DNA of 64,000 bases from an uncultured bacterium. GTDB lineage: Bacteria > Bacteroidota > Bacteroidia > Chitinophagales > Chitinophagaceae. Both the position numbers and the translations under genes were made by a program. The notes below the pieces were generated by a model. It did not search any database and was not told the DNA's origin. It saw only the letters and a program-made list of their open reading frames with translations. The first letter of the stretch is position 1. Each line of letters opens with the position of its first letter. Location of the stretch: NCBI GenBank assembly GCA_903920455.1, contig CAIXLY010000062.1, positions 1 through 64,000 on the forward strand, written 5' to 3'. Shown here one piece after another: positions 1 through 64,000 of this stretch.

Positions 1-2304
1 AGAGAGTATATTGCCTTCAAACCTGAAGCGGTGATGTTGCCAAAGTTGGAAGGCAATGTTCCAGGCCAAAATCTTCATGGTTTAGCAGCTTTTGATATGC
101 TCATTGTTTGCAACAAAAACATTGTTTTTGAGGCCAATCGGCTAGCCCAATATCATCGGCAAAGAAACGGGCTTAAAACAATTGTTCTTGAGTTGGGGCA
201 ACTCTACAATGAGTTTTCTTCAGGCACGCCTGATCCATCAGCAATCAGAAATTTTCTGAAGATGGCCTATGATCGTACGGTGCTTGACCCACTGCAGCGG
301 CCTAAGTACTTGTTGTTGTTTGGTTCAGCAACCTATGATTATAAGTTTGATAAGGATGATCAATTTGTGCCTTCTTATCAAAGCGAGTCATCACTCGATG
401 CGCTGACCAGTTATGTTACGGATGATTATTTTGGTTATTTGGATGATGAAGATGACATAAGAACTGTTTTTCCATTTCCATTGCTGGATCTGGCAATTGG
501 AAGGATACCCGCCAGAAGCTTAGAGCAGGCAAGGGTTGCAGTTGATAAGATTATTGAATATCATAGCAATGCTGCTTTTGGGAAATGGCGAAATAACATC
601 ACACTTGTTGCTGATGATGAAGATTATAATATTCATTTAAATGATGCTGAACTTCATGCATCATTGATTCAGCTGGAGTCACCTGTATTGAACATCAACA
701 AAATTTATCTTGATGCATATCCACAGCAGAGTAGCAGTGGGGGAAGCTTATATCCTTCGGTAAATGATGCCATTACAAAGCAAATCAATAAAGGAACATT
801 GGTGTGTAACTACAGTGGGCATGGAGGTAGTTCAAGGTTGGCGCAGGAATCGATTCTTGATAAAGATATGGTCGCTGGTTGGACAAATATAAATCGGCTG
901 CCTCTTTTTGTGACGGCAACTTGTGATTTTGCCCCTTTTGATAATCCAGCTGAATTCTCGTTAGGAGAAGATTTATTTATTGGAAGAAGAAATGGCGCAA
1001 TCGGTTTGGTTACCACAACCCGATTGGTATTTGCAGCAAGCAATAAGATTATCAATAATAATTTTTTCAGTTTTCTTTTCAATAAAAACAGTGAACAACA
1101 ATTGCCTACACTTGGTGCTGCATTGCAAGACACAAAGAATTTTACCATTGTCAATACTGGCGATTACATCAATGCCAGGAAGTTTACACTACTTGGTGAT
1201 CCTGCCTTGAAACTTGCTATGCCAGACTATTCCGTGACTATAAGCACGATTAATGGAAGATCTATTCTGCCCAGTGCCGACACACTTCGTTCACAAAATA
1301 ATTATACGATAGCTGGGGAAGTGCTTACTCCTTCAGGTGCATTGGCGACTGACTTTAACGGATATGTATACCCAACAGTATATGACAAGGCCGCTAAGAT
1401 TCTTACACTGGCCAATGATTCAGAGAGCAGCAAAGTTGCTTTTTCAGCTCAAGAAAATATGCTTTTTGATGGTAAGGTTAAGGCGGAGAATGGGAAGTTC
1501 AGTTTTAATTTTATTGTACCCAGGGACATTAACTATCAATACGGAAATGCGAAAATCAGTCTATATGCTGAGAATGGTGTCTATGATGCAAGTGGCGTTG
1601 ATGAAAGGCTTGTGGTTGGCGGTATTGGCAACGAGGTGAGTAATGATGCAATCGGTCCGGATATCAAAGGGTACCTTAATGACGAAACATTTAAAAACGG
1701 AGATGTTGTTGGCGAGAGCCCATTACTTATCGCCAAGCTTTATGATGCATCCGGTATTAATATTTCGGGCATTGGCATTGGGCATGATATCACTGCAGTG
1801 ATTGATGACGACAATAGAAACATGATTGTATTGAATGACTACCTCGAACCTGAATTGTCTGGGCTGCTAAGAGGAACAGTGCGGTTTCAACTTCCCCAGC
1901 TTTCGGAAGGCAAACATCGGATTGTAGTAAAAGCCTGGGATGTGTTCAATAATTCAGGCGAATGCATTATCGACTGTGAGGTGATTAGACAGAAAGATAT
2001 TTTCATCACTCGGTTAATTAATTATCCAAACCCTTTCTCTGGAAGTACACGATTTTTATTCAACCTGGACGGTCCTTATGCAGGTGCTGAAGCTCAAATT
2101 GACATCTTCACGCTTAGTGGCCAGTTGGTGAAAAAACTTGGTAAGGCAATAAATGAAGTCGATGGAAGTTCTATAGAAATTGAATGGAATGGTAGGGATG
2201 ATTCAGGTGATGCGCTGGGAAGGGGAATTTATATTTTTCGGTTGTTAATTAAAGGAAGAGAGGGGCAAGTATCAAAGAAGATGCAAAAGCTCATTATTCT
2301 TTGA
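1..2304 (+). CDS. porU: PorU, type IX secretion C-terminal signal peptidase (5' truncated by window)
   Basis: This is the C-terminal ~768 residues of a gingipain-family (peptidase C25) protein. The frame is open from base 1, so the true start and roughly 300-400 residues lie outside the window. The catalytic His-Cys dyad is visible: a GHGG motif (His codon 820-822) and a TATCDF motif (Cys codon 922-924). The end carries a FlgD/sorting-domain-like beta-sandwich starting at NYPNPF and closing with GRGIYIFRL. In the PorU family this protein sits at the cell surface, cleaves the C-terminal sorting domain of T9SS cargo and joins the cargo to anionic LPS. porV follows after 87 bp, the usual porU-porV pairing, which separates it from an ordinary C25 protease. 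Confidence 0.93.
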   Translation, partial: REYIAFKPEAVMLPKLEGNVPGQNLHGLAAFDMLIVCNKNIVFEANRLAQYHRQRNGLKTIVLELGQLYNEFSSGTPDPSAIRNFLKMAYDRTVLDPLQRPKYLLLFGSATYDYKFDKDDQFVPSYQSESSLDALTSYVTDDYFGYLDDEDDIRTVFPFPLLDLAIGRIPARSLEQARVAVDKIIEYHSNAAFGKWRNNITLVADDEDYNIHLNDAELHASLIQLESPVLNINKIYLDAYPQQSSSGGSLYPSVNDAITKQINKGTLVCNYSGHGGSSRLAQESILDKDMVAGWTNINRLPLFVTATCDFAPFDNPAEFSLGEDLFIGRRNGAIGLVTTTRLVFAASNKIINNNFFSFLFNKNSEQQLPTLGAALQDTKNFTIVNTGDYINARKFTLLGDPALKLAMPDYSVTISTINGRSILPSADTLRSQNNYTIAGEVLTPSGALATDFNGYVYPTVYDKAAKILTLANDSESSKVAFSAQENMLFDGKVKAENGKFSFNFIVPRDINYQYGNAKISLYAENGVYDASGVDERLVVGGIGNEVSNDAIGPDIKGYLNDETFKNGDVVGESPLLIAKLYDASGINISGIGIGHDITAVIDDDNRNMIVLNDYLEPELSGLLRGTVRFQLPQLSEGKHRIVVKAWDVFNNSGECIIDCEVIRQKDIFITRLINYPNPFSGSTRFLFNLDGPYAGAEAQIDIFTLSGQLVKKLGKAINEVDGSSIEIEWNGRDDSGDALGRGIYIFRLLIKGREGQVSKKMQKLIIL

Positions 2305-2391
2305 ACCTAATTCCTTAATTTAGCAGCATAAATCGGCTTCTATAGCAACAATTCTACTCGACACTTTTTTATTGATCTCCAAACTAAAAGC

Positions 2392-3543
2392 ATGAACAGA
2401 ATTGCCAGAAACCTTCTAGCCGGTATTTTATTATTGGCATCTAGTTCCTCGGTTTTTTCACAGTCTACACAACCCATTAACGTAGTAACAACTTCAGTTC
2501 CTTTTTTACGTATCTCTCCAGATGCGCGGGCAGGAGGAATGGGTGATTTGGGTGTGGCTACCACTGCCGATGCAAATTCACAGTTTTATAATGTTGCAAA
2601 ATATGCCTTCGCTGAAAAGACGTCTGGCATTGGCTTAACGTATACGCCTTGGTTAAAGGATCTTGGATTGAATGATGTTTACCTAGCCTCTTTGGCAGGG
2701 TACTATCAGCTTGATGAAACCCAGGCCATATCAGGGTCTCTTCGTTATTTTAGTTTGGGTAATATTCAGTTTACAGATAATTTGGGCAACGACCTGAATA
2801 CCTTTAGGCCACGAGAATTTGCATTTGATGCAGGATATTCAAGAAAGCTTTCTGAGGTAATTAGTTTGGGTGTTGCCATCCGCTACATCAATTCTAATCT
2901 CGCAGGTGGTCAAGCAGTAAGTGGAGTATCCTACAAGGCCGGAAATGCTGTCGCAGGCGATATTGGCTTATACTACAAACCTCAAACAGAAGATGGCAGT
3001 GGCTTTAGTGTTGGTGCAGCGATAACCAACCTCGGTTCAAAAATCAGTTATACCAGCGATGCAACACAAAAAGATTTTATTCCTGCAAACGCAACCGTTG
3101 GCGCAGTCTATACCCATGTTAGCAATGAGGTAAATAAACTTTCTTTTGGAATTGATATTCATAAGTTGTTGGTTCCAACTCCTCCAGGTCTTGGAGACAG
3201 TCTAGGTCTTGTAAATTATAGAAGCAAGGGGGTTGTAGGCAGTTGGTTCAGTTCTTTGGGTGATGCTCCTGGTGGGATGAAAGAAGAATTAAAAGAGTTT
3301 TATTTTTCTTTGGGTGGCGAGTATACCTATAACGATCAATTTTCTGTACGAGCAGGATATTTTTATGAAAGTCCAGATAAGGGCAATCGTCAGTTTTTCA
3401 CTATGGGCGCTGGTTTTAAGTACAATGCCCTAGGCATCAACCTCTCATATTTGATTCCTTCAGGATCAGGCGTAAATCGCAATCCATTGTCTAATACCAT
3501 TCGATTTAGTTTGGTTTTTGATCTTTCTGCTTCAGGCCAATAG
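2392..3543 (+). CDS. porV: PorV (LptO), type IX secretion outer membrane protein
   Basis: A 383-residue protein with an N-terminal signal peptide ending near SVFSQS. The mature N-terminus has the PorV-type segment with PFLRISPDARAGGMGD, followed by alternating beta-strands typical of a FadL-like outer membrane barrel. PorV shuttles cargo from the translocon to the PorU sortase at the outer membrane. The ATG at 2392 directly precedes a good signal peptide. It lies 87 bp after porU on the same strand and is followed by a strong intrinsic terminator, so porU-porV probably forms its own transcription unit. Confidence 0.93.
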   Translation: MNRIARNLLAGILLLASSSSVFSQSTQPINVVTTSVPFLRISPDARAGGMGDLGVATTADANSQFYNVAKYAFAEKTSGIGLTYTPWLKDLGLNDVYLASLAGYYQLDETQAISGSLRYFSLGNIQFTDNLGNDLNTFRPREFAFDAGYSRKLSEVISLGVAIRYINSNLAGGQAVSGVSYKAGNAVAGDIGLYYKPQTEDGSGFSVGAAITNLGSKISYTSDATQKDFIPANATVGAVYTHVSNEVNKLSFGIDIHKLLVPTPPGLGDSLGLVNYRSKGVVGSWFSSLGDAPGGMKEELKEFYFSLGGEYTYNDQFSVRAGYFYESPDKGNRQFFTMGAGFKYNALGINLSYLIPSGSGVNRNPLSNTIRFSLVFDLSASGQ

Positions 3544-3566
3544 TTCGACATACGATATTTCTTTTG

Positions 3567-3594
3567 AAACGGCCCTAGGGCCGTTTTCTTTTTT
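3567..3594 (+). terminator. Rho-independent terminator after porV
   Basis: A perfect 9-bp stem AAACGGCCC / GGGCCGTTT with a two-base loop is followed by a T-rich tract (TTCTTTTTT). It begins 24 bp after the porV stop. Confidence 0.85.
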
Positions 3595-3617
3595 CATACT
3601 TTTATGAAAAATAGCGC

Positions 3618-4097
3618 ATGTCAATAAGGATTGGTTTTGGTATCGATTTTCATCAACTTACAGAAGACCGCGATCTATGGATTGGCGGTGTTAAAATCCC
3701 TCACCACAAGGGGGCAAAGGGGCATAGTGATGCTGATGTATTGCTGCATGCAATTTGTGATGCCATGCTTGGGGCATTGGCTTTAGGTGATATTGGTGTT
3801 CATTTCCCGGATACAGATGCCAGTTTCAAAAATATCGATAGCAAAATTCTGCTTGATAAATCATATCAGCTGATTAAGAGCAAGGGATATCGCGTGGTAA
3901 ATGTTGATAGCTCCCTATGTCTCGAAGCACCCAAAATCAAGCCTTATGTATCAGCCATACAAGAAGCGATAGCAGGCATACTAGAGCTCACCGTTTCAGA
4001 TGTTTCAGTAAAGGCTACAACAACCGAAAAGATGGGATTTGTAGGTAGAGAGGAGGGCTTGGTCGCCTATGCATCTGTTTTGCTGGAAAAAATTTGA
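3618..4097 (+). CDS. ispF: 2-C-methyl-D-erythritol 2,4-cyclodiphosphate synthase
   Basis: 159 residues, the full family length. IspF converts 4-diphosphocytidyl-methylerythritol 2-phosphate to the cyclic diphosphate and CMP in the non-mevalonate isoprenoid pathway, in the cytoplasm. The metal-binding DxH near residue 10 is DFH rather than the usual DVH. The HSDADVLLHA motif supplies another metal-binding His, and the C-terminal TTEKMGFVGREEG motif is intact. The Val-to-Phe change falls on the middle residue, so activity should be kept. It stands between the porV terminator and dut. Confidence 0.97.
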   Translation: MSIRIGFGIDFHQLTEDRDLWIGGVKIPHHKGAKGHSDADVLLHAICDAMLGALALGDIGVHFPDTDASFKNIDSKILLDKSYQLIKSKGYRVVNVDSSLCLEAPKIKPYVSAIQEAIAGILELTVSDVSVKATTTEKMGFVGREEGLVAYASVLLEKI

Positions 4098-4176
4098 ATT
4101 TAACTTAATACTTCCTGAATAATCCATCTTTAGGGAGGATCATCTTGACTATAATTGTAAATTTGCCAAAAATCAT

Positions 4177-4614
4177 TTGTTGAAGATTAATATTATCAAT
4201 AAATCGTCTCACCCACTCCCTGCATATGCTACGGATGGTGCTTCGGGAATGGACCTGAGGGCAGAACTAGAGGCCCCCATGGTTCTGGATTCAATGCAAC
4301 GGGTATTGGTTCCAACTGGAATATACCTGGAGATGCCTGAGGGGCATGAAGCCCAAATCAGACCTCGAAGCGGTTTGGCTATCAAACAGGGGATAACCTG
4401 CCTTAATACCCCTGGTACGATTGATGCTGATTATCGTGGGGAGATCAAGGTTATTTTGATCAATCTCTCAACTGAGAGACAAAGCATTGAGCATGGCGAT
4501 CGAATTGCACAAATGGTTTTTCAAGAAATAAAAAAAGTAGAGCTTGTAGAGGTAAGTGAAATCGGAGAAACAAAGCGAAATGCTGGTGGATTTGGTCATA
4601 CAGGTAAACAATAA
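4177..4614 (+). CDS. dut: dUTP diphosphatase
   Basis: A trimeric dUTPase of 145 residues that hydrolyses dUTP to dUMP and pyrophosphate, limiting uracil in DNA and feeding dTMP synthesis. All five family motifs are readable: [13 protein letters not shown] (I), [11 protein letters not shown] (II), [11 protein letters not shown] (III, catalytic Asp region), GDRIAQMVF (IV) and the Gly-rich NAGGFGHTG (V). The frame has no ATG near the expected N-terminus. Translation must begin at TTG 4177 or the adjacent TTG 4180, just before the conserved LKI strand. The stop lies 12 bp before the DUF4292 gene, so the two are probably co-transcribed. Confidence 0.96.
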
Positions 4615-4626
4615 AAAATAAAATTC

Positions 4627-5436
4627 ATGAGGATATTCCTCCTTTCGGTTATTGTATTGCTGTTGTTGGAGTCATGTAGATCAACCAAGCAAATCACTAC
4701 AGTGATTGCTAGAAAAGATAGCGCGATAGTTGTCATTAATCCTGCAGATTCAGATTCAGCCAAAAGTGTTCGCGCTACACTTTCTAAGATCAAAAGCAAG
4801 CAGATCAATTTCACTACATTTTCCTCTAAGGTTAAGGTGGAGTATAATGATGATAAAAATAGAAGGTTCGATTTTAACGCTTTTGTCAGGATGAAAAAAG
4901 ACAGTGCGATCTGGGTGTCTATCATCGCCGCTTTCAACATCGAAGCATTCAGGGTGATGATTACTCCGGATAGTCTTGTTATACTGGACAAGATCAATAG
5001 GACTTCCCAAAAACGATCATTGTCATATTTAGAAAAAATAACAAAGGTGCCCTTTGATTATAAAACCCTCGAAGACTTAATTCTTGGAAACCCTGTGTAC
5101 CTCGAAAATACAATTGTGGCTTATGCAGACCAGGGGGAGAAGATTTCATTGTCTACTTTGGGTGATGCGTTCAAGCATTATATCACCGTGGGGAAAACGG
5201 ACCTTAATGTCTTGTTCAGTAAACTCGATGATGTTGATGTAACAAGAAGTAGAACAGCCAATCTTGCCTATTCCAGTTATGTTGCTTCAGGGCCTTGGAT
5301 GTTTGCTGGGGTTAGGAAAATAAGTTTGTCTGAGAAAACAAAGCTGGATGTGAATCTGGAATTCAAACAAGTTGAATTTGATATACCCATGTCATTTCCA
5401 TTTGGTGTACCAAAGAATTTTAGGGTAATCAATTAG
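4627..5436 (+). CDS. DUF4292 family lipoprotein
   Basis: 269 residues starting with a lipoprotein signal peptide. The hydrophobic stretch ends at LLLESC with the likely acylated Cys near residue 17, so the mature protein should be a membrane-anchored lipoprotein. The rest is beta-rich and resembles DUF4292, a family largely restricted to Bacteroidota and distantly similar to LolA/LolB-type lipid-binding folds. It sits between dut and the EnvC-like gene with 12 and 45 bp gaps. The neighbouring EnvC-like gene suggests an envelope role, but no biochemical function can be assigned. Confidence 0.8.
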   Translation: MRIFLLSVIVLLLLESCRSTKQITTVIARKDSAIVVINPADSDSAKSVRATLSKIKSKQINFTTFSSKVKVEYNDDKNRRFDFNAFVRMKKDSAIWVSIIAAFNIEAFRVMITPDSLVILDKINRTSQKRSLSYLEKITKVPFDYKTLEDLILGNPVYLENTIVAYADQGEKISLSTLGDAFKHYITVGKTDLNVLFSKLDDVDVTRSRTANLAYSSYVASGPWMFAGVRKISLSEKTKLDVNLEFKQVEFDIPMSFPFGVPKNFRVIN

Positions 5437-5481
5437 CAGAAATAATATTACGGCAAAGCGGATAATGTATAACCATACTTA

Positions 5482-6753
5482 ATGAGGAAAGCAATAACAA
5501 TCGCCTTTTGTGTTCTATTAACAACACTTTCAGTTGTCAAAGGTTTTTCACAAACCCGTGAAGAACTTGAGAAAAAACGTAAGGAGATTCAACAAGAAAT
5601 TGCCTCATTACAGCAAGCCCAAAGCTCAATATCCAAAGATAAAAAGGTAAGCTTATCTCAATTGAAACTGATTGAAAGAAGGCTCAAAAGCAGGTATGCT
5701 GTTATAAGAAATCTTAACGACGAGATGAGGCTTATCGACAATACTATTTTTGGAAACAACCGGGAAATTTATCGATTGCAGAAACAGCTAGACACACTGA
5801 AGAGTCAGTATTCAAAAACAATTCAATACGCCTACAAAAACAGAAGCAGTTACGACATGCTCAATTTTATTTTTACTGCATCCAGCTTCAATGATGCAGT
5901 AAAGCGCGCAACCTATTTAAAAAGTTATCGCAAGTATAGGGATGAGCAAGTGTTTAACATCAATAAAACCACCAAAGAGCTTTCTGAGAAGATTGAGTTA
6001 TTGACCGTTAACAAGCAAGAAAAAAGCAAGGTCCTGGACGAGGAAAAAAAGCAGAAGGTCATCTTGGAAGAAGAGAAAAATGAAAAAGACCAATTCGTCT
6101 CCAAGCTAAAGGCGCGAGAGAATGAGATTGCCAAAGAAGTGGCTGCAAAAAAGAAAATTGAACGCAATCTTCAGAGTTCAATTGCTGCGATTGTTAAAAG
6201 AGAGATAGAGGCTGCGAGAAAAAGAGCTGAGGAAGACGCTAAAAAAGCAAGTTTGAGTACTGCCGAGACCAAGTCCTCAGTTGCCTTACCCGCAACATCA
6301 AGGAAAGTGAACGTACTTGAAAACACACCGGAAGTAACTAAGGTATCTGTTGGCTTCGAGAATAATCGTGGTAATCTGCCATGGCCTGTGGAGAAAGCCA
6401 ATGTGTCCTCAGGTTTTGGAAAACAACAAATTGAAGGGACTAAGTTGATTGAAGACAATATCGGAATAACAATACAAACAACTTTAGGTGCTGCTGTAAA
6501 AGCAGTTTTTGAAGGGGTTGTTACTACGGTATATGATGTGGCGGGTAGCCAGACCGTTACCATTAAACACGGAAAATATTTCACTACCTATTTCAACCTC
6601 TCCAGTGTGAATGTAGCCAAGGGGGCTAACGTAGTCATGGGGCAGGTGATTGGCAGGGCAGCAGAAAATGATGATGGCGATGGCGAAATCATCTTTGTTG
6701 TGAATATTGAGTCGACTTTTGTCAACCCAGAATTTTGGTTGAAGAATCGCTAG
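5482..6753 (+). CDS. EnvC-like murein hydrolase activator with degenerate LytM domain
   Basis: 423 residues: signal peptide (about 1-24), a long charged coiled coil (about 25-260) and a C-terminal LytM/M23-like domain (about 300-423). The domain keeps the fold markers (PWPVEKANVSSGFG, IKHGKYF, NPEFWL). The zinc ligands of active M23 peptidases are not seen: the HxxxD site reads NIGITI, the HxH site ends YFNL, and the last His region reads EIIFVVN. This matches EnvC/NlpD proteins, which activate amidases at the division site and are not peptidases themselves. The preceding DUF4292 lipoprotein may be a partner (inference). Confidence 0.85.
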   Translation: MRKAITIAFCVLLTTLSVVKGFSQTREELEKKRKEIQQEIASLQQAQSSISKDKKVSLSQLKLIERRLKSRYAVIRNLNDEMRLIDNTIFGNNREIYRLQKQLDTLKSQYSKTIQYAYKNRSSYDMLNFIFTASSFNDAVKRATYLKSYRKYRDEQVFNINKTTKELSEKIELLTVNKQEKSKVLDEEKKQKVILEEEKNEKDQFVSKLKARENEIAKEVAAKKKIERNLQSSIAAIVKREIEAARKRAEEDAKKASLSTAETKSSVALPATSRKVNVLENTPEVTKVSVGFENNRGNLPWPVEKANVSSGFGKQQIEGTKLIEDNIGITIQTTLGAAVKAVFEGVVTTVYDVAGSQTVTIKHGKYFTTYFNLSSVNVAKGANVVMGQVIGRAAENDDGDGEIIFVVNIESTFVNPEFWLKNR

Positions 6754-6765
6754 TTGGAGTAGGCA

Positions 6766-7890
6766 TTACTGGCCCAACACTTTCAAATAAATGGCTTCGT
6801 ATTGCGGAACGATGTTGGTGATTGCAAAATTTTCTGCTTGCGCTCTTGCCGCCTGCTTAAACGCCTTTAATGTGCTTTCGTTCGATAGTATTTTTATGGC
6901 ATTCTTGCTCATGCTGTCTATGTCGCCGACCGGACTGAGATATCCATTTTTTCCCTGAATCACGATTTCCGGCAGCCCCCCCGATTGTGTAGCAATGACT
7001 GGAGATCCTGCCGCCATGGCTTCCAATGCTGCTAGTCCAAAACTTTCATACTCGGATGGCAACAAGAAGAGATCAGCGATGGCATAAATCTCTTCCATGT
7101 CCTGTTGTTTACCTACGAATCGGGTTTCTTCAAAGATGCCCAGCTCTCGACAAAGTTCTTCTGCCATCGGACGTTCAGGGCCATCGCCAACCAATAGTAG
7201 TTTTGAAGGGATCTCTTTTTTTATTTGATTGTAGGTGTGTATGACATCGGCAATACGCTTTACTTTTCTGAAGTTGGAAGCATGAAGAATAACTTTTTCT
7301 CCATCCGGAGCTATTGCTTTTTTGAAAGCATCAATCGGTTTTTTGTTAAACCGCTCAATATCAACAAAGTTATAAATCACCTCAATTTCTTTCTGAATCT
7401 TGAAATTTGCGTAGGTCTCTTCTCTTAAATTATTGGAGACAGCCGTAATAGCATCACTTTGGTTGATGGAGAATGAAACAACTGGGGCATAGGTCTTGTC
7501 TTTTCCCACCAGGGTGATGTCTGTGCCATGAAGGGTGGTGATGAAAGGAATATGCAATCCTTGCTCTGCTAGAATTTGTTTGGCCATATAGGCTGCTGAA
7601 GCATGTGGGATGGCATAGTGAACATGCAGCAGATCGAGGCGGTTGTTTTTTACCACATCCACCAATGTACTGGCTAGTGCGGTTTCGTAGGGGGGAAAAT
7701 CAAAAAGGGGATAAGCAGGAACCCTAACCTCGTGATAAAATATATTCGCACTGAACCCGGTAAGCCGAACTGGTTGCTGGTAGGTGATAAAATGAATATT
7801 GTGGCCCTCGTCAGCCAATGCCTTGCCCAGTTCTGTTGCCAAAACTCCACTTCCTCCAAATGTTGGATAACAGACTATGCCTATGTTCAT
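6766..7890 (-). CDS. bshA: N-acetyl-alpha-D-glucosaminyl L-malate synthase BshA
   Basis: 374 residues from the ATG at 7890, placed at the conserved MNIGIVCYPTFGGSG N-terminus. An upstream in-frame ATG would add ten residues that do not fit the family. It is a GT4 glycosyltransferase with two Rossmann domains. The conserved EYESFGLAALEAMAAG segment binds the nucleotide sugar and HGTDITLVG lies in the N-terminal half. BshA joins UDP-GlcNAc to L-malate, the first step of bacillithiol synthesis; many Bacteroidota make bacillithiol. No bshB or bshC is in the window. It converges on the EnvC-like gene with a 12-bp gap. Confidence 0.93.
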   Translation of the reverse strand: MNIGIVCYPTFGGSGVLATELGKALADEGHNIHFITYQQPVRLTGFSANIFYHEVRVPAYPLFDFPPYETALASTLVDVVKNNRLDLLHVHYAIPHASAAYMAKQILAEQGLHIPFITTLHGTDITLVGKDKTYAPVVSFSINQSDAITAVSNNLREETYANFKIQKEIEVIYNFVDIERFNKKPIDAFKKAIAPDGEKVILHASNFRKVKRIADVIHTYNQIKKEIPSKLLLVGDGPERPMAEELCRELGIFEETRFVGKQQDMEEIYAIADLFLLPSEYESFGLAALEAMAAGSPVIATQSGGLPEIVIQGKNGYLSPVGDIDSMSKNAIKILSNESTLKAFKQAARAQAENFAITNIVPQYEAIYLKVLGQ

Positions 7891-7998
7891 GTGACCTTTT
7901 CGTTTAAACGAAATTAGCACTTAAAAAGTTCATAGACGGGAGTGATTCTTCTGAAAAACACACTGTGCGATGCTGTCGATCCAACAGGGCGGCTATGA

Positions 7999-8697
7999 TT
8001 ATCTGCCAATTAGAAAAATTGCTGGTGATTTGGTAAGCTCTGGAATGTCTTTTTTCCAATCTGCTATCGACTTCGTGGTAACCCATTCATCTTTTGCTGT
8101 TAGGTTAAACGCGATGCATAATTTTATATTGGGCTGACAGGTGCTAATCAATGCATGAAGTAGCGGGTTGTTTCTATAGGGAGTTTCAATGAAGATTTGG
8201 GTGTAGTTGTCTTGTTGAACCTTCTTTTCTAGCTCTTTTATTTTTTGTGTTCTCTCTGGTGTAGCAATGGGCAGGTAGCCATTAAAGGCAAATTGTTGTC
8301 CATTCATCCCACTTGCCATGAGTGCAAGAAATATTGAACTTGGTCCTGAAAGTGGCCTCACTACTGCGTTCACTCGATGTGCATTGGCAACCAGCAGTTG
8401 GCCAGGATCTGCAATGCCCGGACAGCCTGATTCACTAACAATGCCAATTGTTTTGTTCTCTTGAAGGCATTTAACAAATAGCTCAATCTTTTCTTCTTCT
8501 GCCGATCCGGTTTCATGCCAGGCTCTGCTATCGATATCAAAGTTGCTGTCCATTTTTCTGAACGCCCTTCTGGCAGTTCTGAGGTTTTCAGCAAAGAATA
8601 CAGTGCATTCCTGTATTTTATCTTTGAGATATAGGGGCAACACATCGTAGCCTTCTTCCGCTAAAGCAATGGGTATGAGATAAACTATTCCTGCCAT
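7999..8697 (-). CDS. RsmI-like tetrapyrrole-methylase-fold SAM-dependent methyltransferase
   Basis: 232 residues from the ATG at 8697 (MAGIVYLIPIALAEE). The fold is that of tetrapyrrole/diphthine methylases, and SESGCPGIADPG corresponds to the SDAGTPxxSDPG motif of RsmI, which 2'-O-methylates C1402 of 16S rRNA. The ATPIGN stretch typical of true RsmI is replaced by LIPIALAE, so this is better read as a divergent Bacteroidota paralogue whose target is unknown. The EI24 gene lies 19 bp upstream on the same strand, consistent with co-transcription. Confidence 0.82.
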   Translation of the reverse strand: MAGIVYLIPIALAEEGYDVLPLYLKDKIQECTVFFAENLRTARRAFRKMDSNFDIDSRAWHETGSAEEEKIELFVKCLQENKTIGIVSESGCPGIADPGQLLVANAHRVNAVVRPLSGPSSIFLALMASGMNGQQFAFNGYLPIATPERTQKIKELEKKVQQDNYTQIFIETPYRNNPLLHALISTCQPNIKLCIAFNLTAKDEWVTTKSIADWKKDIPELTKSPAIFLIGR

Positions 8698-8716
8698 GGG
8701 GTATATGGTATTGTCA

Positions 8717-9484
8717 TTATAGCACTTGCTTTTTTTCAATTTGATGCATGCTGATTGTTGCTGCGATGACTGCATATGCAGGTGCAACTACCCACCCTAC
8801 GAAGATGATACAGTGAAGCAGGTAGAATACGATTCCGTTGCCAATGGCCAGTCCTTTATGTCTCCCAATGAAATCTATACTTTTTTCTACGCTCATTTTT
8901 TGACGTTCAAAAGAGTAGTCAAGCATAGAGAAGCCGTAGTAATAGCATTCAAGTGCAATGGCAATCATGGGTGACGCCCATCCTATGAAGGGGAATAAAG
9001 AAAGCAGTATGATGGATATGATATATACTGTTTGCCATAAAGTGTTTCTTGCTGCTACTCGCACACCCCTCACTACATCAGAAAGATATTGTTTAAGTTG
9101 GAAGTCAAATGTTTTTCCTTCGATGATTGATGCAGTCTTTTCGCTCAAAAATGAAAAAACGGGAGATCCGATGATTAACCAAATGTATTTAAACAGGGAA
9201 AAGTATAAAAGCATCAGAACAAGCCAAAGTATTACCCCGCCCATGGTGAATAAAAATCCTATCCAGCTGTCTTGAAGTTTATTGATCCAGCTTTGGAGTC
9301 CGGTTTCAGTACTAAGGTATTCAATCACGGCGGTAGCCGACTGCGAAAAAAAATACATGCTCACGCCAAATAACACTGCATATAAAATACCAGGAATAAG
9401 AATCCATTTCCAAAGCTTGTGCTTTTGGATAAATTCATGTGCCTTGAAATAGGCTTGTATGGATATGACGATTTCTTTGAGCAA
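8717..9484 (-). CDS. EI24 (CysZ/etoposide-induced 2.4) domain membrane protein
   Basis: 255 residues with about four to six hydrophobic segments: near LIPGILYAVLFGVSM, GGVILWLVLMLLYFSLF, IISIILLSLFPFIGW and IVFYLLHCIIFVGWV. The pattern and the loop FSFLSEKTASIIEG fit the EI24/CysZ family of inner membrane proteins. CysZ of Proteobacteria imports sulfate, but EI24-domain proteins in Bacteroidota are mostly uncharacterised and no cys genes are nearby, so transport of sulfate is not claimed. It is divergent from the DASS transporter across 109 bp and probably heads the unit with the RsmI-like gene. Confidence 0.78.
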   Translation of the reverse strand: MLKEIVISIQAYFKAHEFIQKHKLWKWILIPGILYAVLFGVSMYFFSQSATAVIEYLSTETGLQSWINKLQDSWIGFLFTMGGVILWLVLMLLYFSLFKYIWLIIGSPVFSFLSEKTASIIEGKTFDFQLKQYLSDVVRGVRVAARNTLWQTVYIISIILLSLFPFIGWASPMIAIALECYYYGFSMLDYSFERQKMSVEKSIDFIGRHKGLAIGNGIVFYLLHCIIFVGWVVAPAYAVIAATISMHQIEKKQVL

Positions 9485-9593
9485 CGATCACTATTTGTTG
9501 TTTAGCAAAATACGCAATTATAGCGAATCCTATCCCCTTCTTGTACTTGCCAAATGGCGGATGAGTTGAATAATGATTTATATTGAGTGAAAT

Positions 9594-11060
9594 TTGTTTT
9601 TGAAAAAGCAATCTTCTTCAACATTCCTCTCTCAGCTCGCTTTATTAAGTGGACCAGTCTTGTTTTCGTTGGTGTTGTTCATTAATCCCTTTGGACTCGA
9701 TCCGATAGCACGCAATGTGCTGTCAGTTGCGGTGTTGATGATCGCGTGGTGGGGTACTGAGGCAATTCCTATGCCAGCCGTTTCGATTCTTCCTTTGGTG
9801 CTGTTTCCCCTGATGGGCATCTCCAATATAAAAGATACTGCTGCACCATATGCCAATGAAGTCATTTTTCTTATCATGGGGGGGTTTATGATTGGACTCG
9901 CTATTGAAAAATGGAAACTCCATACAAGAATTGCATTGTCTATTGTTCAATTTACTGGAACGGGGGGGAACAGAATCATCCTTGGATTTATTCTCGCTAC
10001 AGGATTCATCAGTATGTGGTTGAGCAATACGGCAACAACCATGATGATGTATCCAATAGCGATATCAGTAATCTCAGTAGTATATGCCAAACATGATGGC
10101 AATCCTTACATTAGAAATTTTGCATTGAGTATTATGCTTGCTATTGCATATGCTTCCAATTTTGGTGGCATCGCCACGATTATTGGCACTCCGCCCAATG
10201 TTGCATACGCATCTTTTATTAGTAAGAAATATGGAGTAGACATTTCATTTTTTGATTGGATGTTGGTGGCTATGCCCATTTCAATTTTGTTGTTGTTGTC
10301 ACTTTTTGTAGTGTTGATCAAGATGTTCCCAAATAAGATTGGAGCAAATCAGGAGATGCAAACCATGATAAAAAGTGAGATGAGGGCTCTCGGTCCAATG
10401 ACCGTTCCTGAAAAGCGCGTGTTGATTATTTTTATTACCACCGCATTGCTTTGGATTACCCGCGACCTTATCAATAAAAATGGATTTTTTAGGCTGGATG
10501 ATAGCATGATTGCGGTGTTTGGCGCTTTGCTAATGTTTATTGTTCCTGCTGGAATTGACAATGGCTGGACTGATAAAATTCTTGATTGGCCTGATACTTC
10601 AAAAATGGCTTGGGGTATTTTATTGTTGTTCGGTGGCGGAATCACCTTGGCTACAGGGCTTGAGAATGCTGGAATAATTGCCAAGGTTGGAGAATGGCTT
10701 GCGGGGTATTCTGGTGGTTCTGTAATTTATCTGGTGTTGCTCATTGTGGTATTGTCCATTTTTATCAGTGAATTCATGAGCAATGTTGCCCAGGTTATTG
10801 TTTTTGCTCCATTGGTGACTGCCATCGCAGAGGCAGTTGGCGCAAATCCTTTTATGCTTGGTGTTCCAATGGCACTAGCTGCCAGTTGTGCTTCGATGAT
10901 GCCGATGGGAACACCGCCCAATGCCATTATATTTTCAAGTGGCTATGTCCGATTGAAGGATATGCTAAAGGCGGGATTTGTAATGAACCTGATCAGCATT
11001 GTATTAATTATGCTGTTCAGTTATTTTGTGCTGCCCTATGTTTTTGCACTAGCGAAATAG
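9594..11060 (+). CDS. DASS/SLC13 family sodium-coupled anion symporter
   Basis: 488 residues with about 11 membrane segments, a divalent anion:sodium symporter (SdcS/VcINDY family) probably importing a di- or tricarboxylate or a similar anion. The first sodium/substrate loop has the classic SNTATTMMM, and both pseudo-repeats keep a GTPPN motif (IIGTPPN and MGTPPN). The second SNT loop reads SNVAQ, replacing a Thr that in characterised members lines the substrate site. Translation must start at TTG 9594, or the TTG two codons later, because a stop lies just upstream and no ATG precedes the first membrane segment. Confidence 0.88.
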   Translation: MFLKKQSSSTFLSQLALLSGPVLFSLVLFINPFGLDPIARNVLSVAVLMIAWWGTEAIPMPAVSILPLVLFPLMGISNIKDTAAPYANEVIFLIMGGFMIGLAIEKWKLHTRIALSIVQFTGTGGNRIILGFILATGFISMWLSNTATTMMMYPIAISVISVVYAKHDGNPYIRNFALSIMLAIAYASNFGGIATIIGTPPNVAYASFISKKYGVDISFFDWMLVAMPISILLLLSLFVVLIKMFPNKIGANQEMQTMIKSEMRALGPMTVPEKRVLIIFITTALLWITRDLINKNGFFRLDDSMIAVFGALLMFIVPAGIDNGWTDKILDWPDTSKMAWGILLLFGGGITLATGLENAGIIAKVGEWLAGYSGGSVIYLVLLIVVLSIFISEFMSNVAQVIVFAPLVTAIAEAVGANPFMLGVPMALAASCASMMPMGTPPNAIIFSSGYVRLKDMLKAGFVMNLISIVLIMLFSYFVLPYVFALAK

Positions 11061-11066
11061 TTGGCA

Positions 11067-12089
11067 TCAAAATTTTGGGCAATTCACTTTTCTTTTCAAA
11101 GGATCTTTGAGGGCATTGATATAGATGATGGAGAGTTCTGCCCCGCCTCTAGATGCTGAGGCGGTTCTGAGCGATGAGGTATTTATATCATAAGAAAATC
11201 CAAATCGAAATCTGTTGATTTCTAGTCCGAGGTAAGGCATTAAGGCATCTCCAAGCCTATACCAGGCACCTGCATAAACCTCTAGGGGGTTTTCGTTATC
11301 ATAATTTACATTCATTGCAAAGGATCCTCCCAATATGGTTTCCTTTGCAGCACCCTGTGATTGGTGGATTATACTTCCGTGAAATGATTTGTATTGGCCG
11401 ACGGGTAAATATGCTCCCCCATGAATTGTTGATCTTGTGTCTAGTAAAAAATCCCCCCCGTTGAATGATTGGCGGGGTCTGTTGATATGGTATACTGATG
11501 TGCCGATATAAAAGCTGTTGTCTCCATCAGTGCTTAGGGAGTACATGAAACCGGTATTCACATCGGCATAATTGATTGAGAAGAGATTGCTGCCAAAAGC
11601 CTCTTGTGTGATTCCTGTAAACCCTAGTGCAGTTAGCTCATCTTCAAAGTCTGCTCTTCTTATATCCAATCGCTTGTTTGCATATGTTGCCTGAAATCCG
11701 ATTGTAATTTGGTGCAGTCCATCTTCATCCAACGATTTGGCATAGGCTGTACTGATGCTATAAAAAGTGTTGTTGAGTATTTTGTTTCCACTTTGATCAT
11801 TTACTGCAAGTACTCCTATTCCCCATGTATCATGTTCAGGAATCTTGTTGGTTAAAATTGGAAAATCCAATGCTGCGGTAGAAGTGGTGAATGCATTATT
11901 GAGTGTAGGCCATTGTTTTTTATAGTTCCCTGAAAAGCGATATGAACCATTGAATTTTCCTGTATACGCGGGGTTCAATGTTAGGGGAGATACAAAAAAC
12001 TGTGAGAAGTGAGGATCTTGGGCGCGGGCAGATGATGCCATGATAATTGTGGCTATCGCAGAGCACATGACCTTATATCGGAAATTCAT
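11067..12089 (-). CDS. PorP/SprF family type IX secretion membrane protein
   Basis: 340 residues with a signal peptide ending at SSARAQ, then the family hallmark DPHFSQFFVSPLTLNPAYTG and an outer-membrane-type beta-rich body. PorP/SprF proteins are outer membrane T9SS accessory proteins. Some anchor or help export particular surface adhesins, and genomes carry many paralogues, often next to a large adhesin gene. No such adhesin is adjacent here, so the partner must lie elsewhere. It converges on the DASS gene with a 6-bp gap, and upp lies 15 bp upstream. Confidence 0.92.
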   Translation of the reverse strand: MNFRYKVMCSAIATIIMASSARAQDPHFSQFFVSPLTLNPAYTGKFNGSYRFSGNYKKQWPTLNNAFTTSTAALDFPILTNKIPEHDTWGIGVLAVNDQSGNKILNNTFYSISTAYAKSLDEDGLHQITIGFQATYANKRLDIRRADFEDELTALGFTGITQEAFGSNLFSINYADVNTGFMYSLSTDGDNSFYIGTSVYHINRPRQSFNGGDFLLDTRSTIHGGAYLPVGQYKSFHGSIIHQSQGAAKETILGGSFAMNVNYDNENPLEVYAGAWYRLGDALMPYLGLEINRFRFGFSYDINTSSLRTASASRGGAELSIIYINALKDPLKRKVNCPKF

Positions 12090-12104
12090 CAGAGCTTTAA
12101 ATAA

Positions 12105-12755
12105 TTATGACTGTTGTTTCTCGCCGTATGCCAAATCGCCAGCATCTCCTAATCCGGGTACAATATAGCCTTTTGCGGTAAGCTCTTGATCGATTGCCCC
12201 ACACCAAATTTTTGCTTGGGGTGCATTTCTTCTGATAAAATCTATGCCTTCAGTACATGCAATTACCGATGCTATGTGGAGTTCACTGAACTTTCCTTCT
12301 CTTTTTAAAAAGTCTATGGTTTTAACCAGCGATGCACCCGTTGCAAGCATTGGATCGCATATGATTAAAGGCCTGCCTTCCAATGACGGAGAGGATAGGT
12401 ATTCTAGGCTAATCTCAAAGCTTCCATCTGGGTGATGTTTTCTGTATGCAGCAATGAAGGCATTGTCTGCTTTGTCAAAATAATTCAACATGCCGTGATG
12501 AAGAGGCATGCCCGCGCGAAGTATTGTTGCAATGACAGGCTGCGTTTTCAAAACCCTAGACGTTGAGGTTCCAAGCGGCGTGGTTGTCTCAACTTCTTTC
12601 CATTCAAGGGTTTTGCTGATTTCATATGCAGTTACTTCTCCTATTCGCTCAATATTTCTTCTAAAACGCATCCTGTCGGCTTGTATTGAGGTGTCTCTTA
12701 TCTCGCTAATCCAATTGCTGATAAGGGAGTGCTGTTCGCTTAGGTTTTTAACCAT
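12105..12755 (-). CDS. upp: Uracil phosphoribosyltransferase
   Basis: 216 residues, normal length. It converts uracil and PRPP to UMP in pyrimidine salvage. The PRPP-binding loop LIICDPMLATGAS and the C-terminal uracil-binding region with GLGDAGDLAYG are intact, as is the ILRAGMPLHHG segment. It is divergent from anmK across a 45-bp gap and lies immediately upstream of the PorP/SprF gene on the same strand. Confidence 0.96.
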   Translation of the reverse strand: MVKNLSEQHSLISNWISEIRDTSIQADRMRFRRNIERIGEVTAYEISKTLEWKEVETTTPLGTSTSRVLKTQPVIATILRAGMPLHHGMLNYFDKADNAFIAAYRKHHPDGSFEISLEYLSSPSLEGRPLIICDPMLATGASLVKTIDFLKREGKFSELHIASVIACTEGIDFIRRNAPQAKIWCGAIDQELTAKGYIVPGLGDAGDLAYGEKQQS

Positions 12756-12800
12756 ACAATGCTTTAATTTCGAGGTATAACACGAAAATAATCATAATCT

Positions 12801-13898
12801 ATGGTATATCATGTGATAGGTGTCATGAGTGGCAGTTCATTGGATGGATTGGATATCGCATTTGTTGAATTGGAAGAACAGGGAGGTTCATGGCAACATA
12901 AGATTCTTGAGGCAGCTTGTTTTGCATATCAGGATAGCTGGGAAGAGCGGCTTATGAATCCAGCAGGGCTCGGAGCTATTGACTATGTGAAACTTCACAC
13001 TGAGTATGGACATTATATAGGGGAGGCAATCAATCAATTCATTAACGATAAAGGACTGGCATATCGAGTCGGACTCATTACCTCACATGGCCATACTGCA
13101 TTTCATTTTCCAGGTTCTTTCTCTTCTCAGTTGGGTGATGGTGCTGCGATTGCTGCAGAGACTGGATTGCCAGTAGTTTCTGATCTGCGTTGTATGGATG
13201 TAGCACTTGGTGGACAGGGTGCTCCGATTGTACCTATCGGCGAGAAGTTGCTGTTTGCCAAGCATCGATTTTTTTTAAATCTTGGAGGTATTGCAAATGT
13301 ATCTTTTAACGGTGGCACCTATTACGATGCATTTGATCTGTGTCCAGCCAATAAGGTGCTCAACCTGCTTAGTGAATTAAGGGGCAAGAAGTTTGATGAA
13401 CATGGTGAGATGGCTTCTGTTGGTCGTATCCACGAAATACTGCTAGATCAACTGCAAGCCCTTGAATATTATCAGGCAGCTTTCCCTAAGTCGCTTGGTA
13501 ATGAATTTGGAACTGATGTTGTATTTCCTATGATGATGAATTTTGCCCTGTCGATCGAGGATAAGTTGGCTACTTATGTAGAGCATATTGCCATGCAAGT
13601 TGCTCATGGGATATCACAAATTATTGCAAGGCGATCAATTGTCATTTCCAATGAAAAGATAATGATCACCGGTGGAGGGGCGTTTAATCGCTATCTAATT
13701 TCAAGAATTGAAGCCCAGCTAAAACCGTATTCCCTTGAGGTTGAAGTTCCTGATCAGGCAACTGTGATGTATAAAGAAGCATTGATTATGGCATTGTTTG
13801 GTGTGTTGCGGTGGCGTGAAGAAGAGAATGTCATGAGTTCGGTAACAGGAGCTTCCAGGGGCAGTGTATCCGGAGCTTTATGGATGGGCGGAGAATAG
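12801..13898 (+). CDS. anmK: Anhydro-N-acetylmuramic acid kinase
   Basis: 365 residues. AnmK hydrolyses and phosphorylates 1,6-anhydro-MurNAc with ATP to MurNAc-6-phosphate, recycling peptidoglycan fragments. The ATP-binding N-terminus VMSGSSLDGLDIAFVEL is present, with SHGHTAFH, a VSDLRCMDVALGGQGAPI segment and the C-terminal ITGGGAFN motif of the sugar kinase/HSP70 fold. It converges on the Nramp-like gene with a 2-bp gap. No murQ is visible nearby. Confidence 0.96.
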   Translation: MVYHVIGVMSGSSLDGLDIAFVELEEQGGSWQHKILEAACFAYQDSWEERLMNPAGLGAIDYVKLHTEYGHYIGEAINQFINDKGLAYRVGLITSHGHTAFHFPGSFSSQLGDGAAIAAETGLPVVSDLRCMDVALGGQGAPIVPIGEKLLFAKHRFFLNLGGIANVSFNGGTYYDAFDLCPANKVLNLLSELRGKKFDEHGEMASVGRIHEILLDQLQALEYYQAAFPKSLGNEFGTDVVFPMMMNFALSIEDKLATYVEHIAMQVAHGISQIIARRSIVISNEKIMITGGGAFNRYLISRIEAQLKPYSLEVEVPDQATVMYKEALIMALFGVLRWREEENVMSSVTGASRGSVSGALWMGGE

Positions 13899-13900
13899 GG

Positions 13901-15151
13901 TTAGATAAATAGCAAAGTGATGGCTGCTGCAACCATCAGCAAAAATGCAGAAATCCCCAAAACATTAGACCATATTTTATTGGTGTAGTCGCCCATTATT
14001 TTTTTATTGTTACTTACAAGTAGGATTACAAAAATAATAAGGGGTGCTGTTAGTCCATAAATAATTGCGGTTACAACCAGCGCTTTTACAGGGGACACAC
14101 CAGTGAAGTTGATGGACATGGCGATAAATATAGAAAGTATCATTATTGCATAAAATCCTTTTGCTTCCTTGAACTTTTTATTCAATCCCTCTTCCCAATT
14201 GAATGCCTCGCTTACCATATATGAAACTGAACTTGCCAATACAGGGATCGCTAATAATCCAGTTCCGATTACGCCTACTGCAAAAAGTAAGTATGTCAAT
14301 TTGCCCGCAAGTGGCCTTAGGGCCATTGCTGCTTGATCTACTGTTTGAATTTCTTTGATGCCACTTGAATGCAATACAGTGCCAGTTGAGAGGATGATAA
14401 AGAAAAAAACAAGGTTTGAAAAAAATATTCCAGTCTTGATGTCATTCTGCATTACATGAATAATTTTTTTATCAACCACCAGCTTTTTTTCTTCAATTTC
14501 TTCTACTTCCATAGACGTTTGCCAGAAAAACAGATAGGGTGAAATTGTTGTACCTAAAATACCGATGATAATCAACAGATATTGTTTGTCTAGGATGATG
14601 TGGGGTACAAATGTTGATCTCAACACTTGGTGCCAATCTTGATCGGATAGAAAAGGTACAATGATGTAGCACAAAAGAGATAGGCAAAACCACTTTAGGT
14701 AGAATGCGATTTTTGCGTATGGAAGTACAACAATATAATAAGATAAAAAAAGACCAATACATGTGCTAAATACATAAGAAGGAATTGCTGGTATGAGCAT
14801 GTTTGCTACAGCACCCATACCCGCTAGGTCAGCGCCAATGTTTAATACGATGGCAGTGAAGCTTATCAGTACAATCAGTGTTACAAGCCATGTGGGGTAA
14901 AATGATTTTATTGTACCTATCAGTCCTTTTTTAGTTACCAATCCAATTCTGGCGCACATTTCTTGCAGTGCGGCCATTAAGGGAAAAGTAAATACTGCTG
15001 TCCACAAAGTATTTAGGCCAAACAAAGCGCCTGCTTGGGAGTAGGTTGCAATACCAGACGGATCATCATCACTCGCCCCAGTTACCAACCCTGGACCAAA
15101 GACCCGACTTACTTTTTTTACTACGCTATCTTTTAATGATTTGATTGACAT
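13901..15151 (-). CDS. Nramp-related divalent metal transporter lacking canonical DPGN/MPH motifs
   Basis: 416 residues with about 11 membrane segments and the SLC11/Nramp (LeuT-fold) pattern. In TM1 the metal-binding DPGN of classical Mn/Fe transporters reads DPSG within SDDDPSGIATYSQAG. In TM6 the MPH motif is replaced by SPY (TTISPYLFFWQ), which removes the methionine that selects transition metals. Known Nramp-related branches with such changes carry other ions, for example Mg2+ in the NRMT group, so Mn/Fe import should not be assumed. ATG at 15151. No co-transcribed partner is apparent, and the 3' end converges on anmK. Confidence 0.85.
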   Translation of the reverse strand: MSIKSLKDSVVKKVSRVFGPGLVTGASDDDPSGIATYSQAGALFGLNTLWTAVFTFPLMAALQEMCARIGLVTKKGLIGTIKSFYPTWLVTLIVLISFTAIVLNIGADLAGMGAVANMLIPAIPSYVFSTCIGLFLSYYIVVLPYAKIAFYLKWFCLSLLCYIIVPFLSDQDWHQVLRSTFVPHIILDKQYLLIIIGILGTTISPYLFFWQTSMEVEEIEEKKLVVDKKIIHVMQNDIKTGIFFSNLVFFFIILSTGTVLHSSGIKEIQTVDQAAMALRPLAGKLTYLLFAVGVIGTGLLAIPVLASSVSYMVSEAFNWEEGLNKKFKEAKGFYAIMILSIFIAMSINFTGVSPVKALVVTAIIYGLTAPLIIFVILLVSNNKKIMGDYTNKIWSNVLGISAFLLMVAAAITLLFI

Positions 15152-15201
15152 GCAATACTCATTTTAAAAAACAATTTTTTTCTATGAATATATTTTTAAA
15201 T

Positions 15202-15230
15202 AAAAAAACCGAACGCTGTGGTTCGGCTTT
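15202..15230 (-). terminator. Rho-independent terminator after the sugar isomerase-like gene
   Basis: On the - strand, stem CCGAAC / GTTCGG with a six-base loop is followed by a run of seven T (complement of 15202-15208). It lies 19 bp past the stop of the gene at 15249-16157. Confidence 0.8.
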
Positions 15231-15248
15231 TCAATATTGAATATTTAA

Positions 15249-16157
15249 TCAATATCCCCAGTTCTTCATGATTTCAAGATCTTCTCTTGCGCAATCCAAT
15301 GGTGTTTTTTCTTGGTAAGATTCTTGTTCAATAATAAAGTGTTTTGTTCCCCATTTCTTTCCAAGGTCAATTACTTCTTTAATTGGAATGATGCCTTTCC
15401 CTAGGATGGTGGACTCGTATTTATCATGTCCTCCCTCTGTTGAAGGGGTGGCATCTTTCACGTGCATGGACTCAAATCTTCCAGGATATTTTTTCATGAT
15501 ATCAAGGGCCATTGCCCCTCCATTGATCATATTGCCAATGTCAAGTTGGTACATGACCAAGCTTGGATCTGTTTCTGTAAGTATAATATCAAATACTGAT
15601 TTGTCTCCGAGCTTTTCCCTGAACTCAAAATCGTGATTATGGTATCCAAACTTCATTCCTGATTTCTTGCACAGCTCACCGGATTTATTAAAGACTTCCA
15701 TGAATGCCTGCATGCCACTCAGTGATTTTCTGCTATCTGCTTCAAGAGAAGGGCTAATCACAAATAACTGACCCATCGCGGCGGCATCTTCAACGGTATA
15801 TTTCCACACATCAGTGAAATCTTTTTTTGAGCTATCCCAATGTTGTGCTCCTAACACAGTATGCCCACTTGGCATTTTCATTCCTAGATCATCGAGTATT
15901 TTTTTAAACTCACTGGCAGTCCAACCGTAGAACTTTCTACTGATATAGTTTGCATGTTCAACATGCTTGTATCCCATGGATGCAAGTTTTTGCAAAGTGC
16001 CCAATGGGTCTGCTTTCATATCAGTCCTGATGGAATACAATTGAATTCCCGTCAGCTGTCCTTTTTTTGCATGTGCAAAAAGTTCGTTATGAAAAAAAGC
16101 AGCACCTGCTGCTGCAAGCGCACCATTGCGAATAAATGCTCTTCTTGATTGGCTCAT
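15249..16157 (-). CDS. Sugar phosphate isomerase/epimerase-like protein with Tat signal
   Basis: 302 residues. The N-terminus SRRAFIRNGALAAAGAAFF is a twin-arginine (Tat) signal, so the folded protein should be exported. The rest is a xylose-isomerase-like TIM barrel: GIQLYSIRTDM at strand 1, KFGYHNHDFEF, QLDIGNM and MHVKDA near metal-binding positions, and IIEQESY at the end. Such proteins are common in Bacteroidota and may act on oxidised or modified sugars in the periplasm, but the substrate cannot be read from sequence. A tatA gene is at 52.5 kb. A terminator follows it, and it is probably a single-gene unit. Confidence 0.85.
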   Translation of the reverse strand: MSQSRRAFIRNGALAAAGAAFFHNELFAHAKKGQLTGIQLYSIRTDMKADPLGTLQKLASMGYKHVEHANYISRKFYGWTASEFKKILDDLGMKMPSGHTVLGAQHWDSSKKDFTDVWKYTVEDAAAMGQLFVISPSLEADSRKSLSGMQAFMEVFNKSGELCKKSGMKFGYHNHDFEFREKLGDKSVFDIILTETDPSLVMYQLDIGNMINGGAMALDIMKKYPGRFESMHVKDATPSTEGGHDKYESTILGKGIIPIKEVIDLGKKWGTKHFIIEQESYQEKTPLDCAREDLEIMKNWGY

Positions 16158-16225
16158 AAGTATAATTTTAAAGTACTTGAGTGAAAGTTACGGAAAATTA
16201 CTACTTCTTTATGCTCGCAATTCTA

Positions 16226-19042
16226 CTACCTGAGGTATGGGGCTGTTCTGCTTTCTTTTGATTTTGCCAGTAGTTTTGGCGGCCCTGCAAATACCAATGC
16301 ACCACCATCGACGCCAGCTTCTGGACCGAGTTCAATAACCCAGTCGGCTGATTTGATCACATCCGTATTGTGTTCAATGACAATGATTGAATGACCCTGA
16401 TGAATGAGCGCGTTGAAAGAAGTGAGTAGTTTATTAATGTCGTTAAAGTGAAGTCCAGTTGTGGGTTCATCAAATATGAACATTACTTTGTCTTGGTGCC
16501 CTTTTCCCCTTCCTAGAAAACTGGCAAGTTTTACGCGCTGAGCTTCACCACCTGAAAGTGTTCCACTTGATTGGCCAAGTTTAATATAGCCAAGTCCCAC
16601 GTCACTGAGTGGTTTTAATTTTAGTGAAATATCTTTTTCTTCCTTAAAGAATTCGATTGCTTCATCGACACTCATTTCAAGTACATCATATATGTTTTTG
16701 CCCTTAATGTTTACTTCTAGTACTGCCTCCTTAAACTTTTTTCCTCCACACGATTCGCATGTTAGATGAACGTCTGCTAAAAACTGCATTTCAACGGTCT
16801 GTTCACATTCCCCTTTGCAGGCATCACATCGCCCGCCATCCACATTAAAGGAAAAGTGTTTAGGAAGATAGCCCCTTATCTTGCTGAGCGGCAATGAAGA
16901 AAAGCAGTCACGAACACTATCCCAAGCTTTTATATAAGTAACAGGATTGCTTCGGGATGATTTTCCAATTGGATTTTGATCAATCATCTCTATCTGCTGA
17001 ATGAGGTTGACGTCGCCTGAAATCTTTTTGTGTGCTCCAGGCCTGTCTGAAACTCCAGTAATTAGTTTTTCCATCACTGGGAATAGAATTCGTTTGACCA
17101 GTGTTGTTTTTCCGGATCCACTCACGCCACTTACTACGGTGAAAATTCCCAAAGGGAAATCCACATCAATGTTTCTCAAGTTATTTTCAGTAGCACCTTC
17201 TATGCGGATGTATTTGCTCCAGGGTCTTAATTCTGCTGGAACTTCAATTTTTAGGTCGCCACGCAGGTATTGTGCAGTAAGGCTTTTTTCTGAAGCAATA
17301 ATTTGATGATAGTTTCCTTCTGCCACAACCTCACCTCCAAGATGACTGGCTAGTGGTCCCATATCAATGATATGGTCTGCTTCCCGCATCATTTGTTCAT
17401 CATGCTCCACTACCACAACGGTGTTGCCGAGGTCGCGGAGGTTCTTCAATACCTTAATCAATCTTGAGGTATCTCTGCTATGAAGCCCGATTGAAGGCTC
17501 GTCTAATATATATAACGAGTTCGTCAGGTTGCTACCGAGACATCTGGTAAGCTGTATACGCTGACTTTCTCCACCACTCAGGCTATTTGCAAGGCGCTCA
17601 AGTGTTAGGTATCCCAATCCAACATCAAGCATTGTATTGATGCGCTGGGTGATTTCAAGGAGTATCCTTTTTGCAATATTGGTTTGATGCTCACTCAGTT
17701 TGATGTTTTCCATCCAAGTTGCGAGGTCTCTGATGGGCATCCTGCAGAGTTCACCAATGTGCATTCCATTTATTTGAACATATAGCGCGTCTTTCCTGAG
17801 TCTATATCCGTTGCATGAGGTGCATAGGGTTCTGCCACGGTATCTTGACAGCATCACCCTAAATTGAACCTTATATAGATTTTCTTCTACCTCTTTGAAG
17901 AAATCATTTATCCCATGTGCATGTTTGCTTCCTTTCCATAGCAGTTCTTTCTCCTCTGCAGTAAGTTCCGCATAGGGCCTGTGTACAGGGAAATCCATAT
18001 GCTTAGCCCCTTTGATGAATTGCTCTCTCCACCAATTCATTTTTTCTCCTTTCCAAGGAGCCACGGCTCCGTCAAATACACTGAGTCGATGGTCTGGCAA
18101 CACCAAGTCTGGATCAATGCCCAAAATTTGTGAGTAGCCTTCGCAGAGTGGACAAGCACCGTAGGGGTTGTTGAAAGAAAAAAGATTTGGTGAAGGCTCT
18201 TCAAAGCGAATGCCATCCATTTCAAAAAGATCGGAAAATCTAATTGGGGTATCGTCGTTTCTTTTGATGTATAGTGAGCCCTCTCCTTCATAGAATGCGA
18301 GTGAAACAGAATCCAATATTCTATTTTCTTCATCTTCATCAAATTCCTTTACTATAAATCGATCAATCAGCAGAAAGGTGTCTTTGGTAGGCTTCCATTT
18401 TTTTACTTCAACAAGTTCCTCAAGTTGAAGTATGTTGTTGGTTTTTTCTTCAAACAATCTGGAAAATCCTTTTTGCATTAGAAGATCAAGTTCCTCACTT
18501 GCCTTTCTGTTTTTTGTATAATCAATGGAAGTAAGTAGGAATACTTTATCACCTTTTTTGAAAGAAGCAATTCGGTTTAGTACATCGCGCACATCATCTT
18601 TTTTAACTTCATTGCCTGATATCGGAGAATATGTTTTTCCTACACGTCCAAACAGCAGTCGCATGTAATCATAGATCTCGGTCATGCTTCCAACTGTAGA
18701 TCTCGGCGTTCTTGTTGTAACTTTTTGTTCTATTGCTACTGCGGGACAAAGTCCTGCGATGTGATCCACTTCCGGCTTGTCCATTCTCATCAAAAACTGT
18801 CTTGCGTAGGAGCTTAAACTTTCTGCATAACGTCTTTGGCCCTCTGCAAACAGGGTGTCGATGGTCAGAGACGATTTTCCGGAACCGGAAACACCCGTAA
18901 CCACGGTGAGTTTATTCCTTGGTATTTCTACGTATACGTTCCGTAGATTGTGCATGCGTGCTCCTTGGATGAAAATGGAGTCGCTTGCCTTCAATTTCTT
19001 CTCAGATTTCTTCTTTTCCTTTACTGGTGCGGTTTTTGCCAT
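16226..19042 (-). CDS. uvrA: Excinuclease ABC subunit A
   Basis: 938 residues, full length. UvrA is the damage-recognition ATPase of nucleotide excision repair and loads UvrB. Both ATPase halves are complete: Walker [11 protein letters not shown] and [10 protein letters not shown], signatures SLSGGESQR and TLSGGEAQR, and Walker B regions [12 protein letters not shown] and [12 protein letters not shown]. Zinc-finger cysteines are visible as CPLC/CTSC and CDAC/CESC pairs. A TAnnTTTG-type -7 box (TATCTTTG, complement of 19053-19060) lies just upstream of the ATG, though no clear -33 element was found. It is divergent from the sigma factor gene across 259 bp in which I see no other gene. Confidence 0.97.
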
Positions 19043-19301
19043 ACTGTTGGTGCAAAGATAAAACTATTGCTCATTCATTCGTGCGCGTACTTTTCCTCAC
19101 CCATTAACAAGTCTTTGGCATTAAGCCACTTAAGGCTCCTGCAACTATTTACGCAATTGCGAAAATTAGGTGCTTCAAAGTTTTGCCTGCCTCTTGATAA
19201 TTCTAGATTTGATATGTGATGTATGTTGAACGAGACATTAAAACATCGGGTCTTCTTCAAAAAAACATCAACATTAAAGCCACTTAGTAAAACAAAAAAT
19301 T

Positions 19302-19886
19302 ATGAGATCTACAAATAACCTGTCTGACCAAGAGCTTATCCAGCTTTTTAAGAATGGTGATACGAACGCCCTTGAGGATCTTATAAACAGACATAAGCAG
19401 AGAATTTTTACATCCATCTTTATCTTGATCAAAGACAAGAGTCTTGCTGAAGATATATTTCAGGATGTATTCATCAAAATCATTGATACACTTCGTTGTG
19501 GTAGTTATACAGATGAGGGGAAATTTCTTCCTTGGGCACTTAGGATAGCACACAACATGTGTGTTGATCATTTTAGAAAGGTGAAGAGGGGTCCTGCTGT
19601 ACTTAACAATAGTGATGAGTATGATATTTTTGAAACCCTTGATCTTTCTGAAGAGGGTGCTGAGGAGCAGATTGTGAATGCCGAACGCAATGAAACCTTG
19701 CGTAAAATGTTGGATAGCTTGCCACAAGATCAAAGAGAGGTGATTGTACTAAGACATTTTGCAAACCTTAGTTTCAAGGAGATCGCTGAAAAAACAAATT
19801 GCAGCATTAATACCGCTTTGGGTAGAATGAGATATGGCCTAATCAACATTAGAAAACTGATGGTGGAGTGTGAAGTAGCGCTATAG
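19302..19886 (+). CDS. ECF-type RNA polymerase sigma-70 factor
   Basis: 194 residues with two sigma domains: region 2 (about 20-95; LAEDIFQDVFIKI and WALRIAHNMCVDHFRK) and region 4 (about 130-185; LPQDQREVIVLRHFANLSFKEIAEKT and the helix INTALGRMRYGL). No anti-sigma gene is adjacent: downstream is a terminator, then DsbD on the other strand. An orphan ECF sigma with long region-2/4 spacing is common in Bacteroidota. In Porphyromonas gingivalis an ECF sigma (SigP) works with PorX; whether this is its orthologue cannot be judged here. Confidence 0.92.
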   Translation: MRSTNNLSDQELIQLFKNGDTNALEDLINRHKQRIFTSIFILIKDKSLAEDIFQDVFIKIIDTLRCGSYTDEGKFLPWALRIAHNMCVDHFRKVKRGPAVLNNSDEYDIFETLDLSEEGAEEQIVNAERNETLRKMLDSLPQDQREVIVLRHFANLSFKEIAEKTNCSINTALGRMRYGLINIRKLMVECEVAL

Positions 19887-19912
19887 TCTATAATCAATTC
19901 CTAGAAATACAC

Positions 19913-19942
19913 AAGGGGCTCCATCGGGCCCCTTATTTTTTT
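19913..19942 (+). terminator. Rho-independent terminator after the sigma factor gene
   Basis: Stem AAGGGGC / GCCCCTT (extended by further pairs around loop CATC) is followed by ATTTTTTT. It overlaps the last codons of the opposite-strand DsbD gene. Confidence 0.8.
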
Positions 19943-21867
19943 GAAACCTCAAATGCTTTCAGTCCACATGAAAGCCAGGATACATATTCGGAAGATGACG
20001 GGGTATAGCCTATGGGGGTAGTCAGTAATTGCTCATCCGGCGACATCACCACATACCAGGGCTGAGAACTTACATTGAAGTTTTCAGCTTGGAACTGGCT
20101 CCATTTGTTGCCAATGGTTTTGATGTTTGTTTTGGCACCTGATTTTGTGATGTATACCTGTTGTTTTTCTGCAGGTAGAAGCTGCTTATCATCAACATAC
20201 AGGGACACAAGGATGTATTTTTCCATTAGATCCTGTACTTCTTTTTTTGTCCACACATTCTCTTCCATCTTTCTGCAGTTCACACAAGCCCAGCCGGTGA
20301 AGTCAACAAGAATAGGTTTGTTTTGTTTTTTTGCAAGCACTACGGCTTCGTCATAATCTTTTAGCGGCTCATCGCAATTTACAGGTATGGTATAGATACT
20401 ATAACAGACTGGAGGAGGGAAGCCACTCACCAAGCTGATGTTTGCATACGACGTGTTGCTTATTCCAGGTGAGATGTAAAGGGTAAGTCCAAGCACTGCA
20501 AATGCAAATGCTTTTCTTGGCCATCCGATCTTATCTAACTTTGAATCATGTGGGAACATAATCCACCCCATAAGGTAGGCGTATAGACCAAGGAAGATGG
20601 CAATCCATATTCCAAAAAACACTTCTCTTTTTATAAGTGACCAATGTGCCACAAGGTCTGCATTGGAAAGGAATTTTAGTGCCAGCGCAAGCTCGATAAA
20701 TCCGAGAACAACTTTAACCGTATTTAGCCAGCTTCCACTTTTTGGCAATGAGTTTAACCATTGTGGAAATAATGCGAACAACCCAAAAGGCAGTCCTAGT
20801 GCCAGTCCAAATCCTGCCAGTCCAATGGTTAGCGGCCATGCCCCTTGGGTTGCTGTACCAACCAGCAGCGTGCCTAGGATTGGCCCTGTGCAAGAGAAAG
20901 AGACGATGGCCAGGGTTAGGGCCATAAAGAAGACTCCTGCTATTCCTGAGCCTTGTTTGGCATTTGCTGAGTTTGCTAAATTTCCAGGAAGACTAATTTC
21001 ATAATATCCAAAGAATGAGATGGCAAAGAAAATGAAGATGGCAAAAAAGGCCACATTGAGGTAAACATTGGTGGCGATGTCGTTGTAGATCGTTGGACTT
21101 ACATTCCCGATAAGATGAAATGGGATGCTAAATGACACATAGATTAGAAAGATGAACAAGCCATACAGGATGGCTAGGCGTCTTCCTGTTTTTTTATTTT
21201 CACTGTGTTTGGTGAAATAAGAAACGGTGAGTGGAATCATTGGAAAAACGCAAGGGGTGAGTAGGGCAAAGATGCCACCCAATAGACCAAGCAGGAATAT
21301 ATTGAGTAGACTGCTTTTGTCCTCCTTTGATTTATTGCCACAGTCCATTACCGGCTTACTGGTATCTAATCCGGGGATTAGCATACGACTTTCTATTTTT
21401 TTACCCCCTTCCAAGGTCAGCTCAAATGCAGTGGATTCACCGGGGTAGAAGGAATCTTTTTTTCCAAAGGTATAGCTGAGGTTAAGCTGCAGGTTTGCTG
21501 GAACATTAGATTGAAATGAAATGGTTGTAGTGAACTCGGCATTGTTGGTGAAAACCTCAAAGGATTTCCCATCAAATAAACTGCTCTTAACTATTTCGCC
21601 CTTTTTGGATGACCTGAGTGGTTCCGTAATAACAATGGATGAATCTGGTAATGTTATAGAAGCTGCTACCAGTCCATCGAAATCAGCAGATGGTGCATAG
21701 ATCTCCCAGTTATCTCTGTTTTCGGTGGTAAACACCAACTGGTAAGTTTTTTCATCTATTTTTTTTGCTTCAGCCTTCCATTGAATGGATGGAAGTTGTT
21801 CCTGGGCATGAGATGCGCCGATGCATGTGATCATGCAGATGACCCATATAAAAATTGATCTTATCAT
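19933..21867 (-). CDS. DsbD-type thiol:disulfide interchange protein
   Basis: 644 residues: signal peptide ending at ASHAQ, an N-terminal DsbD-alpha-like domain (about 25-160), an eight-helix CcdA/DsbD transmembrane region (about 190-480), and a C-terminal thioredoxin domain whose redox site is CVNC (residues 528-531). The protein should pass electrons from cytoplasmic thioredoxin to the periplasm for disulfide reduction or cytochrome c maturation. The preceding gene encodes a separate DsbD-alpha-like domain and ends 10 bp upstream, so the two are co-transcribed. Its 3' end overlaps the terminator of the convergent sigma factor gene. Confidence 0.92.
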   Translation of the reverse strand: MIRSIFIWVICMITCIGASHAQEQLPSIQWKAEAKKIDEKTYQLVFTTENRDNWEIYAPSADFDGLVAASITLPDSSIVITEPLRSSKKGEIVKSSLFDGKSFEVFTNNAEFTTTISFQSNVPANLQLNLSYTFGKKDSFYPGESTAFELTLEGGKKIESRMLIPGLDTSKPVMDCGNKSKEDKSSLLNIFLLGLLGGIFALLTPCVFPMIPLTVSYFTKHSENKKTGRRLAILYGLFIFLIYVSFSIPFHLIGNVSPTIYNDIATNVYLNVAFFAIFIFFAISFFGYYEISLPGNLANSANAKQGSGIAGVFFMALTLAIVSFSCTGPILGTLLVGTATQGAWPLTIGLAGFGLALGLPFGLFALFPQWLNSLPKSGSWLNTVKVVLGFIELALALKFLSNADLVAHWSLIKREVFFGIWIAIFLGLYAYLMGWIMFPHDSKLDKIGWPRKAFAFAVLGLTLYISPGISNTSYANISLVSGFPPPVCYSIYTIPVNCDEPLKDYDEAVVLAKKQNKPILVDFTGWACVNCRKMEENVWTKKEVQDLMEKYILVSLYVDDKQLLPAEKQQVYITKSGAKTNIKTIGNKWSQFQAENFNVSSQPWYVVMSPDEQLLTTPIGYTPSSSEYVSWLSCGLKAFEVSKK

Positions 21868-21877
21868 GATGGAATGA

Positions 21878-22345
21878 CTATTGTCCTATGGCAATCTTGA
21901 ATGTAACTTCTGATGGAGGTAAACAAAGATCATCATTGCATACCATGAATTCAATATTTCCATTGAGCATTGTTTTTGCCTTTGTTTTGGCGCCAACTAT
22001 TTGTACAAAAGTTACGGTCTTATTATAAAAATTCACTTTGCCGCCCCAAACTGATTCAACCTTACTGATCTTCTTTCCCCGTTCAATTGTTTTACCTTCT
22101 AAAGTGAGCAATGGGTTTGGTAAAAAAGAAATCTTTGTAGGAATTGGGCCTTCAACGCCGCCATCTTGAGCATAGAGGTGATAGTCACCAGCAATAGTTG
22201 CTGTGATGCTCACCTCATATTTTTTTTCTGTAATTTTTTTTGATGAAAAGATCCAAGTTACTTGCTTTGCGGATCCGCTTTGTGAAAACGCAGTTCCAGT
22301 TCCAAGTAAGATCATTAGTGAGAGTAAAACTGAAGATGTTTTCAT
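21878..22345 (-). CDS. Secreted protein with DsbD N-terminal (alpha) domain
   Basis: 155 residues: a signal peptide (about 1-21, ending near GTAFSQS) and one domain resembling the N-terminal domain of DsbD. It has the TWIFSSKKITEKKYEVSITA strand pair, IAGDYHLYAQDGG, and near the end FMVCNDDLCLPP, where the two cysteines match the CxxxxC redox pair of DsbD-alpha. It is likely a periplasmic thiol carrier working with the full-length DsbD encoded 10 bp downstream. purQ ends 10 bp upstream, so purQ may share the transcript. Confidence 0.82.
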   Translation of the reverse strand: MKTSSVLLSLMILLGTGTAFSQSGSAKQVTWIFSSKKITEKKYEVSITATIAGDYHLYAQDGGVEGPIPTKISFLPNPLLTLEGKTIERGKKISKVESVWGGKVNFYNKTVTFVQIVGAKTKAKTMLNGNIEFMVCNDDLCLPPSEVTFKIAIGQ

Positions 22346-22355
22346 AAAGATATTT

Positions 22356-23039
22356 CTAAGAATGAACAGCTTCTTTAACAGCGCTTAGGAAGAGGGTGTT
22401 GAATACTGTTTTCCCATCCGTATTGCCAAGCTTAGAAGAGCAAGCCCTTTCTGGGTGAGGCATCATGCCAAATACATTTCTTTTTTCGTTGCAGATGCCT
22501 GCTATATTATGCATGGTACCATTTGGATTTGCTTCTGGAGTGATATTTCCATTTTCATCGCAGTAACGATAAATAATCTGACGATTAACAATTAGGCCAT
22601 TGATGGTTTTTTCATCCGCATAATACCTTCCTTCACCATGAGCTATTGGAATTTTAAGTGCTTTATTTTCGTCCCCTTTAACAAAAACATTTTTACATAC
22701 GAATTGCTGATTTGTATTTTTTAGAAGAGCGCCTGGCAAGAGGCCAGACTCGCATAATATCTGGAATCCATTGCAGACGCCAAATACCTTGCCGCCACGG
22801 TGGGCAAACTCGATTGTTTGTTGCATCATCGGACTAAACCTGGCAATCGCTCCGCATCTGAGGTAGTCGCCATAAGAGAAACCCCCAGGGAGAACGATAC
22901 AATCTTCAGTGCTAAAAGCAGAGAGATCATTGTCTTTATGCCAGAGCTCAACTACTTCTTGACCAAGCTCATTCCTCAAGGCTCCAATCATATCTTGGTC
23001 GCAATTTGACCCAGGGAAGACAATAACACCAAATTTCAT
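22356..23039 (-). CDS. purQ: Phosphoribosylformylglycinamidine synthase subunit PurQ
   Basis: 227 residues, a class I glutamine amidotransferase. It supplies ammonia from glutamine to PurL for the FGAR to FGAM step of purine synthesis. The nucleophile elbow reads FGVCNGFQIL (catalytic Cys), and the His-Glu pair is in MMPHPERA. The N-terminus FGVIVFPGSNCDQDM is typical of the separate PurQ of the PurLQS form. A -7-like TATTTTTG box (complement of 23055-23062) lies just upstream. No purL or purS is in the window. Confidence 0.96.
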   Translation of the reverse strand: MKFGVIVFPGSNCDQDMIGALRNELGQEVVELWHKDNDLSAFSTEDCIVLPGGFSYGDYLRCGAIARFSPMMQQTIEFAHRGGKVFGVCNGFQILCESGLLPGALLKNTNQQFVCKNVFVKGDENKALKIPIAHGEGRYYADEKTINGLIVNRQIIYRYCDENGNITPEANPNGTMHNIAGICNEKRNVFGMMPHPERACSSKLGNTDGKTVFNTLFLSAVKEAVHS

Positions 23040-23099
23040 GTTATACTATTTGTGCAAAAATATGACCTTTCTTCCAATGTGGCTTGTAGCGATTGAATT

Positions 23100-24065
23100 T
23101 TAACGCAATAATGAAACAATCACCATGCCCCAAAGGATCAAATTGGGCATAAATTGTTTTTTGAAGGAGGTAAACAGTGGGGAGAGCATGATTGAGGCTG
23201 GTATGAGCAATAAATGAAGAAGTTGAGGTAGTTTGTTCAACTCAGCAATGCAAATCAGGAGCATAGCCAGGTAAAGAATCAACACAAGGGAAAATGACTT
23301 CCGATGTTGGATCATCATTTTATTAAAGAAATTTTTACCCACAAATAGGCTTAACCATGGGGTAAAAACAAACACGGAAATGCGAATCCATTCCATTTGG
23401 CTCAACTTGGGCCAAGTGATTTGAAGGGCAAATTCCGGAATAATTTTTTCGATTTTCAGCTGATCAGTAAGGTATAATCCTGTTGCCAAAAAGTAAAAAG
23501 GAAAAAGAAAGCCCAGGCTGGTAAGCAACCATTCTTTCAGTGATGCTGGCCTCATGATGAGCACCGAGGCCGTGAGCCAAACGAACAGGATTAGGAATGG
23601 ACTTCCAAGCGCTGTAGCCAATCCGGTGAAAAATCCTGCGATGAGCAGGGTGTTGTTTGGCTTTGGATTTTTGTAGGAGACAATAAGTTTTTCAAGCACA
23701 ACAATTAATATCGCAGTAAACAACAACATCATTGTAGAGATGCTTACCGGAACCAGGATATTGAGTAATAAAAAAGAGATGGCCGGGATCATTCCTGCTC
23801 GATCCATGATTTTTTGGTTGGTGGCCAGTCTGTTAATCAACAAGGCGTTGGTGAGCAGTAATGCGATTGACCAGATCTTTCCCATCACTTGGTTGCCCAT
23901 GCCTAAAAAAGACATTACTGCAGTGAAAAGTTGTTGCATTGCTGTTGATCCCAGCAGCAATGAAAATGGCTGTGCAGCTTCATGATGCGTGAACTGCGGC
24001 AATGCAGCAAGGCATACAAGAATGAGCAATGCAAAAGGTGTGTTGTTTTTTAGGAGGGATATCAC
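23100..24065 (-). CDS. DUF6427-like polytopic membrane protein
   Basis: 321 residues, mostly hydrophobic, with about nine to ten predicted membrane segments. Short loops and paired stretches such as FTGLATALGSPFLILFVWL and EWLLTSLGFLFPFYFLATGLY give it the look of DUF6427, a Bacteroidota family with no assigned function. The preceding gene (24075-25604) ends 9 bp upstream, indicating co-transcription, and purQ lies 60 bp downstream. I cannot name a substrate or role. Confidence 0.7.
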   Translation of the reverse strand: MISLLKNNTPFALLILVCLAALPQFTHHEAAQPFSLLLGSTAMQQLFTAVMSFLGMGNQVMGKIWSIALLLTNALLINRLATNQKIMDRAGMIPAISFLLLNILVPVSISTMMLLFTAILIVVLEKLIVSYKNPKPNNTLLIAGFFTGLATALGSPFLILFVWLTASVLIMRPASLKEWLLTSLGFLFPFYFLATGLYLTDQLKIEKIIPEFALQITWPKLSQMEWIRISVFVFTPWLSLFVGKNFFNKMMIQHRKSFSLVLILYLAMLLICIAELNKLPQLLHLLLIPASIMLSPLFTSFKKQFMPNLILWGMVIVSLLR

Positions 24066-24074
24066 GGTATATTA

Positions 24075-25604
24075 TCAGAATTCCATATTGGCAAAGCAAA
24101 TATAGTTTTTGTATGCACAGGGAAGGATAATTTGTCTGAGGCCAATCTGTTTTCCAAATTTTGGCATAAAATCAATATCGCTATTCAGATTTTTTAGTGT
24201 TGGCTGACGCTTTGTTTTGCCCTCTGCATCTATGGTTGAACTATTAAGAATCAATTGTCTTTTTTCGCGTTGGTTGAACAAAAATCGAATTTCATTGCCT
24301 GTGTTGAATAACTGGTAGGATATGAATGCATCTGTATTGTCGTCAAACTGATTTTTTCTAATCGTATTGCTCCAGGCCAGTTTACCAGCAGGATTGAAAT
24401 AGAAAACCATGATATTTTCTGCAACATATCTGGTCATGTTGTTTGGTTGCCCAAACCTGTTGTACGGGAAATACCCCCAACCATACATCCTATTGATTGG
24501 GTTATAATAGTAGGGGTTGTATGGGTACATCATGTTGTTGCCATAGAGATAGTCGTATCTGTTCCATGGAGAGGTTCTTGAAGATGAATAGAAGAGCTCG
24601 GATACCACAGCATAGCTGCCATCTTGAAGAGGAATTACATGGCGAATAAAGTGGTCGTTGAATGCGGTTTTTAAATTTCCTGACTCACCTTTTGCTTCTA
24701 GTCTGATGGCCTCGTCAAAAACGAAAGAATTTTCTTTTGAGGCAGATGGGTCAATCTTGCTCCAGGCAATTGAGAATAGCCCGTCAATATTTCCTCTTTT
24801 TTGGCTGTAGAAAAAGGCTGAAATTAAGACCTTCTTATTGAAGTTGTCGATTTTCAGCTTTACCTCATCCAAAGTTTTTCCACTCAATTCAATGGGCATA
24901 ATCTTTATCGTATCATTACTCGCTTGCTTGTACACCAAGTCAAGCTTGTTGATATTTTCCCTATTCCCAGACCTTCCGCATCTGCCAAAGAAAAAATCTC
25001 CATCGTTGTCAACAAGGAAGTCTGTGAACATTCCTTCTCGGGTCGTGGCAGAAAGGGAGAATGTATTTTTTCTAAGCAGCGCCAACTGGTTATCATAAAG
25101 CATGGAAGTAATCAAGTAGTTTTTGTCGCCTTGCCTTTTGATCTTGAAGACTATGATTTTTTTCTTATCATCACTATTGATTACTGTGTATACCTTATTA
25201 TCGCCTGGGCCACTAATTTCGGAGGTATCAAGATCTACCGGGTCCGACATCAACTTCCCAGCACCATTTAGCTTAACCATGGAGCAGTGTACTAGCCCTC
25301 TTTTTTGGTATTGATAAATCATGTAAGAAAAGTCGCTGTATGCAATGAAGTCAACATTAAGGATTCTGTCTGGCAGGAATTCAAGACTTACCCTATTCTT
25401 CAGCTGCATTTCATTATCATAAATGCATATGTCATGTTTGTTTCTGACGTTTTTATAGATGTTGATATTCCCACCAACCTTGCCAATGATTTCAAAGTTC
25501 ATGTCTTTCACATCTTCCCTTTCCACTTCGGAGTAGGCTACCTTTTGGGCGGTGGAGTTCATTTGAAGAAATCCAAGTAAGAGTATAATGATGAGCTTTT
25601 TCAT
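24075..25604 (-). CDS. Secreted protein of unknown function with Tyr/Asn/Pro-rich segment
   Basis: 509 residues, not recognised. A signal peptide (about 1-19, ending near NSTAQ) predicts export. The mature part is beta-rich with repeated short strands and turns such as VDNDGDFFFGRCG and FSIAWSKID, which could form a propeller-like fold (inference). Around residues 350-400 there is a striking Tyr-, Asn-, Pro- and Met-rich stretch (DYLYGNNMMYPYNPYYYNP). No T9SS sorting domain is apparent at the C-terminus. It heads a leftward run into the DUF6427 membrane protein, 9 bp downstream, suggesting a shared envelope role. Confidence 0.75.
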   Translation of the reverse strand: MKKLIIILLLGFLQMNSTAQKVAYSEVEREDVKDMNFEIIGKVGGNINIYKNVRNKHDICIYDNEMQLKNRVSLEFLPDRILNVDFIAYSDFSYMIYQYQKRGLVHCSMVKLNGAGKLMSDPVDLDTSEISGPGDNKVYTVINSDDKKKIIVFKIKRQGDKNYLITSMLYDNQLALLRKNTFSLSATTREGMFTDFLVDNDGDFFFGRCGRSGNRENINKLDLVYKQASNDTIKIMPIELSGKTLDEVKLKIDNFNKKVLISAFFYSQKRGNIDGLFSIAWSKIDPSASKENSFVFDEAIRLEAKGESGNLKTAFNDHFIRHVIPLQDGSYAVVSELFYSSSRTSPWNRYDYLYGNNMMYPYNPYYYNPINRMYGWGYFPYNRFGQPNNMTRYVAENIMVFYFNPAGKLAWSNTIRKNQFDDNTDAFISYQLFNTGNEIRFLFNQREKRQLILNSSTIDAEGKTKRQPTLKNLNSDIDFMPKFGKQIGLRQIILPCAYKNYICFANMEF

Positions 25605-25715
25605 TGGGTTGACTTTCCATATAAAATTAGGTTAACCTAAGTAAACTCAACTTTATCTGAGGCTATTTATGAGCAGATTGGCTATATTTTATGGTTTTTT
25701 TAATTTTTTACCTTT

Positions 25716-25747
25716 TTGTGTTCAAACCGATATTACGTATACCTTTG
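25716..25747 (+). promoter_or_regulatory. Candidate Bacteroidota promoter for kup
   Basis: A -33 TTG (25716-25718) and a -7 TACCTTTG (25740-25747, fits TAnnTTTG) are separated by 21 bp and end 33 bp before the kup start. This fits the phylum's primary sigma consensus; the spacer is slightly longer than the common 19-20. Confidence 0.5.
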
Positions 25748-25780
25748 AGGGCAATATCATAATTCAAATTTTTTTGCACG

Positions 25781-27799
25781 GTGAGTAAACAAATGAATAA
25801 GGTAACCGGAGCAGGGTTACTAATCGCACTGGGAATCATTTACGGCGACATCGGAACATCCCCACTCTACGTTTTTAGCGCCATTATCAACGGTCGAGTA
25901 ATCAGCGAAGACCTCATCCTGGGAGGCATTTCCTGCATTATTTGGACGCTTACCCTTCAAACTACCGTTAAGTATGTCTTATTGACATTAAAGGCAGACA
26001 ATCGAGGGGAGGGAGGAATTTTTTCACTGTATACTCTTGTTCGACGAAGAAAAAAATGGTTGGTTGTGCCAGCTATGATTGGCGGTGCAGCCCTACTTTC
26101 CGAAGGAATTATTACACCGCCAATTTCTGTTACCTCTGCTGTAGAGGGCTTAGCACAGCTTCCTCGTTTTGCTAGCATCACAGAAATGCAAATTGTCTAT
26201 ATCGTACTAGGCATTATAGCGGTCCTATTTTTTATGCAACAGTTTGGTACTGCATCTATTGGCAAGATGTTTGGCCCCATCATGTTCACCTGGTTCGGGA
26301 TGCTTGCCGCGATGGGCGTTTATAATATATCGGCTGATCTAAGCGTACTTAAGGCGGTAAATCCCTATTATGCCATCAAATTGCTCACGCAGTATCCAGG
26401 AGGATTTTGGTTATTGGGGGCTGTTTTTCTCTGTACCACGGGTGCTGAGGCGCTCTACTCTGACTTGGGTCACTGTGGTAGAAAAAATATTCGCATCACC
26501 TGGATCTGGGTGAAAACCAGCCTTATACTAAGTTACCTCGGCCAGGGTGCCTATTTGCTTGGCCTCAATGGAAGGATTTTTGCGAATTCTAGCTTAATGA
26601 AAGACCCTGAATTTATTGCTAACAATCCTACAGTAGAGTTGCTTAGAAATCCATTTTATGTTGCCATGCCGGATTCATTTTTGATTTTCGGAATTATCAT
26701 TGCAACTGCTGCCGCCATTGTAGCCAGCCAGGCAATGATCAGTGGGTCATTCACCCTTATTAGTGTGGCTATGCGACTGAATCTTTGGCCTAAATTCAAG
26801 ATCAACTATCCTACAGAGGAGCGCGGACAATTGTTTGTGCCTGCAATTAATGCTTTGCTTTTTGTAGGTTGCTGCGGGATTGTGCTCTACTTTAAAAATT
26901 CTGGAAGCATGGAGGCAGCCTATGGATTGGCAATCACACTCTGCATGCTTGCCACTTCTATTTTATTCGCCAACTATTTAGTCATCCATAGGGTTAATCC
27001 AATTTGGATCTATCTTTATTTGGCGGTTTATTTCACCATTGAATTTGCCTTTCTAATTGCAAACCTTGATAAGTTTCCGCATGGAGGCTTTGCTACTTTT
27101 GTAGTGGGTGGTGTTTTTGTATTGATCATGCATGTGTGGTACAAATCACGAAAAATTAAAAACAGGTACGTGGAATTTGCACGCCTTGAGAACTATTTAC
27201 CAGTTCTTCAGGAGCTCAGCAATGACCAGACAATCAATAAGTATGCAACGCACTTGGTTTATTTAAGCAGTGCAAACAACCCCAAAGAAATTGAGTACAA
27301 GATTATTCATTCCATTTTAAATAAGAAGCCAAAGCGTGCTGACATCTATTGGTTCGTGCACGTTGATACGTTGGATAATCCGTACACCTGTGAGTATGAA
27401 GTACAAACAATCATTCCAAATGAAGTGATTAGGGTTGAGTTTCGCTTAGGTTTTAGGGTTCAGCCAAAGATCAATCTCATGTTCAGGAAAGTTGTTGAGG
27501 ATATGGTATCAAATAAGGAGGTTAACATCACCTCACGCTATGAAAGCTTACAGCGTAATAATATTGCAGGTGACTTTGAGTTTGTGGTGATGGAGAAGTT
27601 TCTTAGTCAAGACAATGAGCTTCCTTTCTGGGAAAGGGTAGTGATGAAATTATATTTTTGGTTGAAGATGGTCTCACTTTCGGAGGAGAGAGGCTTTGGG
27701 CTGGATGCCAGTAATGTTACGGTTGAAAAATTTCCACTTGTCGTTGCCCCAGTTAAAACATTAAGGCTTACTCGGATTCAGCCAGAGGAAGAAGAGTAG
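25781..27799 (+). CDS. kup: KUP system potassium uptake protein
   Basis: 672 residues: about 12 membrane segments in the first 440 residues, then a soluble C-terminal domain of about 200 residues. The N-terminus has the family signature LGIIYGDIGTSPLYVF, followed by LLTLKADNRGEGGIFSLY and the TTGAEALYSDLGHCG motif. Kup imports K+ with protons across the inner membrane. The start is GTG 25781, or ATG 25793 four codons later; both keep the whole first helix. It is divergent from the secreted-protein gene across 176 bp and ends in a bidirectional terminator. Confidence 0.96.
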   Translation: MSKQMNKVTGAGLLIALGIIYGDIGTSPLYVFSAIINGRVISEDLILGGISCIIWTLTLQTTVKYVLLTLKADNRGEGGIFSLYTLVRRRKKWLVVPAMIGGAALLSEGIITPPISVTSAVEGLAQLPRFASITEMQIVYIVLGIIAVLFFMQQFGTASIGKMFGPIMFTWFGMLAAMGVYNISADLSVLKAVNPYYAIKLLTQYPGGFWLLGAVFLCTTGAEALYSDLGHCGRKNIRITWIWVKTSLILSYLGQGAYLLGLNGRIFANSSLMKDPEFIANNPTVELLRNPFYVAMPDSFLIFGIIIATAAAIVASQAMISGSFTLISVAMRLNLWPKFKINYPTEERGQLFVPAINALLFVGCCGIVLYFKNSGSMEAAYGLAITLCMLATSILFANYLVIHRVNPIWIYLYLAVYFTIEFAFLIANLDKFPHGGFATFVVGGVFVLIMHVWYKSRKIKNRYVEFARLENYLPVLQELSNDQTINKYATHLVYLSSANNPKEIEYKIIHSILNKKPKRADIYWFVHVDTLDNPYTCEYEVQTIIPNEVIRVEFRLGFRVQPKINLMFRKVVEDMVSNKEVNITSRYESLQRNNIAGDFEFVVMEKFLSQDNELPFWERVVMKLYFWLKMVSLSEERGFGLDASNVTVEKFPLVVAPVKTLRLTRIQPEEEE

Positions 27800-27815
27800 C
27801 ACACACAGCAGTAAC

Positions 27816-27848
27816 AAAAAAGCCCGACGAATACGCCGGGTTTTTTTT
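27816..27848. terminator. Bidirectional intrinsic terminator between kup and the LolA-like gene
   Basis: Stem GCCCG-CG / CG-CGGG with one mismatch is flanked by A6 on the left and T8 on the right, so both convergent genes can use it. Confidence 0.8.
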
Positions 27849-27865
27849 GTTGGGAAAGCTTCTGT

Positions 27866-28582
27866 TTATTTAGACACCTTAAATATCGCCTCGTCTATTT
27901 TGCCATTTACCTCAACTTTCGAAATGTTGAGAGGAGCTGGAATCTGGCTGTTTTCCATGGTGAAAGGGACAACAATTCCTTCTGGTAATTTTTGATAGTT
28001 ACTTAGGTTCGTAATTACTTCAACAACTTGTCCACCTGCTGAAATCGTTGATGAATTCCTTACAATATAATATGATGTTGGGTCCACACAGAATATCGTT
28101 GAGGTTCCTTCTTTTCTGTTGATTTTCAAACGGAAGCAAGAAATTCCGTCAACATCTTCATTTTCTATTTTTTCAATGGAATGTCCTTTTTCTTTGTAGT
28201 CAATCAATTCGCCCTGAGCATCCAATTGATATTTGCCATATTTAAGTTGCTCTTCATTGATTGCTTCAGGTTCAGCTTGTCCCTGCATTGGATTGAAGCT
28301 CCAACCCCCCTCATTTGTAATAATTGAATATGCACTCATGCCCATTGCAGTGTATTCCTGTTTTGTTGCCTTGTTGTGAACTGTTGTTGTAATTACCGGA
28401 ATCTCCATTCCCTGGATGCTTATTGATGCCTCCTGACGAATTGAATTTACTTTCTTCCAGTTTTCTTTACCGCCAATGGCCTCGAGATGCTTGTTGATGA
28501 TTTCGTCTGCAGATTGCCCGAAGGATAACGCTGATATGAGCATGCCAAGCAATGAAATGGATAGCCTTTTTGAAACTTTCAT
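27866..28582 (-). CDS. LolA/LolB-like secreted protein (outer membrane lipoprotein-sorting family)
   Basis: 238 residues with a signal peptide (about 1-22, ending SALSFGQS). The mature protein begins ADEIINKHLEAIGGKENWKKVNSIR, the start typical of the Bacteroidota secreted proteins annotated as outer membrane lipoprotein-sorting protein, a half-barrel LolA/RseB-like fold. The body is a series of amphipathic strands (DGISCFRLKIN, STIFCVDPTSYYIVR). No Cys follows the signal, so it is periplasmic rather than lipidated. Real lipoprotein sorting activity is not established for this subfamily. It is probably monocistronic and is divergent from the flavin monooxygenase gene. Confidence 0.8.
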   Translation of the reverse strand: MKVSKRLSISLLGMLISALSFGQSADEIINKHLEAIGGKENWKKVNSIRQEASISIQGMEIPVITTTVHNKATKQEYTAMGMSAYSIITNEGGWSFNPMQGQAEPEAINEEQLKYGKYQLDAQGELIDYKEKGHSIEKIENEDVDGISCFRLKINRKEGTSTIFCVDPTSYYIVRNSSTISAGGQVVEVITNLSNYQKLPEGIVVPFTMENSQIPAPLNISKVEVNGKIDEAIFKVSK

Positions 28583-28749
28583 ATGTTGATTTTTATAAAT
28601 GCAATATACTTTGGAAATTATTTTCCAATGCTATTTGCATGTTAATTCTTATTTGGAAGCGCCGCTATCCAATTTTTTTGGGTCTGCAAAGCCTGCTATG
28701 AAGGATTTCATACAAAACAAACCTTAAATTGCTAATGAATCTTTAATTA

Positions 28750-30066
28750 TTGGATATGGCAAAGCGTGTTTGTGTTATCGGTGCCGGGCCTTCTGGCATC
28801 ACTGCGGCAAAAAACCTTCTTGATCAGGACATGGAGGTGGTGGTCTATGACCTTGGCACTGAAGTAGGGGGCAATTGGGTTTTTACTGAGAAAGTTGGGC
28901 ACAGTTCAGTTTTTGAAACCACCCACATCATTTCTTCGAGAACGCTCAGTGAGTATGCTGATTTTCCGATGCCTTTGGATTATCCCGACTATCCGTCACA
29001 TAAAAATTTGGCTGCGTATTTTCAATCCTATGCCAAGCAGTTTAATTTATATCCATACATCAAGTTCAATACCCTGGTTAAACATTGCGAGCGCCTTGAC
29101 AATGGAGAATGGGAAGTAACCACCATCAGCAATAATATTGAGCAAAAAGAAACTTTTGATGCGCTTGCTGTTTGCAATGGACACCATTGGCTTCCGCGGA
29201 TGCCCGATTATCCTGGTCAATTTGCTGGCGAGTTTATTCACTCTCATGAAGTCAAGAAGTTTTCCCATTTTTCCGGCAAGCGTGTGTTGGTTATTGGAGG
29301 TGGTAATTCTGCCTGTGATGTGGCTGTAGAAAGCAGTAGGGTAGCTGATTCTGTCGATATCAGCTGGAGAAGGGGGTATTGGATTGCTCCGAAATTTATC
29401 ATGGGTAAACCTTCGGATGTATTTAGTACTAAAATAAATTGGTTGCCCAAGAAAATATGGCAAATGGCCTCAGCATTGAGTTTATATTTCCGGAACGGGA
29501 AAAATTCGGATTATGGTTTGCCTGAACCCGACGGTCCACTTGGCTCGCATCACCCGACCATCAATGAAGACCTCTTCTTTACGATCAGACATGGGAAGAT
29601 CAAGCCTCGTCAAGACATAGAAAGACTTGATGGCAATGAGGTTTATTTCAAAGACGGCAGCAAGGGATGCTATGATGTGATTGTTGCTTGTACGGGGTAT
29701 ATTATCAGTCATCCATTCTTTGAAAAGCAGTTTATCGATTATTCTGAGGGCGATGTGCCGCTGTGGCTGAGGATGATGCATCCAGAAATCAAGAACCTTT
29801 ATTTTATTGGACTTTTCCAGCCATTGGGTTGCATCTGGCCAGGTTCTGAATTGCAGAGTAAAATAATGGCAAGAGAGCTTGCTGGTGAGTGGAAGCGCCC
29901 AGATCATATCAACTCGCTCATCAATCAAGAGTTGCGCCATCCTGATTTTAAACAGATCAATACTCCACGTCATACCATTACAGTTGATTTCCATCGTTTC
30001 AGAAAGAGATTGCTAAAACAATTACCGTCAAATTACATTCGTCATGCAGTTGGAGCGTCTAAGTAG
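28750..30066 (+). CDS. Flavin-containing monooxygenase
   Basis: 438 residues. Two dinucleotide-binding motifs are visible: FAD-binding VIGAGPSGITAAKN at the N-terminus and NADPH-binding VIGGGNSACDVAVE near residue 180. Between them lies FAGEFIHSHEVKKF, a good match to the class B monooxygenase fingerprint FxGxxxHSxxY/F. A late ACTGY motif completes the FMO pattern. It should oxygenate a soft nucleophile or a ketone (Baeyer-Villiger reaction) with NADPH and O2; the substrate is unknown. The 3' end overlaps the hydrolase gene by 23 bp, so the pair is translationally coupled. Confidence 0.9.
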   Translation: MDMAKRVCVIGAGPSGITAAKNLLDQDMEVVVYDLGTEVGGNWVFTEKVGHSSVFETTHIISSRTLSEYADFPMPLDYPDYPSHKNLAAYFQSYAKQFNLYPYIKFNTLVKHCERLDNGEWEVTTISNNIEQKETFDALAVCNGHHWLPRMPDYPGQFAGEFIHSHEVKKFSHFSGKRVLVIGGGNSACDVAVESSRVADSVDISWRRGYWIAPKFIMGKPSDVFSTKINWLPKKIWQMASALSLYFRNGKNSDYGLPEPDGPLGSHHPTINEDLFFTIRHGKIKPRQDIERLDGNEVYFKDGSKGCYDVIVACTGYIISHPFFEKQFIDYSEGDVPLWLRMMHPEIKNLYFIGLFQPLGCIWPGSELQSKIMARELAGEWKRPDHINSLINQELRHPDFKQINTPRHTITVDFHRFRKRLLKQLPSNYIRHAVGASK

Positions 30067-30838
30067 GAAACATCCTGCCGGAAAGAGTCAAGGAACTGTC
30101 TTGTTTATCCATGGCGCATGTATGGGTGCATGGGTTTGGGAAAATAATTTCTTTGAATATTTTTTTTCAAGGGGCTTTGATGTGTGCGCTATTAGTCTGC
30201 GAAACCATTGCGGGAGTGAACATGATGGGAAGTTGAGATGGACCAGTGTTATGGATTATGAGGAAGATTTGAGGCAGGCAATCGATCAGATTGAAGGCAG
30301 GATTTTTTTAGTTGGTCACTCTATGGGAGGGTTTACCATTCAGCATCATTTTAAAAGGATGTCGCCAAAGGTAGCCGGGGCAGTATTGTTGTGTTCTGCG
30401 CCAAACCATGGATTGTGGCGATTCTTATCCAAAGTGATAATGCACTACCCTTTGCATTTTATTCATTCGTTATTTGCTATGAGTTGGCTCCCTATTACGA
30501 GGGATAGACAGCGTCTGAAAACCGTCATGTTCAGTGCGAATTTTCCAGATCAGCAGATGGATGGTATTGTTGCTCGATTACAGGATGAGTCTTTTCTTGC
30601 CTTTCTTCAAATGGCCTGCTTAAAACTTCCTGAAAAGATAGATCCTGCCATTCCTTTAATGATTATTGGCGGGGAGAAGGATTATTTGATATCTGAAAAG
30701 GACACTAGGCAAATGGCTGAATCATATCATGTGACACCTTTGATTGTTCATCAAGGCACTCACTGTTTGATGCTTGAGCAAGGATGGGAAATTGTGGCAG
30801 AGCAGATCAATGAATTTTTCTGCCTTCAAAAAAGTTAG
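30044..30838 (+). CDS. Alpha/beta hydrolase
   Basis: 264 residues with the alpha/beta hydrolase landmarks: oxyanion-hole motif FIHGACMGAWVW near residue 22, nucleophile elbow VGHSMGG near residue 88, an acidic residue in GGEKDYLIS near 213 and a His in QGTHCLMLEQGW near 240. No signal peptide, so it is cytoplasmic. The start ATG at 30044 lies inside the monooxygenase gene (23-bp overlap). An esterase acting on the product of a Baeyer-Villiger oxygenase is a natural reading, but this is inferred from linkage. The 3' end overlaps the opposite-strand decarboxylase-like gene by 32 bp. Confidence 0.9.
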   Translation: MQLERLSRKHPAGKSQGTVLFIHGACMGAWVWENNFFEYFFSRGFDVCAISLRNHCGSEHDGKLRWTSVMDYEEDLRQAIDQIEGRIFLVGHSMGGFTIQHHFKRMSPKVAGAVLLCSAPNHGLWRFLSKVIMHYPLHFIHSLFAMSWLPITRDRQRLKTVMFSANFPDQQMDGIVARLQDESFLAFLQMACLKLPEKIDPAIPLMIIGGEKDYLISEKDTRQMAESYHVTPLIVHQGTHCLMLEQGWEIVAEQINEFFCLQKS

Positions 30839-31541
30839 CCTTAAACCGAGTTGCTTCTATTGTAAATACAGGTTTCTTATTGCAAATATTCAGTGCAACA
30901 ATGTCTTTGCACATTTCATCGTCTTTGTCGTGAATAGTAATACTCAGATTCGAAAATGGCATCCATTTCATGTTGGCATCAACATCAACAAACGTTTTGA
31001 GCATTTCATCGTTTAGCATTGAATAGGTCATGAGGTCCATTGATGGAATAGGGACACCCCATCCATTGCTTCCGTTGATTTCAATTAATGTTGTTTGCCC
31101 AGGGGCAGACATAACCTGTGTGTGTAATTTCTTTTTACCAAACTCATGGGCAATGGGCAATACAATTTTTGGATATCCCCAGATTTCTCTGCCGGCATCG
31201 ACTGAGCGTTGTGTTGTAACTGGAATGTGAATGATGAACTGACCGATTTCTCTTTTGTCAAGTGGACTATATAAATCCAGCCAATTGGATAACTTATGTT
31301 TTGCGTTTTCGGGAACAACAGGGATTGCAATGATGAGTTCGTTGTATGCTCCTAAGTCAGAGTCTTTATATTGAATGAGTCCAACTGCCGTAAGGGGCGA
31401 CCCCATAAAATTAAGAGCAGGCTTTAGTCCGGTCCCCTTAAGTTTTTCAGTTACTGCATCTTGATTTGATGTGTAGAGTGCCGCGATATAATGAACATCC
31501 CGAAATTGTATTGGAAATTTATAGACTGCGGTTTGTTGCAT
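30807..31541 (-). CDS. Acetoacetate decarboxylase family protein
   Basis: 244 residues. The family's active-site segment is readable as GREIWGYPKIVLP, with the lysine that forms the Schiff base in acetoacetate decarboxylase. Upstream residues YNELIIAIPV match the conserved strand that carries acidic residues. Characterised members decarboxylate acetoacetate to acetone, but many relatives act as aldolases or hydratases, so the substrate is open. It overlaps the convergent hydrolase by 32 bp; the DUF4293 gene lies 8 bp upstream on the same strand. Confidence 0.87.
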   Translation of the reverse strand: MQQTAVYKFPIQFRDVHYIAALYTSNQDAVTEKLKGTGLKPALNFMGSPLTAVGLIQYKDSDLGAYNELIIAIPVVPENAKHKLSNWLDLYSPLDKREIGQFIIHIPVTTQRSVDAGREIWGYPKIVLPIAHEFGKKKLHTQVMSAPGQTTLIEINGSNGWGVPIPSMDLMTYSMLNDEMLKTFVDVDANMKWMPFSNLSITIHDKDDEMCKDIVALNICNKKPVFTIEATRFKANFFEGRKIH

Positions 31542-31549
31542 GATCTAGA

Positions 31550-31975
31550 TTATCTCATTCTGTCTGCACTACTCAGCAGTTTTTCATCATGGAGAATTCC
31601 TCGATATGCAAAAACTTGAAAGAGGATGATGAAGAAAGGCAAAATTGCGCTCAGCTGCCAATTCCCCTGAGCAACGCCAAAGTCTTTCTTGAATTGTTCC
31701 ACCAATAAATATTCAGTGACAATAATGCCTACTGCAATGAGGGTATTGATGATTATTAACTTTTTTTGTGTACCCCTCGATTTGAATAGAAAGATGTTGA
31801 TGAAAGGTATAAGGGTTGCAAGCGCAATGATGAACATCAGTACCAGGCTTTCTTGTATGGAAAATGCCTTTGGAAGATTGTCTATGCCCAACCCTCCAAA
31901 AACTGGAACAATCCAAATAAGCATAGCGCATATGGCGCTGAGCAAAAGCCAGAGTGACTGAATTCTTTGAATCAT
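31550..31975 (-). CDS. DUF4293 family membrane protein
   Basis: 141 residues from the ATG at 31975, chosen because the family normally starts MIQRIQSLWLLL. An earlier in-frame ATG (31999) would add eight atypical residues. Four hydrophobic segments are visible (LWLLLSAICAMLIWIVP, LVLMFIIALATLIPFINIF, LIIINTLIAVGIIV, ILPFFIILFQVFAYRGI), giving a small four-helix inner membrane protein. DUF4293 is a Bacteroidota family of unknown function. It lies between glyA (55 bp upstream) and the decarboxylase-like gene. Confidence 0.85.
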   Translation of the reverse strand: MIQRIQSLWLLLSAICAMLIWIVPVFGGLGIDNLPKAFSIQESLVLMFIIALATLIPFINIFLFKSRGTQKKLIIINTLIAVGIIVTEYLLVEQFKKDFGVAQGNWQLSAILPFFIILFQVFAYRGILHDEKLLSSADRMR

Positions 31976-32030
31976 GTTATTCGTTATTGTTTGAATCAAA
32001 CTATGCCTGCCGAATATACCGAACTTATCT

Positions 32031-33311
32031 CTATCCGAGTTCTGGGTAGAGTGGGAACTGCTTCATAAATGCTTTCACATCTTCTTTTACTGAAGCAACA
32101 ATTTTTTCGTCATCAGCATTCATGAGCACCTTATCAATCATGTCAACAACTGTTCCCATGTGGCCCACTGTTAATCCGCGGGTTGTAATTGCGGGCACAC
32201 CTATGCGGATGCCTGAAGTTACAAATGGACTTTTATCGTCGTATGGCACAGAATTTTTGTTGAGTGTGATGTGGGCTCTATCAAGGGTCTCTTGTGCTTT
32301 TTTTCCAGTGATGTCTTTGTTTCTAAGGTCGATCAACATCAAGTGATTTTCGGTGCCACCACTAATCAGGTGATATCCTTTTTGTACAAATGCTGCTGCC
32401 ATTGTTTGTGCATTGTGTTGCACATCCTGTTGGTAAACTTTAAATGATGGGTCAAGAATTTCTCCGAAGGCTATCGCTTTTGCTGCGATGACGTGCTCTA
32501 ATGGCCCACCTTGCATTCCAGGAAATACAGCCAGGTCAAGCAAGGCACTCATGGAGCGTATATTTCCTTTTGGATCTTTTAGTCCAAATGGATTTTCGAA
32601 ATCATTCCTCATCATAATAACGCCACCACGAGGGCCACGTAATGTTTTGTGTGTAGTTGAGGTAACGATATGACAATGATCAAATGGATCGTTCAAAACA
32701 CCTGCAGCAATTAACCCTGCTGGATGCGCAATATCTGCCAATAACAATGCGCCAACCTCATCTGCTACTGCTCTGATGCGAGCGTAATCCCAGTCACGGC
32801 TGTATGCCGAAGCGCCACAGATAATCATTTTTGGTTTTTCTTTTCTGGCTGTTTCTTCGAGTTGCTTGTAATTTATCAAGCCTGTTTCTCTGTCAACGCC
32901 GTAGAAGAATGCCTGATATGTTTTTCCGCTGAAGTTAGCCGGACTGCCATGTGTAAGGTGTCCGCCCATGCTCAGGTCAAGTCCGAGTATTTTGTCGCCA
33001 GGCTTTAGACAGGCTAGAAAAACAGCTGTATTTGCTTGTGCTCCACTATGTGGTTGGACGTTGGCCCAAGATGCATTGAATACTTTTTTCAATCGTTCAA
33101 TTGCGAGGGTTTCAATCTCGTCAATAACTTCACAACCCCCATAATATCGTTTACCAGGATATCCCTCTGCGTATTTGTTGGTGGCAACAGAACCCATCGC
33201 CTGCATTACTTGAATGGAGGTGAAGTTTTCAGAAGCAATCAATTCAATTCCTTCCCTTTGTCTTTTAAGTTCTTTATTCAGGAGGTCGAAAACCAGATTA
33301 TCTTTTGCCAT
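32031..33311 (-). CDS. glyA: Serine hydroxymethyltransferase
   Basis: 426 residues from the ATG at 33311 ([11 protein letters not shown]); an upstream ATG would add six unusual residues. GlyA interconverts serine and glycine and charges tetrahydrofolate with a one-carbon unit in the cytoplasm, using PLP. The PLP lysine lies in [15 protein letters not shown], with IELIASENF near the N-terminus and the [13 protein letters not shown] motif intact. A TAATTTTG element (complement of 33327-33334) fits the -7 box of the phylum, though I could not find a well-spaced -33 element. Confidence 0.97.
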
Positions 33312-33375
33312 GGTAAGAAGTTTGCGCAAAATTAACCCTAATAACAGAAAGAAAAAATCTTCTCAATCACCAGTT

Positions 33376-33987
33376 TTACACACCCATGCGAATTTCTTCA
33401 CTGCAGGAGGCGTACTCTGTTGGATCATTGCTGCTGATGAGAACCAGGCGATCTTGGCAGAGGGTGTCAATTAGGCGTTTGTAGAGTTCGATTCCAGCTT
33501 GGTCAAGGTTGGTGCAGGGTTCATCAAGCAGTAATATTTCAGTGTCAGAGAAAAAGGCCTGAGCCAGCTTGATGCGCTGCTTCATGCCACTGCTGAAATA
33601 CCTGATTTGCTTATTGGCAGCTTTAGTCAGCCCAATTTCTTCAAGAACCATAGAAGGTGTCAGCCCAGGATTAAAAGGCTTAAAGCATGAATGGTAGGTA
33701 AGAAATTCCAGTGCCGTCATCTCTTCAATAACCTCGAGGTAGGGCGCGCAGATTGAGATATGTTTAAATCGGTCTTCCGGCTCGATGGGAAGGTTGCCCA
33801 TATCATAGGAGATTGTTCCTTCATTGAGGTACATGGAGCCTGCAATGCATTGCAACAATGTAGACTTACCAGAACCGTTATGGCCGGTGATTGCCCAGTG
33901 TTTCCCTGAGTTGAGTTCAAGCTCGAGGCTTCTGAAGATCCATTCGCGATTATAGCGTTTTCCGGCTCTATTCACCGAGATCTTCAT
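33376..33987 (-). CDS. ABC transporter ATP-binding protein
   Basis: 203 residues from the ATG at 33987 (MKISVNRAGKRY); an earlier ATG at 34041 would reach further into lpxA. It is a single nucleotide-binding domain: Walker A GHNGSGKST, signature YFSSGMKQR (degenerate LSGGQ) and Walker B EILLLDEPCTNLD. No membrane subunit is encoded next to it. It overlaps the end of lpxA by 20 bp, so it is translated from the lipid A operon. A lipid or LPS export role is suggested only by this linkage. Confidence 0.9.
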   Translation of the reverse strand: MKISVNRAGKRYNREWIFRSLELELNSGKHWAITGHNGSGKSTLLQCIAGSMYLNEGTISYDMGNLPIEPEDRFKHISICAPYLEVIEEMTALEFLTYHSCFKPFNPGLTPSMVLEEIGLTKAANKQIRYFSSGMKQRIKLAQAFFSDTEILLLDEPCTNLDQAGIELYKRLIDTLCQDRLVLISSNDPTEYASCSEEIRMGV

Positions 33988-34774
33988 CCATGGAGTTTTT
34001 GGTAAAGCGTTTGATAATGCCCCTTCCACTTTCGCGAACAAACATTACAATTTCATCTCTTTCGTCTGTCACTGGAAATTCTTCTTCAATGAGTTGAATG
34101 GCCTGGGTAGTGTTCAGCCCTTTGTTGTAAATGGTGCGGTATATATTTAGGATCTCGTTGATTTTTTCAACGCTGAATCCTTTGCGTTTTAATCCTACTG
34201 AATTGACGCCAGCATAGGAGAGTGGCGTCCTTCCTGCCTTGATGTAAGGAGGCACATCTTTTTGAACCAAGGATCCCCCTGCGATAAATGAGTGCTGCCC
34301 TATCTTAACAAATTGGTGAACAGCACACATTCCGGCTAGAATGGCGTAATCACCCATGATAACATGGCCAGCGATTTGGGTATTGTTGCTCATGATACAA
34401 TTGTCACCGATAATGCAATCGTGTGCAATATGGCTATAGGCCATGATCAGGCAGTTTTTGCCAACAATGGTTTTCCACCTGTCTTTTGTTCCACGGTGTA
34501 CCGTAACAAATTCTCTGATGGTTGTGTTATCTCCAATCTCCACGTTGGTGCTCTCGCCTTCAAACTTGAGATCTTGGGGGGCGGCTGAAATAACAGCCCC
34601 GGGAAATATTCTACAATTTTTACCAATTCGTGCACCATCCATGATGGTTACGTTACTTCCAATCCAAGTGCCTTCTCCGACCTCCACATTTTGATGGATT
34701 ACAGAGAATGGATCAATTTTTACATTGGTTGCAATCTTTGCGTTGTGGTGGATATATGTATGCGGATGAATCAT
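33968..34774 (-). CDS. lpxA: Acyl-ACP--UDP-N-acetylglucosamine O-acyltransferase
   Basis: 268 residues, a left-handed beta-helix built of hexapeptide repeats (IGKNCR, VEIGDN, IIGDNC and similar) with a C-terminal helical part. LpxA adds a 3-hydroxyacyl chain to UDP-GlcNAc, the first step of lipid A synthesis. The catalytic His region reads AYSHIAHDC, and the TIREFVTVHRGT segment is conserved. It follows lpxC-fabZ by 14 bp and overlaps the ABC ATPase gene, which makes a tight lpxD-lpxC/fabZ-lpxA-ABC operon. Confidence 0.97.
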   Translation of the reverse strand: MIHPHTYIHHNAKIATNVKIDPFSVIHQNVEVGEGTWIGSNVTIMDGARIGKNCRIFPGAVISAAPQDLKFEGESTNVEIGDNTTIREFVTVHRGTKDRWKTIVGKNCLIMAYSHIAHDCIIGDNCIMSNNTQIAGHVIMGDYAILAGMCAVHQFVKIGQHSFIAGGSLVQKDVPPYIKAGRTPLSYAGVNSVGLKRKGFSVEKINEILNIYRTIYNKGLNTTQAIQLIEEEFPVTDERDEIVMFVRESGRGIIKRFTKNSMDEDLGE

Positions 34775-34788
34775 GAGTAACTTTTAAA

Positions 34789-36201
34789 TTATGGTATTTC
34801 TCTCTTCACTAATTGTGCCATTAGAATCGCTTCTGTTACAATTTTGTTTCCAACATACACTGTTCCAATCATCTCACAAATCCCTCGACGAATTGGCCCT
34901 GCCAGTTCAAGCTTCATGATCAGTGTGTCACCTGGCACTACTTTATGTTTGAATTTGCAGTTGTCAATTTTTACAAAGTAAGTATCATATTCTCCTGGAG
35001 GGAGGGAGTTAATTGCTAAGATACCCCCAGTTTGTGCTAAGGCCTCAATCTGTAAAACACCTGGCATCACTGGATTTCCTGGAAAATGTCCTGCGAAAAA
35101 GGGTTCGTTAAAAGAAACATTTTTGAGCCCAACGATATGCGTATCCGACAGTTCGATAATTTTATCTACCAACAAGAATGGATGCCTATGGGGTAGTTTC
35201 TTTTCGATCTGCTCAATATTATAAACAGGTGGTTGGGCAGGGTCATAGATTGGAATATCCTTGACGTGTTTATTTTTTCGGATGTATTGTTTGATGAGTT
35301 TAGCAAACTCAACATTTGATTGATGGCCGGGCCTGTTAGCAATGATATGTGCTTTGATGGGATAGCCTATAAGGGCAAGATCGCCAACCACATCAAGTAG
35401 TTTATGTCGAGCTGGCTCATTGGGGAATCTAAGCTCAAGGTTGTTCAGGTACCCTTCACTTTTTACCTCTATTTTATCCTTTTTGAAAATTTTTGCCAAG
35501 CGGGCCATTTCTTCATCACCAACCGGCTTGTCTACAACTACAATTGCATTATTGATATCACCACCCTTAATCAGGTTATTGGCCAATAGGGCTTCAAGTT
35601 CATGAAGAAAGCAAAATGTTCTGCACGGTGCAACTTCAAGCTTGAAGTCCGCAATGCTTTTAAGTCCCGCATGCTGGGTTCCCAATACAGGACTATTAAA
35701 ATCAATTAGGGTAGTAATTTTATACTCTATTGCTGGCATGGCCACCATCTCTACTCTTTTGTCTTCGTGGTAATAAGAGATATTCGTATCAATGGTGTAC
35801 CAGTGTTTTGCTGCTGCTTGTTCTTCAATTCCAGCTTCCTCGATGATTTCAATAAAAGGCTGTGAGCTTCCATCGATGATTGGAATTTCTGGTCCGTTGA
35901 TATCAATTTGACAATTGTCAACGCCCATACCTACGAGTGCAGCAAGGACATGTTCAACTGTGCTTACTTTTGCGCCATTGTCTTCAAGGGTAGTTCCTCT
36001 TGAAGTATCAGTAACCAAGTCGCAATCCGCCTTAATAACCGGTTGCCCGGATAAGTCAATTCTTTTAAATTGTATTCCAAAGCCCGGATTGGCAGGATTC
36101 AAGGTCATGTCAACCAAAATGCCAGTGTGAAGTCCGGTTCCGGAAATACTAATAGAATTCTTGAGCGTATGTTGCTTGTCAGGGTTGAATTTTGCGTTCA
36201 T
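34789..36201 (-). CDS. lpxC-fabZ: Bifunctional LpxC deacetylase / FabZ 3-hydroxyacyl-ACP dehydratase
   Basis: 470 residues from the ATG at 36201. Residues about 1-300 are LpxC, the zinc deacetylase that commits UDP-3-O-acyl-GlcNAc to lipid A: zinc ligands lie in EHVLAALVG and in HKLLDVVGDLALIG. Residues about 320-465 are FabZ: LPHRHPFLLVDKI and AGHFPGNPVMPGVLQIEALAQ with the His/Glu active site. The fusion is characteristic of Bacteroidota and ties fatty acid elongation to lipid A supply. A TATCTTTG -7-like box (complement of 36217-36224) lies 16 bp upstream of the start. Confidence 0.97.
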   Translation of the reverse strand: MNAKFNPDKQHTLKNSISISGTGLHTGILVDMTLNPANPGFGIQFKRIDLSGQPVIKADCDLVTDTSRGTTLEDNGAKVSTVEHVLAALVGMGVDNCQIDINGPEIPIIDGSSQPFIEIIEEAGIEEQAAAKHWYTIDTNISYYHEDKRVEMVAMPAIEYKITTLIDFNSPVLGTQHAGLKSIADFKLEVAPCRTFCFLHELEALLANNLIKGGDINNAIVVVDKPVGDEEMARLAKIFKKDKIEVKSEGYLNNLELRFPNEPARHKLLDVVGDLALIGYPIKAHIIANRPGHQSNVEFAKLIKQYIRKNKHVKDIPIYDPAQPPVYNIEQIEKKLPHRHPFLLVDKIIELSDTHIVGLKNVSFNEPFFAGHFPGNPVMPGVLQIEALAQTGGILAINSLPPGEYDTYFVKIDNCKFKHKVVPGDTLIMKLELAGPIRRGICEMIGTVYVGNKIVTEAILMAQLVKREIP

Positions 36202-36283
36202 GCAAGAAATTGTGTGCAAAGATATGCCATTTTCTATAGGTTGGCATTTTAGCGGAACTTTGTTGGTAAACCTATGATAATCA

Positions 36284-37339
36284 CTAAGATATAGACGCTT
36301 TTCCCTTAGTTAATGCATCCAATAAGCGTTCCAGTTCTAGGATCCTCTTTTCCAATTCGGGAAGATTTCTGAGCACAGCCTGAGATCTCATTGCGGCATT
36401 GTAATTGTAAGCAGGAGTTCCTGTTAGGACGGTATTGGGGGCTGTGATTGATTTGCTTACACCACTTTGCCCATTAATTCTTGTTCCGTCAGCGATTGTA
36501 ACATGGCCTACTACACCAGCCTGTCCGCCGATTACGACGCGACTGCCAATTTTAGTGCTGCCACTAATCCCGCTTTGTGCGGCAATCACACTATTTTCTC
36601 CAACCTCAACATTGTGGGCAATTTGAAGTAGGTTATCAAGTTTAGTGCCTTTTTTAATCAGTGTTGATCCCATCGTGGCTCGATCGATGCAGGCGTTTGC
36701 GCCAATCTCCACCAAGTCTTCTATGACAACATTGCCAAGTTGTGGCACTTTGCTGTATGTTCCGTCCTGCTGCGGTGCAAAACCAAACCCATCACTTCCT
36801 ATCACGGTCCCTGCATGAACTGTTACGTCATTTCCAAGGATGCAGTCGTGATATATCTTCACCCCTGCATGGATTGTTGTTCGTTGACCAACCTTTACAT
36901 TGTCTCCAATGAAAGTGTGGGGATGTATTTTTACCAGATCTGAAATCGTTGCATTCTCCCCTATATAAGCAAAAGCACCAATGTAAACGTCTTTGCCAAT
37001 ACTGGCCGTTGGGTGTATAAAAACAGGTTCCTGTATGCCTACCAGTTTGGTGGCCTGCATTTTTTGATAGTAATCCATCAGTAGGGCAAACGCTGAATAG
37101 GCATCTTTTACCCGTATCAATGTGCCTTTTACGGGGTTCTTTAATTCAAGGCTTTCGTTGATAATTACTATCCCAGCTTCAGTAGTGTAGAGAAATTCCT
37201 CGTATTTCGGATTTGACAGGAAGGCTAGATCTGAGGATGTTGCTTCTTCAATTTTTGCGAAACCACCAACGCTCACTGAAGGGCTACCTTCTATATGGCC
37301 GTTGATGAGTGCGGATATTTGCTGGGCTGAAAACTGCAT
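36284..37339 (-). CDS. lpxD: UDP-3-O-acylglucosamine N-acyltransferase
   Basis: 351 residues: an N-terminal uridine-binding domain (about 1-100), a hexapeptide left-handed helix (about 105-310) and a C-terminal helix. LpxD adds the second, N-linked hydroxyacyl chain in lipid A synthesis. The conserved KLDNLLQIAHNVEVG motif holds the catalytic His, and GSDGFGF is present. It is 82 bp upstream of lpxC-fabZ and 71 bp downstream of the HD-domain gene, in the same direction. Confidence 0.96.
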   Translation of the reverse strand: MQFSAQQISALINGHIEGSPSVSVGGFAKIEEATSSDLAFLSNPKYEEFLYTTEAGIVIINESLELKNPVKGTLIRVKDAYSAFALLMDYYQKMQATKLVGIQEPVFIHPTASIGKDVYIGAFAYIGENATISDLVKIHPHTFIGDNVKVGQRTTIHAGVKIYHDCILGNDVTVHAGTVIGSDGFGFAPQQDGTYSKVPQLGNVVIEDLVEIGANACIDRATMGSTLIKKGTKLDNLLQIAHNVEVGENSVIAAQSGISGSTKIGSRVVIGGQAGVVGHVTIADGTRINGQSGVSKSITAPNTVLTGTPAYNYNAAMRSQAVLRNLPELEKRILELERLLDALTKGKASIS

Positions 37340-37410
37340 ATTTCTTTTGCTTTCAACAGCCCCTCCATGGAAGGTCTGATGTGTGTTTGTATAGTGTTGG
37401 GCTATCTAAG

Positions 37411-38622
37411 CTACTTCTGGTAAAAACAAATGTAAAATTTTTTTACAGGATGGGATAGGTTTTGATGAATAAGGGGGGAGTCTACCTGAGAAATATCGCG
37501 CACTTTTCCATCTTTAAACAAAATATTGATGAGCTCGTTGTTTGGGTCGTAAAGGCTATTTTCCGCCTCACCGGTAAAAACGAGAAAAGATGCATCTTCT
37601 TCAGATAGGCCTAGTGTTGAGCAGACTGCACTTTTCTTTTCATGCAATTCCCTGTCCTCTATCGGGTCACTTTGAAGCCGCAATTTCAGCAATTTTCGAT
37701 TCAACACAGCCGAACAAAGCAGAGAAAGAACCTTGTCGCTGTGGGTTCTCCAGTTTTTGATTTCGGAAATGACATCACTATCGTCTATTGAACAAAACAT
37801 CTCAAGGTCATTGCGATTAAGGTGCTGGATGTCGCGAAACAGCAGTTTATCAAGTCGCTCAGTTTTTGTGATTTCTAACCTGCCTTGTTGAAAAAGCCAT
37901 CTCGCCCTTTCAAGAATTTTTACAAGCATCATTTCCGCACTCAGCACAGTTTTATGTTGGTATACCTGCCAATACATCAATCTTCTAGACACAAGAAATT
38001 CTTCTATAGAATAGATGCCTTTTTCCTCAACCATCAACTGCCCATCATGTACTGTTAGCATTTTCAGTATTCTGTCGCACCCAATCATACCTTCCACCAC
38101 GCCTGAAAAGAAACTGTCTCTGGTGAGGTAGTCCATTCTATCAACATCCAACTGGCCACTGACTAGCTGGTGAAGAAATTTTTTTGGGTAGTTGTTTTGA
38201 AAGATCTTGATTGCCATTGATAATTTGCCCGACATCTCCCTGTTCAATTCCTCCATGATCAACAATGACAATGTCTCGTGCTCTAATTCTTTGACCAGCA
38301 AAGACTCTAGTGCATGAGAGAAGGGGCCATGGCCAATATCGTGAAGCAGGATGGCAATTTTTGCAGCTTGTTCTTCCTCTTCTGTAAATTCAATCCCTTT
38401 TTGTTTTAGTTCATATAGGGCGTTGTGCATGAGGTGATAGGCTCCCAGTGCATGATGCAACCTAGAGTGAACTGCACCTGGATATACCAGATAAGACATG
38501 GCCATTTGACTGATTCTTCTTAACCTTTGAAACCACGGGTGTGAGATGATTTCATAGATAAGCGGATCATTGATGGTAATGAATCCATGAACTGGATCAT
38601 TGATAATCTTTCTGAATGCCAT
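37411..38622 (-). CDS. HD-domain phosphohydrolase (dGTPase-like)
   Basis: 403 residues from the ATG at 38622 (MAFRKIINDPVHGFI). The N-terminal third is a metal-dependent HD domain: SRLHHALGAYHLM, then AILLHDIGHGPFSHALE and a later QLDVDRMDYLTRDS, all matching the SAMHD1/dGTPase-like branch. Such enzymes hydrolyse dNTPs or other nucleotides, but the exact substrate is unknown. A TACCTTTG -7 box (complement of 38659-38666) lies upstream. It is divergent from porX across 115 bp and appears to lead the lipid A cluster. Confidence 0.9.
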   Translation of the reverse strand: MAFRKIINDPVHGFITINDPLIYEIISHPWFQRLRRISQMAMSYLVYPGAVHSRLHHALGAYHLMHNALYELKQKGIEFTEEEEQAAKIAILLHDIGHGPFSHALESLLVKELEHETLSLLIMEELNREMSGKLSMAIKIFQNNYPKKFLHQLVSGQLDVDRMDYLTRDSFFSGVVEGMIGCDRILKMLTVHDGQLMVEEKGIYSIEEFLVSRRLMYWQVYQHKTVLSAEMMLVKILERARWLFQQGRLEITKTERLDKLLFRDIQHLNRNDLEMFCSIDDSDVISEIKNWRTHSDKVLSLLCSAVLNRKLLKLRLQSDPIEDRELHEKKSAVCSTLGLSEEDASFLVFTGEAENSLYDPNNELINILFKDGKVRDISQVDSPLIHQNLSHPVKKFYICFYQK

Positions 38623-38737
38623 CTTTCCTTGAATTGTTAAATTTGAATCGGAATGCTGCAAAGGTATGCAGCCGAAGATGGATTCACTAACTTTATTATT
38701 CACCCGTGCGGTGTTTTTTTCACTAAATCAACCTCAG

Positions 38738-40306
38738 ATGGGTCAAGTAAATATTATGTGGGTAGATGATGAGATTGACATCTTGGAGGGCCATAAGATA
38801 TTCCTTGAGATGAAGGGATATAAAGTGCTCACCTTTGCCAATGGCTACGATGCAGTAGAGCACCTTACCCATGAATCAACTGACCTTGTATTGCTGGATG
38901 AGTCTATGCCCGGGATGAGCGGACTTGAAACCCTGTCTCGCATAAAAGAAATTCACCCGCACCTGCCTATTGTACTCATAACTAAAAACGAGACAGAGAG
39001 TTTGATGGAAGAGGCGATTGGGTCTCAGATTGCAGACTATCTCATCAAGCCAGTGAATCCTAGTCAGGTTTTACTATCGTTAAAAAAAATATTGGATAAC
39101 AAAAGGCTGATTGGTGAAAAAACAACGTCAGATTATCATCAACAGTTCAGGTCAATGTTTGATAGTCTTGGTGGCGAACCCGACCACCGTACCTGGTCCA
39201 AAATTTATCGCCAATTGATTTTTTGGGAAATGGAGATGGAGAAAAGCGAAAGCAATGAGTTGGTTGAAGTGCACATGGCGCAGAAACGGGAGGCCAATGC
39301 TGCTTTCTTCAAGTATATATCACGCCACTATGCTTCATGGATGTGCGGCGTAGACATCGATCCTCCCTTACTCAGTCATACGCTGTTCAAAAATAAAGTA
39401 TTGCCTTATGTGAGTAAGAAAGAGCCGCTTGTTTGGGTGGTGGTAGACAATCTCCGATTTGATCAGTGGAAAGCCATAGAGCCCTTGCTTAACGACCTGT
39501 TTCGGATCCAAGAAGAGGATTGTTGCTATTCAATTCTACCTACGGCAACACAATATTGCAGGAATGCCATGTTTGCTGGGGAGACACCACTTGAAATCGA
39601 AAGGAAGTTTCCGGACAAGTGGAAAAAAGACGACGATGAGGAAGGAAAGAATCTCCACGAATCCTTTTTTTTCACAGAACAATTGAAGAAGCTTGGAAGA
39701 ACCGACCTGACATTCAGGTATCAAAAAATTTCTTCTCATCTGGATGCGGTGAAGTTGGCCGATACAGCACATAATTTATTGGATCATGATTTGTCTATTG
39801 TGGTATATAATTTTGTAGACATGATGAGTCATGCCCGCACCGAGATGGATGTATTGAAGGAGCTGGCTGCTGATGAAGCCGCTTATCGGAGCCTTACCAG
39901 AACCTGGCTTACCCACTCTCCACTGTATCAAGCTCTAAAAAAGATTGCGCAAAAAAAGTGTAGCGTTGTGTTGTGTACCGACCATGGAAGTATTCAGGTT
40001 AAGAATCCCGTAAAGGTTACAGCAGATAAACAAACGACCAACAACCTCCGTTATAAAAACGGAAAGAACCTCGATTATGATCCACGCGAAGTTCTTGCTT
40101 ATCGAGATCCACATGTTGTGGCACTTCCAAAGACTTCCATAACTTCTTCGTTCATATTTGCAAAAGAACAAGATTATTTGTGTTATCCCAATAGCTTCAA
40201 CCACTTTGCAGCCATGTACAAAAATACGTTTCAACATGGCGGGGTATCCATGGAAGAAGTTATGGTGCCAGTAGTTAGAATGTCTAGCAGAGTAAATGAA
40301 AAATGA
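38738..40306 (+). CDS. porX: PorX, type IX secretion response regulator with PglZ domain
   Basis: 522 residues from the ATG at 38738 (MGQVNIMWVDDE). Residues 1-120 form a CheY-like receiver with acidic pocket D10/D11 and phosphoacceptor D54 in LVLLDESMPG. A helical linker follows, then a PglZ domain of the alkaline phosphatase superfamily (about 200-520) with WVVVDNLRFDQW, LPTATQYCRNA, VYNFVDMMSHART and VLCTDHGS, the metal- and nucleophile-bearing motifs. PorX with the PorY kinase controls T9SS gene expression and is reported to have phosphodiesterase activity. No porY is in the window. The gene is divergent from the HD-lpxD-lpxC/fabZ-lpxA cluster. Confidence 0.95.
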   Translation: MGQVNIMWVDDEIDILEGHKIFLEMKGYKVLTFANGYDAVEHLTHESTDLVLLDESMPGMSGLETLSRIKEIHPHLPIVLITKNETESLMEEAIGSQIADYLIKPVNPSQVLLSLKKILDNKRLIGEKTTSDYHQQFRSMFDSLGGEPDHRTWSKIYRQLIFWEMEMEKSESNELVEVHMAQKREANAAFFKYISRHYASWMCGVDIDPPLLSHTLFKNKVLPYVSKKEPLVWVVVDNLRFDQWKAIEPLLNDLFRIQEEDCCYSILPTATQYCRNAMFAGETPLEIERKFPDKWKKDDDEEGKNLHESFFFTEQLKKLGRTDLTFRYQKISSHLDAVKLADTAHNLLDHDLSIVVYNFVDMMSHARTEMDVLKELAADEAAYRSLTRTWLTHSPLYQALKKIAQKKCSVVLCTDHGSIQVKNPVKVTADKQTTNNLRYKNGKNLDYDPREVLAYRDPHVVALPKTSITSSFIFAKEQDYLCYPNSFNHFAAMYKNTFQHGGVSMEEVMVPVVRMSSRVNEK

Positions 40307-40399
40307 TTATACACAGTTTAGGCGTAAAATGTTCACAACTATTGCACCTGTGGTGCTCATGCTTTTTTGGCTTTCAGTAAATTTGTACAAACACAATTA

Positions 40400-40687
40400 A
40401 TGAAAATCCGATTTACCCCATCAACACTTGAAAAAGTAGAGCGTGTGATTTCTGAGGCTGGATATATTATGCGGTATGAGCGGGGAACTTTTCAAAGTGG
40501 GTATTGCATATTGGAAGCAAAAAAAGTGGTGGTCTTAAACAAATTTCTTCAAACCGAAGGAAGAATAAATACATTGATAGATCTTATTTCTGATCTCAAA
40601 ATCGAGCCCGATCATTTAAGTGCAGAGAGCAGAAAAATCTATGACGAGGTGATGGCACGCCCAGAGTTAAATACCCAAGAGGCCTAG
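40400..40687 (+). CDS. Small conserved-type protein of unknown function
   Basis: 95 residues from the ATG at 40400 (MKIRFTPSTLEKVERVI); a TTG 33 bp upstream is less likely. It has no signal peptide or membrane segment. The pattern is two helices, a beta hairpin (YERGTFQSGYCILEAKKVVVLNKFL) and further helices, giving a compact cytoplasmic protein. I do not recognise a named family. It stands between porX and a metallo-hydrolase gene, 39 bp before the latter, so a shared transcript is likely. Confidence 0.72.
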   Translation: MKIRFTPSTLEKVERVISEAGYIMRYERGTFQSGYCILEAKKVVVLNKFLQTEGRINTLIDLISDLKIEPDHLSAESRKIYDEVMARPELNTQEA

Positions 40688-40726
40688 TGGTATTCACTGT
40701 CTCTTTTTATTTTTAATATACTTCAT

Positions 40727-41494
40727 TTGTCTCTCACTGTAGAATTTCTTGGAACTGGAACCAGTAGTGGTGTGCCCATGATTGCATGTACATGTGCCGT
40801 GTGCATGTCTACAAGTAGTCTTGACAAGAGACTGCGCAGTAGTGTATTAATCTCTTCGGGATCTACCAAGGTAGTTATTGATACCACACCAGACTTTAGG
40901 TATCAGATGTTGCGTTCAGGGGTCAACCATCTTGACGGGGTGCTGTTTACTCATTCTCACAAAGATCATATTGCGGGGCTCGATGATATTAGGGCATACA
41001 ATTACTTTTTACAGCGGCCAATGCCATTGTTTGCAAATCCCGAAACTGCTGAAGCGATAAAGCGTGATTTTTTTTATGCATTCCGGGAGAAAAAATATCC
41101 GGGCATACCCGAACTCGACTTGAACATCATTGATGATGAACCTTTCTTGTTGGGCGATATTAACTTCATTCCGATTCGGGTGAAACATCTCAATATGGAA
41201 GTTTTTGGCTTTAGGGCAGGAGCCTTTACCTACATTACCGACGCCAATCATATCGACGAAGTACAAAAGGAAAAGATTAAGGGATCTGATGTGCTTGTGA
41301 TTAACGCATTGAGAAAAGAAAAACATATCTCTCATTTCAATTTGCAAGAAGCCATTGATTTAGCTGCCGAACTTAACATCCCCAAGACTTATTTTACGCA
41401 TATAAGTCATCAAATGGGGTTCCATGCTGAAGTAAACAGTGCGCTGCCACAAGGAATGCAGTTGGCTCACGATGGTCTGATTATTTCTGTTTAA
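40727..41494 (+). CDS. MBL-fold metallo-hydrolase (PhnP-like)
   Basis: 255 residues of the metallo-beta-lactamase superfamily. The zinc motif reads FTHSHKDHIAGLDD. LGTGTSSGVPMIACTCAVC at the N-terminus has the cysteines typical of the PhnP (phosphoribosyl cyclic phosphodiesterase) and lipoate-protein ligase-linked branch, and a YFTHISHQMGFH motif holds C-terminal His ligands. It should hydrolyse a phosphodiester; the natural substrate in Bacteroidota is unknown and no phn genes are nearby. The start is TTG 40727, since no ATG precedes the first conserved strand. Confidence 0.88.
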   Translation: MSLTVEFLGTGTSSGVPMIACTCAVCMSTSSLDKRLRSSVLISSGSTKVVIDTTPDFRYQMLRSGVNHLDGVLFTHSHKDHIAGLDDIRAYNYFLQRPMPLFANPETAEAIKRDFFYAFREKKYPGIPELDLNIIDDEPFLLGDINFIPIRVKHLNMEVFGFRAGAFTYITDANHIDEVQKEKIKGSDVLVINALRKEKHISHFNLQEAIDLAAELNIPKTYFTHISHQMGFHAEVNSALPQGMQLAHDGLIISV

Positions 41495-41555
41495 AAACAT
41501 TTCAATCCGTCTTTTTCCACTTCTTTACAGCCAGGTATATGTATAGGTTTGACCT

Positions 41556-42290
41556 ATGCATGTGAAAGAACACATTAAGGTCTTGCTAAGTTTTTCTAAG
41601 AAGGAGCGAAGGGGAATTTATTTGCTGCTCTCTGTTTCTCTTTTGCTGTGGGCATTGCCTTTCTTTTTTTCTAGCGAAGAGATTCCGGAAAATGTGTTGC
41701 ATGTAACACCTTTGGAGATTGACGAAGCCAAGCAGGTATTGCAGAAACGAAAAGGGTTAGCCAACTTTCAACACAGCGGTGCCGGTGTATATAATAAAGC
41801 TGGGTATGGCAGGGTTTCAATAGCAGCCAAAGACAGTTTTCAAAATCGCGATGGAAGCCGGGGCAATTATGTTGACTTGAAGCAGAATCCTATCGATATT
41901 AATAATGCTGACAGTATTTCATTGGAGAGGCTTCCTGGAATTGGCCAAAAGCTTTCGTCCAGGATAATTCGTTACCGTGATAGACTTGGTGGGTTTGTGA
42001 GTGTTTCTCAGCTCATTGAAGTGTATGGACTGACTGATTCAGTCGTGCGGTTAATTTCTCCAATGTTATTTGTTGCAGGTCAGTATAAGCCTAAAAAGAT
42101 TGATGTTAATAGTTTGGGGTATCAGGAACTTAGAACACATCCATACATCCAGCATCATGTTGCCATGGCGCTGCTTGCCTACAGAAATGCCCATGGCCGT
42201 TTTTCATCTATCGATGATGTGTACAATATCATTTCGGTTGGAAGGAAGAAGGCAGAGCGGCTATCTCCATACTTGACATTTAATGATTAA
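41556..42290 (+). CDS. Helix-hairpin-helix (ComEA-like) DNA-binding protein
   Basis: 244 residues. A membrane helix near residues 20-40 (GIYLLLSVSLLLWALPFFF) anchors the protein. The outer part has repeated helix-hairpin-helix units: IDINNADSISLERLPGIGQ with RIIRYRDRLGGF, then IDVNSLGYQELRTHPYIQ with ALLAYRNAHGRF. This matches ComEA-type proteins, which bind double-stranded DNA; in competent bacteria they pull it across the envelope. No other competence gene is adjacent. The stop codon overlaps the opposite-strand 58-codon gene by 4 bp. Confidence 0.87.
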   Translation: MHVKEHIKVLLSFSKKERRGIYLLLSVSLLLWALPFFFSSEEIPENVLHVTPLEIDEAKQVLQKRKGLANFQHSGAGVYNKAGYGRVSIAAKDSFQNRDGSRGNYVDLKQNPIDINNADSISLERLPGIGQKLSSRIIRYRDRLGGFVSVSQLIEVYGLTDSVVRLISPMLFVAGQYKPKKIDVNSLGYQELRTHPYIQHHVAMALLAYRNAHGRFSSIDDVYNIISVGRKKAERLSPYLTFND

Positions 42291-42463
42291 TCCATGAAAT
42301 CATCATCCTGCTTTGGAGCATATTTGTCAAAGAGTTTGTCAATGGCACCGCCAAAGACTGGAAACTTTCTTTTTGCAAATTCTTTTATGATGCGAATGGC
42401 TTCCAAAGCCTGTTTTTCGGTCAATCCCGCTTCTTTCATGAGCTGTTCAATTAATTCTTTCAT
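42287..42463 (-). CDS. 58-residue helical protein at the end of the Clp operon
   Basis: A short reading frame from ATG 42463 to a TAA at 42287, 23 bp after clpX on the same strand. The product begins MKELIEQLMKEAGLTEKQ and ends with an acidic tail (PKQDDDFMD). It is rich in Lys, Glu, Ala and Leu with amphipathic periodicity, suggesting two or three helices, and has no signal or membrane segment. The spacing after clpX, the coding-like composition and the convergent stop overlap with the ComEA-like gene make it likely real. Function unknown; its position suggests a Clp-linked role, but that is inference. Confidence 0.7.
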   Translation of the reverse strand: MKELIEQLMKEAGLTEKQALEAIRIIKEFAKRKFPVFGGAIDKLFDKYAPKQDDDFMD

Positions 42464-42486
42464 GCGGAAATTGATAGTGAGAAATC

Positions 42487-43743
42487 TTAAGCAACCTTGA
42501 GCAGGTTCATGCGGGCGTGCTCAAATTTTTGTCTGGCGTATGTTTCAGTGAGTGTGAACTCTTTTACATTGGATGATGGGAGTTCAAACATAGCGTCTGT
42601 AAGGATACTTTCGCAGATTGATCGCAAGCCCCTTGCCCCCAATTTATATTCCATTGCCTTTTCAACCATGAAATCCAATACTGCATCTTCGATCTTGAGC
42701 TCAATGCCTTCGATTTCAAACAACTTTTTATATTGTTTGAGCAGCGCATTTTTGGGAACACTTAAGATGGCCCTGAGTGTTTCTTTATCAAGTGGGTTCA
42801 AGTAGGTAACTACTGGAAGTCTGCCAAGCAGTTCGGGTATTAGTCCAAATGATTTTAGGTCTTGGGCGTTTATAAATCTTAGGAGGTTGATTTTCATCGC
42901 ATCCTGCTGGTCTTTGTTGACATTAAAGCCGATGGCATTTGTATTTACACGTCTTGCGATGATTTTGTCTACACCATCAAAGGCACCACCGCAGATGAAC
43001 AAAATATTTTGCGTATTTACTTTGATGAGTTTTTGGTCTGGATGCTTTCTTCCACCCTGCGGGGGAACAAGCACTTCAGTGCCTTCCAATAGTTTGAGCA
43101 AACCTTGTTGAACACCCTCTCCGCTAACATCTCTGGTAATTGATGGGTTATCGCTTTTTCTTGCAATCTTATCAATTTCATCGATGTACACTATTCCTTT
43201 TTCTGCTGCGTCTATGTCGTAGTTGCACACTTGAAGCAGTCTTGTCAAGATGCTTTCAACATCCTCTCCAACATATCCAGCTTCTGTAAAAACTGTTGCA
43301 TCTACAATTGCAAATGGAACATTAAGGAGCTTAGCAATTGTTTTGGCCAGAAGGGTTTTACCGGTTCCGGTTTCCCCGACCATAATCACGTTGCTCTTTT
43401 CTATTTCTATCTCATCTTTATCCGTCTCTTTTTTTCCTTTTGCTCCGGTATTCACTTGATTGAGTCTTTTGTAGTGGTTGTACACCGCAACTGCAAGAAT
43501 CTTTTTTGCCTCATCTTGTCCAATTACATACTCGTCAAGATGCTGCTTAAGTTCTACGGGTTTTTTTACAGAGAGTTTATATGCGGATTTGTTTTCCTGC
43601 TTAGAAGTTACTTCCTGTTGTACGATTTCAAGGGCATGATCTACACACTCTTCACAGATATGGCCTTCATGTCCGGCGATGAGTATCTTAACTTCATCTC
43701 GGTTTTTTCCGCAGAAAGAACATTTCAGGGTTGATTTTGCCAT
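42487..43743 (-). CDS. clpX: ATP-dependent Clp protease ATP-binding subunit ClpX
   Basis: 418 residues. The N-terminal zinc finger is clear (CSFCGKN then CEECVDHA). The AAA+ core has Walker [14 protein letters not shown], Walker [13 protein letters not shown] and sensor segments. NAIGFN includes the IGF loop that docks ClpX on ClpP. ClpX unfolds tagged or damaged proteins for ClpP. It lies 49 bp downstream of a clpP gene in the tig-clpP-clpP-clpX order. The nearby 3' gene is the 58-residue protein. Confidence 0.97.
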
Positions 43744-43792
43744 AATCAGAGCTTAGTTGGTAATTGGTCTTGTACCAATAATAAACAGGTTA

Positions 43793-44419
43793 TTAAAGTG
43801 TAGTCATTATGCCATCGACGATGCCGTATTTGATCGACTCTTCTGCGCCCATCCAATAGTCTCTATCAAAGTCTTTCATCACCTTGTCAAATTTTTGGCC
43901 ACAATTGTCTGCCAGTATCTTTGCGCCAAGTGTCTTGATCTTTTTGATTTGCTCAGCCATGATTTCAAGATCTGCTGATGTTCCTTGTCCGCCCCCTGAT
44001 GGTTGGTGAATCATCACTTCGCCGTGAGGGAAAATGTAACGTCTGCCTTTTTCGCCACCACTCAGGAGTATAGACCCCATGGATGCGGCCATGCCCATGC
44101 AAATGGTTGACACGGGTGAGGAAATCATTTGCATGGTATCATAGATGACCATGCCACTGGTTACAACGCCACCTGGACTATTGATATAGAATTTTATCTC
44201 TTTTCCAGGATCCACAGACTCGAGGAACATGAGACGTGCGGTGATGTCTTTTGCAGATTTGTCATCTACAACACCCCAGAGAAATATTTTTCTTTGTTCT
44301 ATAAATTTCTTGTCAAACTTGGCTGCTGACATCATGTTTTCCATGAGGCCACTATTTTCTTTTGGCTCTTGTTCCTCGTCCATGCGATGACCTATGAAGA
44401 AAGAATGATTTGATTTCAT
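43793..44419 (-). CDS. clpP: ATP-dependent Clp protease proteolytic subunit (copy 2)
   Basis: 208 residues. The serine protease triad is present: Ser in [10 protein letters not shown], His in VMIHQPSGG and Asp in KDFDRDYW. The N-terminus has about 35 residues before the conserved KIFLWG strand, which would form the axial loops or a processed leader. Its immediate upstream neighbour is a second, divergent clpP (12-bp gap). The two may form a mixed tetradecamer as in some other bacteria; this is inferred. Confidence 0.94.
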
Positions 44420-44431
44420 GCGTGTATCAGT

Positions 44432-45124
44432 TTAGGCTTTCTTTTGTTTTTTAGGATTCAAAATTAATACTTCGTCAACCAGCCCGTAACCTTTTGCTTC
44501 CATGGCCGTCATCCAGAAATCCCTGTCAAAATCCTTTTCAATCTTTTTTACTGTCTGCCCACTGTGCTGGGAAACGACTTCATACAATTCCTGTTTCAGT
44601 TTTTTAACCTGTGAAACAGTAATTTCAATATCACTGGCTTGTCCGCCTGCACCTGCGCTTGGTTGGTGCATCATGATTCTTGAATGCTTAAGTGCTGTTC
44701 TTTTCCCTTCAGTTCCTGCGCACATGAGTACTGCTGCCATACTGGCCGCAACGCCAATACAAATCGTGGATACATCAGGAGTTACGTATTGCATGGTGTC
44801 GTAGACGCCAAGCCCTGAGTACACTGAGCCTCCTGGGCTGTTGATATACATTTGGATATCACGGGTGCGGTCTGTACTGTCTAGGAACAGCAACTGCGCA
44901 GTGATGATGTTGGCTACTTCGTCTGTGATTGGGTATCCTAAAAAAATGATGCGGTCCATCATCAACCTGCTGTATACATCCATCACGGCAACATTCATAG
45001 GGCGCTCCTCGATGATGTTTGGGGTGAGGTTAGTGACCATATGATTGGTGTAGCTGTGCAGCGTATTGCTGGAGATACCCCTGTCTTTTATTGCAAATTT
45101 CTCGAATTCCTTTCCAAGGTTCAT
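44432..45124 (-). CDS. clpP: ATP-dependent Clp protease proteolytic subunit (copy 1)
   Basis: 230 residues from the ATG at 45124 (MNLGKEFEKFAIKD); the earlier in-frame ATG at 45181 gives a hydrophobic, unlikely leader. Triad residues are intact: Ser in GVAASMAAVL, His in IMMHQPSAG and Asp in KDFDRDFW. It carries a longer N-terminus than copy 2, ending at VYSRLMMDRIIFLG. It is probably transcribed with tig upstream (183-bp gap) or from its own promoter in that gap, and runs into copy 2 and clpX. Confidence 0.94.
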   Translation of the reverse strand: MNLGKEFEKFAIKDRGISSNTLHSYTNHMVTNLTPNIIEERPMNVAVMDVYSRLMMDRIIFLGYPITDEVANIITAQLLFLDSTDRTRDIQMYINSPGGSVYSGLGVYDTMQYVTPDVSTICIGVAASMAAVLMCAGTEGKRTALKHSRIMMHQPSAGAGGQASDIEITVSQVKKLKQELYEVVSQHSGQTVKKIEKDFDRDFWMTAMEAKGYGLVDEVLILNPKKQKKA

Positions 45125-45307
45125 GGTAATGGCTTTGATTAGGCAATTTAAAGTAAATATCAACCAAATATTGTGCCACAATGCAATAAGACGTCAGAAG
45201 TCAGATTCCACATGTCAGAACGGTGCTGATTTATCTACTTTTTAGTAAAAATCAGTTAAAATGGCTTTGTTGAATGTTCAAGCTGGCGGTTAAGAATGAG
45301 CTACCGA

Positions 45308-46678
45308 TTAATGATTGTGTTTTTCTTGCAAGGCAAGAAATTCAGCAGCGGTCATTTTTTTCTCAACTGGCTTGGCTTGTGAAGCAGCCCAGGCAAGCAC
45401 TTTGGAGCTAAACACCCTTTGATAGGCGTTTTCAACCTGTTGTTTGTCTTCCATCATACGCTCAACATAGCTGTCGAGCCAATCGTAGTTGCCACCCATG
45501 TTCATGGAGCCAAAGTAGCCCATGAGTTGTTGACGGAGGCTGTCTACAATTTCTTCGCGGCCAACTTGTATTGAATTGGCAGAGCCAATTTCATTGCTTA
45601 CCAGTGTCCATCTGAGTTGGTTAAGAAATGCAGGGAATTCTTTTTCTATTTCTTCGACAGATTGTTCTTTTTCTCCGCTTTTTTTAAGCCATTTTTTCAG
45701 AAATGCTTCAGGGAAGTCCATTTTCGTTTTCTCAGAGAGCAAGTGAAATAATTCATGTTCCAACAAGTGGCTTGCCTGATGTTTCCAGTATGCGGCTATT
45801 TGTGTGCGTATTTCAGATCTGAACGCTTCTTCTGTAGTGATTTCTTTTCCTGGCATTGCTTCTTTGAAGAAAGTTTCGTCCATGTCTCTTTTTTCTACAA
45901 AGCCAAGCTTGCTGATGTGAAGCACAAAATGTTGCGCCATGTCTTCAGCATTGTCTTTGTTAAGTCCAAGATCTCCCGCTACCCATTCCCTTTCTTTGTC
46001 TTCAAAAGCAGATGAGAGCTGTATTACAAGTGTTTCATCTTTTTTCTTGCCAAGCAATTGTTTGCGGGCAGATTCGCTGAAATATTTTAGCAACAAAGAA
46101 TTTTCTTTCTTTTCAGCACCCTCTTCAATATTGCCTAGAGCATCAGATTTTTGAAACGATACATTCAGCACATCTTCTTCTCTAGTGATTGTTTCTGGTT
46201 CAGTCATCTTTCCAAGACGCTGTTGCATTCTTTCTATTTCCTCTTCAATCATTTCATCTGTAGCTTCAACAATGTTAAGTGTTGTAGCAGCTGTAGCGAT
46301 ATCGGGGATGGTGAAATCAGGCTTGAGGCCCAATTCAAATGTGAAAGAATAATCTTTAGGTTCATTGAAATTAAAAAGGGCAGGATCATTAGCATCCTCA
46401 GGCAAAGGTTGTCCGAGGTATGCAATATTTTCTGTTTGCAGATACTGCATCAAATCATTTTCGATGATGCGCAATACTTCTTCTGTGAAGACAGAAGCGC
46501 CATACATTTTCTTTACTACGCCAGTTGGAACCATTCCTTTTCTGAAACCTGGTATGTTGGCAGTCTTTGCATATTTTTTTAGAGAAGCTTCATATGCTGG
46601 GTTATAATCTGATGGGGAAACAGTAACCGTAATCCTTTCGTGAAGGGGAGCGATTTGCTCCCTAGTGATTTGTGCCAT
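45308..46678 (-). CDS. tig: Trigger factor
   Basis: 456 residues, the length seen in Bacteroidota. The N-terminal ribosome-binding domain has the signature GFRKGMVP (residues about 40-50). The middle PPIase domain is divergent from classical FKBP-type sequence (about 155-255), and the C-terminal chaperone arms are helical and rich in Lys/Glu. It acts at the ribosome exit as a folding chaperone. It precedes the two clpP genes and clpX in the common tig-clpP-clpX order. A tRNA-Leu gene lies 31 bp upstream on the same strand. Confidence 0.93.
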   Translation of the reverse strand: MAQITREQIAPLHERITVTVSPSDYNPAYEASLKKYAKTANIPGFRKGMVPTGVVKKMYGASVFTEEVLRIIENDLMQYLQTENIAYLGQPLPEDANDPALFNFNEPKDYSFTFELGLKPDFTIPDIATAATTLNIVEATDEMIEEEIERMQQRLGKMTEPETITREEDVLNVSFQKSDALGNIEEGAEKKENSLLLKYFSESARKQLLGKKKDETLVIQLSSAFEDKEREWVAGDLGLNKDNAEDMAQHFVLHISKLGFVEKRDMDETFFKEAMPGKEITTEEAFRSEIRTQIAAYWKHQASHLLEHELFHLLSEKTKMDFPEAFLKKWLKKSGEKEQSVEEIEKEFPAFLNQLRWTLVSNEIGSANSIQVGREEIVDSLRQQLMGYFGSMNMGGNYDWLDSYVERMMEDKQQVENAYQRVFSSKVLAWAASQAKPVEKKMTAAEFLALQEKHNH

Positions 46679-46709
46679 ACGTTAAATTAATTGAAAGAAA
46701 AGAGCTGTG

Positions 46710-46791
46710 TGCGGGTGGAGGGACTCGAACCCCCAAGCCTCGCGGCACCAGATCCTAAGTCTGGCGTGTCTACCAATTTCACCACACCCGC
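46710..46791 (-). tRNA. tRNA-Leu (anticodon UAG)
   Basis: An 82-nt cloverleaf. The acceptor stem GCGGGTG / CACCCGC has 7 pairs and discriminator A. The D-arm reads TGGTGAAATTGGTAGACA, the anticodon loop is CTTAGGA with anticodon TAG on stem CCAGA / TCTGG, a long class II variable arm follows (TGCCGCGAGGCT), and the T-loop is GGTTCGAGTCC. The long variable arm with the Leu D-arm gives leucine. The 3' CCA is not encoded. Confidence 0.95.
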
Positions 46792-46838
46792 ATTTTTTGC
46801 TGCCTAAAACTCTAAGGCAGTAGCTCTTTTCAAATAGG

Positions 46839-49145
46839 GTGGCAAAGGTAGCAGTTTCGGATGAAAAAAAGGCATTCCAAACGAATTTCAGTAAATTTGG
46901 GTTAATGGATACCCTGGTAAAAGATATTGACCTCCCTCCTTACAACCTGAATGATGAGCAGGAAAAAAAGGAGATTGTCCGTCGTTACAGGGCTTTACTG
47001 AGGGCGCTCAAGCCTAAATTGAAGACGGGAGACAAGGAATTGGTTCGTTCTGCCTTTGAGATTGCCGTAGAGGCCCACAAAACAATGCGAAGAAAAAGTG
47101 GGGAGCCTTATATTTTTCACCCCCTGGCTGTGGCGATGATATGCGTTGAGGAAATTGGATTGGGAGTTCGATCAACCATTTGCGCACTTTTGCATGACAC
47201 CGTTGAAGACACTGACGTTACCCTGGAGGATATTCAAACTGAGTTCGGACTTGAAATAAGCAAAATAATTGACGGCCTAACCAAGATCTCCACTGTCGTT
47301 GATAACAATACAAGCCAGCAGGCAGAAAATTTCAGAAAAATTTTATTAACGCTAACGGATGACCCAAGGGTTATCTTAATCAAGCTGGCAGATCGTTTGC
47401 ACAACATGCGCACACTCGACAGCATGAAGCGGGAAAAGCAGTTGAAGGTTTCTTCTGAAACTGTTTATGTTTACGCACCACTTGCCCATCGAATGGGTTT
47501 GTATGAAGTGAAAACAGAGATGGAAGACTTGGCCATGAAATACTTGGAGCCAGAGATCTATCACCAGGTTGCAAAAAAACTTGCCGAGACCAAAAGAGAA
47601 AGAACACGGTATATCAACGAATTTATCAAGCCCGTAAAGGAAAAGCTTGATCGTGGCGGATTTAGTTATGAGATTTTTGGTCGCCCCAAATCGATCCATT
47701 CGATTTGGAATAAAATGAAGAAAAAAAATATTGAGTTTGAGGAGGTGTATGACCTGTTTGCAATTCGGGTAATTGTGGATACGTCTACTGAATTGGAAAA
47801 AGAAGCTTGTTGGAAAGTGTACTCCTTTGTTACGGATATGTATAGTCCAGCCCCTGAAAGGCTTCGCGATTGGCTCAGTAACCCCAAGTCTAATGGTTAT
47901 GAGGCACTACACACCACAGTTATGGGGCCACAAGGAAAGTGGGTTGAAGTACAGATTCGTTCAAAGCGAATGAATGAGATTGCAGAAAAAGGTCTTGCTG
48001 CGCATTGGAAATATAAAGAAGGAGGAGGCGAGGGGGATAGGTTTGATATTTGGTTCTCTCAAATCAGGGAGGTGCTTGGTAGTGAAGACATCAGTTCGAT
48101 TGATTTTCTGCAGGACTTCAAAACGTCCTTCTTGGCTGAAGAGATTTATGTCTATTCGCCTAAGGGCGATGTCAAGATGCTTCCTGTTGGCTCATCTGCA
48201 CTTGATTTTGCATTTTCAGTGCATAGCGCCATTGGATCAAAGTGTATTGGCGCAAAAGTAAACCACAAATTGGTGCCTATTGGTCATAAGCTGAGAAGTG
48301 GTGATCAGATTGAAGTTATTACTTCAAACAAGCAAAAGCCCAGTGAAGATTGGCTTTCTTTTGTTGTTACTGCTAAGGCAAAGAACAAAATCAAAGATGC
48401 CCTCAAGGATGATAAGCGCAAGGTTGCAGAAGATGGAAAATATTTTGCTGAAAAAAAGCTGCATGCAATCGGAGCTGCTTTTTCTTCACAAAACATCGAC
48501 GAGCTTGTTTCGTTTTATAAATTAAATTCTCCCCTGGATTTATTTTATAGCATTGCCATCAAAAAGATTGATCTAAGGGAAATAAAGGAGTTTGAGGTTA
48601 AGGGAGATCGGATTGAGCCAATACGCATTAAAAAGGCCGAACAAGCAATTCAGCAGCCGCTGCCTGGAAAAAATGAAATAAAGAAAGATACTGAGTTGGT
48701 GATTTTTGGTGAGAGTAGCGATAAGATTGTATACACCCTTGCCAATTGTTGTAAGCCAATCCCGGGGGATGATGTATTTGGATTTGTTTCAACCGGCAAG
48801 GGGCTTACCATTCACAGAACGAACTGCCCCAATGCCACAAGGCTTTTATCCAGTTTTGGCCATAGGGTGGTTAAAACAAAATGGGCAAAGAACAAGGAAA
48901 TCTCTTTTCTTACCGGACTTAAAATTACTGGGCTTGACGACGTGGGCGTTATCCATAAGATCACTAATTTGATATCCGGGGAGTTGAAAATCAATATTAG
49001 TGCCATTACTGTGGAGGCAAAAGAGGGCATTTTCGAGGGAAACATCCGTTTATATGTGCATGACAAGGATGAGCTTGATCTTTTATCTCAGAAACTTAAG
49101 GGGTTGCCAGGAATACAATCTGTTCAACGTTACGACGTCGAATAA
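46839..49145 (+). CDS. rel: Bifunctional (p)ppGpp synthetase/hydrolase
   Basis: 768 residues. An HD hydrolase domain (about 75-200) has HPLAVAM and ALLHDTVEDT. The synthetase domain (about 260-400) has VYDLFAIRV, NPKSNGYEALHT and EVQIRSKRM. A TGS domain (about 425-490; IYVYSPKGDVKMLP), helical and zinc-finger-like segments (NCCKPIPGDD) and a C-terminal ACT domain follow. Both active sites look intact, so this single long RSH protein should make and degrade (p)ppGpp. The start is GTG 46839; an in-frame ATG at 46905 (MDTLVKD) is an alternative. Confidence 0.95.
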   Translation: MAKVAVSDEKKAFQTNFSKFGLMDTLVKDIDLPPYNLNDEQEKKEIVRRYRALLRALKPKLKTGDKELVRSAFEIAVEAHKTMRRKSGEPYIFHPLAVAMICVEEIGLGVRSTICALLHDTVEDTDVTLEDIQTEFGLEISKIIDGLTKISTVVDNNTSQQAENFRKILLTLTDDPRVILIKLADRLHNMRTLDSMKREKQLKVSSETVYVYAPLAHRMGLYEVKTEMEDLAMKYLEPEIYHQVAKKLAETKRERTRYINEFIKPVKEKLDRGGFSYEIFGRPKSIHSIWNKMKKKNIEFEEVYDLFAIRVIVDTSTELEKEACWKVYSFVTDMYSPAPERLRDWLSNPKSNGYEALHTTVMGPQGKWVEVQIRSKRMNEIAEKGLAAHWKYKEGGGEGDRFDIWFSQIREVLGSEDISSIDFLQDFKTSFLAEEIYVYSPKGDVKMLPVGSSALDFAFSVHSAIGSKCIGAKVNHKLVPIGHKLRSGDQIEVITSNKQKPSEDWLSFVVTAKAKNKIKDALKDDKRKVAEDGKYFAEKKLHAIGAAFSSQNIDELVSFYKLNSPLDLFYSIAIKKIDLREIKEFEVKGDRIEPIRIKKAEQAIQQPLPGKNEIKKDTELVIFGESSDKIVYTLANCCKPIPGDDVFGFVSTGKGLTIHRTNCPNATRLLSSFGHRVVKTKWAKNKEISFLTGLKITGLDDVGVIHKITNLISGELKINISAITVEAKEGIFEGNIRLYVHDKDELDLLSQKLKGLPGIQSVQRYDVE

Positions 49146-49218
49146 TGTGTATAAATATTTATTTTTCTGCCTTTTGTTTCATTCTATTATTTTTGCCCTT
49201 TAACATCTAAATTATTTT

Positions 49219-50481
49219 ATGGTTGATGTATTACTTGGTTTGCAATGGGGCGATGAAGGGAAAGGGAAAATTGTGGATTATTTCGCTCCTAACTATGATA
49301 TCATCGCCAGGTTCCAGGGCGGTCCAAATGCAGGACACACGCTTTACATTAAAGGTGAAAAAGTTGTTCTCCATCAAATTCCTTCAGGAATATTTCATGA
49401 AAATAAGGTCAACCTTATTGGCAATGGCGTAGTGCTTGATGCGGTGACATTGAAAAAAGAGTTTGACAAGGTGTCGGCATTTGGAATTGATGGAAGAAAG
49501 AATCTCTATGTTGCTGAAAGGACGCATTTAATCCTTCCATCGCACAGGGCCTTGGATAAAGCTTCTGAGATTTCAAAAGGAAATGAAAAGATTGGCTCAA
49601 CCCTCAAGGGTATTGGCCCTGCTTACATGGATAAGACAGGACGAAATGGTCTTCGTGTAGGCGATCTTCTTGATAAAAATTTCACCACCCAGTACATCAA
49701 GCTTCGCATGAAACACCAGCGTTTGCTGGATTCTTTTGGTTTTAATGATGACATCAGCGAGTGGGAAGAGGAATTTTTTGAAGCCATTGAATTCATGCGC
49801 ACACTGAAGATTGTAAACGGCGAATACTTTATCAATGATAAAATCAGGGAAGGAAAAAAAGTACTTGCAGAAGGTGCTCAGGGCAGCATGTTAGATGTTG
49901 ATTTTGGTACTTTCCCATTTGTAACTTCTTCCAGTACAATTTCAGCAGGTGTTTGTACCGGCTTAGGAATCGCCCCACAAAAAATCAAAGATGTCTATGG
50001 TGTTACCAAAGCCTATTGCACAAGGGTTGGTAGCGGACCTTTCCCTACAGAGCTTCATGAGGAAACAGGAGAGCGTCTTAGAAAGATTGGCAATGAATTT
50101 GGGGCAACTACTGGAAGGCCTCGTCGTTGTGGATGGATTGATCTTGTGGCACTTAATTTCGCTTGCATGATTAATGGGGTAACCAAGATTGTAATGACCA
50201 AATCTGATGTCCTGGATGCGTTTGAGGATCTCTCTGTTTGTACCAGCTATGGGATAGACGGACGTCAGGATAAATCTGTGCCCTATCAAATGTCAAAAAC
50301 ACCCATAACTCCACATTACGAGCAGTTCCCAGGTTGGATGACGGATATCACAAAAATGAGAGATCTCAGCAGTTTGCCTGAAGCCATGAAGCAGTACATT
50401 CACTTTATCAACGAGTATCTTGGTGTTCATGTGAGCCATATCTCCAACGGTCCGGAGAGAGAGCAGATCATCAAGTGCTAG
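49219..50481 (+). CDS. purA: Adenylosuccinate synthase
   Basis: 420 residues, full length. PurA uses GTP to couple IMP and aspartate, the first step to AMP. The P-loop GLQWGDEGKGK with its catalytic Asp, GSTLKGIGPAYMDK, TSSSTISAGVCTG and the C-terminal THGRPRRCGWIDL-like segment (TGRPRRCGWIDL) are all present. It follows rel by 73 bp on the same strand. Confidence 0.97.
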   Translation: MVDVLLGLQWGDEGKGKIVDYFAPNYDIIARFQGGPNAGHTLYIKGEKVVLHQIPSGIFHENKVNLIGNGVVLDAVTLKKEFDKVSAFGIDGRKNLYVAERTHLILPSHRALDKASEISKGNEKIGSTLKGIGPAYMDKTGRNGLRVGDLLDKNFTTQYIKLRMKHQRLLDSFGFNDDISEWEEEFFEAIEFMRTLKIVNGEYFINDKIREGKKVLAEGAQGSMLDVDFGTFPFVTSSSTISAGVCTGLGIAPQKIKDVYGVTKAYCTRVGSGPFPTELHEETGERLRKIGNEFGATTGRPRRCGWIDLVALNFACMINGVTKIVMTKSDVLDAFEDLSVCTSYGIDGRQDKSVPYQMSKTPITPHYEQFPGWMTDITKMRDLSSLPEAMKQYIHFINEYLGVHVSHISNGPEREQIIKC

Positions 50482-50569
50482 GCAAACGCAGAAAAAGAAA
50501 AAATAGTTTTAAAAAATTTGGTCAAGTAAAAAACTCTCAGAAATTTTACGGGGTAAATCTCTTCTAGTT

Positions 50570-50974
50570 ATGGCAAAGTCAGAAAAGGAAAAAAAAGTTA
50601 CCAAGAAAGCTAGTGGCAACAATTCTTCTTCTAAGGTTGAGAAGGCGGAATCAAAGTCCAGTAAAACGGATGATGTTGATGACGATGATGATCTTGACTT
50701 AGATGATGACACACTACCAAAGAAATTGGGTAAGTCGTCTGGAGACGATGATGAGGATGATATTGAAGTATCGGATGATTGGGAAAAGTCGGAAGACGAC
50801 GATAATTGGGATCCTGACTTTAACGAATTTGACATTCCAAAATCAAAGACGAAAAAATCATCTGGTGGTAACAAGAAAGCGGCAGACGATGATTTCTCCA
50901 TAGATGATGAATTCAAAGACTTGTACTTTGATGATGCTGCTGGTGGTGGGTTTGATGATGAAGATGATTTCTAG
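50570..50974 (+). CDS. Highly acidic low-complexity protein of unknown function
   Basis: 134 residues dominated by Asp, Ser, Lys and Glu. The N-terminal 30 residues are basic and Ser/Lys-rich (KEKKVTKKASGNNSSSKVEK), followed by long Asp runs (DDVDDDDDLDLDDD) and an acidic tail ending FDDEDDF. Short hydrophobic islands (DDWEKSEDDDNWDPDFNEF, EFKDLYFDD) look like conserved peptide motifs. No domain is recognised; a disordered, charge-rich adaptor or chaperone-like protein is possible. It is 88 bp downstream of purA. Composition bias makes any functional naming unsafe. Confidence 0.7.
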   Translation: MAKSEKEKKVTKKASGNNSSSKVEKAESKSSKTDDVDDDDDLDLDDDTLPKKLGKSSGDDDEDDIEVSDDWEKSEDDDNWDPDFNEFDIPKSKTKKSSGGNKKAADDDFSIDDEFKDLYFDDAAGGGFDDEDDF

Positions 50975-50984
50975 GTAGAGCGCA

Positions 50985-52412
50985 TCATTTTCCCAATTGG
51001 GACTTCGAAAATTGCAACAGCTTAGTTTCTTCTAGTCTGTCAGTCATGATCTGAATGCCAAATGGCATGCCGTTGCTGTGTTTGAATAGCGGTATGGAGA
51101 TACCTGCAATGCCTGCTAAGTTTGCATACACCGTGTATAAGTCTCCTAAAAACATTTCCACTGAGTCATTGCTCTTTTCTCCAAATTTAAATGCAGGAGA
51201 GGGCACTGTTGGCATCAGGATCAGGTCGTATGACTTGAATACCTCATTTGTTTTTTCTACAATTAATCTTCTTACTTGCTGTGCTTTCGCGTAATAGGCG
51301 TCATAGTAGCCGGTGCTTAGTACGAAGGTCCCAAGCATGATTCTTTTCTTTACTTCTTTTCCAAAACCTTCAGACCTGGTTTTTTTATAAAGGTCATTTA
51401 GATTTTCAGCGGACTTCTTGGTTCTATGTCCAAATTTAACGCCATCATACCTGGAGAGATTTGATGAGGCCTCTGCCGTTGTTAGCACATAATAAGCAGG
51501 AACCACATGGTCGATATAACCAAAGTCAACCGGCTCGATAGTATGTCCGTCTAACTTTATTTGTTCCATAAGGTTGCCTATTGCAGTCCTGATTTCAGGA
51601 TCAAGGGAGGGGTGATCTAGGGCTTGTGGAAAATAGGCGATTTTAAATTTCTTGTTGGTGTCAAGTACTGATTCATATGCCGGCACTGGAGAGGCTGTGC
51701 ATGTGCTGTCGTATTCATCAGCTCCAGCGATAACCGACAAAACAAGCGAAAGGTCTATGATGTTTTTTGAAAAAATTCCAATTTGGTCGAATGAGGAGGC
51801 ATAAGCGATTAGTCCATATCTGGAAATTCTTCCATAGCCTGGTTTCATGCCAACGATACCGCAGAAGTCTGCAGGCTGCCTTACAGAGCCACCTGTGTCT
51901 GATCCAAGGCTTACCATGCACATGTCAGCTTGAACGGCCACAGCTGACCCGCCAGAAGACCCACCGGGAACCCTGCTCTCATCAGCGGCATTCAACACTT
52001 TCCCGTAGTATGAGTTTTCATTTGACGACCCCATTGCAAACTCATCACAGTTGAGATTCCCAATGATGATGGCGTCTTGATCTAGAAGTCGTTGAATTGC
52101 CGTAGCGTTGTAAATGGCGGTATACCCACTCAGGATTGCAGAGGATGCTGTTACAGTATGGTTGTCATAACAGAGAACATCTTTGATGCCAACGACTACA
52201 CCATATAACTTTCCCCAAGAGGAGGGTGTGTTTATTTTTGCATCAAGTGCTCTTGCACGGGCCATTGCCTCTTCCTCAAATATGTCAATGAACGCATTGA
52301 GGTGTTGCTTCTCTCTAATCTTATTAAGGTAAGAGGAAACTACGTCTACGCAGTTGCATGCGCCTTCCGTCAGAGATTGGTGAAGCTCAGGTATAGATGT
52401 ATGTGTATACAA
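50985..52412 (-). CDS. gatA: Aspartyl/glutamyl-tRNA(Asn/Gln) amidotransferase subunit A
   Basis: 475 residues of the amidase signature family. The catalytic Ser-cisSer-Lys triad is visible: Lys in VVGIKDVLCYDN, and serines in GGSSGGSAVAVQ and LGSDTGGSVRQPADFCG. GatA releases ammonia from glutamine for the GatCAB complex, converting Glu-tRNA(Gln) or Asp-tRNA(Asn). No ATG precedes the conserved N-terminus, so the start is TTG at 52412. gatB and gatC are not in the window. Confidence 0.95.
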   Translation of the reverse strand: MYTHTSIPELHQSLTEGACNCVDVVSSYLNKIREKQHLNAFIDIFEEEAMARARALDAKINTPSSWGKLYGVVVGIKDVLCYDNHTVTASSAILSGYTAIYNATAIQRLLDQDAIIIGNLNCDEFAMGSSNENSYYGKVLNAADESRVPGGSSGGSAVAVQADMCMVSLGSDTGGSVRQPADFCGIVGMKPGYGRISRYGLIAYASSFDQIGIFSKNIIDLSLVLSVIAGADEYDSTCTASPVPAYESVLDTNKKFKIAYFPQALDHPSLDPEIRTAIGNLMEQIKLDGHTIEPVDFGYIDHVVPAYYVLTTAEASSNLSRYDGVKFGHRTKKSAENLNDLYKKTRSEGFGKEVKKRIMLGTFVLSTGYYDAYYAKAQQVRRLIVEKTNEVFKSYDLILMPTVPSPAFKFGEKSNDSVEMFLGDLYTVYANLAGIAGISIPLFKHSNGMPFGIQIMTDRLEETKLLQFSKSQLGK

Positions 52413-52472
52413 AAATCAAATCTATCCGTTTAAAAAAACGGGTGAGGAATAAGGTGAAAGTGTGGAAATCGA

Positions 52473-52685
52473 TTACTGGGCTGGCTTGTCTTTTTCCTGA
52501 ATGCCTTCTTCGATTTCTTTTTTCACGTTTGATTTGGCATCGTTGAATTCACGAATACCCTTTCCGATACCACGCATAAACTCAGGAATTTTTCTTCCTC
52601 CAAACAGGATAAGTACTGCAAGTATGATGAAGATCCACTCAGAGCCACCTGGCATAGCGATCAAAAACGTGTTATTTGATAACAT
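52473..52685 (-). CDS. tatA: Twin-arginine translocase subunit TatA/E
   Basis: 70 residues: one N-terminal membrane helix (EWIFIILAVLILFGG), the hinge RKIPEFMRGIGKGIREF and a charged amphipathic helix and tail. The short N-terminal MLSNNTFLIAMPGG is acceptable from ATG 52685. TatA forms the pore that exports folded proteins with a twin-arginine signal; the isomerase-like protein at 15.2-16.2 kb carries such a signal. It lies 60 bp upstream of gatA and downstream of rplS's terminator. Confidence 0.94.
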   Translation of the reverse strand: MLSNNTFLIAMPGGSEWIFIILAVLILFGGRKIPEFMRGIGKGIREFNDAKSNVKKEIEEGIQEKDKPAQ

Positions 52686-52750
52686 GATAAAATATTTTAG
52701 TAGAAGACAAATTTAATGATTTTTTGCCCGCAAAGGGTGAAGAAGGGCAT

Positions 52751-52776
52751 AAAAAAATCCCGTCAAAGACGGGATT
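52751..52776 (-). terminator. Rho-independent terminator after rplS
   Basis: On the - strand, stem AATCCCGTC / GACGGGATT with a 3-base loop ends in seven T (complement of 52751-52757). It lies 22 bp past the rplS stop. Confidence 0.87.
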
Positions 52777-52797
52777 AACAAATATTTTCCAGTTGGC

Positions 52798-53154
52798 TTA
52801 TCTAACTCTTTTTTCTTTAATCCTGGCTCTTTTACCACTTCTTGTTCTGAGGAAGTAAAGTTTAGCCCTGCGTACTTTACCAGTTTTGTTAAGTACTACA
52901 GATTCAATGTTAGGAGAAGCAACTGGGAAAGTCCTTTCAACGCCAATTGCGTCAGAAATCTTTCTTACTGTGAAGGTGGCAGTGCTTCCAACTCCTTGAC
53001 GCTTGATTACGTCTCCTTTGAAGCTCTGGATCCTTTCTTTGTTTCCCTCAATAATCTTATAGTTAACGGTGATGTTGTCACCCGCTTTGAATTTAGGAAA
53101 GTTGTTGACCGGGGTCATCTGTTCGTGGACAAATGCAATTGCTGCTTGATTCAT
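52798..53154 (-). CDS. rplS: 50S ribosomal protein L19
   Basis: 118 residues from the ATG at 53154 ([13 protein letters not shown]); an earlier ATG (53175) would add seven residues not expected in L19. Hallmarks are [41 protein letters not shown] and the basic C-terminus. L19 is a structural protein at the 30S-50S interface. It has its own promoter and terminator, so it is a single-gene unit. Confidence 0.96.
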
Positions 53155-53172
53155 AACCTGAAATTTGGACGG

Positions 53173-53203
53173 CAAAGGTAAGGGGGATTGCCGATGTTAC
53201 AAA
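53173..53203 (-). promoter_or_regulatory. Bacteroidota-type promoter of rplS
   Basis: On the - strand TTTG (complement of 53200-53203) is followed after exactly 19 bp by TACCTTTG (complement of 53173-53180), a full match to the phylum consensus TTTG-N19-TAnnTTTG. It ends 18 bp before the ATG, implying a very short 5' leader. Confidence 0.7.
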
Positions 53204-53287
53204 ATTGTTTTCTTATTAGTTCTGATAGAGGCCTGTTGAGGGTGAAGGTAAAAAGATGAACTGAGTAGATTGTACCCAGTACCTTGT

Positions 53288-54856
53288 TTATCTAGCCACA
53301 TTCACAGCCCGCTTCTCCCGGATTACAGTTACCCTGATTTGGCCAGGATAAGTCATCTCCGTCTGGATCTTCTGGGCCATTTCAAAGCTAAGCACTTCGC
53401 TTTCTCCGTCGGTTACCTTATCTGCTTCAACGATTACCCTCAATTCTCTTCCGGCTTGGATTGCGTATGCTTTTTCCACGCCATTGTAGGTAAGGGCCAG
53501 GTTTTCAAGGTCTTTAATCCGCTGGATGTATTGCTGCATGATTTCTCTTCTCGCACCCGGTCTTGCCCCGCTAATAGAGTCACATGCCTGGATGATTGGA
53601 GAGATCACAAACTGCATTTCGGTTTCGTCGTGGTGGGCTGCAATAGCGTTAACCACTGCAGGATTTTCTCCGTATTTCTCAGCAAGCTTTCCACCAAGAA
53701 GGGCATGGCTTAATTCAGTTTCCTCGTCGGGTACTTTTCCGATATCGTGCAATAGACCAGCTCTTTTTGCCAACTTAACGTTCATGCCCAATTCTGCAGC
53801 CATAAGACCACAAAGGTTAGCAACCTCTCGGCTGTGCATGAGCAAGTTTTGGCCGTATGAAGAACGGAACCTCATTTTTCCTACCACACGTACAAGTTCT
53901 TTATGAAGACCATGGATACCTAGCTCTATAATTGTTCGCTCGCCGATTTCCATTACCTGCTCTTCCAGCTGTTTGCGTGTTTTCTCAACTACCTCTTCAA
54001 TCCTTGCTGGGTGAATTCTTCCATCGCTAACGAGTCGTTGCAACGCAAGTCTTGCGATCTCTCTGCGCAACGGATCGAAAGAAGAAAGAACGATTGCTTC
54101 TGGAGTATCATCCACGACCAAGTCAACGCCTGTAGAGGCTTCTATAGCGCGGATGTTTCTTCCCTCACGGCCAATGATTTGTCCTTTTATTTCATCACTT
54201 TCAAGTTGGAAAACAGTTACGGTGTTCTCAATTGTCTGCTCTGCTGCAGTACGCTGAATACATTGTATGATGATTTTTCTGGCCTCTTTGTTGGCTTTCT
54301 GACGGGCGTCTTCGATGATTTCTTGTTGTAATGAAAGTGCCCTGGTTTGCGCTTCCTGTTTCAGGCCCTCAATCAATTGCGCTTTTGCGTCTTCTGCACT
54401 TAGGTTGGCAATCTTTTCCAGCTTCCTGATATGCTCTTCCTGGTGTCTTTCCAGCTCAGTCCTTTTTTGATTAACAACCTCAATTTGCCTATTCAAGTGA
54501 TCCTTGATAGCGTCGTTTTCTTTCACCTGCTTTTCCAGGCCTTCAACTTTTTGATTGATTGTCAGTTCCTTTTGCTTGGCCCTATTCTCTGAGTCACCAA
54601 TTTTTCTGTTTTTTTCAAGAATTTCCCTGTCGTGTTCCTCCTTTAGCTGCACAAACTTTTCTTTTGCCTCTAGGAGTCTTTCTTTCTTAAGATTTTCAGA
54701 CTTGGTGTTTGCGTCTGATAGGATTTGTTCTGCTTGTTTCTTTGCTTCTAACACCTTGGAAGCAGTGTCTTTTGCGAAAATGAGTTTACCCAGACCTAGG
54801 CCAACTGCTGCGGCCAAGATCCCAGTTATGATGGGTATAATGAGTTGCGGTTCCAT
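53288..54856 (-). CDS. rny: Ribonuclease Y
   Basis: 522 residues: one N-terminal membrane helix (about 5-25), a long coiled coil (about 35-205), a KH domain (about 212-275; [17 protein letters not shown]) and an HD domain (about 330-430) with [12 protein letters not shown] and AAHHDETE. RNase Y is a membrane-anchored endonuclease that starts mRNA decay. The KH GxxG-type motif and HD residues are intact. zapA is 112 bp upstream on the same strand. Confidence 0.96.
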
Positions 54857-54968
54857 GAATTATATTTTTATTCTGTTTCATAATCAATCCCTTAGAAATT
54901 CTTTCTTATGGGCAATACGGACGAAGTTAGCGAAAAACGACCATAAAACTGCGTTAAAAAAGGGCTGG

Positions 54969-55256
54969 CTAGTCTTCCAAAGCCCTGTCAATCAGTGTTT
55001 CTATCCGGTTGAGCTGCTCGAGGGATTCTGCTATGTTTTCAGGCTGTTTGCCTGTCTGCTGTTCTGTTACAAGCGAGAGTAAAACCATAGCCAAGTAGTC
55101 TTGCATATCTTTTCCGGCATACTGAATTCTGAATTCGGAAAGCTGGTCGTTAAGCTTTTTTGCCATTTTCCGTACCTGCTCCTCATCATTGGAGTTGATC
55201 TTAATGCGGTAGGTTCTGTCGCCCACCACAAGGTTTATTGGGATTAAATTTTGCAT
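54969..55256 (-). CDS. zapA: Cell division protein ZapA
   Basis: 95 residues. The N-terminal globular part (INLVVGDRTYRIKI) and a long C-terminal coiled coil (EEQVRKMAKKLNDQL onward) match ZapA, which crosslinks FtsZ filaments at the division ring. The order pheT - coiled-coil gene - zapA - rny on one strand is consistent with a conserved Bacteroidota neighbourhood. Here a rightward small gene is inserted between zapA and the coiled-coil gene, so zapA needs its own promoter in 55257-55332. Confidence 0.9.
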   Translation of the reverse strand: MQNLIPINLVVGDRTYRIKINSNDEEQVRKMAKKLNDQLSEFRIQYAGKDMQDYLAMVLLSLVTEQQTGKQPENIAESLEQLNRIETLIDRALED

Positions 55257-55332
55257 TTTAATATCTTTTTACTAGATTTATTCACAATTTATGCACCATT
55301 TGCGCTCAAGCTGTTAAAATTAAGCCAAATAC

Positions 55333-55587
55333 ATGTTCGCTAAACCACGCACATCCACCTTCATAGACAACCTCACCATTGAGGTAGAAGAGGCGTTGTT
55401 TGCTCCTGTTCAGGTAGTTCTTAGGAGTGAAGATGGTAAAATTTGCTGTAAAACTGAAAAAAGGATCTTTCCTGGGATGCATTCAATTTATTGGGAAGGA
55501 TTAAATGACTTGCCCTACGGAGTCTACACCTTAGAATGTTCACAAGGTGATGATGTGATTGAAGTAAGAATGGTAAAAAGGGTTTAA
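55333..55587 (+). CDS. Small protein resembling a stand-alone T9SS sorting domain
   Basis: 84 residues, not assignable to a named family. The whole protein resembles a type A T9SS C-terminal sorting domain (beta sandwich): LTIEVEEALFAPVQVVLRSE, then DGKICCKTEKRI, and DLPYGVYTLECSQGDDVIEVRMVKRV, matching the usual final strands (GVYxLxVxxG...xxKVVK). It has no signal peptide and no cargo domain in front. It could therefore be a non-exported fold relative, a fragment, or an unusual small effector. It is the only rightward gene in a leftward block and its end overlaps the coiled-coil gene by 4 bp. Confidence 0.7.
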   Translation: MFAKPRTSTFIDNLTIEVEEALFAPVQVVLRSEDGKICCKTEKRIFPGMHSIYWEGLNDLPYGVYTLECSQGDDVIEVRMVKRV

Positions 55588-55877
55588 CCCTCATTTCCTA
55601 AAAGGGCGATACACCTATCAATTTCTTTAATGTAATCGTTTATCTTTTTTTCGAGCGCTGCACGCGTTTCTTTTGAGTCGACACTTTCTGTAGACTTCAT
55701 CACGTTTAGATTTAACTCCATTTGTTTAGCAGCATCTTTTATTGCATCACACTCAAGTTTTTTTTCTTCAAGTGCTTTGCGAATTTTTTCATTTTCTTTT
55801 TGCAAAGTCTTCAACCTGCTTGAAACAACCCCAAGTTTTTCTGCTATCCGTTTAATTTGATCGTCTGTATCAGCCAT
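55584..55877 (-). CDS. Small coiled-coil protein between pheT and zapA
   Basis: 97 residues, almost entirely heptad-rich coiled coil (KLGVVSSRLKTLQKENEKIRKALEEKK region), with a short C-terminal helix. No signal or membrane segment. It starts 2 bp after pheT's stop, so it is co-transcribed. The position next to zapA suggests a cell-division or ZapB-like partner, but that is inference from linkage and shape only. Confidence 0.75.
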   Translation of the reverse strand: MADTDDQIKRIAEKLGVVSSRLKTLQKENEKIRKALEEKKLECDAIKDAAKQMELNLNVMKSTESVDSKETRAALEKKINDYIKEIDRCIALLGNEG

Positions 55878-55879
55878 CT

Positions 55880-58306
55880 TTATTTTCTAATTTCTGCATT
55901 GAGCTGCATTTCAAAATTATTGGTGATGATGTTCATCATCTTGTCAATCTCTTCATCTTTCATGGTTTTGCTTTCATCAAGAAAAGTAAAATTCATGGCA
56001 AGGGATTGTTTGTCTTTACCAAGTTTTTCATTTTTGAAAACATCAAACAACCTAAAGCTTTTTAATTGAGGTATGGCAAGTTTCTTAAGGGTGTTCTCAA
56101 TATCTGAATAAGGGAGATGATTGTCTGTAACAAAGGAAAGGTCGCGTTGAACCGCAGGAAATTTAGAGATTTCCTTGTAGCGAATAATTTCTTTTTTGCT
56201 TGCTTTGAGCCAAGCTTGCCAGTTGATATCTGCATACCAGACTGGAACCCTGATGTCAAATTTCTTGAGCATACTTTCAGCAGGTCTTCCTATGGTTACC
56301 AGGATGTCCGATTCTGTTGCTCCTGTGAGTATATAATCAAAACGTTCATTTGCTTCTACACTGTAGTTGATTTCATTTATCCCGGATTGTGTTTGTAGTG
56401 AACGCAAAACTCCTTTTAGATAGTATAGGTCAGCCTCCTCCTCTTTTTTATTCCAAGATGTTTCAGTAATCTTTCCAGTTGTGAACAATGCAAGATGATC
56501 CTGTTCGTGGTAGGCTCCTTCTGACTTGGAATATGTTTTTCCAAATTCGAAGAGTTTTAAATTATCGTTTCGGTGATTGAGGTTTCTTGCCATCGTTTGA
56601 AGACCCGTTTCAAGCATGGTGAGGCGAAGTGTATCTAGTTCTGAGCTGAGGTTATTGAGCATCCTCACTGCACTGTTCAATTCATTTGCTGAATAATTCT
56701 CGCTATGCGTAATAGAATTGTTCAGCATTTCGTTGAATCCAATACCTACAAGAACAGTTGAAATTTTTTCACGTAACGGGTAGTCTTGGTTGTTTGTTGT
56801 TACAGAAGGTGAAATGGTAATACTGCCAGGGATTTCGATATTGTCAAACCCATCTATTCTCATGATCTCTTCAATCAAATCAGCAGGGATATGTACATCT
56901 GTCTTGTGGGTTGGGGTCTTGACAGTAATTGATTCATCAGTTTCACTGAGGATATCGAATCCCATTCCCGTTAAGATATTTTTTGTTGTGATCTTCTCAT
57001 ACACCTTACCACTCATTTTAGTTAAGTAAGCGTGATCAAGTTTGATGACAGGTTGTGTTGCAGGTGATGGATAAAGGTCAATAGGATCTGTTTCCACCTT
57101 TCCGTTTGCATATTCAGCAATGAGCAGGGTTGCTTTTTTTAGTGCTTCTAAGGTTTGGCCAATGTCTACACTTTTTTCAAAATGGGTAGCTGCGTCTGTT
57201 CTCAGGTTGTGTCGGAAAGAACTCTTTCTAATGGTTACAGGGTGAAACCATGCGCTTTCTAAAAAGATGTTTCTTGTTGAATCTGTTACGCCACTCTCAA
57301 TCCCTCCAAAAACACCGCCTATACACATAGGCCGACTTGCATCGTCGCAAATCATCAGGTCGCCGGCATCCAGTTTTCTTTCTTTTTCATCCAGACCAAT
57401 AAAAGGGGTTTCTGCATTCAAATTCTTAATCCTCACCCTATTTCCCCCAATCTTTTCAGCATCAAATGCGTGTAAGGGCTGGCCTACATCGTGCAATATA
57501 TAGTTGGTGATGTCTACGATATTATTAATTGGGCGCTGGCCAATTGCTTTCAATCTTTGTTGTATCCATTTTGGAGCAGGCTCCACTTGAATATCCTTGA
57601 TCAGTATACCACTGTACCGCAAGCAATCATCTTGATTTTCTATTTCAACTTCAATGGGACAAGGCTTACCTTTTATAGGGAGGTCATGTTTTAATTTGAT
57701 GAGGGGTTGAATATTGGCTCCTTCATGATGGTTTAGCCAGGAACAAACATCTCTAGCAACCCCAAGGTGACTCATTGCATCACTTCTATTGGGGGTTAAT
57801 CCGATATAAATGATATCATCTTCGTAGGGTTCAAACAATTCAGCAACCTTTATGCCGATTTGCGTTGATGCATCCAATATTCTAATTCCACTATGGTCGG
57901 TGCCTAGTCCAATTTCATCGTCAGCACAGATCATCCCTTGGCTTTCAACTCCCCTGATCTTGGCTAGTTTCATGGTGAGGGAATCTCCAGATGAAGGATA
58001 TATTGTTGTGCCCACTGGAGCAACAATTACTTTTTGCCCGGCAGCTACATTTGGTGCGCCGCATACTATTTGTAATGGATTTGCCGTTCCAATATCGACT
58101 GTTGTTATCGAGAGCCTGTCGGCATTGGGGTGTTTTTCGGCGCTGAGCACCTGGCCGGTTATCAACCCCTGCATATTTCCCTTTACTTCCTGATAGGCTT
58201 CAAGACCTTCTACTTCCAAACCAATGGAATTCAATATCTCCGATAACTTATCGTGACCGATAGGTTTGCTGAAATAATCCATCAGCCATTTGTAAGAAAT
58301 TGTCAT
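55880..58306 (-). CDS. pheT: Phenylalanine--tRNA ligase beta subunit
   Basis: 808 residues, the normal length. Domains in order: a tRNA-binding OB fold (about 40-150; VLSAEKHPNADRLSITTVD), B3/B4 editing domain, B5, a catalytic-like core, and a C-terminal anticodon-binding (FDX-ACB) domain starting near KFPAVQRDLSFV. It pairs with PheS to charge tRNA-Phe. pheS is not in the window. A TATATTTG -7-like box (complement of 58312-58319) lies just upstream of the ATG. Confidence 0.96.
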   Translation of the reverse strand: MTISYKWLMDYFSKPIGHDKLSEILNSIGLEVEGLEAYQEVKGNMQGLITGQVLSAEKHPNADRLSITTVDIGTANPLQIVCGAPNVAAGQKVIVAPVGTTIYPSSGDSLTMKLAKIRGVESQGMICADDEIGLGTDHSGIRILDASTQIGIKVAELFEPYEDDIIYIGLTPNRSDAMSHLGVARDVCSWLNHHEGANIQPLIKLKHDLPIKGKPCPIEVEIENQDDCLRYSGILIKDIQVEPAPKWIQQRLKAIGQRPINNIVDITNYILHDVGQPLHAFDAEKIGGNRVRIKNLNAETPFIGLDEKERKLDAGDLMICDDASRPMCIGGVFGGIESGVTDSTRNIFLESAWFHPVTIRKSSFRHNLRTDAATHFEKSVDIGQTLEALKKATLLIAEYANGKVETDPIDLYPSPATQPVIKLDHAYLTKMSGKVYEKITTKNILTGMGFDILSETDESITVKTPTHKTDVHIPADLIEEIMRIDGFDNIEIPGSITISPSVTTNNQDYPLREKISTVLVGIGFNEMLNNSITHSENYSANELNSAVRMLNNLSSELDTLRLTMLETGLQTMARNLNHRNDNLKLFEFGKTYSKSEGAYHEQDHLALFTTGKITETSWNKKEEEADLYYLKGVLRSLQTQSGINEINYSVEANERFDYILTGATESDILVTIGRPAESMLKKFDIRVPVWYADINWQAWLKASKKEIIRYKEISKFPAVQRDLSFVTDNHLPYSDIENTLKKLAIPQLKSFRLFDVFKNEKLGKDKQSLAMNFTFLDESKTMKDEEIDKMMNIITNNFEMQLNAEIRK

Positions 58307-58322
58307 AAGTGCAAATATAAGG

Positions 58323-58372
58323 AGGTTGAGAGAGGTTTAGAAAGGTTGAGGGAGGTTTAGAGAGGTTTAGTT
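58323..58372. repeat. Five-copy 10-bp tandem repeat upstream of pheT/dnaB
   Basis: Five successive 10-bp units, AGGTTGAGAG, AGGTTTAGAA, AGGTTGAGGG, AGGTTTAGAG and AGGTTTAGTT, alternate TTGAG and TTTAG forms. It lies just upstream of pheT in the 314-bp gap 58307-58620, which otherwise holds no gene that I can see. Confidence 0.85.
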
Positions 58373-58436
58373 GTTTAGGCGTCTAGTCGTTTAGTGCTGA
58401 TCAGCTTAACATCTCAACACCTAAACTTCCCTCAAC
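58345..58436. repeat. Imperfect inverted repeat with nested palindrome
   Basis: GTTGAGGGAGGTTTAG (58345-58360) is inverted at 58421-58436 (15 of 16 bases). A perfect 10-bp palindrome GCTGATCAGC sits between them at 58396-58405. Together they could form a cruciform or long RNA hairpin. Confidence 0.75.
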
Positions 58437-58499
58437 TGTTAACAACACCACACCCGATGTCAACAACCTGCCATTTTCTGTTAATACTCTTGTGGATTG
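58437..58499. other. Phased DnaA-box-like 9-mers upstream of dnaB
   Basis: Four same-direction 9-mers related to TGTGGATAA are present: TGTTAACAA (58437), TGTCAACAA (58458), TGTTAATAC (58479) and TGTGGATTG (58491). The first three are exactly 21 bp apart. An A/T-rich run (58511-58528) follows. This may be a DnaA-bound or origin-like region, but no box is a perfect consensus. Confidence 0.35.
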
Positions 58500-58620
58500 C
58501 GTGTTGTAATTAATGTTTTTTTAAAAACCAAGATGCTTGGCAGCTAGATGGTATATTCGCTTATGGCAGGCAGATGCTATAAAAAAGCAAAAGTTTCAAA
58601 AGTCATAAACAAGTGAAACG

Positions 58621-60180
58621 ATGGATACAACGAATCTAAATAGGGATAGGAGAAACAAGAGAAAGACGGGTACTGAGTTCAATTCATTAGCATATGGAAA
58701 GGTGCCTCCTCAGTCGCGAGAGCTTGAGGAAGCTGTGTTGGGTGCTGTGATGCTGGAGCGTGCTGCTTTTGATATCGTTATCAATATTTTGAAGCCTGAG
58801 TGTTTTTATGTGGATGCACACCAATTAATTTTTAGTGCAATCGTTAGGTTGAATGGTGAAAGCAAACCAATTGACTTGCTTACCGTTGTTGAAGAGCTCA
58901 AGGCAATGGAAATGCTTGATCAGGTAGGTGGACCATATTATATTTCCAAACTTACCAATGCTGTTGTATCTGCCGCAAATATTGAGGCCCATGCCCGTAT
59001 CGTGCAAGAGAAGTTTATTCAGCGAGAGCTTATACGCATCAGCAGTGAAATTATTACGGACGCATACGATGAATCTACAGACGTGTTTGAATTGCTTGAT
59101 AGTGCAGAGCAGAAGTTATTCGAGATCGCAAACAATCAACTAAAAAAAGAATTTGATACACTTGGAAGAAGTGTAATGGATACCCTTAACCGCATTGATG
59201 AAATGCGTGCGAGGAATGAAGACATCACGGGTGTTCCTTCAGGATTTCCTAGTCTGGATAATACCACATATGGCTGGCAGAAGTCGGATCTAATCATCCT
59301 GGCTGCACGTCCATCTGTGGGTAAGACAGCCTTTGCGCTAAACTTGGCCAGGAATGCTGCAATGCATCCAACCAAGCCAACTTCAGTTGCATTCTTTAGT
59401 TTGGAGATGAGTACAGGACAGCTTGTTCAACGTATTTTGTCTGCTGAGAGTGAGATCTATCTTTCAAAAATCTCAAGAGGACGGATGGAAGATTATGAGA
59501 TGCAGCAATTATACAAGAAGGGAATTGAACCACTGACTAAAGCCCAATTGTTTATTGATGATTCTGCTGCGCTAAATATTTTTGAGTTGCGTGCGAAATG
59601 CCGCAGGCTAAAAAGTTTGCATAACGTAGGGCTTATCATAATAGATTATCTCCAGCTCATGAGTGGTTCGAGTGAGAATAGGAATTCAAACAGGGAGCAA
59701 GAGATCAGCACGATTTCCAGAAACCTCAAGCAGTTGGCCAAAGAGCTTCAGGTTCCCATCATTGCCCTCAGCCAGTTGAGTCGTGAAGTTGAAAAAAGAA
59801 AAGAGAGCAACAAGGTTCCTCAGCTTTCAGATCTTCGTGAATCGGGTGCAATCGAGCAAGATGCTGATATGGTGATGTTTCTGTACAGACCAGATTATTA
59901 TGACATCACCACCAATGATATGGGGGAGGATACCAAGGGTGATGTATTTGTAAAGATTGCAAAGCACCGTAATGGTTCATTGGAAAATATCAAATTGAAA
60001 GCGAAGCTGCATATCCAAAAATTTGAGGAACACGAGAGTCTTGATCCATTTGGAAGAGGCATGCCCGAAGGCGGAAACTGGAAACCTGTCTCTGAAGATC
60101 CAGGAGCCAAGCTTTTTATTCAAAAGGGTAGCAGGATGAATGATGCTGGCGATGCCGACATTGAGGATACTCCTTTCTAG
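58621..60180 (+). CDS. dnaB: Replicative DNA helicase DnaB
   Basis: 519 residues. The N-terminal DnaB domain begins at PPQSRELEEAVLGAVM. The RecA-like C-terminal domain carries Walker A AARPSVGKTAFALN, VAFFSLEMS, LIIIDYLQLM (Walker B) and DLRESGAIEQDADMV. DnaB is the hexameric helicase of the fork. There is no intein. The 314-bp upstream region holds repeats and DnaA-box-like sequences described separately. Confidence 0.97.
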   Translation: MDTTNLNRDRRNKRKTGTEFNSLAYGKVPPQSRELEEAVLGAVMLERAAFDIVINILKPECFYVDAHQLIFSAIVRLNGESKPIDLLTVVEELKAMEMLDQVGGPYYISKLTNAVVSAANIEAHARIVQEKFIQRELIRISSEIITDAYDESTDVFELLDSAEQKLFEIANNQLKKEFDTLGRSVMDTLNRIDEMRARNEDITGVPSGFPSLDNTTYGWQKSDLIILAARPSVGKTAFALNLARNAAMHPTKPTSVAFFSLEMSTGQLVQRILSAESEIYLSKISRGRMEDYEMQQLYKKGIEPLTKAQLFIDDSAALNIFELRAKCRRLKSLHNVGLIIIDYLQLMSGSSENRNSNREQEISTISRNLKQLAKELQVPIIALSQLSREVEKRKESNKVPQLSDLRESGAIEQDADMVMFLYRPDYYDITTNDMGEDTKGDVFVKIAKHRNGSLENIKLKAKLHIQKFEEHESLDPFGRGMPEGGNWKPVSEDPGAKLFIQKGSRMNDAGDADIEDTPF

Positions 60181-60202
60181 AAAAGTTTATCAGGTTGAGT
60201 TT

Positions 60203-60898
60203 ATGAGCGCATTACCCTTATTTTATTTTCCTTCACTTCAACAGACTTCTGGTTCGGTGTTGCTCGATGAAGAAACCAGACGTCATGCTATTACTGTACT
60301 GCGCATGCAGCCTCAAGAATCCATCATGCTTACTGATGGCTTGGGCGTTTCAGCGATAGCAACAATCGATAAAGCAGATAAAAAATCTCTTCTTGTTAGC
60401 ATAGTCAAGGTAGAGCATCACCCAGCTCCTGAAAGGAAAATAATGCTTGGCGTTTCATTGTTAAAGAATGGTGCCAGATTTGAGTGGATGCTTGAAAAAG
60501 TTACTGAAATTGGCATTACAGAAATTTTTCCAATCCTATCTGAAAGGACAGAACGTCAGCACTTCCGTCAGGAACGTTTCCAGCAAATTATTGTAAGTGC
60601 ATCGTTGCAATCTGGCAGATTCCATTTTCCAGTTTTGAACGCACCAATAAAATTTTCTAGCCTTTTTGATATTCAACTTCCTGCCGCAAGGTTCATTGCT
60701 CACTGCATGGAAGGACAAAAGCATAAGCTGCTTGGCCAGCATGAAGACAGTATTGTATTGGTTGGTCCGGAAGGGGATTTTACAGAGGCTGAATTAGATC
60801 TTGCAATACAGCATTCATTCGTTCCCGTAAGTCTGGGTGATACAAGGCTGCGCAGCGAAACAGCAGGAGTAGTTGCGGCAACCATGTTAAGGCCCTGA
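60203..60898 (+). CDS. rsmE: 16S rRNA (uracil(1498)-N(3))-methyltransferase
   Basis: 231 residues from the ATG at 60203 (MSALPLFYFPSL), 23 bp after dnaB's stop; an upstream in-frame ATG lies inside dnaB and is unlikely. It has an N-terminal PUA-like domain (HAITVLRM) and a C-terminal SPOUT methyltransferase fold with the knot segment LVGPEGDFTEAE and LGDTRLRSETAGV. RsmE methylates U1498 of 16S rRNA. It is probably co-transcribed with dnaB. Confidence 0.95.
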   Translation: MSALPLFYFPSLQQTSGSVLLDEETRRHAITVLRMQPQESIMLTDGLGVSAIATIDKADKKSLLVSIVKVEHHPAPERKIMLGVSLLKNGARFEWMLEKVTEIGITEIFPILSERTERQHFRQERFQQIIVSASLQSGRFHFPVLNAPIKFSSLFDIQLPAARFIAHCMEGQKHKLLGQHEDSIVLVGPEGDFTEAELDLAIQHSFVPVSLGDTRLRSETAGVVAATMLRP

Positions 60899-60901
60899 AT
60901 A

Positions 60902-61957
60902 TTATTTTGCTAAAGCACGACAGATTCTTTTTGCTATTGTCGGTCCTTCATAGATGAAGCCAGTCCACACCTGAACAAGCGATGCACCTGCATCCATTTT
61001 TTCTTTTGCATCTTCTCCGGTAAAGATCCCCCCACTTGCGATTACAGGTATCTTTCCTTGGGTTAAGGAAATGATTGTTTTCAGTATTTGATCTGATGTT
61101 TCTTTAAGCGGACGGCCACTTAGTCCACCCATTCCAATTTTCTCAGACAATTCTTGTGAAGAAACGGAGAGTTGTTCTCTTGATATGGTGGTGTTGCTTG
61201 AAACAATGCCATCCAGTTTAACGATCGTAGCAATTTCTGCGATGTCGATTAATTGTTCATTGGTGAGGTCTGGTGCAATCTTAAGTAAGATTGGTTTTTG
61301 CGTGGCTCTTTTTGCATTATGTTCCCGGAGTGTTCCGAGAATTTTTAGCAACGAATCTTTGTCTTGCAATGCCCTTAATCCTGGTGTGTTTGGTGAGCTA
61401 ACATTGACTACAAAATAGTCAACCACATCAAAAAGTTCATTGAAGCAGAGCAGGTAGTCTTTCCATGCATCTTCATTTGGGGTGACTTTATTCTTCCCAA
61501 TATTTCCACCGATAATCATGCGCTTGCCGGACGGGGTTCCTTCATTTTTCACTTTCCATGTTGTAAGCCTTTCCTTGATTGCAGCTACACCATCATTATT
61601 AAAACCCATTCTGTTGATGAGTGCCTTGTCTGCCGGAAGTCTAAAAAGCCTAGGTTTTTCATTTCCTTCTTGGGCTAGTGGAGTAACTGTACCTATTTCA
61701 ACGAAACCGAAACCCAATGTTTCCAATTCTCTTAAGTAAGCTGCATTCTTGTCAAATCCTGCACCCAAGCCAACTGGATTTTTAAATTTCAATCCGAATA
61801 GTGCTGTTTCAAGTGAAGGAAAATCTTGACTAAACCATGCGCTAATCAGTTTTCGGATTGGACTGATGGAGCAGGATGTTTTCAGCAGGTTCATTGAAAC
61901 GTAGTGCGCTTTCTCAGCATCAAGTAGGAAAAGGGTATTTCGCAGCAGGGCGTACAT
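60902..61957 (-). CDS. pyrD: Dihydroorotate dehydrogenase (quinone), class 2
   Basis: 351 residues. An N-terminal helical extension (MYALLRNTLFLLDAEKAHY) typical of class 2 attaches the enzyme to the membrane. FMN and substrate sites lie in PVGLGAGFDKNAAY, NRMGFNNDG and VNVSSPNTPGLR (catalytic Ser) and a C-terminal GGIFTGEDAKEKMDAGASLVQ motif. It oxidises dihydroorotate to orotate in pyrimidine synthesis, passing electrons to quinone. It converges on rsmE with a 3-bp gap. Confidence 0.96.
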   Translation of the reverse strand: MYALLRNTLFLLDAEKAHYVSMNLLKTSCSISPIRKLISAWFSQDFPSLETALFGLKFKNPVGLGAGFDKNAAYLRELETLGFGFVEIGTVTPLAQEGNEKPRLFRLPADKALINRMGFNNDGVAAIKERLTTWKVKNEGTPSGKRMIIGGNIGKNKVTPNEDAWKDYLLCFNELFDVVDYFVVNVSSPNTPGLRALQDKDSLLKILGTLREHNAKRATQKPILLKIAPDLTNEQLIDIAEIATIVKLDGIVSSNTTISREQLSVSSQELSEKIGMGGLSGRPLKETSDQILKTIISLTQGKIPVIASGGIFTGEDAKEKMDAGASLVQVWTGFIYEGPTIAKRICRALAK

Positions 61958-62013
61958 GTTACGAAGGTAAAGGATAACACAGAGACGAAAACAAATTATG
62001 GCTAATCACTTAA

Positions 62014-62071
62014 GATGACAGTGAAAGGGGGCGCTGCGCTCGATATGACAGCGTGGGGGTGGGGATGACAG
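62014..62071. repeat. Degenerate dispersed-type ATGACAG repeats
   Basis: ATGACAG occurs at 62015, 62045 and 62065. On the - strand the middle unit extends to CTGTCATATCGAGCGCAGC, similar to the TGTCATnnnGAGCG-type intergenic repeats seen in many bacterial genomes. It occupies most of the pyrD-oxidoreductase gap (61958-62174). Confidence 0.4.
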
Positions 62072-62174
62072 ATTAAGGTGTTGGGATGAACTCTAGGCAG
62101 ACTTTCATTTTATGGTTAACTTTAATGCCAAATCACGAAGTGATTTTTAAACTACATAAATAAAAGGAATAGTT

Positions 62175-63254
62175 ATGAGCAATTCGGTATCGCTTCGTGT
62201 TCTCGTTGTTGGTTGTGGTAATATGGGTGCGTCGCATGCGATGGCATATAAAACTATGGATGGTGTTGAGATCTGTGGCATTGTATCAACAGGAAAGAGT
62301 AAGGATATATTGAACGAAAAACTTGGCGGAGGATATCCGCTTTTCATTGATTATGCAGAGGCGCTCGACAAGACTGCTCCAGATGCTGTTTGTATATCTA
62401 CCTATCCTGATACCCATGAGTCTTTTGCCATCATGGCATTTGAAAAGGGTTGTCATGTTTTTATCGAGAAGCCTATTGCGGATAGTGTTCAAGGTGCAGA
62501 GCGGGTGGCTGCTGCAGCAAAAAAAGCAGGAAAGAAATTAGTGGTTGGTTATATCCTTCGTCATCATCCTTCATGGATCAAGTTCATTGAGCTCGCTCAA
62601 CAATTGGGGAAGCCTCTGGCAATGCGCATGAATCTCAATCAACAGAGTCATGGATACATGTGGGATGTTCATCGCAATTTGATGAAGAGCTTAAGTCCAA
62701 TTGTAGATTGCGGAGTACATTATATCGATGTAATGTGTCAGATGGTTAGATCAAAGCCAATACAGGTTTCAGCCATTGGGGCCAGGCTGACGAATGATAT
62801 CCCTGAAGGAAATTACAACTACGGCCAATTGCAAATTCGTTTTGAAGATGGCTCGGTAGGTTGGTATGAAGCAGGCTGGGGCCCAATGATCAGTGAAACC
62901 GCTTTCTTTATAAAAGATGTAATTGGTCCGGATGGTTCTGTGTCTATTGTTGCCAAGGAAGCTGGATCTTCAGGTAAGTCAGATTCTGTAGCTGCACATA
63001 CCAAGACTGAATCTTTGCGGAGACACTATGCAAGCATTGATGCATCTAACGAATTTACACGCAAGGACGAATGGATTGACCTTACAGACGAGCCAGATCA
63101 TCAGGAACTTTGCAACCGTGAGCAGGCCTATTTTCTTAATGCAATTCTTCAAGATATTGATTTGACAGACCATGTCGAAGATGCTGTAAATAGTCTTCGT
63201 ATTGCATTTGCCTGCGATGAGAGTGTACGAACAGGGATGGCGGTAAAACTCTAA
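62175..63254 (+). CDS. Gfo/Idh/MocA family oxidoreductase
   Basis: 359 residues. The N-terminal Rossmann domain begins VLVVGCGNMGASHAMAY, with a later FIEKPIADS segment holding the conserved EKP lysine. The C-terminal substrate-binding domain has VDCGVHYIDVMCQM with its conserved His. It should oxidise or reduce a sugar or inositol derivative with NAD(P). No signal peptide. The neighbourhood (pyrD, antiporter) gives no hint of substrate. Confidence 0.9.
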   Translation: MSNSVSLRVLVVGCGNMGASHAMAYKTMDGVEICGIVSTGKSKDILNEKLGGGYPLFIDYAEALDKTAPDAVCISTYPDTHESFAIMAFEKGCHVFIEKPIADSVQGAERVAAAAKKAGKKLVVGYILRHHPSWIKFIELAQQLGKPLAMRMNLNQQSHGYMWDVHRNLMKSLSPIVDCGVHYIDVMCQMVRSKPIQVSAIGARLTNDIPEGNYNYGQLQIRFEDGSVGWYEAGWGPMISETAFFIKDVIGPDGSVSIVAKEAGSSGKSDSVAAHTKTESLRRHYASIDASNEFTRKDEWIDLTDEPDHQELCNREQAYFLNAILQDIDLTDHVEDAVNSLRIAFACDESVRTGMAVKL

Positions 63255-63342
63255 GCGTCTTATTGTTTTTATACAGTTATTTTAAACTTGGTTTTGCACT
63301 TGCTTTTTTTCAAACGAGTAGGGGTTAACTTGCAATAGGATT

Positions 63343-64000
63343 ATGACACACTTACCTATTTTGATCGAAGACCTTGCTCTAATTCTTGGTGCTGCAGGTA
63401 TAGTGACACTCCTATTTAAGCGCGTTAAGCAACCGATTGTTTTGGGTTATATTTTAGTGGGCTTGCTGGTAGGGCCCAATGTCAATTTATTTCCTTCAGT
63501 AGTTGATGCTGAGAGTATAAAAACCTGGGCTGACATAGGTGTTATTTTTCTGCTTTTTGCCCTTGGACTCGAGTTTAGTTTTAAAAAACTGCTGAAGATT
63601 GGTGGCTCTGCAGCCATTACAGGTGTAGTCGAACTGATCTGTATGATGCTCCTTGGTTATTCCTTGGGAGTGATGCTCAATTGGTCTATGATGGACAGTA
63701 TTTTCCTTGGCGGCATAATTGCAATTTCTTCCACTACCATTATCTTTCGCGCCTTTGATGAACTCGGATTGAAGTCTCAGCAGTTCACCGGCTTGGTATT
63801 GGGTGTGTTGATTATTGAGGATTTAGTTGCAATCCTTCTTATGGTATTGCTTTCTACGGTTGCCGTAAGTCAGCAATTTCAGGGTGTGCCGATGCTGATT
63901 TCTATGCTAAAGCTGCTGCTCTTTCTTTCCATCTGGTTTATTACGGGCATTTTTCTATTGCCAACTTTTCTAAAAAGAATTTCAAGACTGCTGAGCAGTG
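63343..64000 (+). CDS. Kef/CPA2-type cation:proton antiporter (3' truncated by window)
   Basis: The first ~219 residues of a monovalent cation:proton antiporter, from ATG 63343 and open to the window end. It begins MTHLPILIEDLALILGAAGI. The first membrane segments match the CPA2 family: QPIVLGYILVGLLVGPNV, IFLLFALGLEFSFKKL and IAISSTTIIFRAFDELGL, then VLGVLIIEDLVAILLMVLL with the paired acidic residues of the ion site. It may exchange K+ or Na+ for protons; the regulatory C-terminus is outside the window. Confidence 0.88.
   Translation, partial: MTHLPILIEDLALILGAAGIVTLLFKRVKQPIVLGYILVGLLVGPNVNLFPSVVDAESIKTWADIGVIFLLFALGLEFSFKKLLKIGGSAAITGVVELICMMLLGYSLGVMLNWSMMDSIFLGGIIAISSTTIIFRAFDELGLKSQQFTGLVLGVLIIEDLVAILLMVLLSTVAVSQQFQGVPMLISMLKLLLFLSIWFITGIFLLPTFLKRISRLLSS

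Follow-up and report, generated by a model that had tools for sequence, protein, structure and literature searches.

A helically phased array of DnaA boxes upstream of dnaB in Chitinophagaceae and its likely role in regulation of the replicative helicase gene by DnaA

In the genome of an uncultured member of the Chitinophagaceae, the gene for the replicative DNA helicase, dnaB, is directly preceded by co-oriented and helically phased DnaA boxes, and arrays of this kind are common to its relatives. It is quite likely that this array constitutes a DnaA-binding ladder located in the dnaB promoter and that DnaA regulates the transcription of dnaB from it; the array is probably a switch tying the production of the helicase to DnaA, rather than a replication origin. 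A preliminary description of this DNA had proposed both the phased DnaA boxes at dnaB and an origin-like function for them; the former part of that interpretation stands, whereas the latter, on balance, does not.

The array upstream of dnaB and its surroundings

The window, viz. the whole stretch of 64,000 nucleotides that was analysed, belongs to an assembly of 2.31 Mb in 106 contigs. Within it, dnaB (58621 to 60180, plus strand; match over the TIGR00665 cut-off) and its divergent neighbour pheT (55880 to 58306, minus strand; over the TIGR00472 cut-off) are separated by a gap of 314 bp, as pheT starts at 58306 on the minus strand and dnaB at 58621 on the plus strand. The gene directions that had been described on the two sides of the array are confirmed: the named genes from 50985 to 58306 are all leftward, and beyond the array genes are mostly rightward, with dnaB and the next open reading frame pointing right, the one at 60902 to 61957 pointing left and the next two again pointing right.

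The four co-oriented 9-mers reported earlier at 58437, 58458, 58479 and 58491 are present at these coordinates on the plus strand, viz. site 1 (TGTTAACAA, 58437 to 58445; TGTGAATAA in some close relatives), site 2 (TGTCAACAA, 58458 to 58466), site 3 (TGTTAATAC, 58479 to 58487; TGTGGACAG in some relatives) and site 4 (TGTGGATTG, 58491 to 58499; TGTGGATAG in some relatives). The measured spacing is 21, 21 and then 12 bp, so that the first three are, as was stated, exactly 21 bp apart. It is also correct that no single box is a perfect DnaA consensus, since sites 1 to 3 each show three mismatches to TGTGGATAA and site 4 shows two, and each is weak when taken alone. Sites 1 and 2 read TGTYAACAA, and all four sites are two mismatches away from the generic box TGTGNATAA, none of them being within one mismatch. 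Sites 3 and 4 (58479 and 58491), which are co-oriented and 12 bp apart from start to start, form a double DnaA box, and site 4 has the top matrix score among the sites of the array. A degenerate fifth position (TGTTGTAAT, 58502 to 58510, plus strand) follows 11 bp after site 4, and in an alignment of 14 sequences from the genus its TGTT alone is conserved. An A/T-rich element (TTAATGTTTTTTTAAAA, 58510 to 58526, plus strand), conserved in the genus alignment and a possible UP-like element, is located between the array and the promoter, and the earlier statement that an A/T-rich tract and then dnaB follow the boxes holds in this form. The predicted dnaB promoter is marked by a -7-like element, TATATTCG (58552 to 58559, plus strand; Bacteroidota consensus TAnnTTTG), which is invariant in the 14 aligned sequences.

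The part of the gap between pheT and the array (58322 to 58436) holds a purine-rich 10-bp tandem repeat, GAGAGGTTTA, and next to it a sequence that is nearly its reverse complement, and the two could fold into an imperfect hairpin; this arrangement is also seen in L002 to L008. The repeat region is dispersed in the genome of the window, where a 401-bp query gives 19 matches with its own place included, and a 16-mer of the repeat at up to two mismatches gives 41 matches versus 2 for a reversed control. Twelve of 31 genus genomes have no match to this 16-mer, and other simple-sequence repeats occupy the same position between pheT and the array in some relatives.

Shared motif and box spacing upstream of dnaB

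For comparison with relatives, 40 genomes (own included) were queried and a dnaB match was found in 37, from which 30 loci were kept, 24 of these being from the genus (own included). A further set of 80 named loci (L040 to L119) consists of the best 80 of 591 dnaB matches, of which, by their titles, Chitinophagales/Chitinophagaceae metagenome-assembled genomes are the closest, the others ranging from Chitinophagaceae genera to entries named only as "Bacteroidetes bacterium", and including occasional other names, Williamsia and Sphingobacterium among them.

Among the 80 named loci, the 8-mer with the strongest enrichment in the 450 bp before dnaB is GTGGATAA, which is present in 38 loci versus 1.8 expected. 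A motif search, carried out with a second-order background and a fixed motif fraction (a free fraction drifted into the A/T-rich background), converged from each of the unrelated seeds tried on the DnaA box TTATCCACA, and 75-79% of the motif weight was on the strand of dnaB. Boxes within one mismatch of TGTGGATAA occur at a mean of 1.66 per 500 bp upstream versus 0.26 over whole loci, and 9 of the 80 loci have no such box upstream of dnaB. The matrix gave 513 plus-strand matches in the 80 loci, the same loci on which it was trained, versus 144 +/- 11 in single-base shuffles. The spacings of box pairs in these loci follow a period of about 10.5 bp, with peaks at 11-12 (42 pairs at 11 bp and 40 at 12 bp when pooled), 21-22 (94 at 21), 32-33, 41-44, 53-55 and 62-65 bp.

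Two other 8-mers, GGTAACAT (12 of 80 loci) and GTAACAAT (13 of 80), are also enriched upstream of dnaB in L040 to L119, and in 17 of the 18 occurrences where the promoter element was measurable they are located 22-46 bp downstream of it. Another sequence, TACCTTAG, is found in 18 of the 80 loci, 17 of which lack the promoter element. These observations suggest that GGTAACAT, GTAACAAT and TACCTTAG are further conserved elements upstream of dnaB.

Helical phase of the boxes relative to the promoter

The sigma-A promoters of Bacteroidota carry the element TAnnTTTG, which is placed at -12 to -5 in Flavobacterium psychrophilum (PMC9723704, PMC7366714). The -7-like element that was used here, TANNTTCG, is one base off this published form, and it replaced an earlier promoter pattern, T[AT]NATTYGY, which had matched 47 of 80 loci. 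Upstream of dnaB TANNTTCG was found in 57 of 94 loci, the other 37 being without it within 500 bp, and in these 57 loci the boxes mostly start 157, 116, 95, 74, 62 and 51 bp before it. In the window, where TATATTCG is at 58552, the corresponding distances are 115, 94, 73, 61 and 50 bp, i.e. the ladder of the relatives less one base. In some clades the boxes are displaced by one turn (104, 83 and 62 bp) with the phase being kept. Where TANNTTCG is found, the predicted promoter stands in a fixed relation to the boxes.

The phase was tested with the generic box TGTGNATAA, allowing one mismatch. An element and a box in range were present in 72 of 113 loci (41 lacked one or the other), and 55 loci remained after dereplication at 65% identity. 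With one phase taken per locus, the phase of the boxes relative to the promoter element gave R=0.80 at 10.5 bp versus R=0.06 relative to the start codon in these 55 loci, the sequences being related and the Rayleigh values in consequence overstating their independence. With two mismatches to TGTGNATAA in each of its boxes, the window did not qualify for the 72 loci of this test.

Conservation of the array in related genomes

pheT is the divergent neighbour upstream of dnaB in 23 of the 24 genus loci, and the remaining locus (L029) is incomplete. Several close relatives carry better boxes in the same places, for example TGTGAATAA, TGTCAATAA, TGTGGACTG and TGTGGATAG at spacings of 21, 21 and 12 bp, followed after 11 bp by TGTT, and the alignment of the gap shows that the 21-bp spacing, on whose conservation the preliminary description had made its case depend, is indeed conserved in close relatives. 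Across the 14 aligned genus sequences TATATTCG is conserved, as is the TGT within the boxes, and the spacers between the boxes vary. One example of a change in the ladder is seen in L019, where a 12-bp gap, i.e. about one helical turn, takes the place of one box.

When chains of boxes were scored, the top site was upstream of dnaB and on its strand in all 24 genus loci (L010 to L033, the window's own included and four taken as duplicates of training loci), and likewise upstream of dnaB and on its strand in all 16 further loci of the family (L231 to L246), in two of them through a single box. In loci at the level of the order, a phased chain was the top site and upstream of dnaB in 4 of 6. The dnaB array also ranked first in the examined stretches of four genomes (G021, G015, G041 and G040), and two dnaB paralogues showed no comparable chain, their best scores being 3.9 and 3.5. 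A scan for a ladder with fixed slots gave dnaB as its top site in the window and in G021, did not recover it in G015, G040 and G041, and gave nothing comparable in the six order-level loci; a strict box-pair pattern matched the dnaB array in none of 12 single-contig genomes. The stretches of G063 covered by the chain and fixed-slot scans exclude its dnaB array, which is known from locus L235 only. A single strong box is present at dnaB in two complete genomes of one genus (G063 and G132).

Specificity of the array within the window

At three or fewer mismatches, TGTGGATAA has 928 matches on the plus strand of the 64-kb window, and there are 45 plus-strand start points with four such matches within 63 bp. 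Due to these numbers of single matches and clusters, the array is at chance level when it is counted as single boxes. By a plain cluster score, which disregards spacing, the dnaB array has rank 3 in the window and rank 5 in G021, and it leads in both G015 and G041; by the chain score, which includes spacing, it comes second in the window, outranked only by the zapA site described below. However, when the spaced set is anchored on the promoter, with slots learned from the relatives and measured from the promoter-like element, the dnaB array is first among the 81 TANNTTYG sites of the window, with a score of 18.3 versus 4.9 for the next. Over all positions of the window on both strands, the score of the array is matched only at 58552 to 58555, i.e. 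by the array itself, and none of 5000 shuffles of its 170 bp reached it. A chance origin of the array was considered and rejected, as its conservation and phase speak against it despite the single-box counts.

Other DnaA-box sites

Just upstream of the cell division gene zapA (54969 to 55256, minus strand; over the PF05164 cut-off), TGTGAATAA and GGTGCATAA form a double DnaA box with a spacing of 11 bp (55278 to 55297, minus strand), which would probably be a second target of DnaA. A strict pattern of this type gave 33 matches in 25 of 41 genus genomes versus 3 for a reversed control. The position of zapA was located in 38 of the 41 genomes, and the double box is found 20-23 bp before it in 11 genomes (G000, G001, G010, G012, G015, G016, G021, G023, G024, G189 and G194). 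No such box was found at zapA in G041, G040 or G063; a single named locus, L089, has it.

A third recurrent double DnaA box, GTGAATTACNTGTGAATAA, occurs in eight genus genomes (G002:C22:77083, G004:C169:11673, G006:C37:2567, G009:C15:11061, G011:C101:6173, G013:C34:13377, G017:C58:9188 and G192:C348:14839). In six of the eight, which are the six where dnaA was found, this box and dnaA are on different contigs. Autoregulation of dnaA was also considered and set aside, as the best chain at the dnaA locus in the window's genome is intragenic and has a weak score (6.0).

Proposed function of the array

The sequences support the identity of the boxes in relatives, their spacing and conservation, their phase with the -7-like element and the presence of a standard DnaA, and from these we infer the binding of DnaA, the dnaB promoter itself and the sign of regulation. 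Conserved boxes are present upstream of or within the promoter, as in a DnaA regulon, and the genome of the window has one DnaA match, over the TIGR00362 cut-off. This protein aligns with solved DnaA chains, including the domain IV entries 1j1v and 3pvp, so that a DnaA with the box-binding domain IV is encoded in this genome, and it keeps the signature GRDHTTV, which we take to be the part that contacts the DnaA box.

It is proposed that DnaA, probably as an oligomer, would occupy several co-oriented boxes along one face of the helix, the predicted transcription start in the window being about 58 to 123 bp downstream of the box centres. Since the core promoter lies downstream of the boxes and shares their helical phase, activation through a contact with RNA polymerase is likelier than blockage, and the regulation of dnaB is probably an activation. 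By regulating dnaB from this ladder, DnaA would couple the supply of helicase to its own level or nucleotide state, DnaA being the initiator by which the helicase is loaded. A bolder extension of this proposal, which may be entertained only tentatively, is that the ladder is the site of an orisome-like DnaA filament and a timed switch, forming part of a DnaA-driven helicase-and-division programme general to Chitinophagaceae. Under this extension, a DnaA oligomer would span some seven to eleven helical turns only at high DnaA-ATP, dnaB (and zapA through its double box) would be activated in step with initiation, and the geometry of the promoter would change mainly by whole helical turns.

The binding of DnaA at dnaB is of an already known kind. 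DnaA is bound upstream of dnaB in DNA of Mycobacterium tuberculosis, it was found at the homologous region in M. smegmatis by ChIP-seq, and the mycobacterial binding is stated to agree with that in Caulobacter crescentus (PMC7738170, with Hottes 2005 as its reference). The cases are alike in that DnaA sites are upstream of the replicative helicase gene and outside oriC; however, they concern other phyla, a phased multi-box ladder is not mentioned in the cited passages, and the evidence presented here comes from sequence. In E. coli, the preferred binding sites of DnaA are pairs of boxes separated by 2-3 bp, and its double boxes are, like that of the array, co-oriented, spaced 11-12 bp from start to start and located in promoters of replication genes; here, in contrast, the double box belongs to a longer ladder, in which steps of 21 and 41 bp also occur, and dnaB is not among the DnaA targets named in the cited passages (PMC11317965).

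Alternative explanations

That the array mainly titrates DnaA, or serves nucleotide exchange in the manner of datA or DARS, with its place at dnaB being incidental to transcription, is considered unlikely. The datA and DARS loci consist of DnaA boxes and IHF sites (DARS2 also has Fis sites) which promote ATP hydrolysis or exchange. Titration is favoured by the presence of multiple boxes at a locus that has no origin mark in the skew, as in the clusters of Bacillus subtilis (Okumura 2012), which are described as sequestering DnaA (PMC11019786). These clusters are likewise outside the origin, but they differ in that their described role is to sequester DnaA and that no promoter ladder is mentioned for them in the cited passages (PMC11019786). 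However, the positions of the boxes follow the helical phase of the promoter and not that of the ATG, which titration would not require, and the array stays with dnaB in a family where dnaB and dnaA are found at widely differing distances from each other.

An identification of the array with the chromosomal replication origin (oriC), in which the A/T tract would serve as unwinding element, is distinctly unlikely. In oriC, several co-oriented DnaA boxes are in helical phase beside an A/T-rich tract, and in E. coli, judged by the orientation of the boxes, the unwinding element is located on the opposite side of R1, which would count against an origin at dnaB. The dnaB array is a cluster of DnaA boxes, and it resembles oriC arrays in that its boxes are phased and co-oriented, with a conserved A/T tract next to them on the 3' side; it differs from them in its phase to the promoter, which speaks against this reading, and in having no chromosome-scale skew change. 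Read in the direction of dnaB, the 5-kb flanks show a skew step at dnaB, from negative to positive, in all five genomes measured (window -0.033/+0.110, G021 -0.044/+0.046, G015 -0.036/+0.041, G041 -0.012/+0.006, G040 -0.013/+0.025), and the 20-kb skew step at dnaB is reached by 1% of positions in G015 and 11% in G021. The dnaB array is in addition the best DnaA-box cluster in the 780 kb of G041 that were scanned, and dnaA is 15-20 kb from dnaB in G021, G015 and G019. However, with 20-kb flanks no change from minus to plus is seen (G021 0.000/+0.044, G015 -0.004/+0.053, G041 +0.024/+0.001, G040 +0.052/+0.039), and at flanks of 100 and 160 kb both sides are skew-positive in G021 and G015. The 5-kb step fits the divergent gene directions, which alone could give it, and it presumably follows these genes.

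On the scale of the chromosome, the skew minimum expected earlier at the array is not seen in any of the three relatives with samples of this scale, where the skew changes about 0.3-0.9 Mb from dnaB. In G040 (20 samples, each of 20 kb, from a 3.09 Mb contig) a noisy sign change is at 1.46-2.1 Mb and dnaB at 1.16 Mb; in G041 (1.85 Mb contig) the sign changes at about 0.87-1.08 Mb and dnaB is at 1.62 Mb; and in G063 (a single contig of 3.34 Mb, 20 samples) the change from minus to plus is at 515-660 kb and that from plus to minus at 2.22-2.40 Mb, with dnaB at 0.24 Mb. As G063 keeps one strong box, G040 and G041, which have strong arrays, weigh more; their skew samples are sparse. With these three relatives and the 20-160 kb flanks of G021 and G015 giving no chromosome-scale change at the site, the suggestion of an origin-like element is, on balance, not sustained, as the change is located away from dnaB.

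Clusters of DnaA boxes are also present elsewhere in single-contig genomes. One of these (G063:C1:640509-640536) is inside the interval of the skew change and away from dnaB, and it is a candidate for the real origin; others away from dnaB are at G060:C1:2375737-2375789, G060:C1:2763651-2763701 and G184:C1:3441967-3442006.

It is highly improbable that the array is bound by another regulator with a DnaA-box-like site, for which it may be said that no DnaA binding data for Bacteroidota were found in the literature searched and that all four window sites, with TGTYAACAA at sites 1 and 2, depart from TGTGNATAA at two positions; however, the motif recovered from the 80 loci is that of the DnaA box, and the step of the double box, 11/12 bp, agrees with the binding of E. 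coli DnaA.

Significance of the array

No report of a promoter-locked DnaA ladder, or of this array in Chitinophagaceae, was found in the titles and abstract openings of the open-licence literature, and no description of how Bacteroidota tie replication initiation to gene expression was found in the literature searched. For the identification of origins, the results indicate that a cluster of DnaA boxes together with a local skew step beside dnaB can mislead when the skew is not checked on the scale of the chromosome. For the biology of these bacteria, the array represents a probable promoter-locked DnaA ladder at the helicase gene that is common to relatives, and as a fragment of about 150 bp it predicts that insertions of a whole helical turn would be tolerated and those of a half turn would not.
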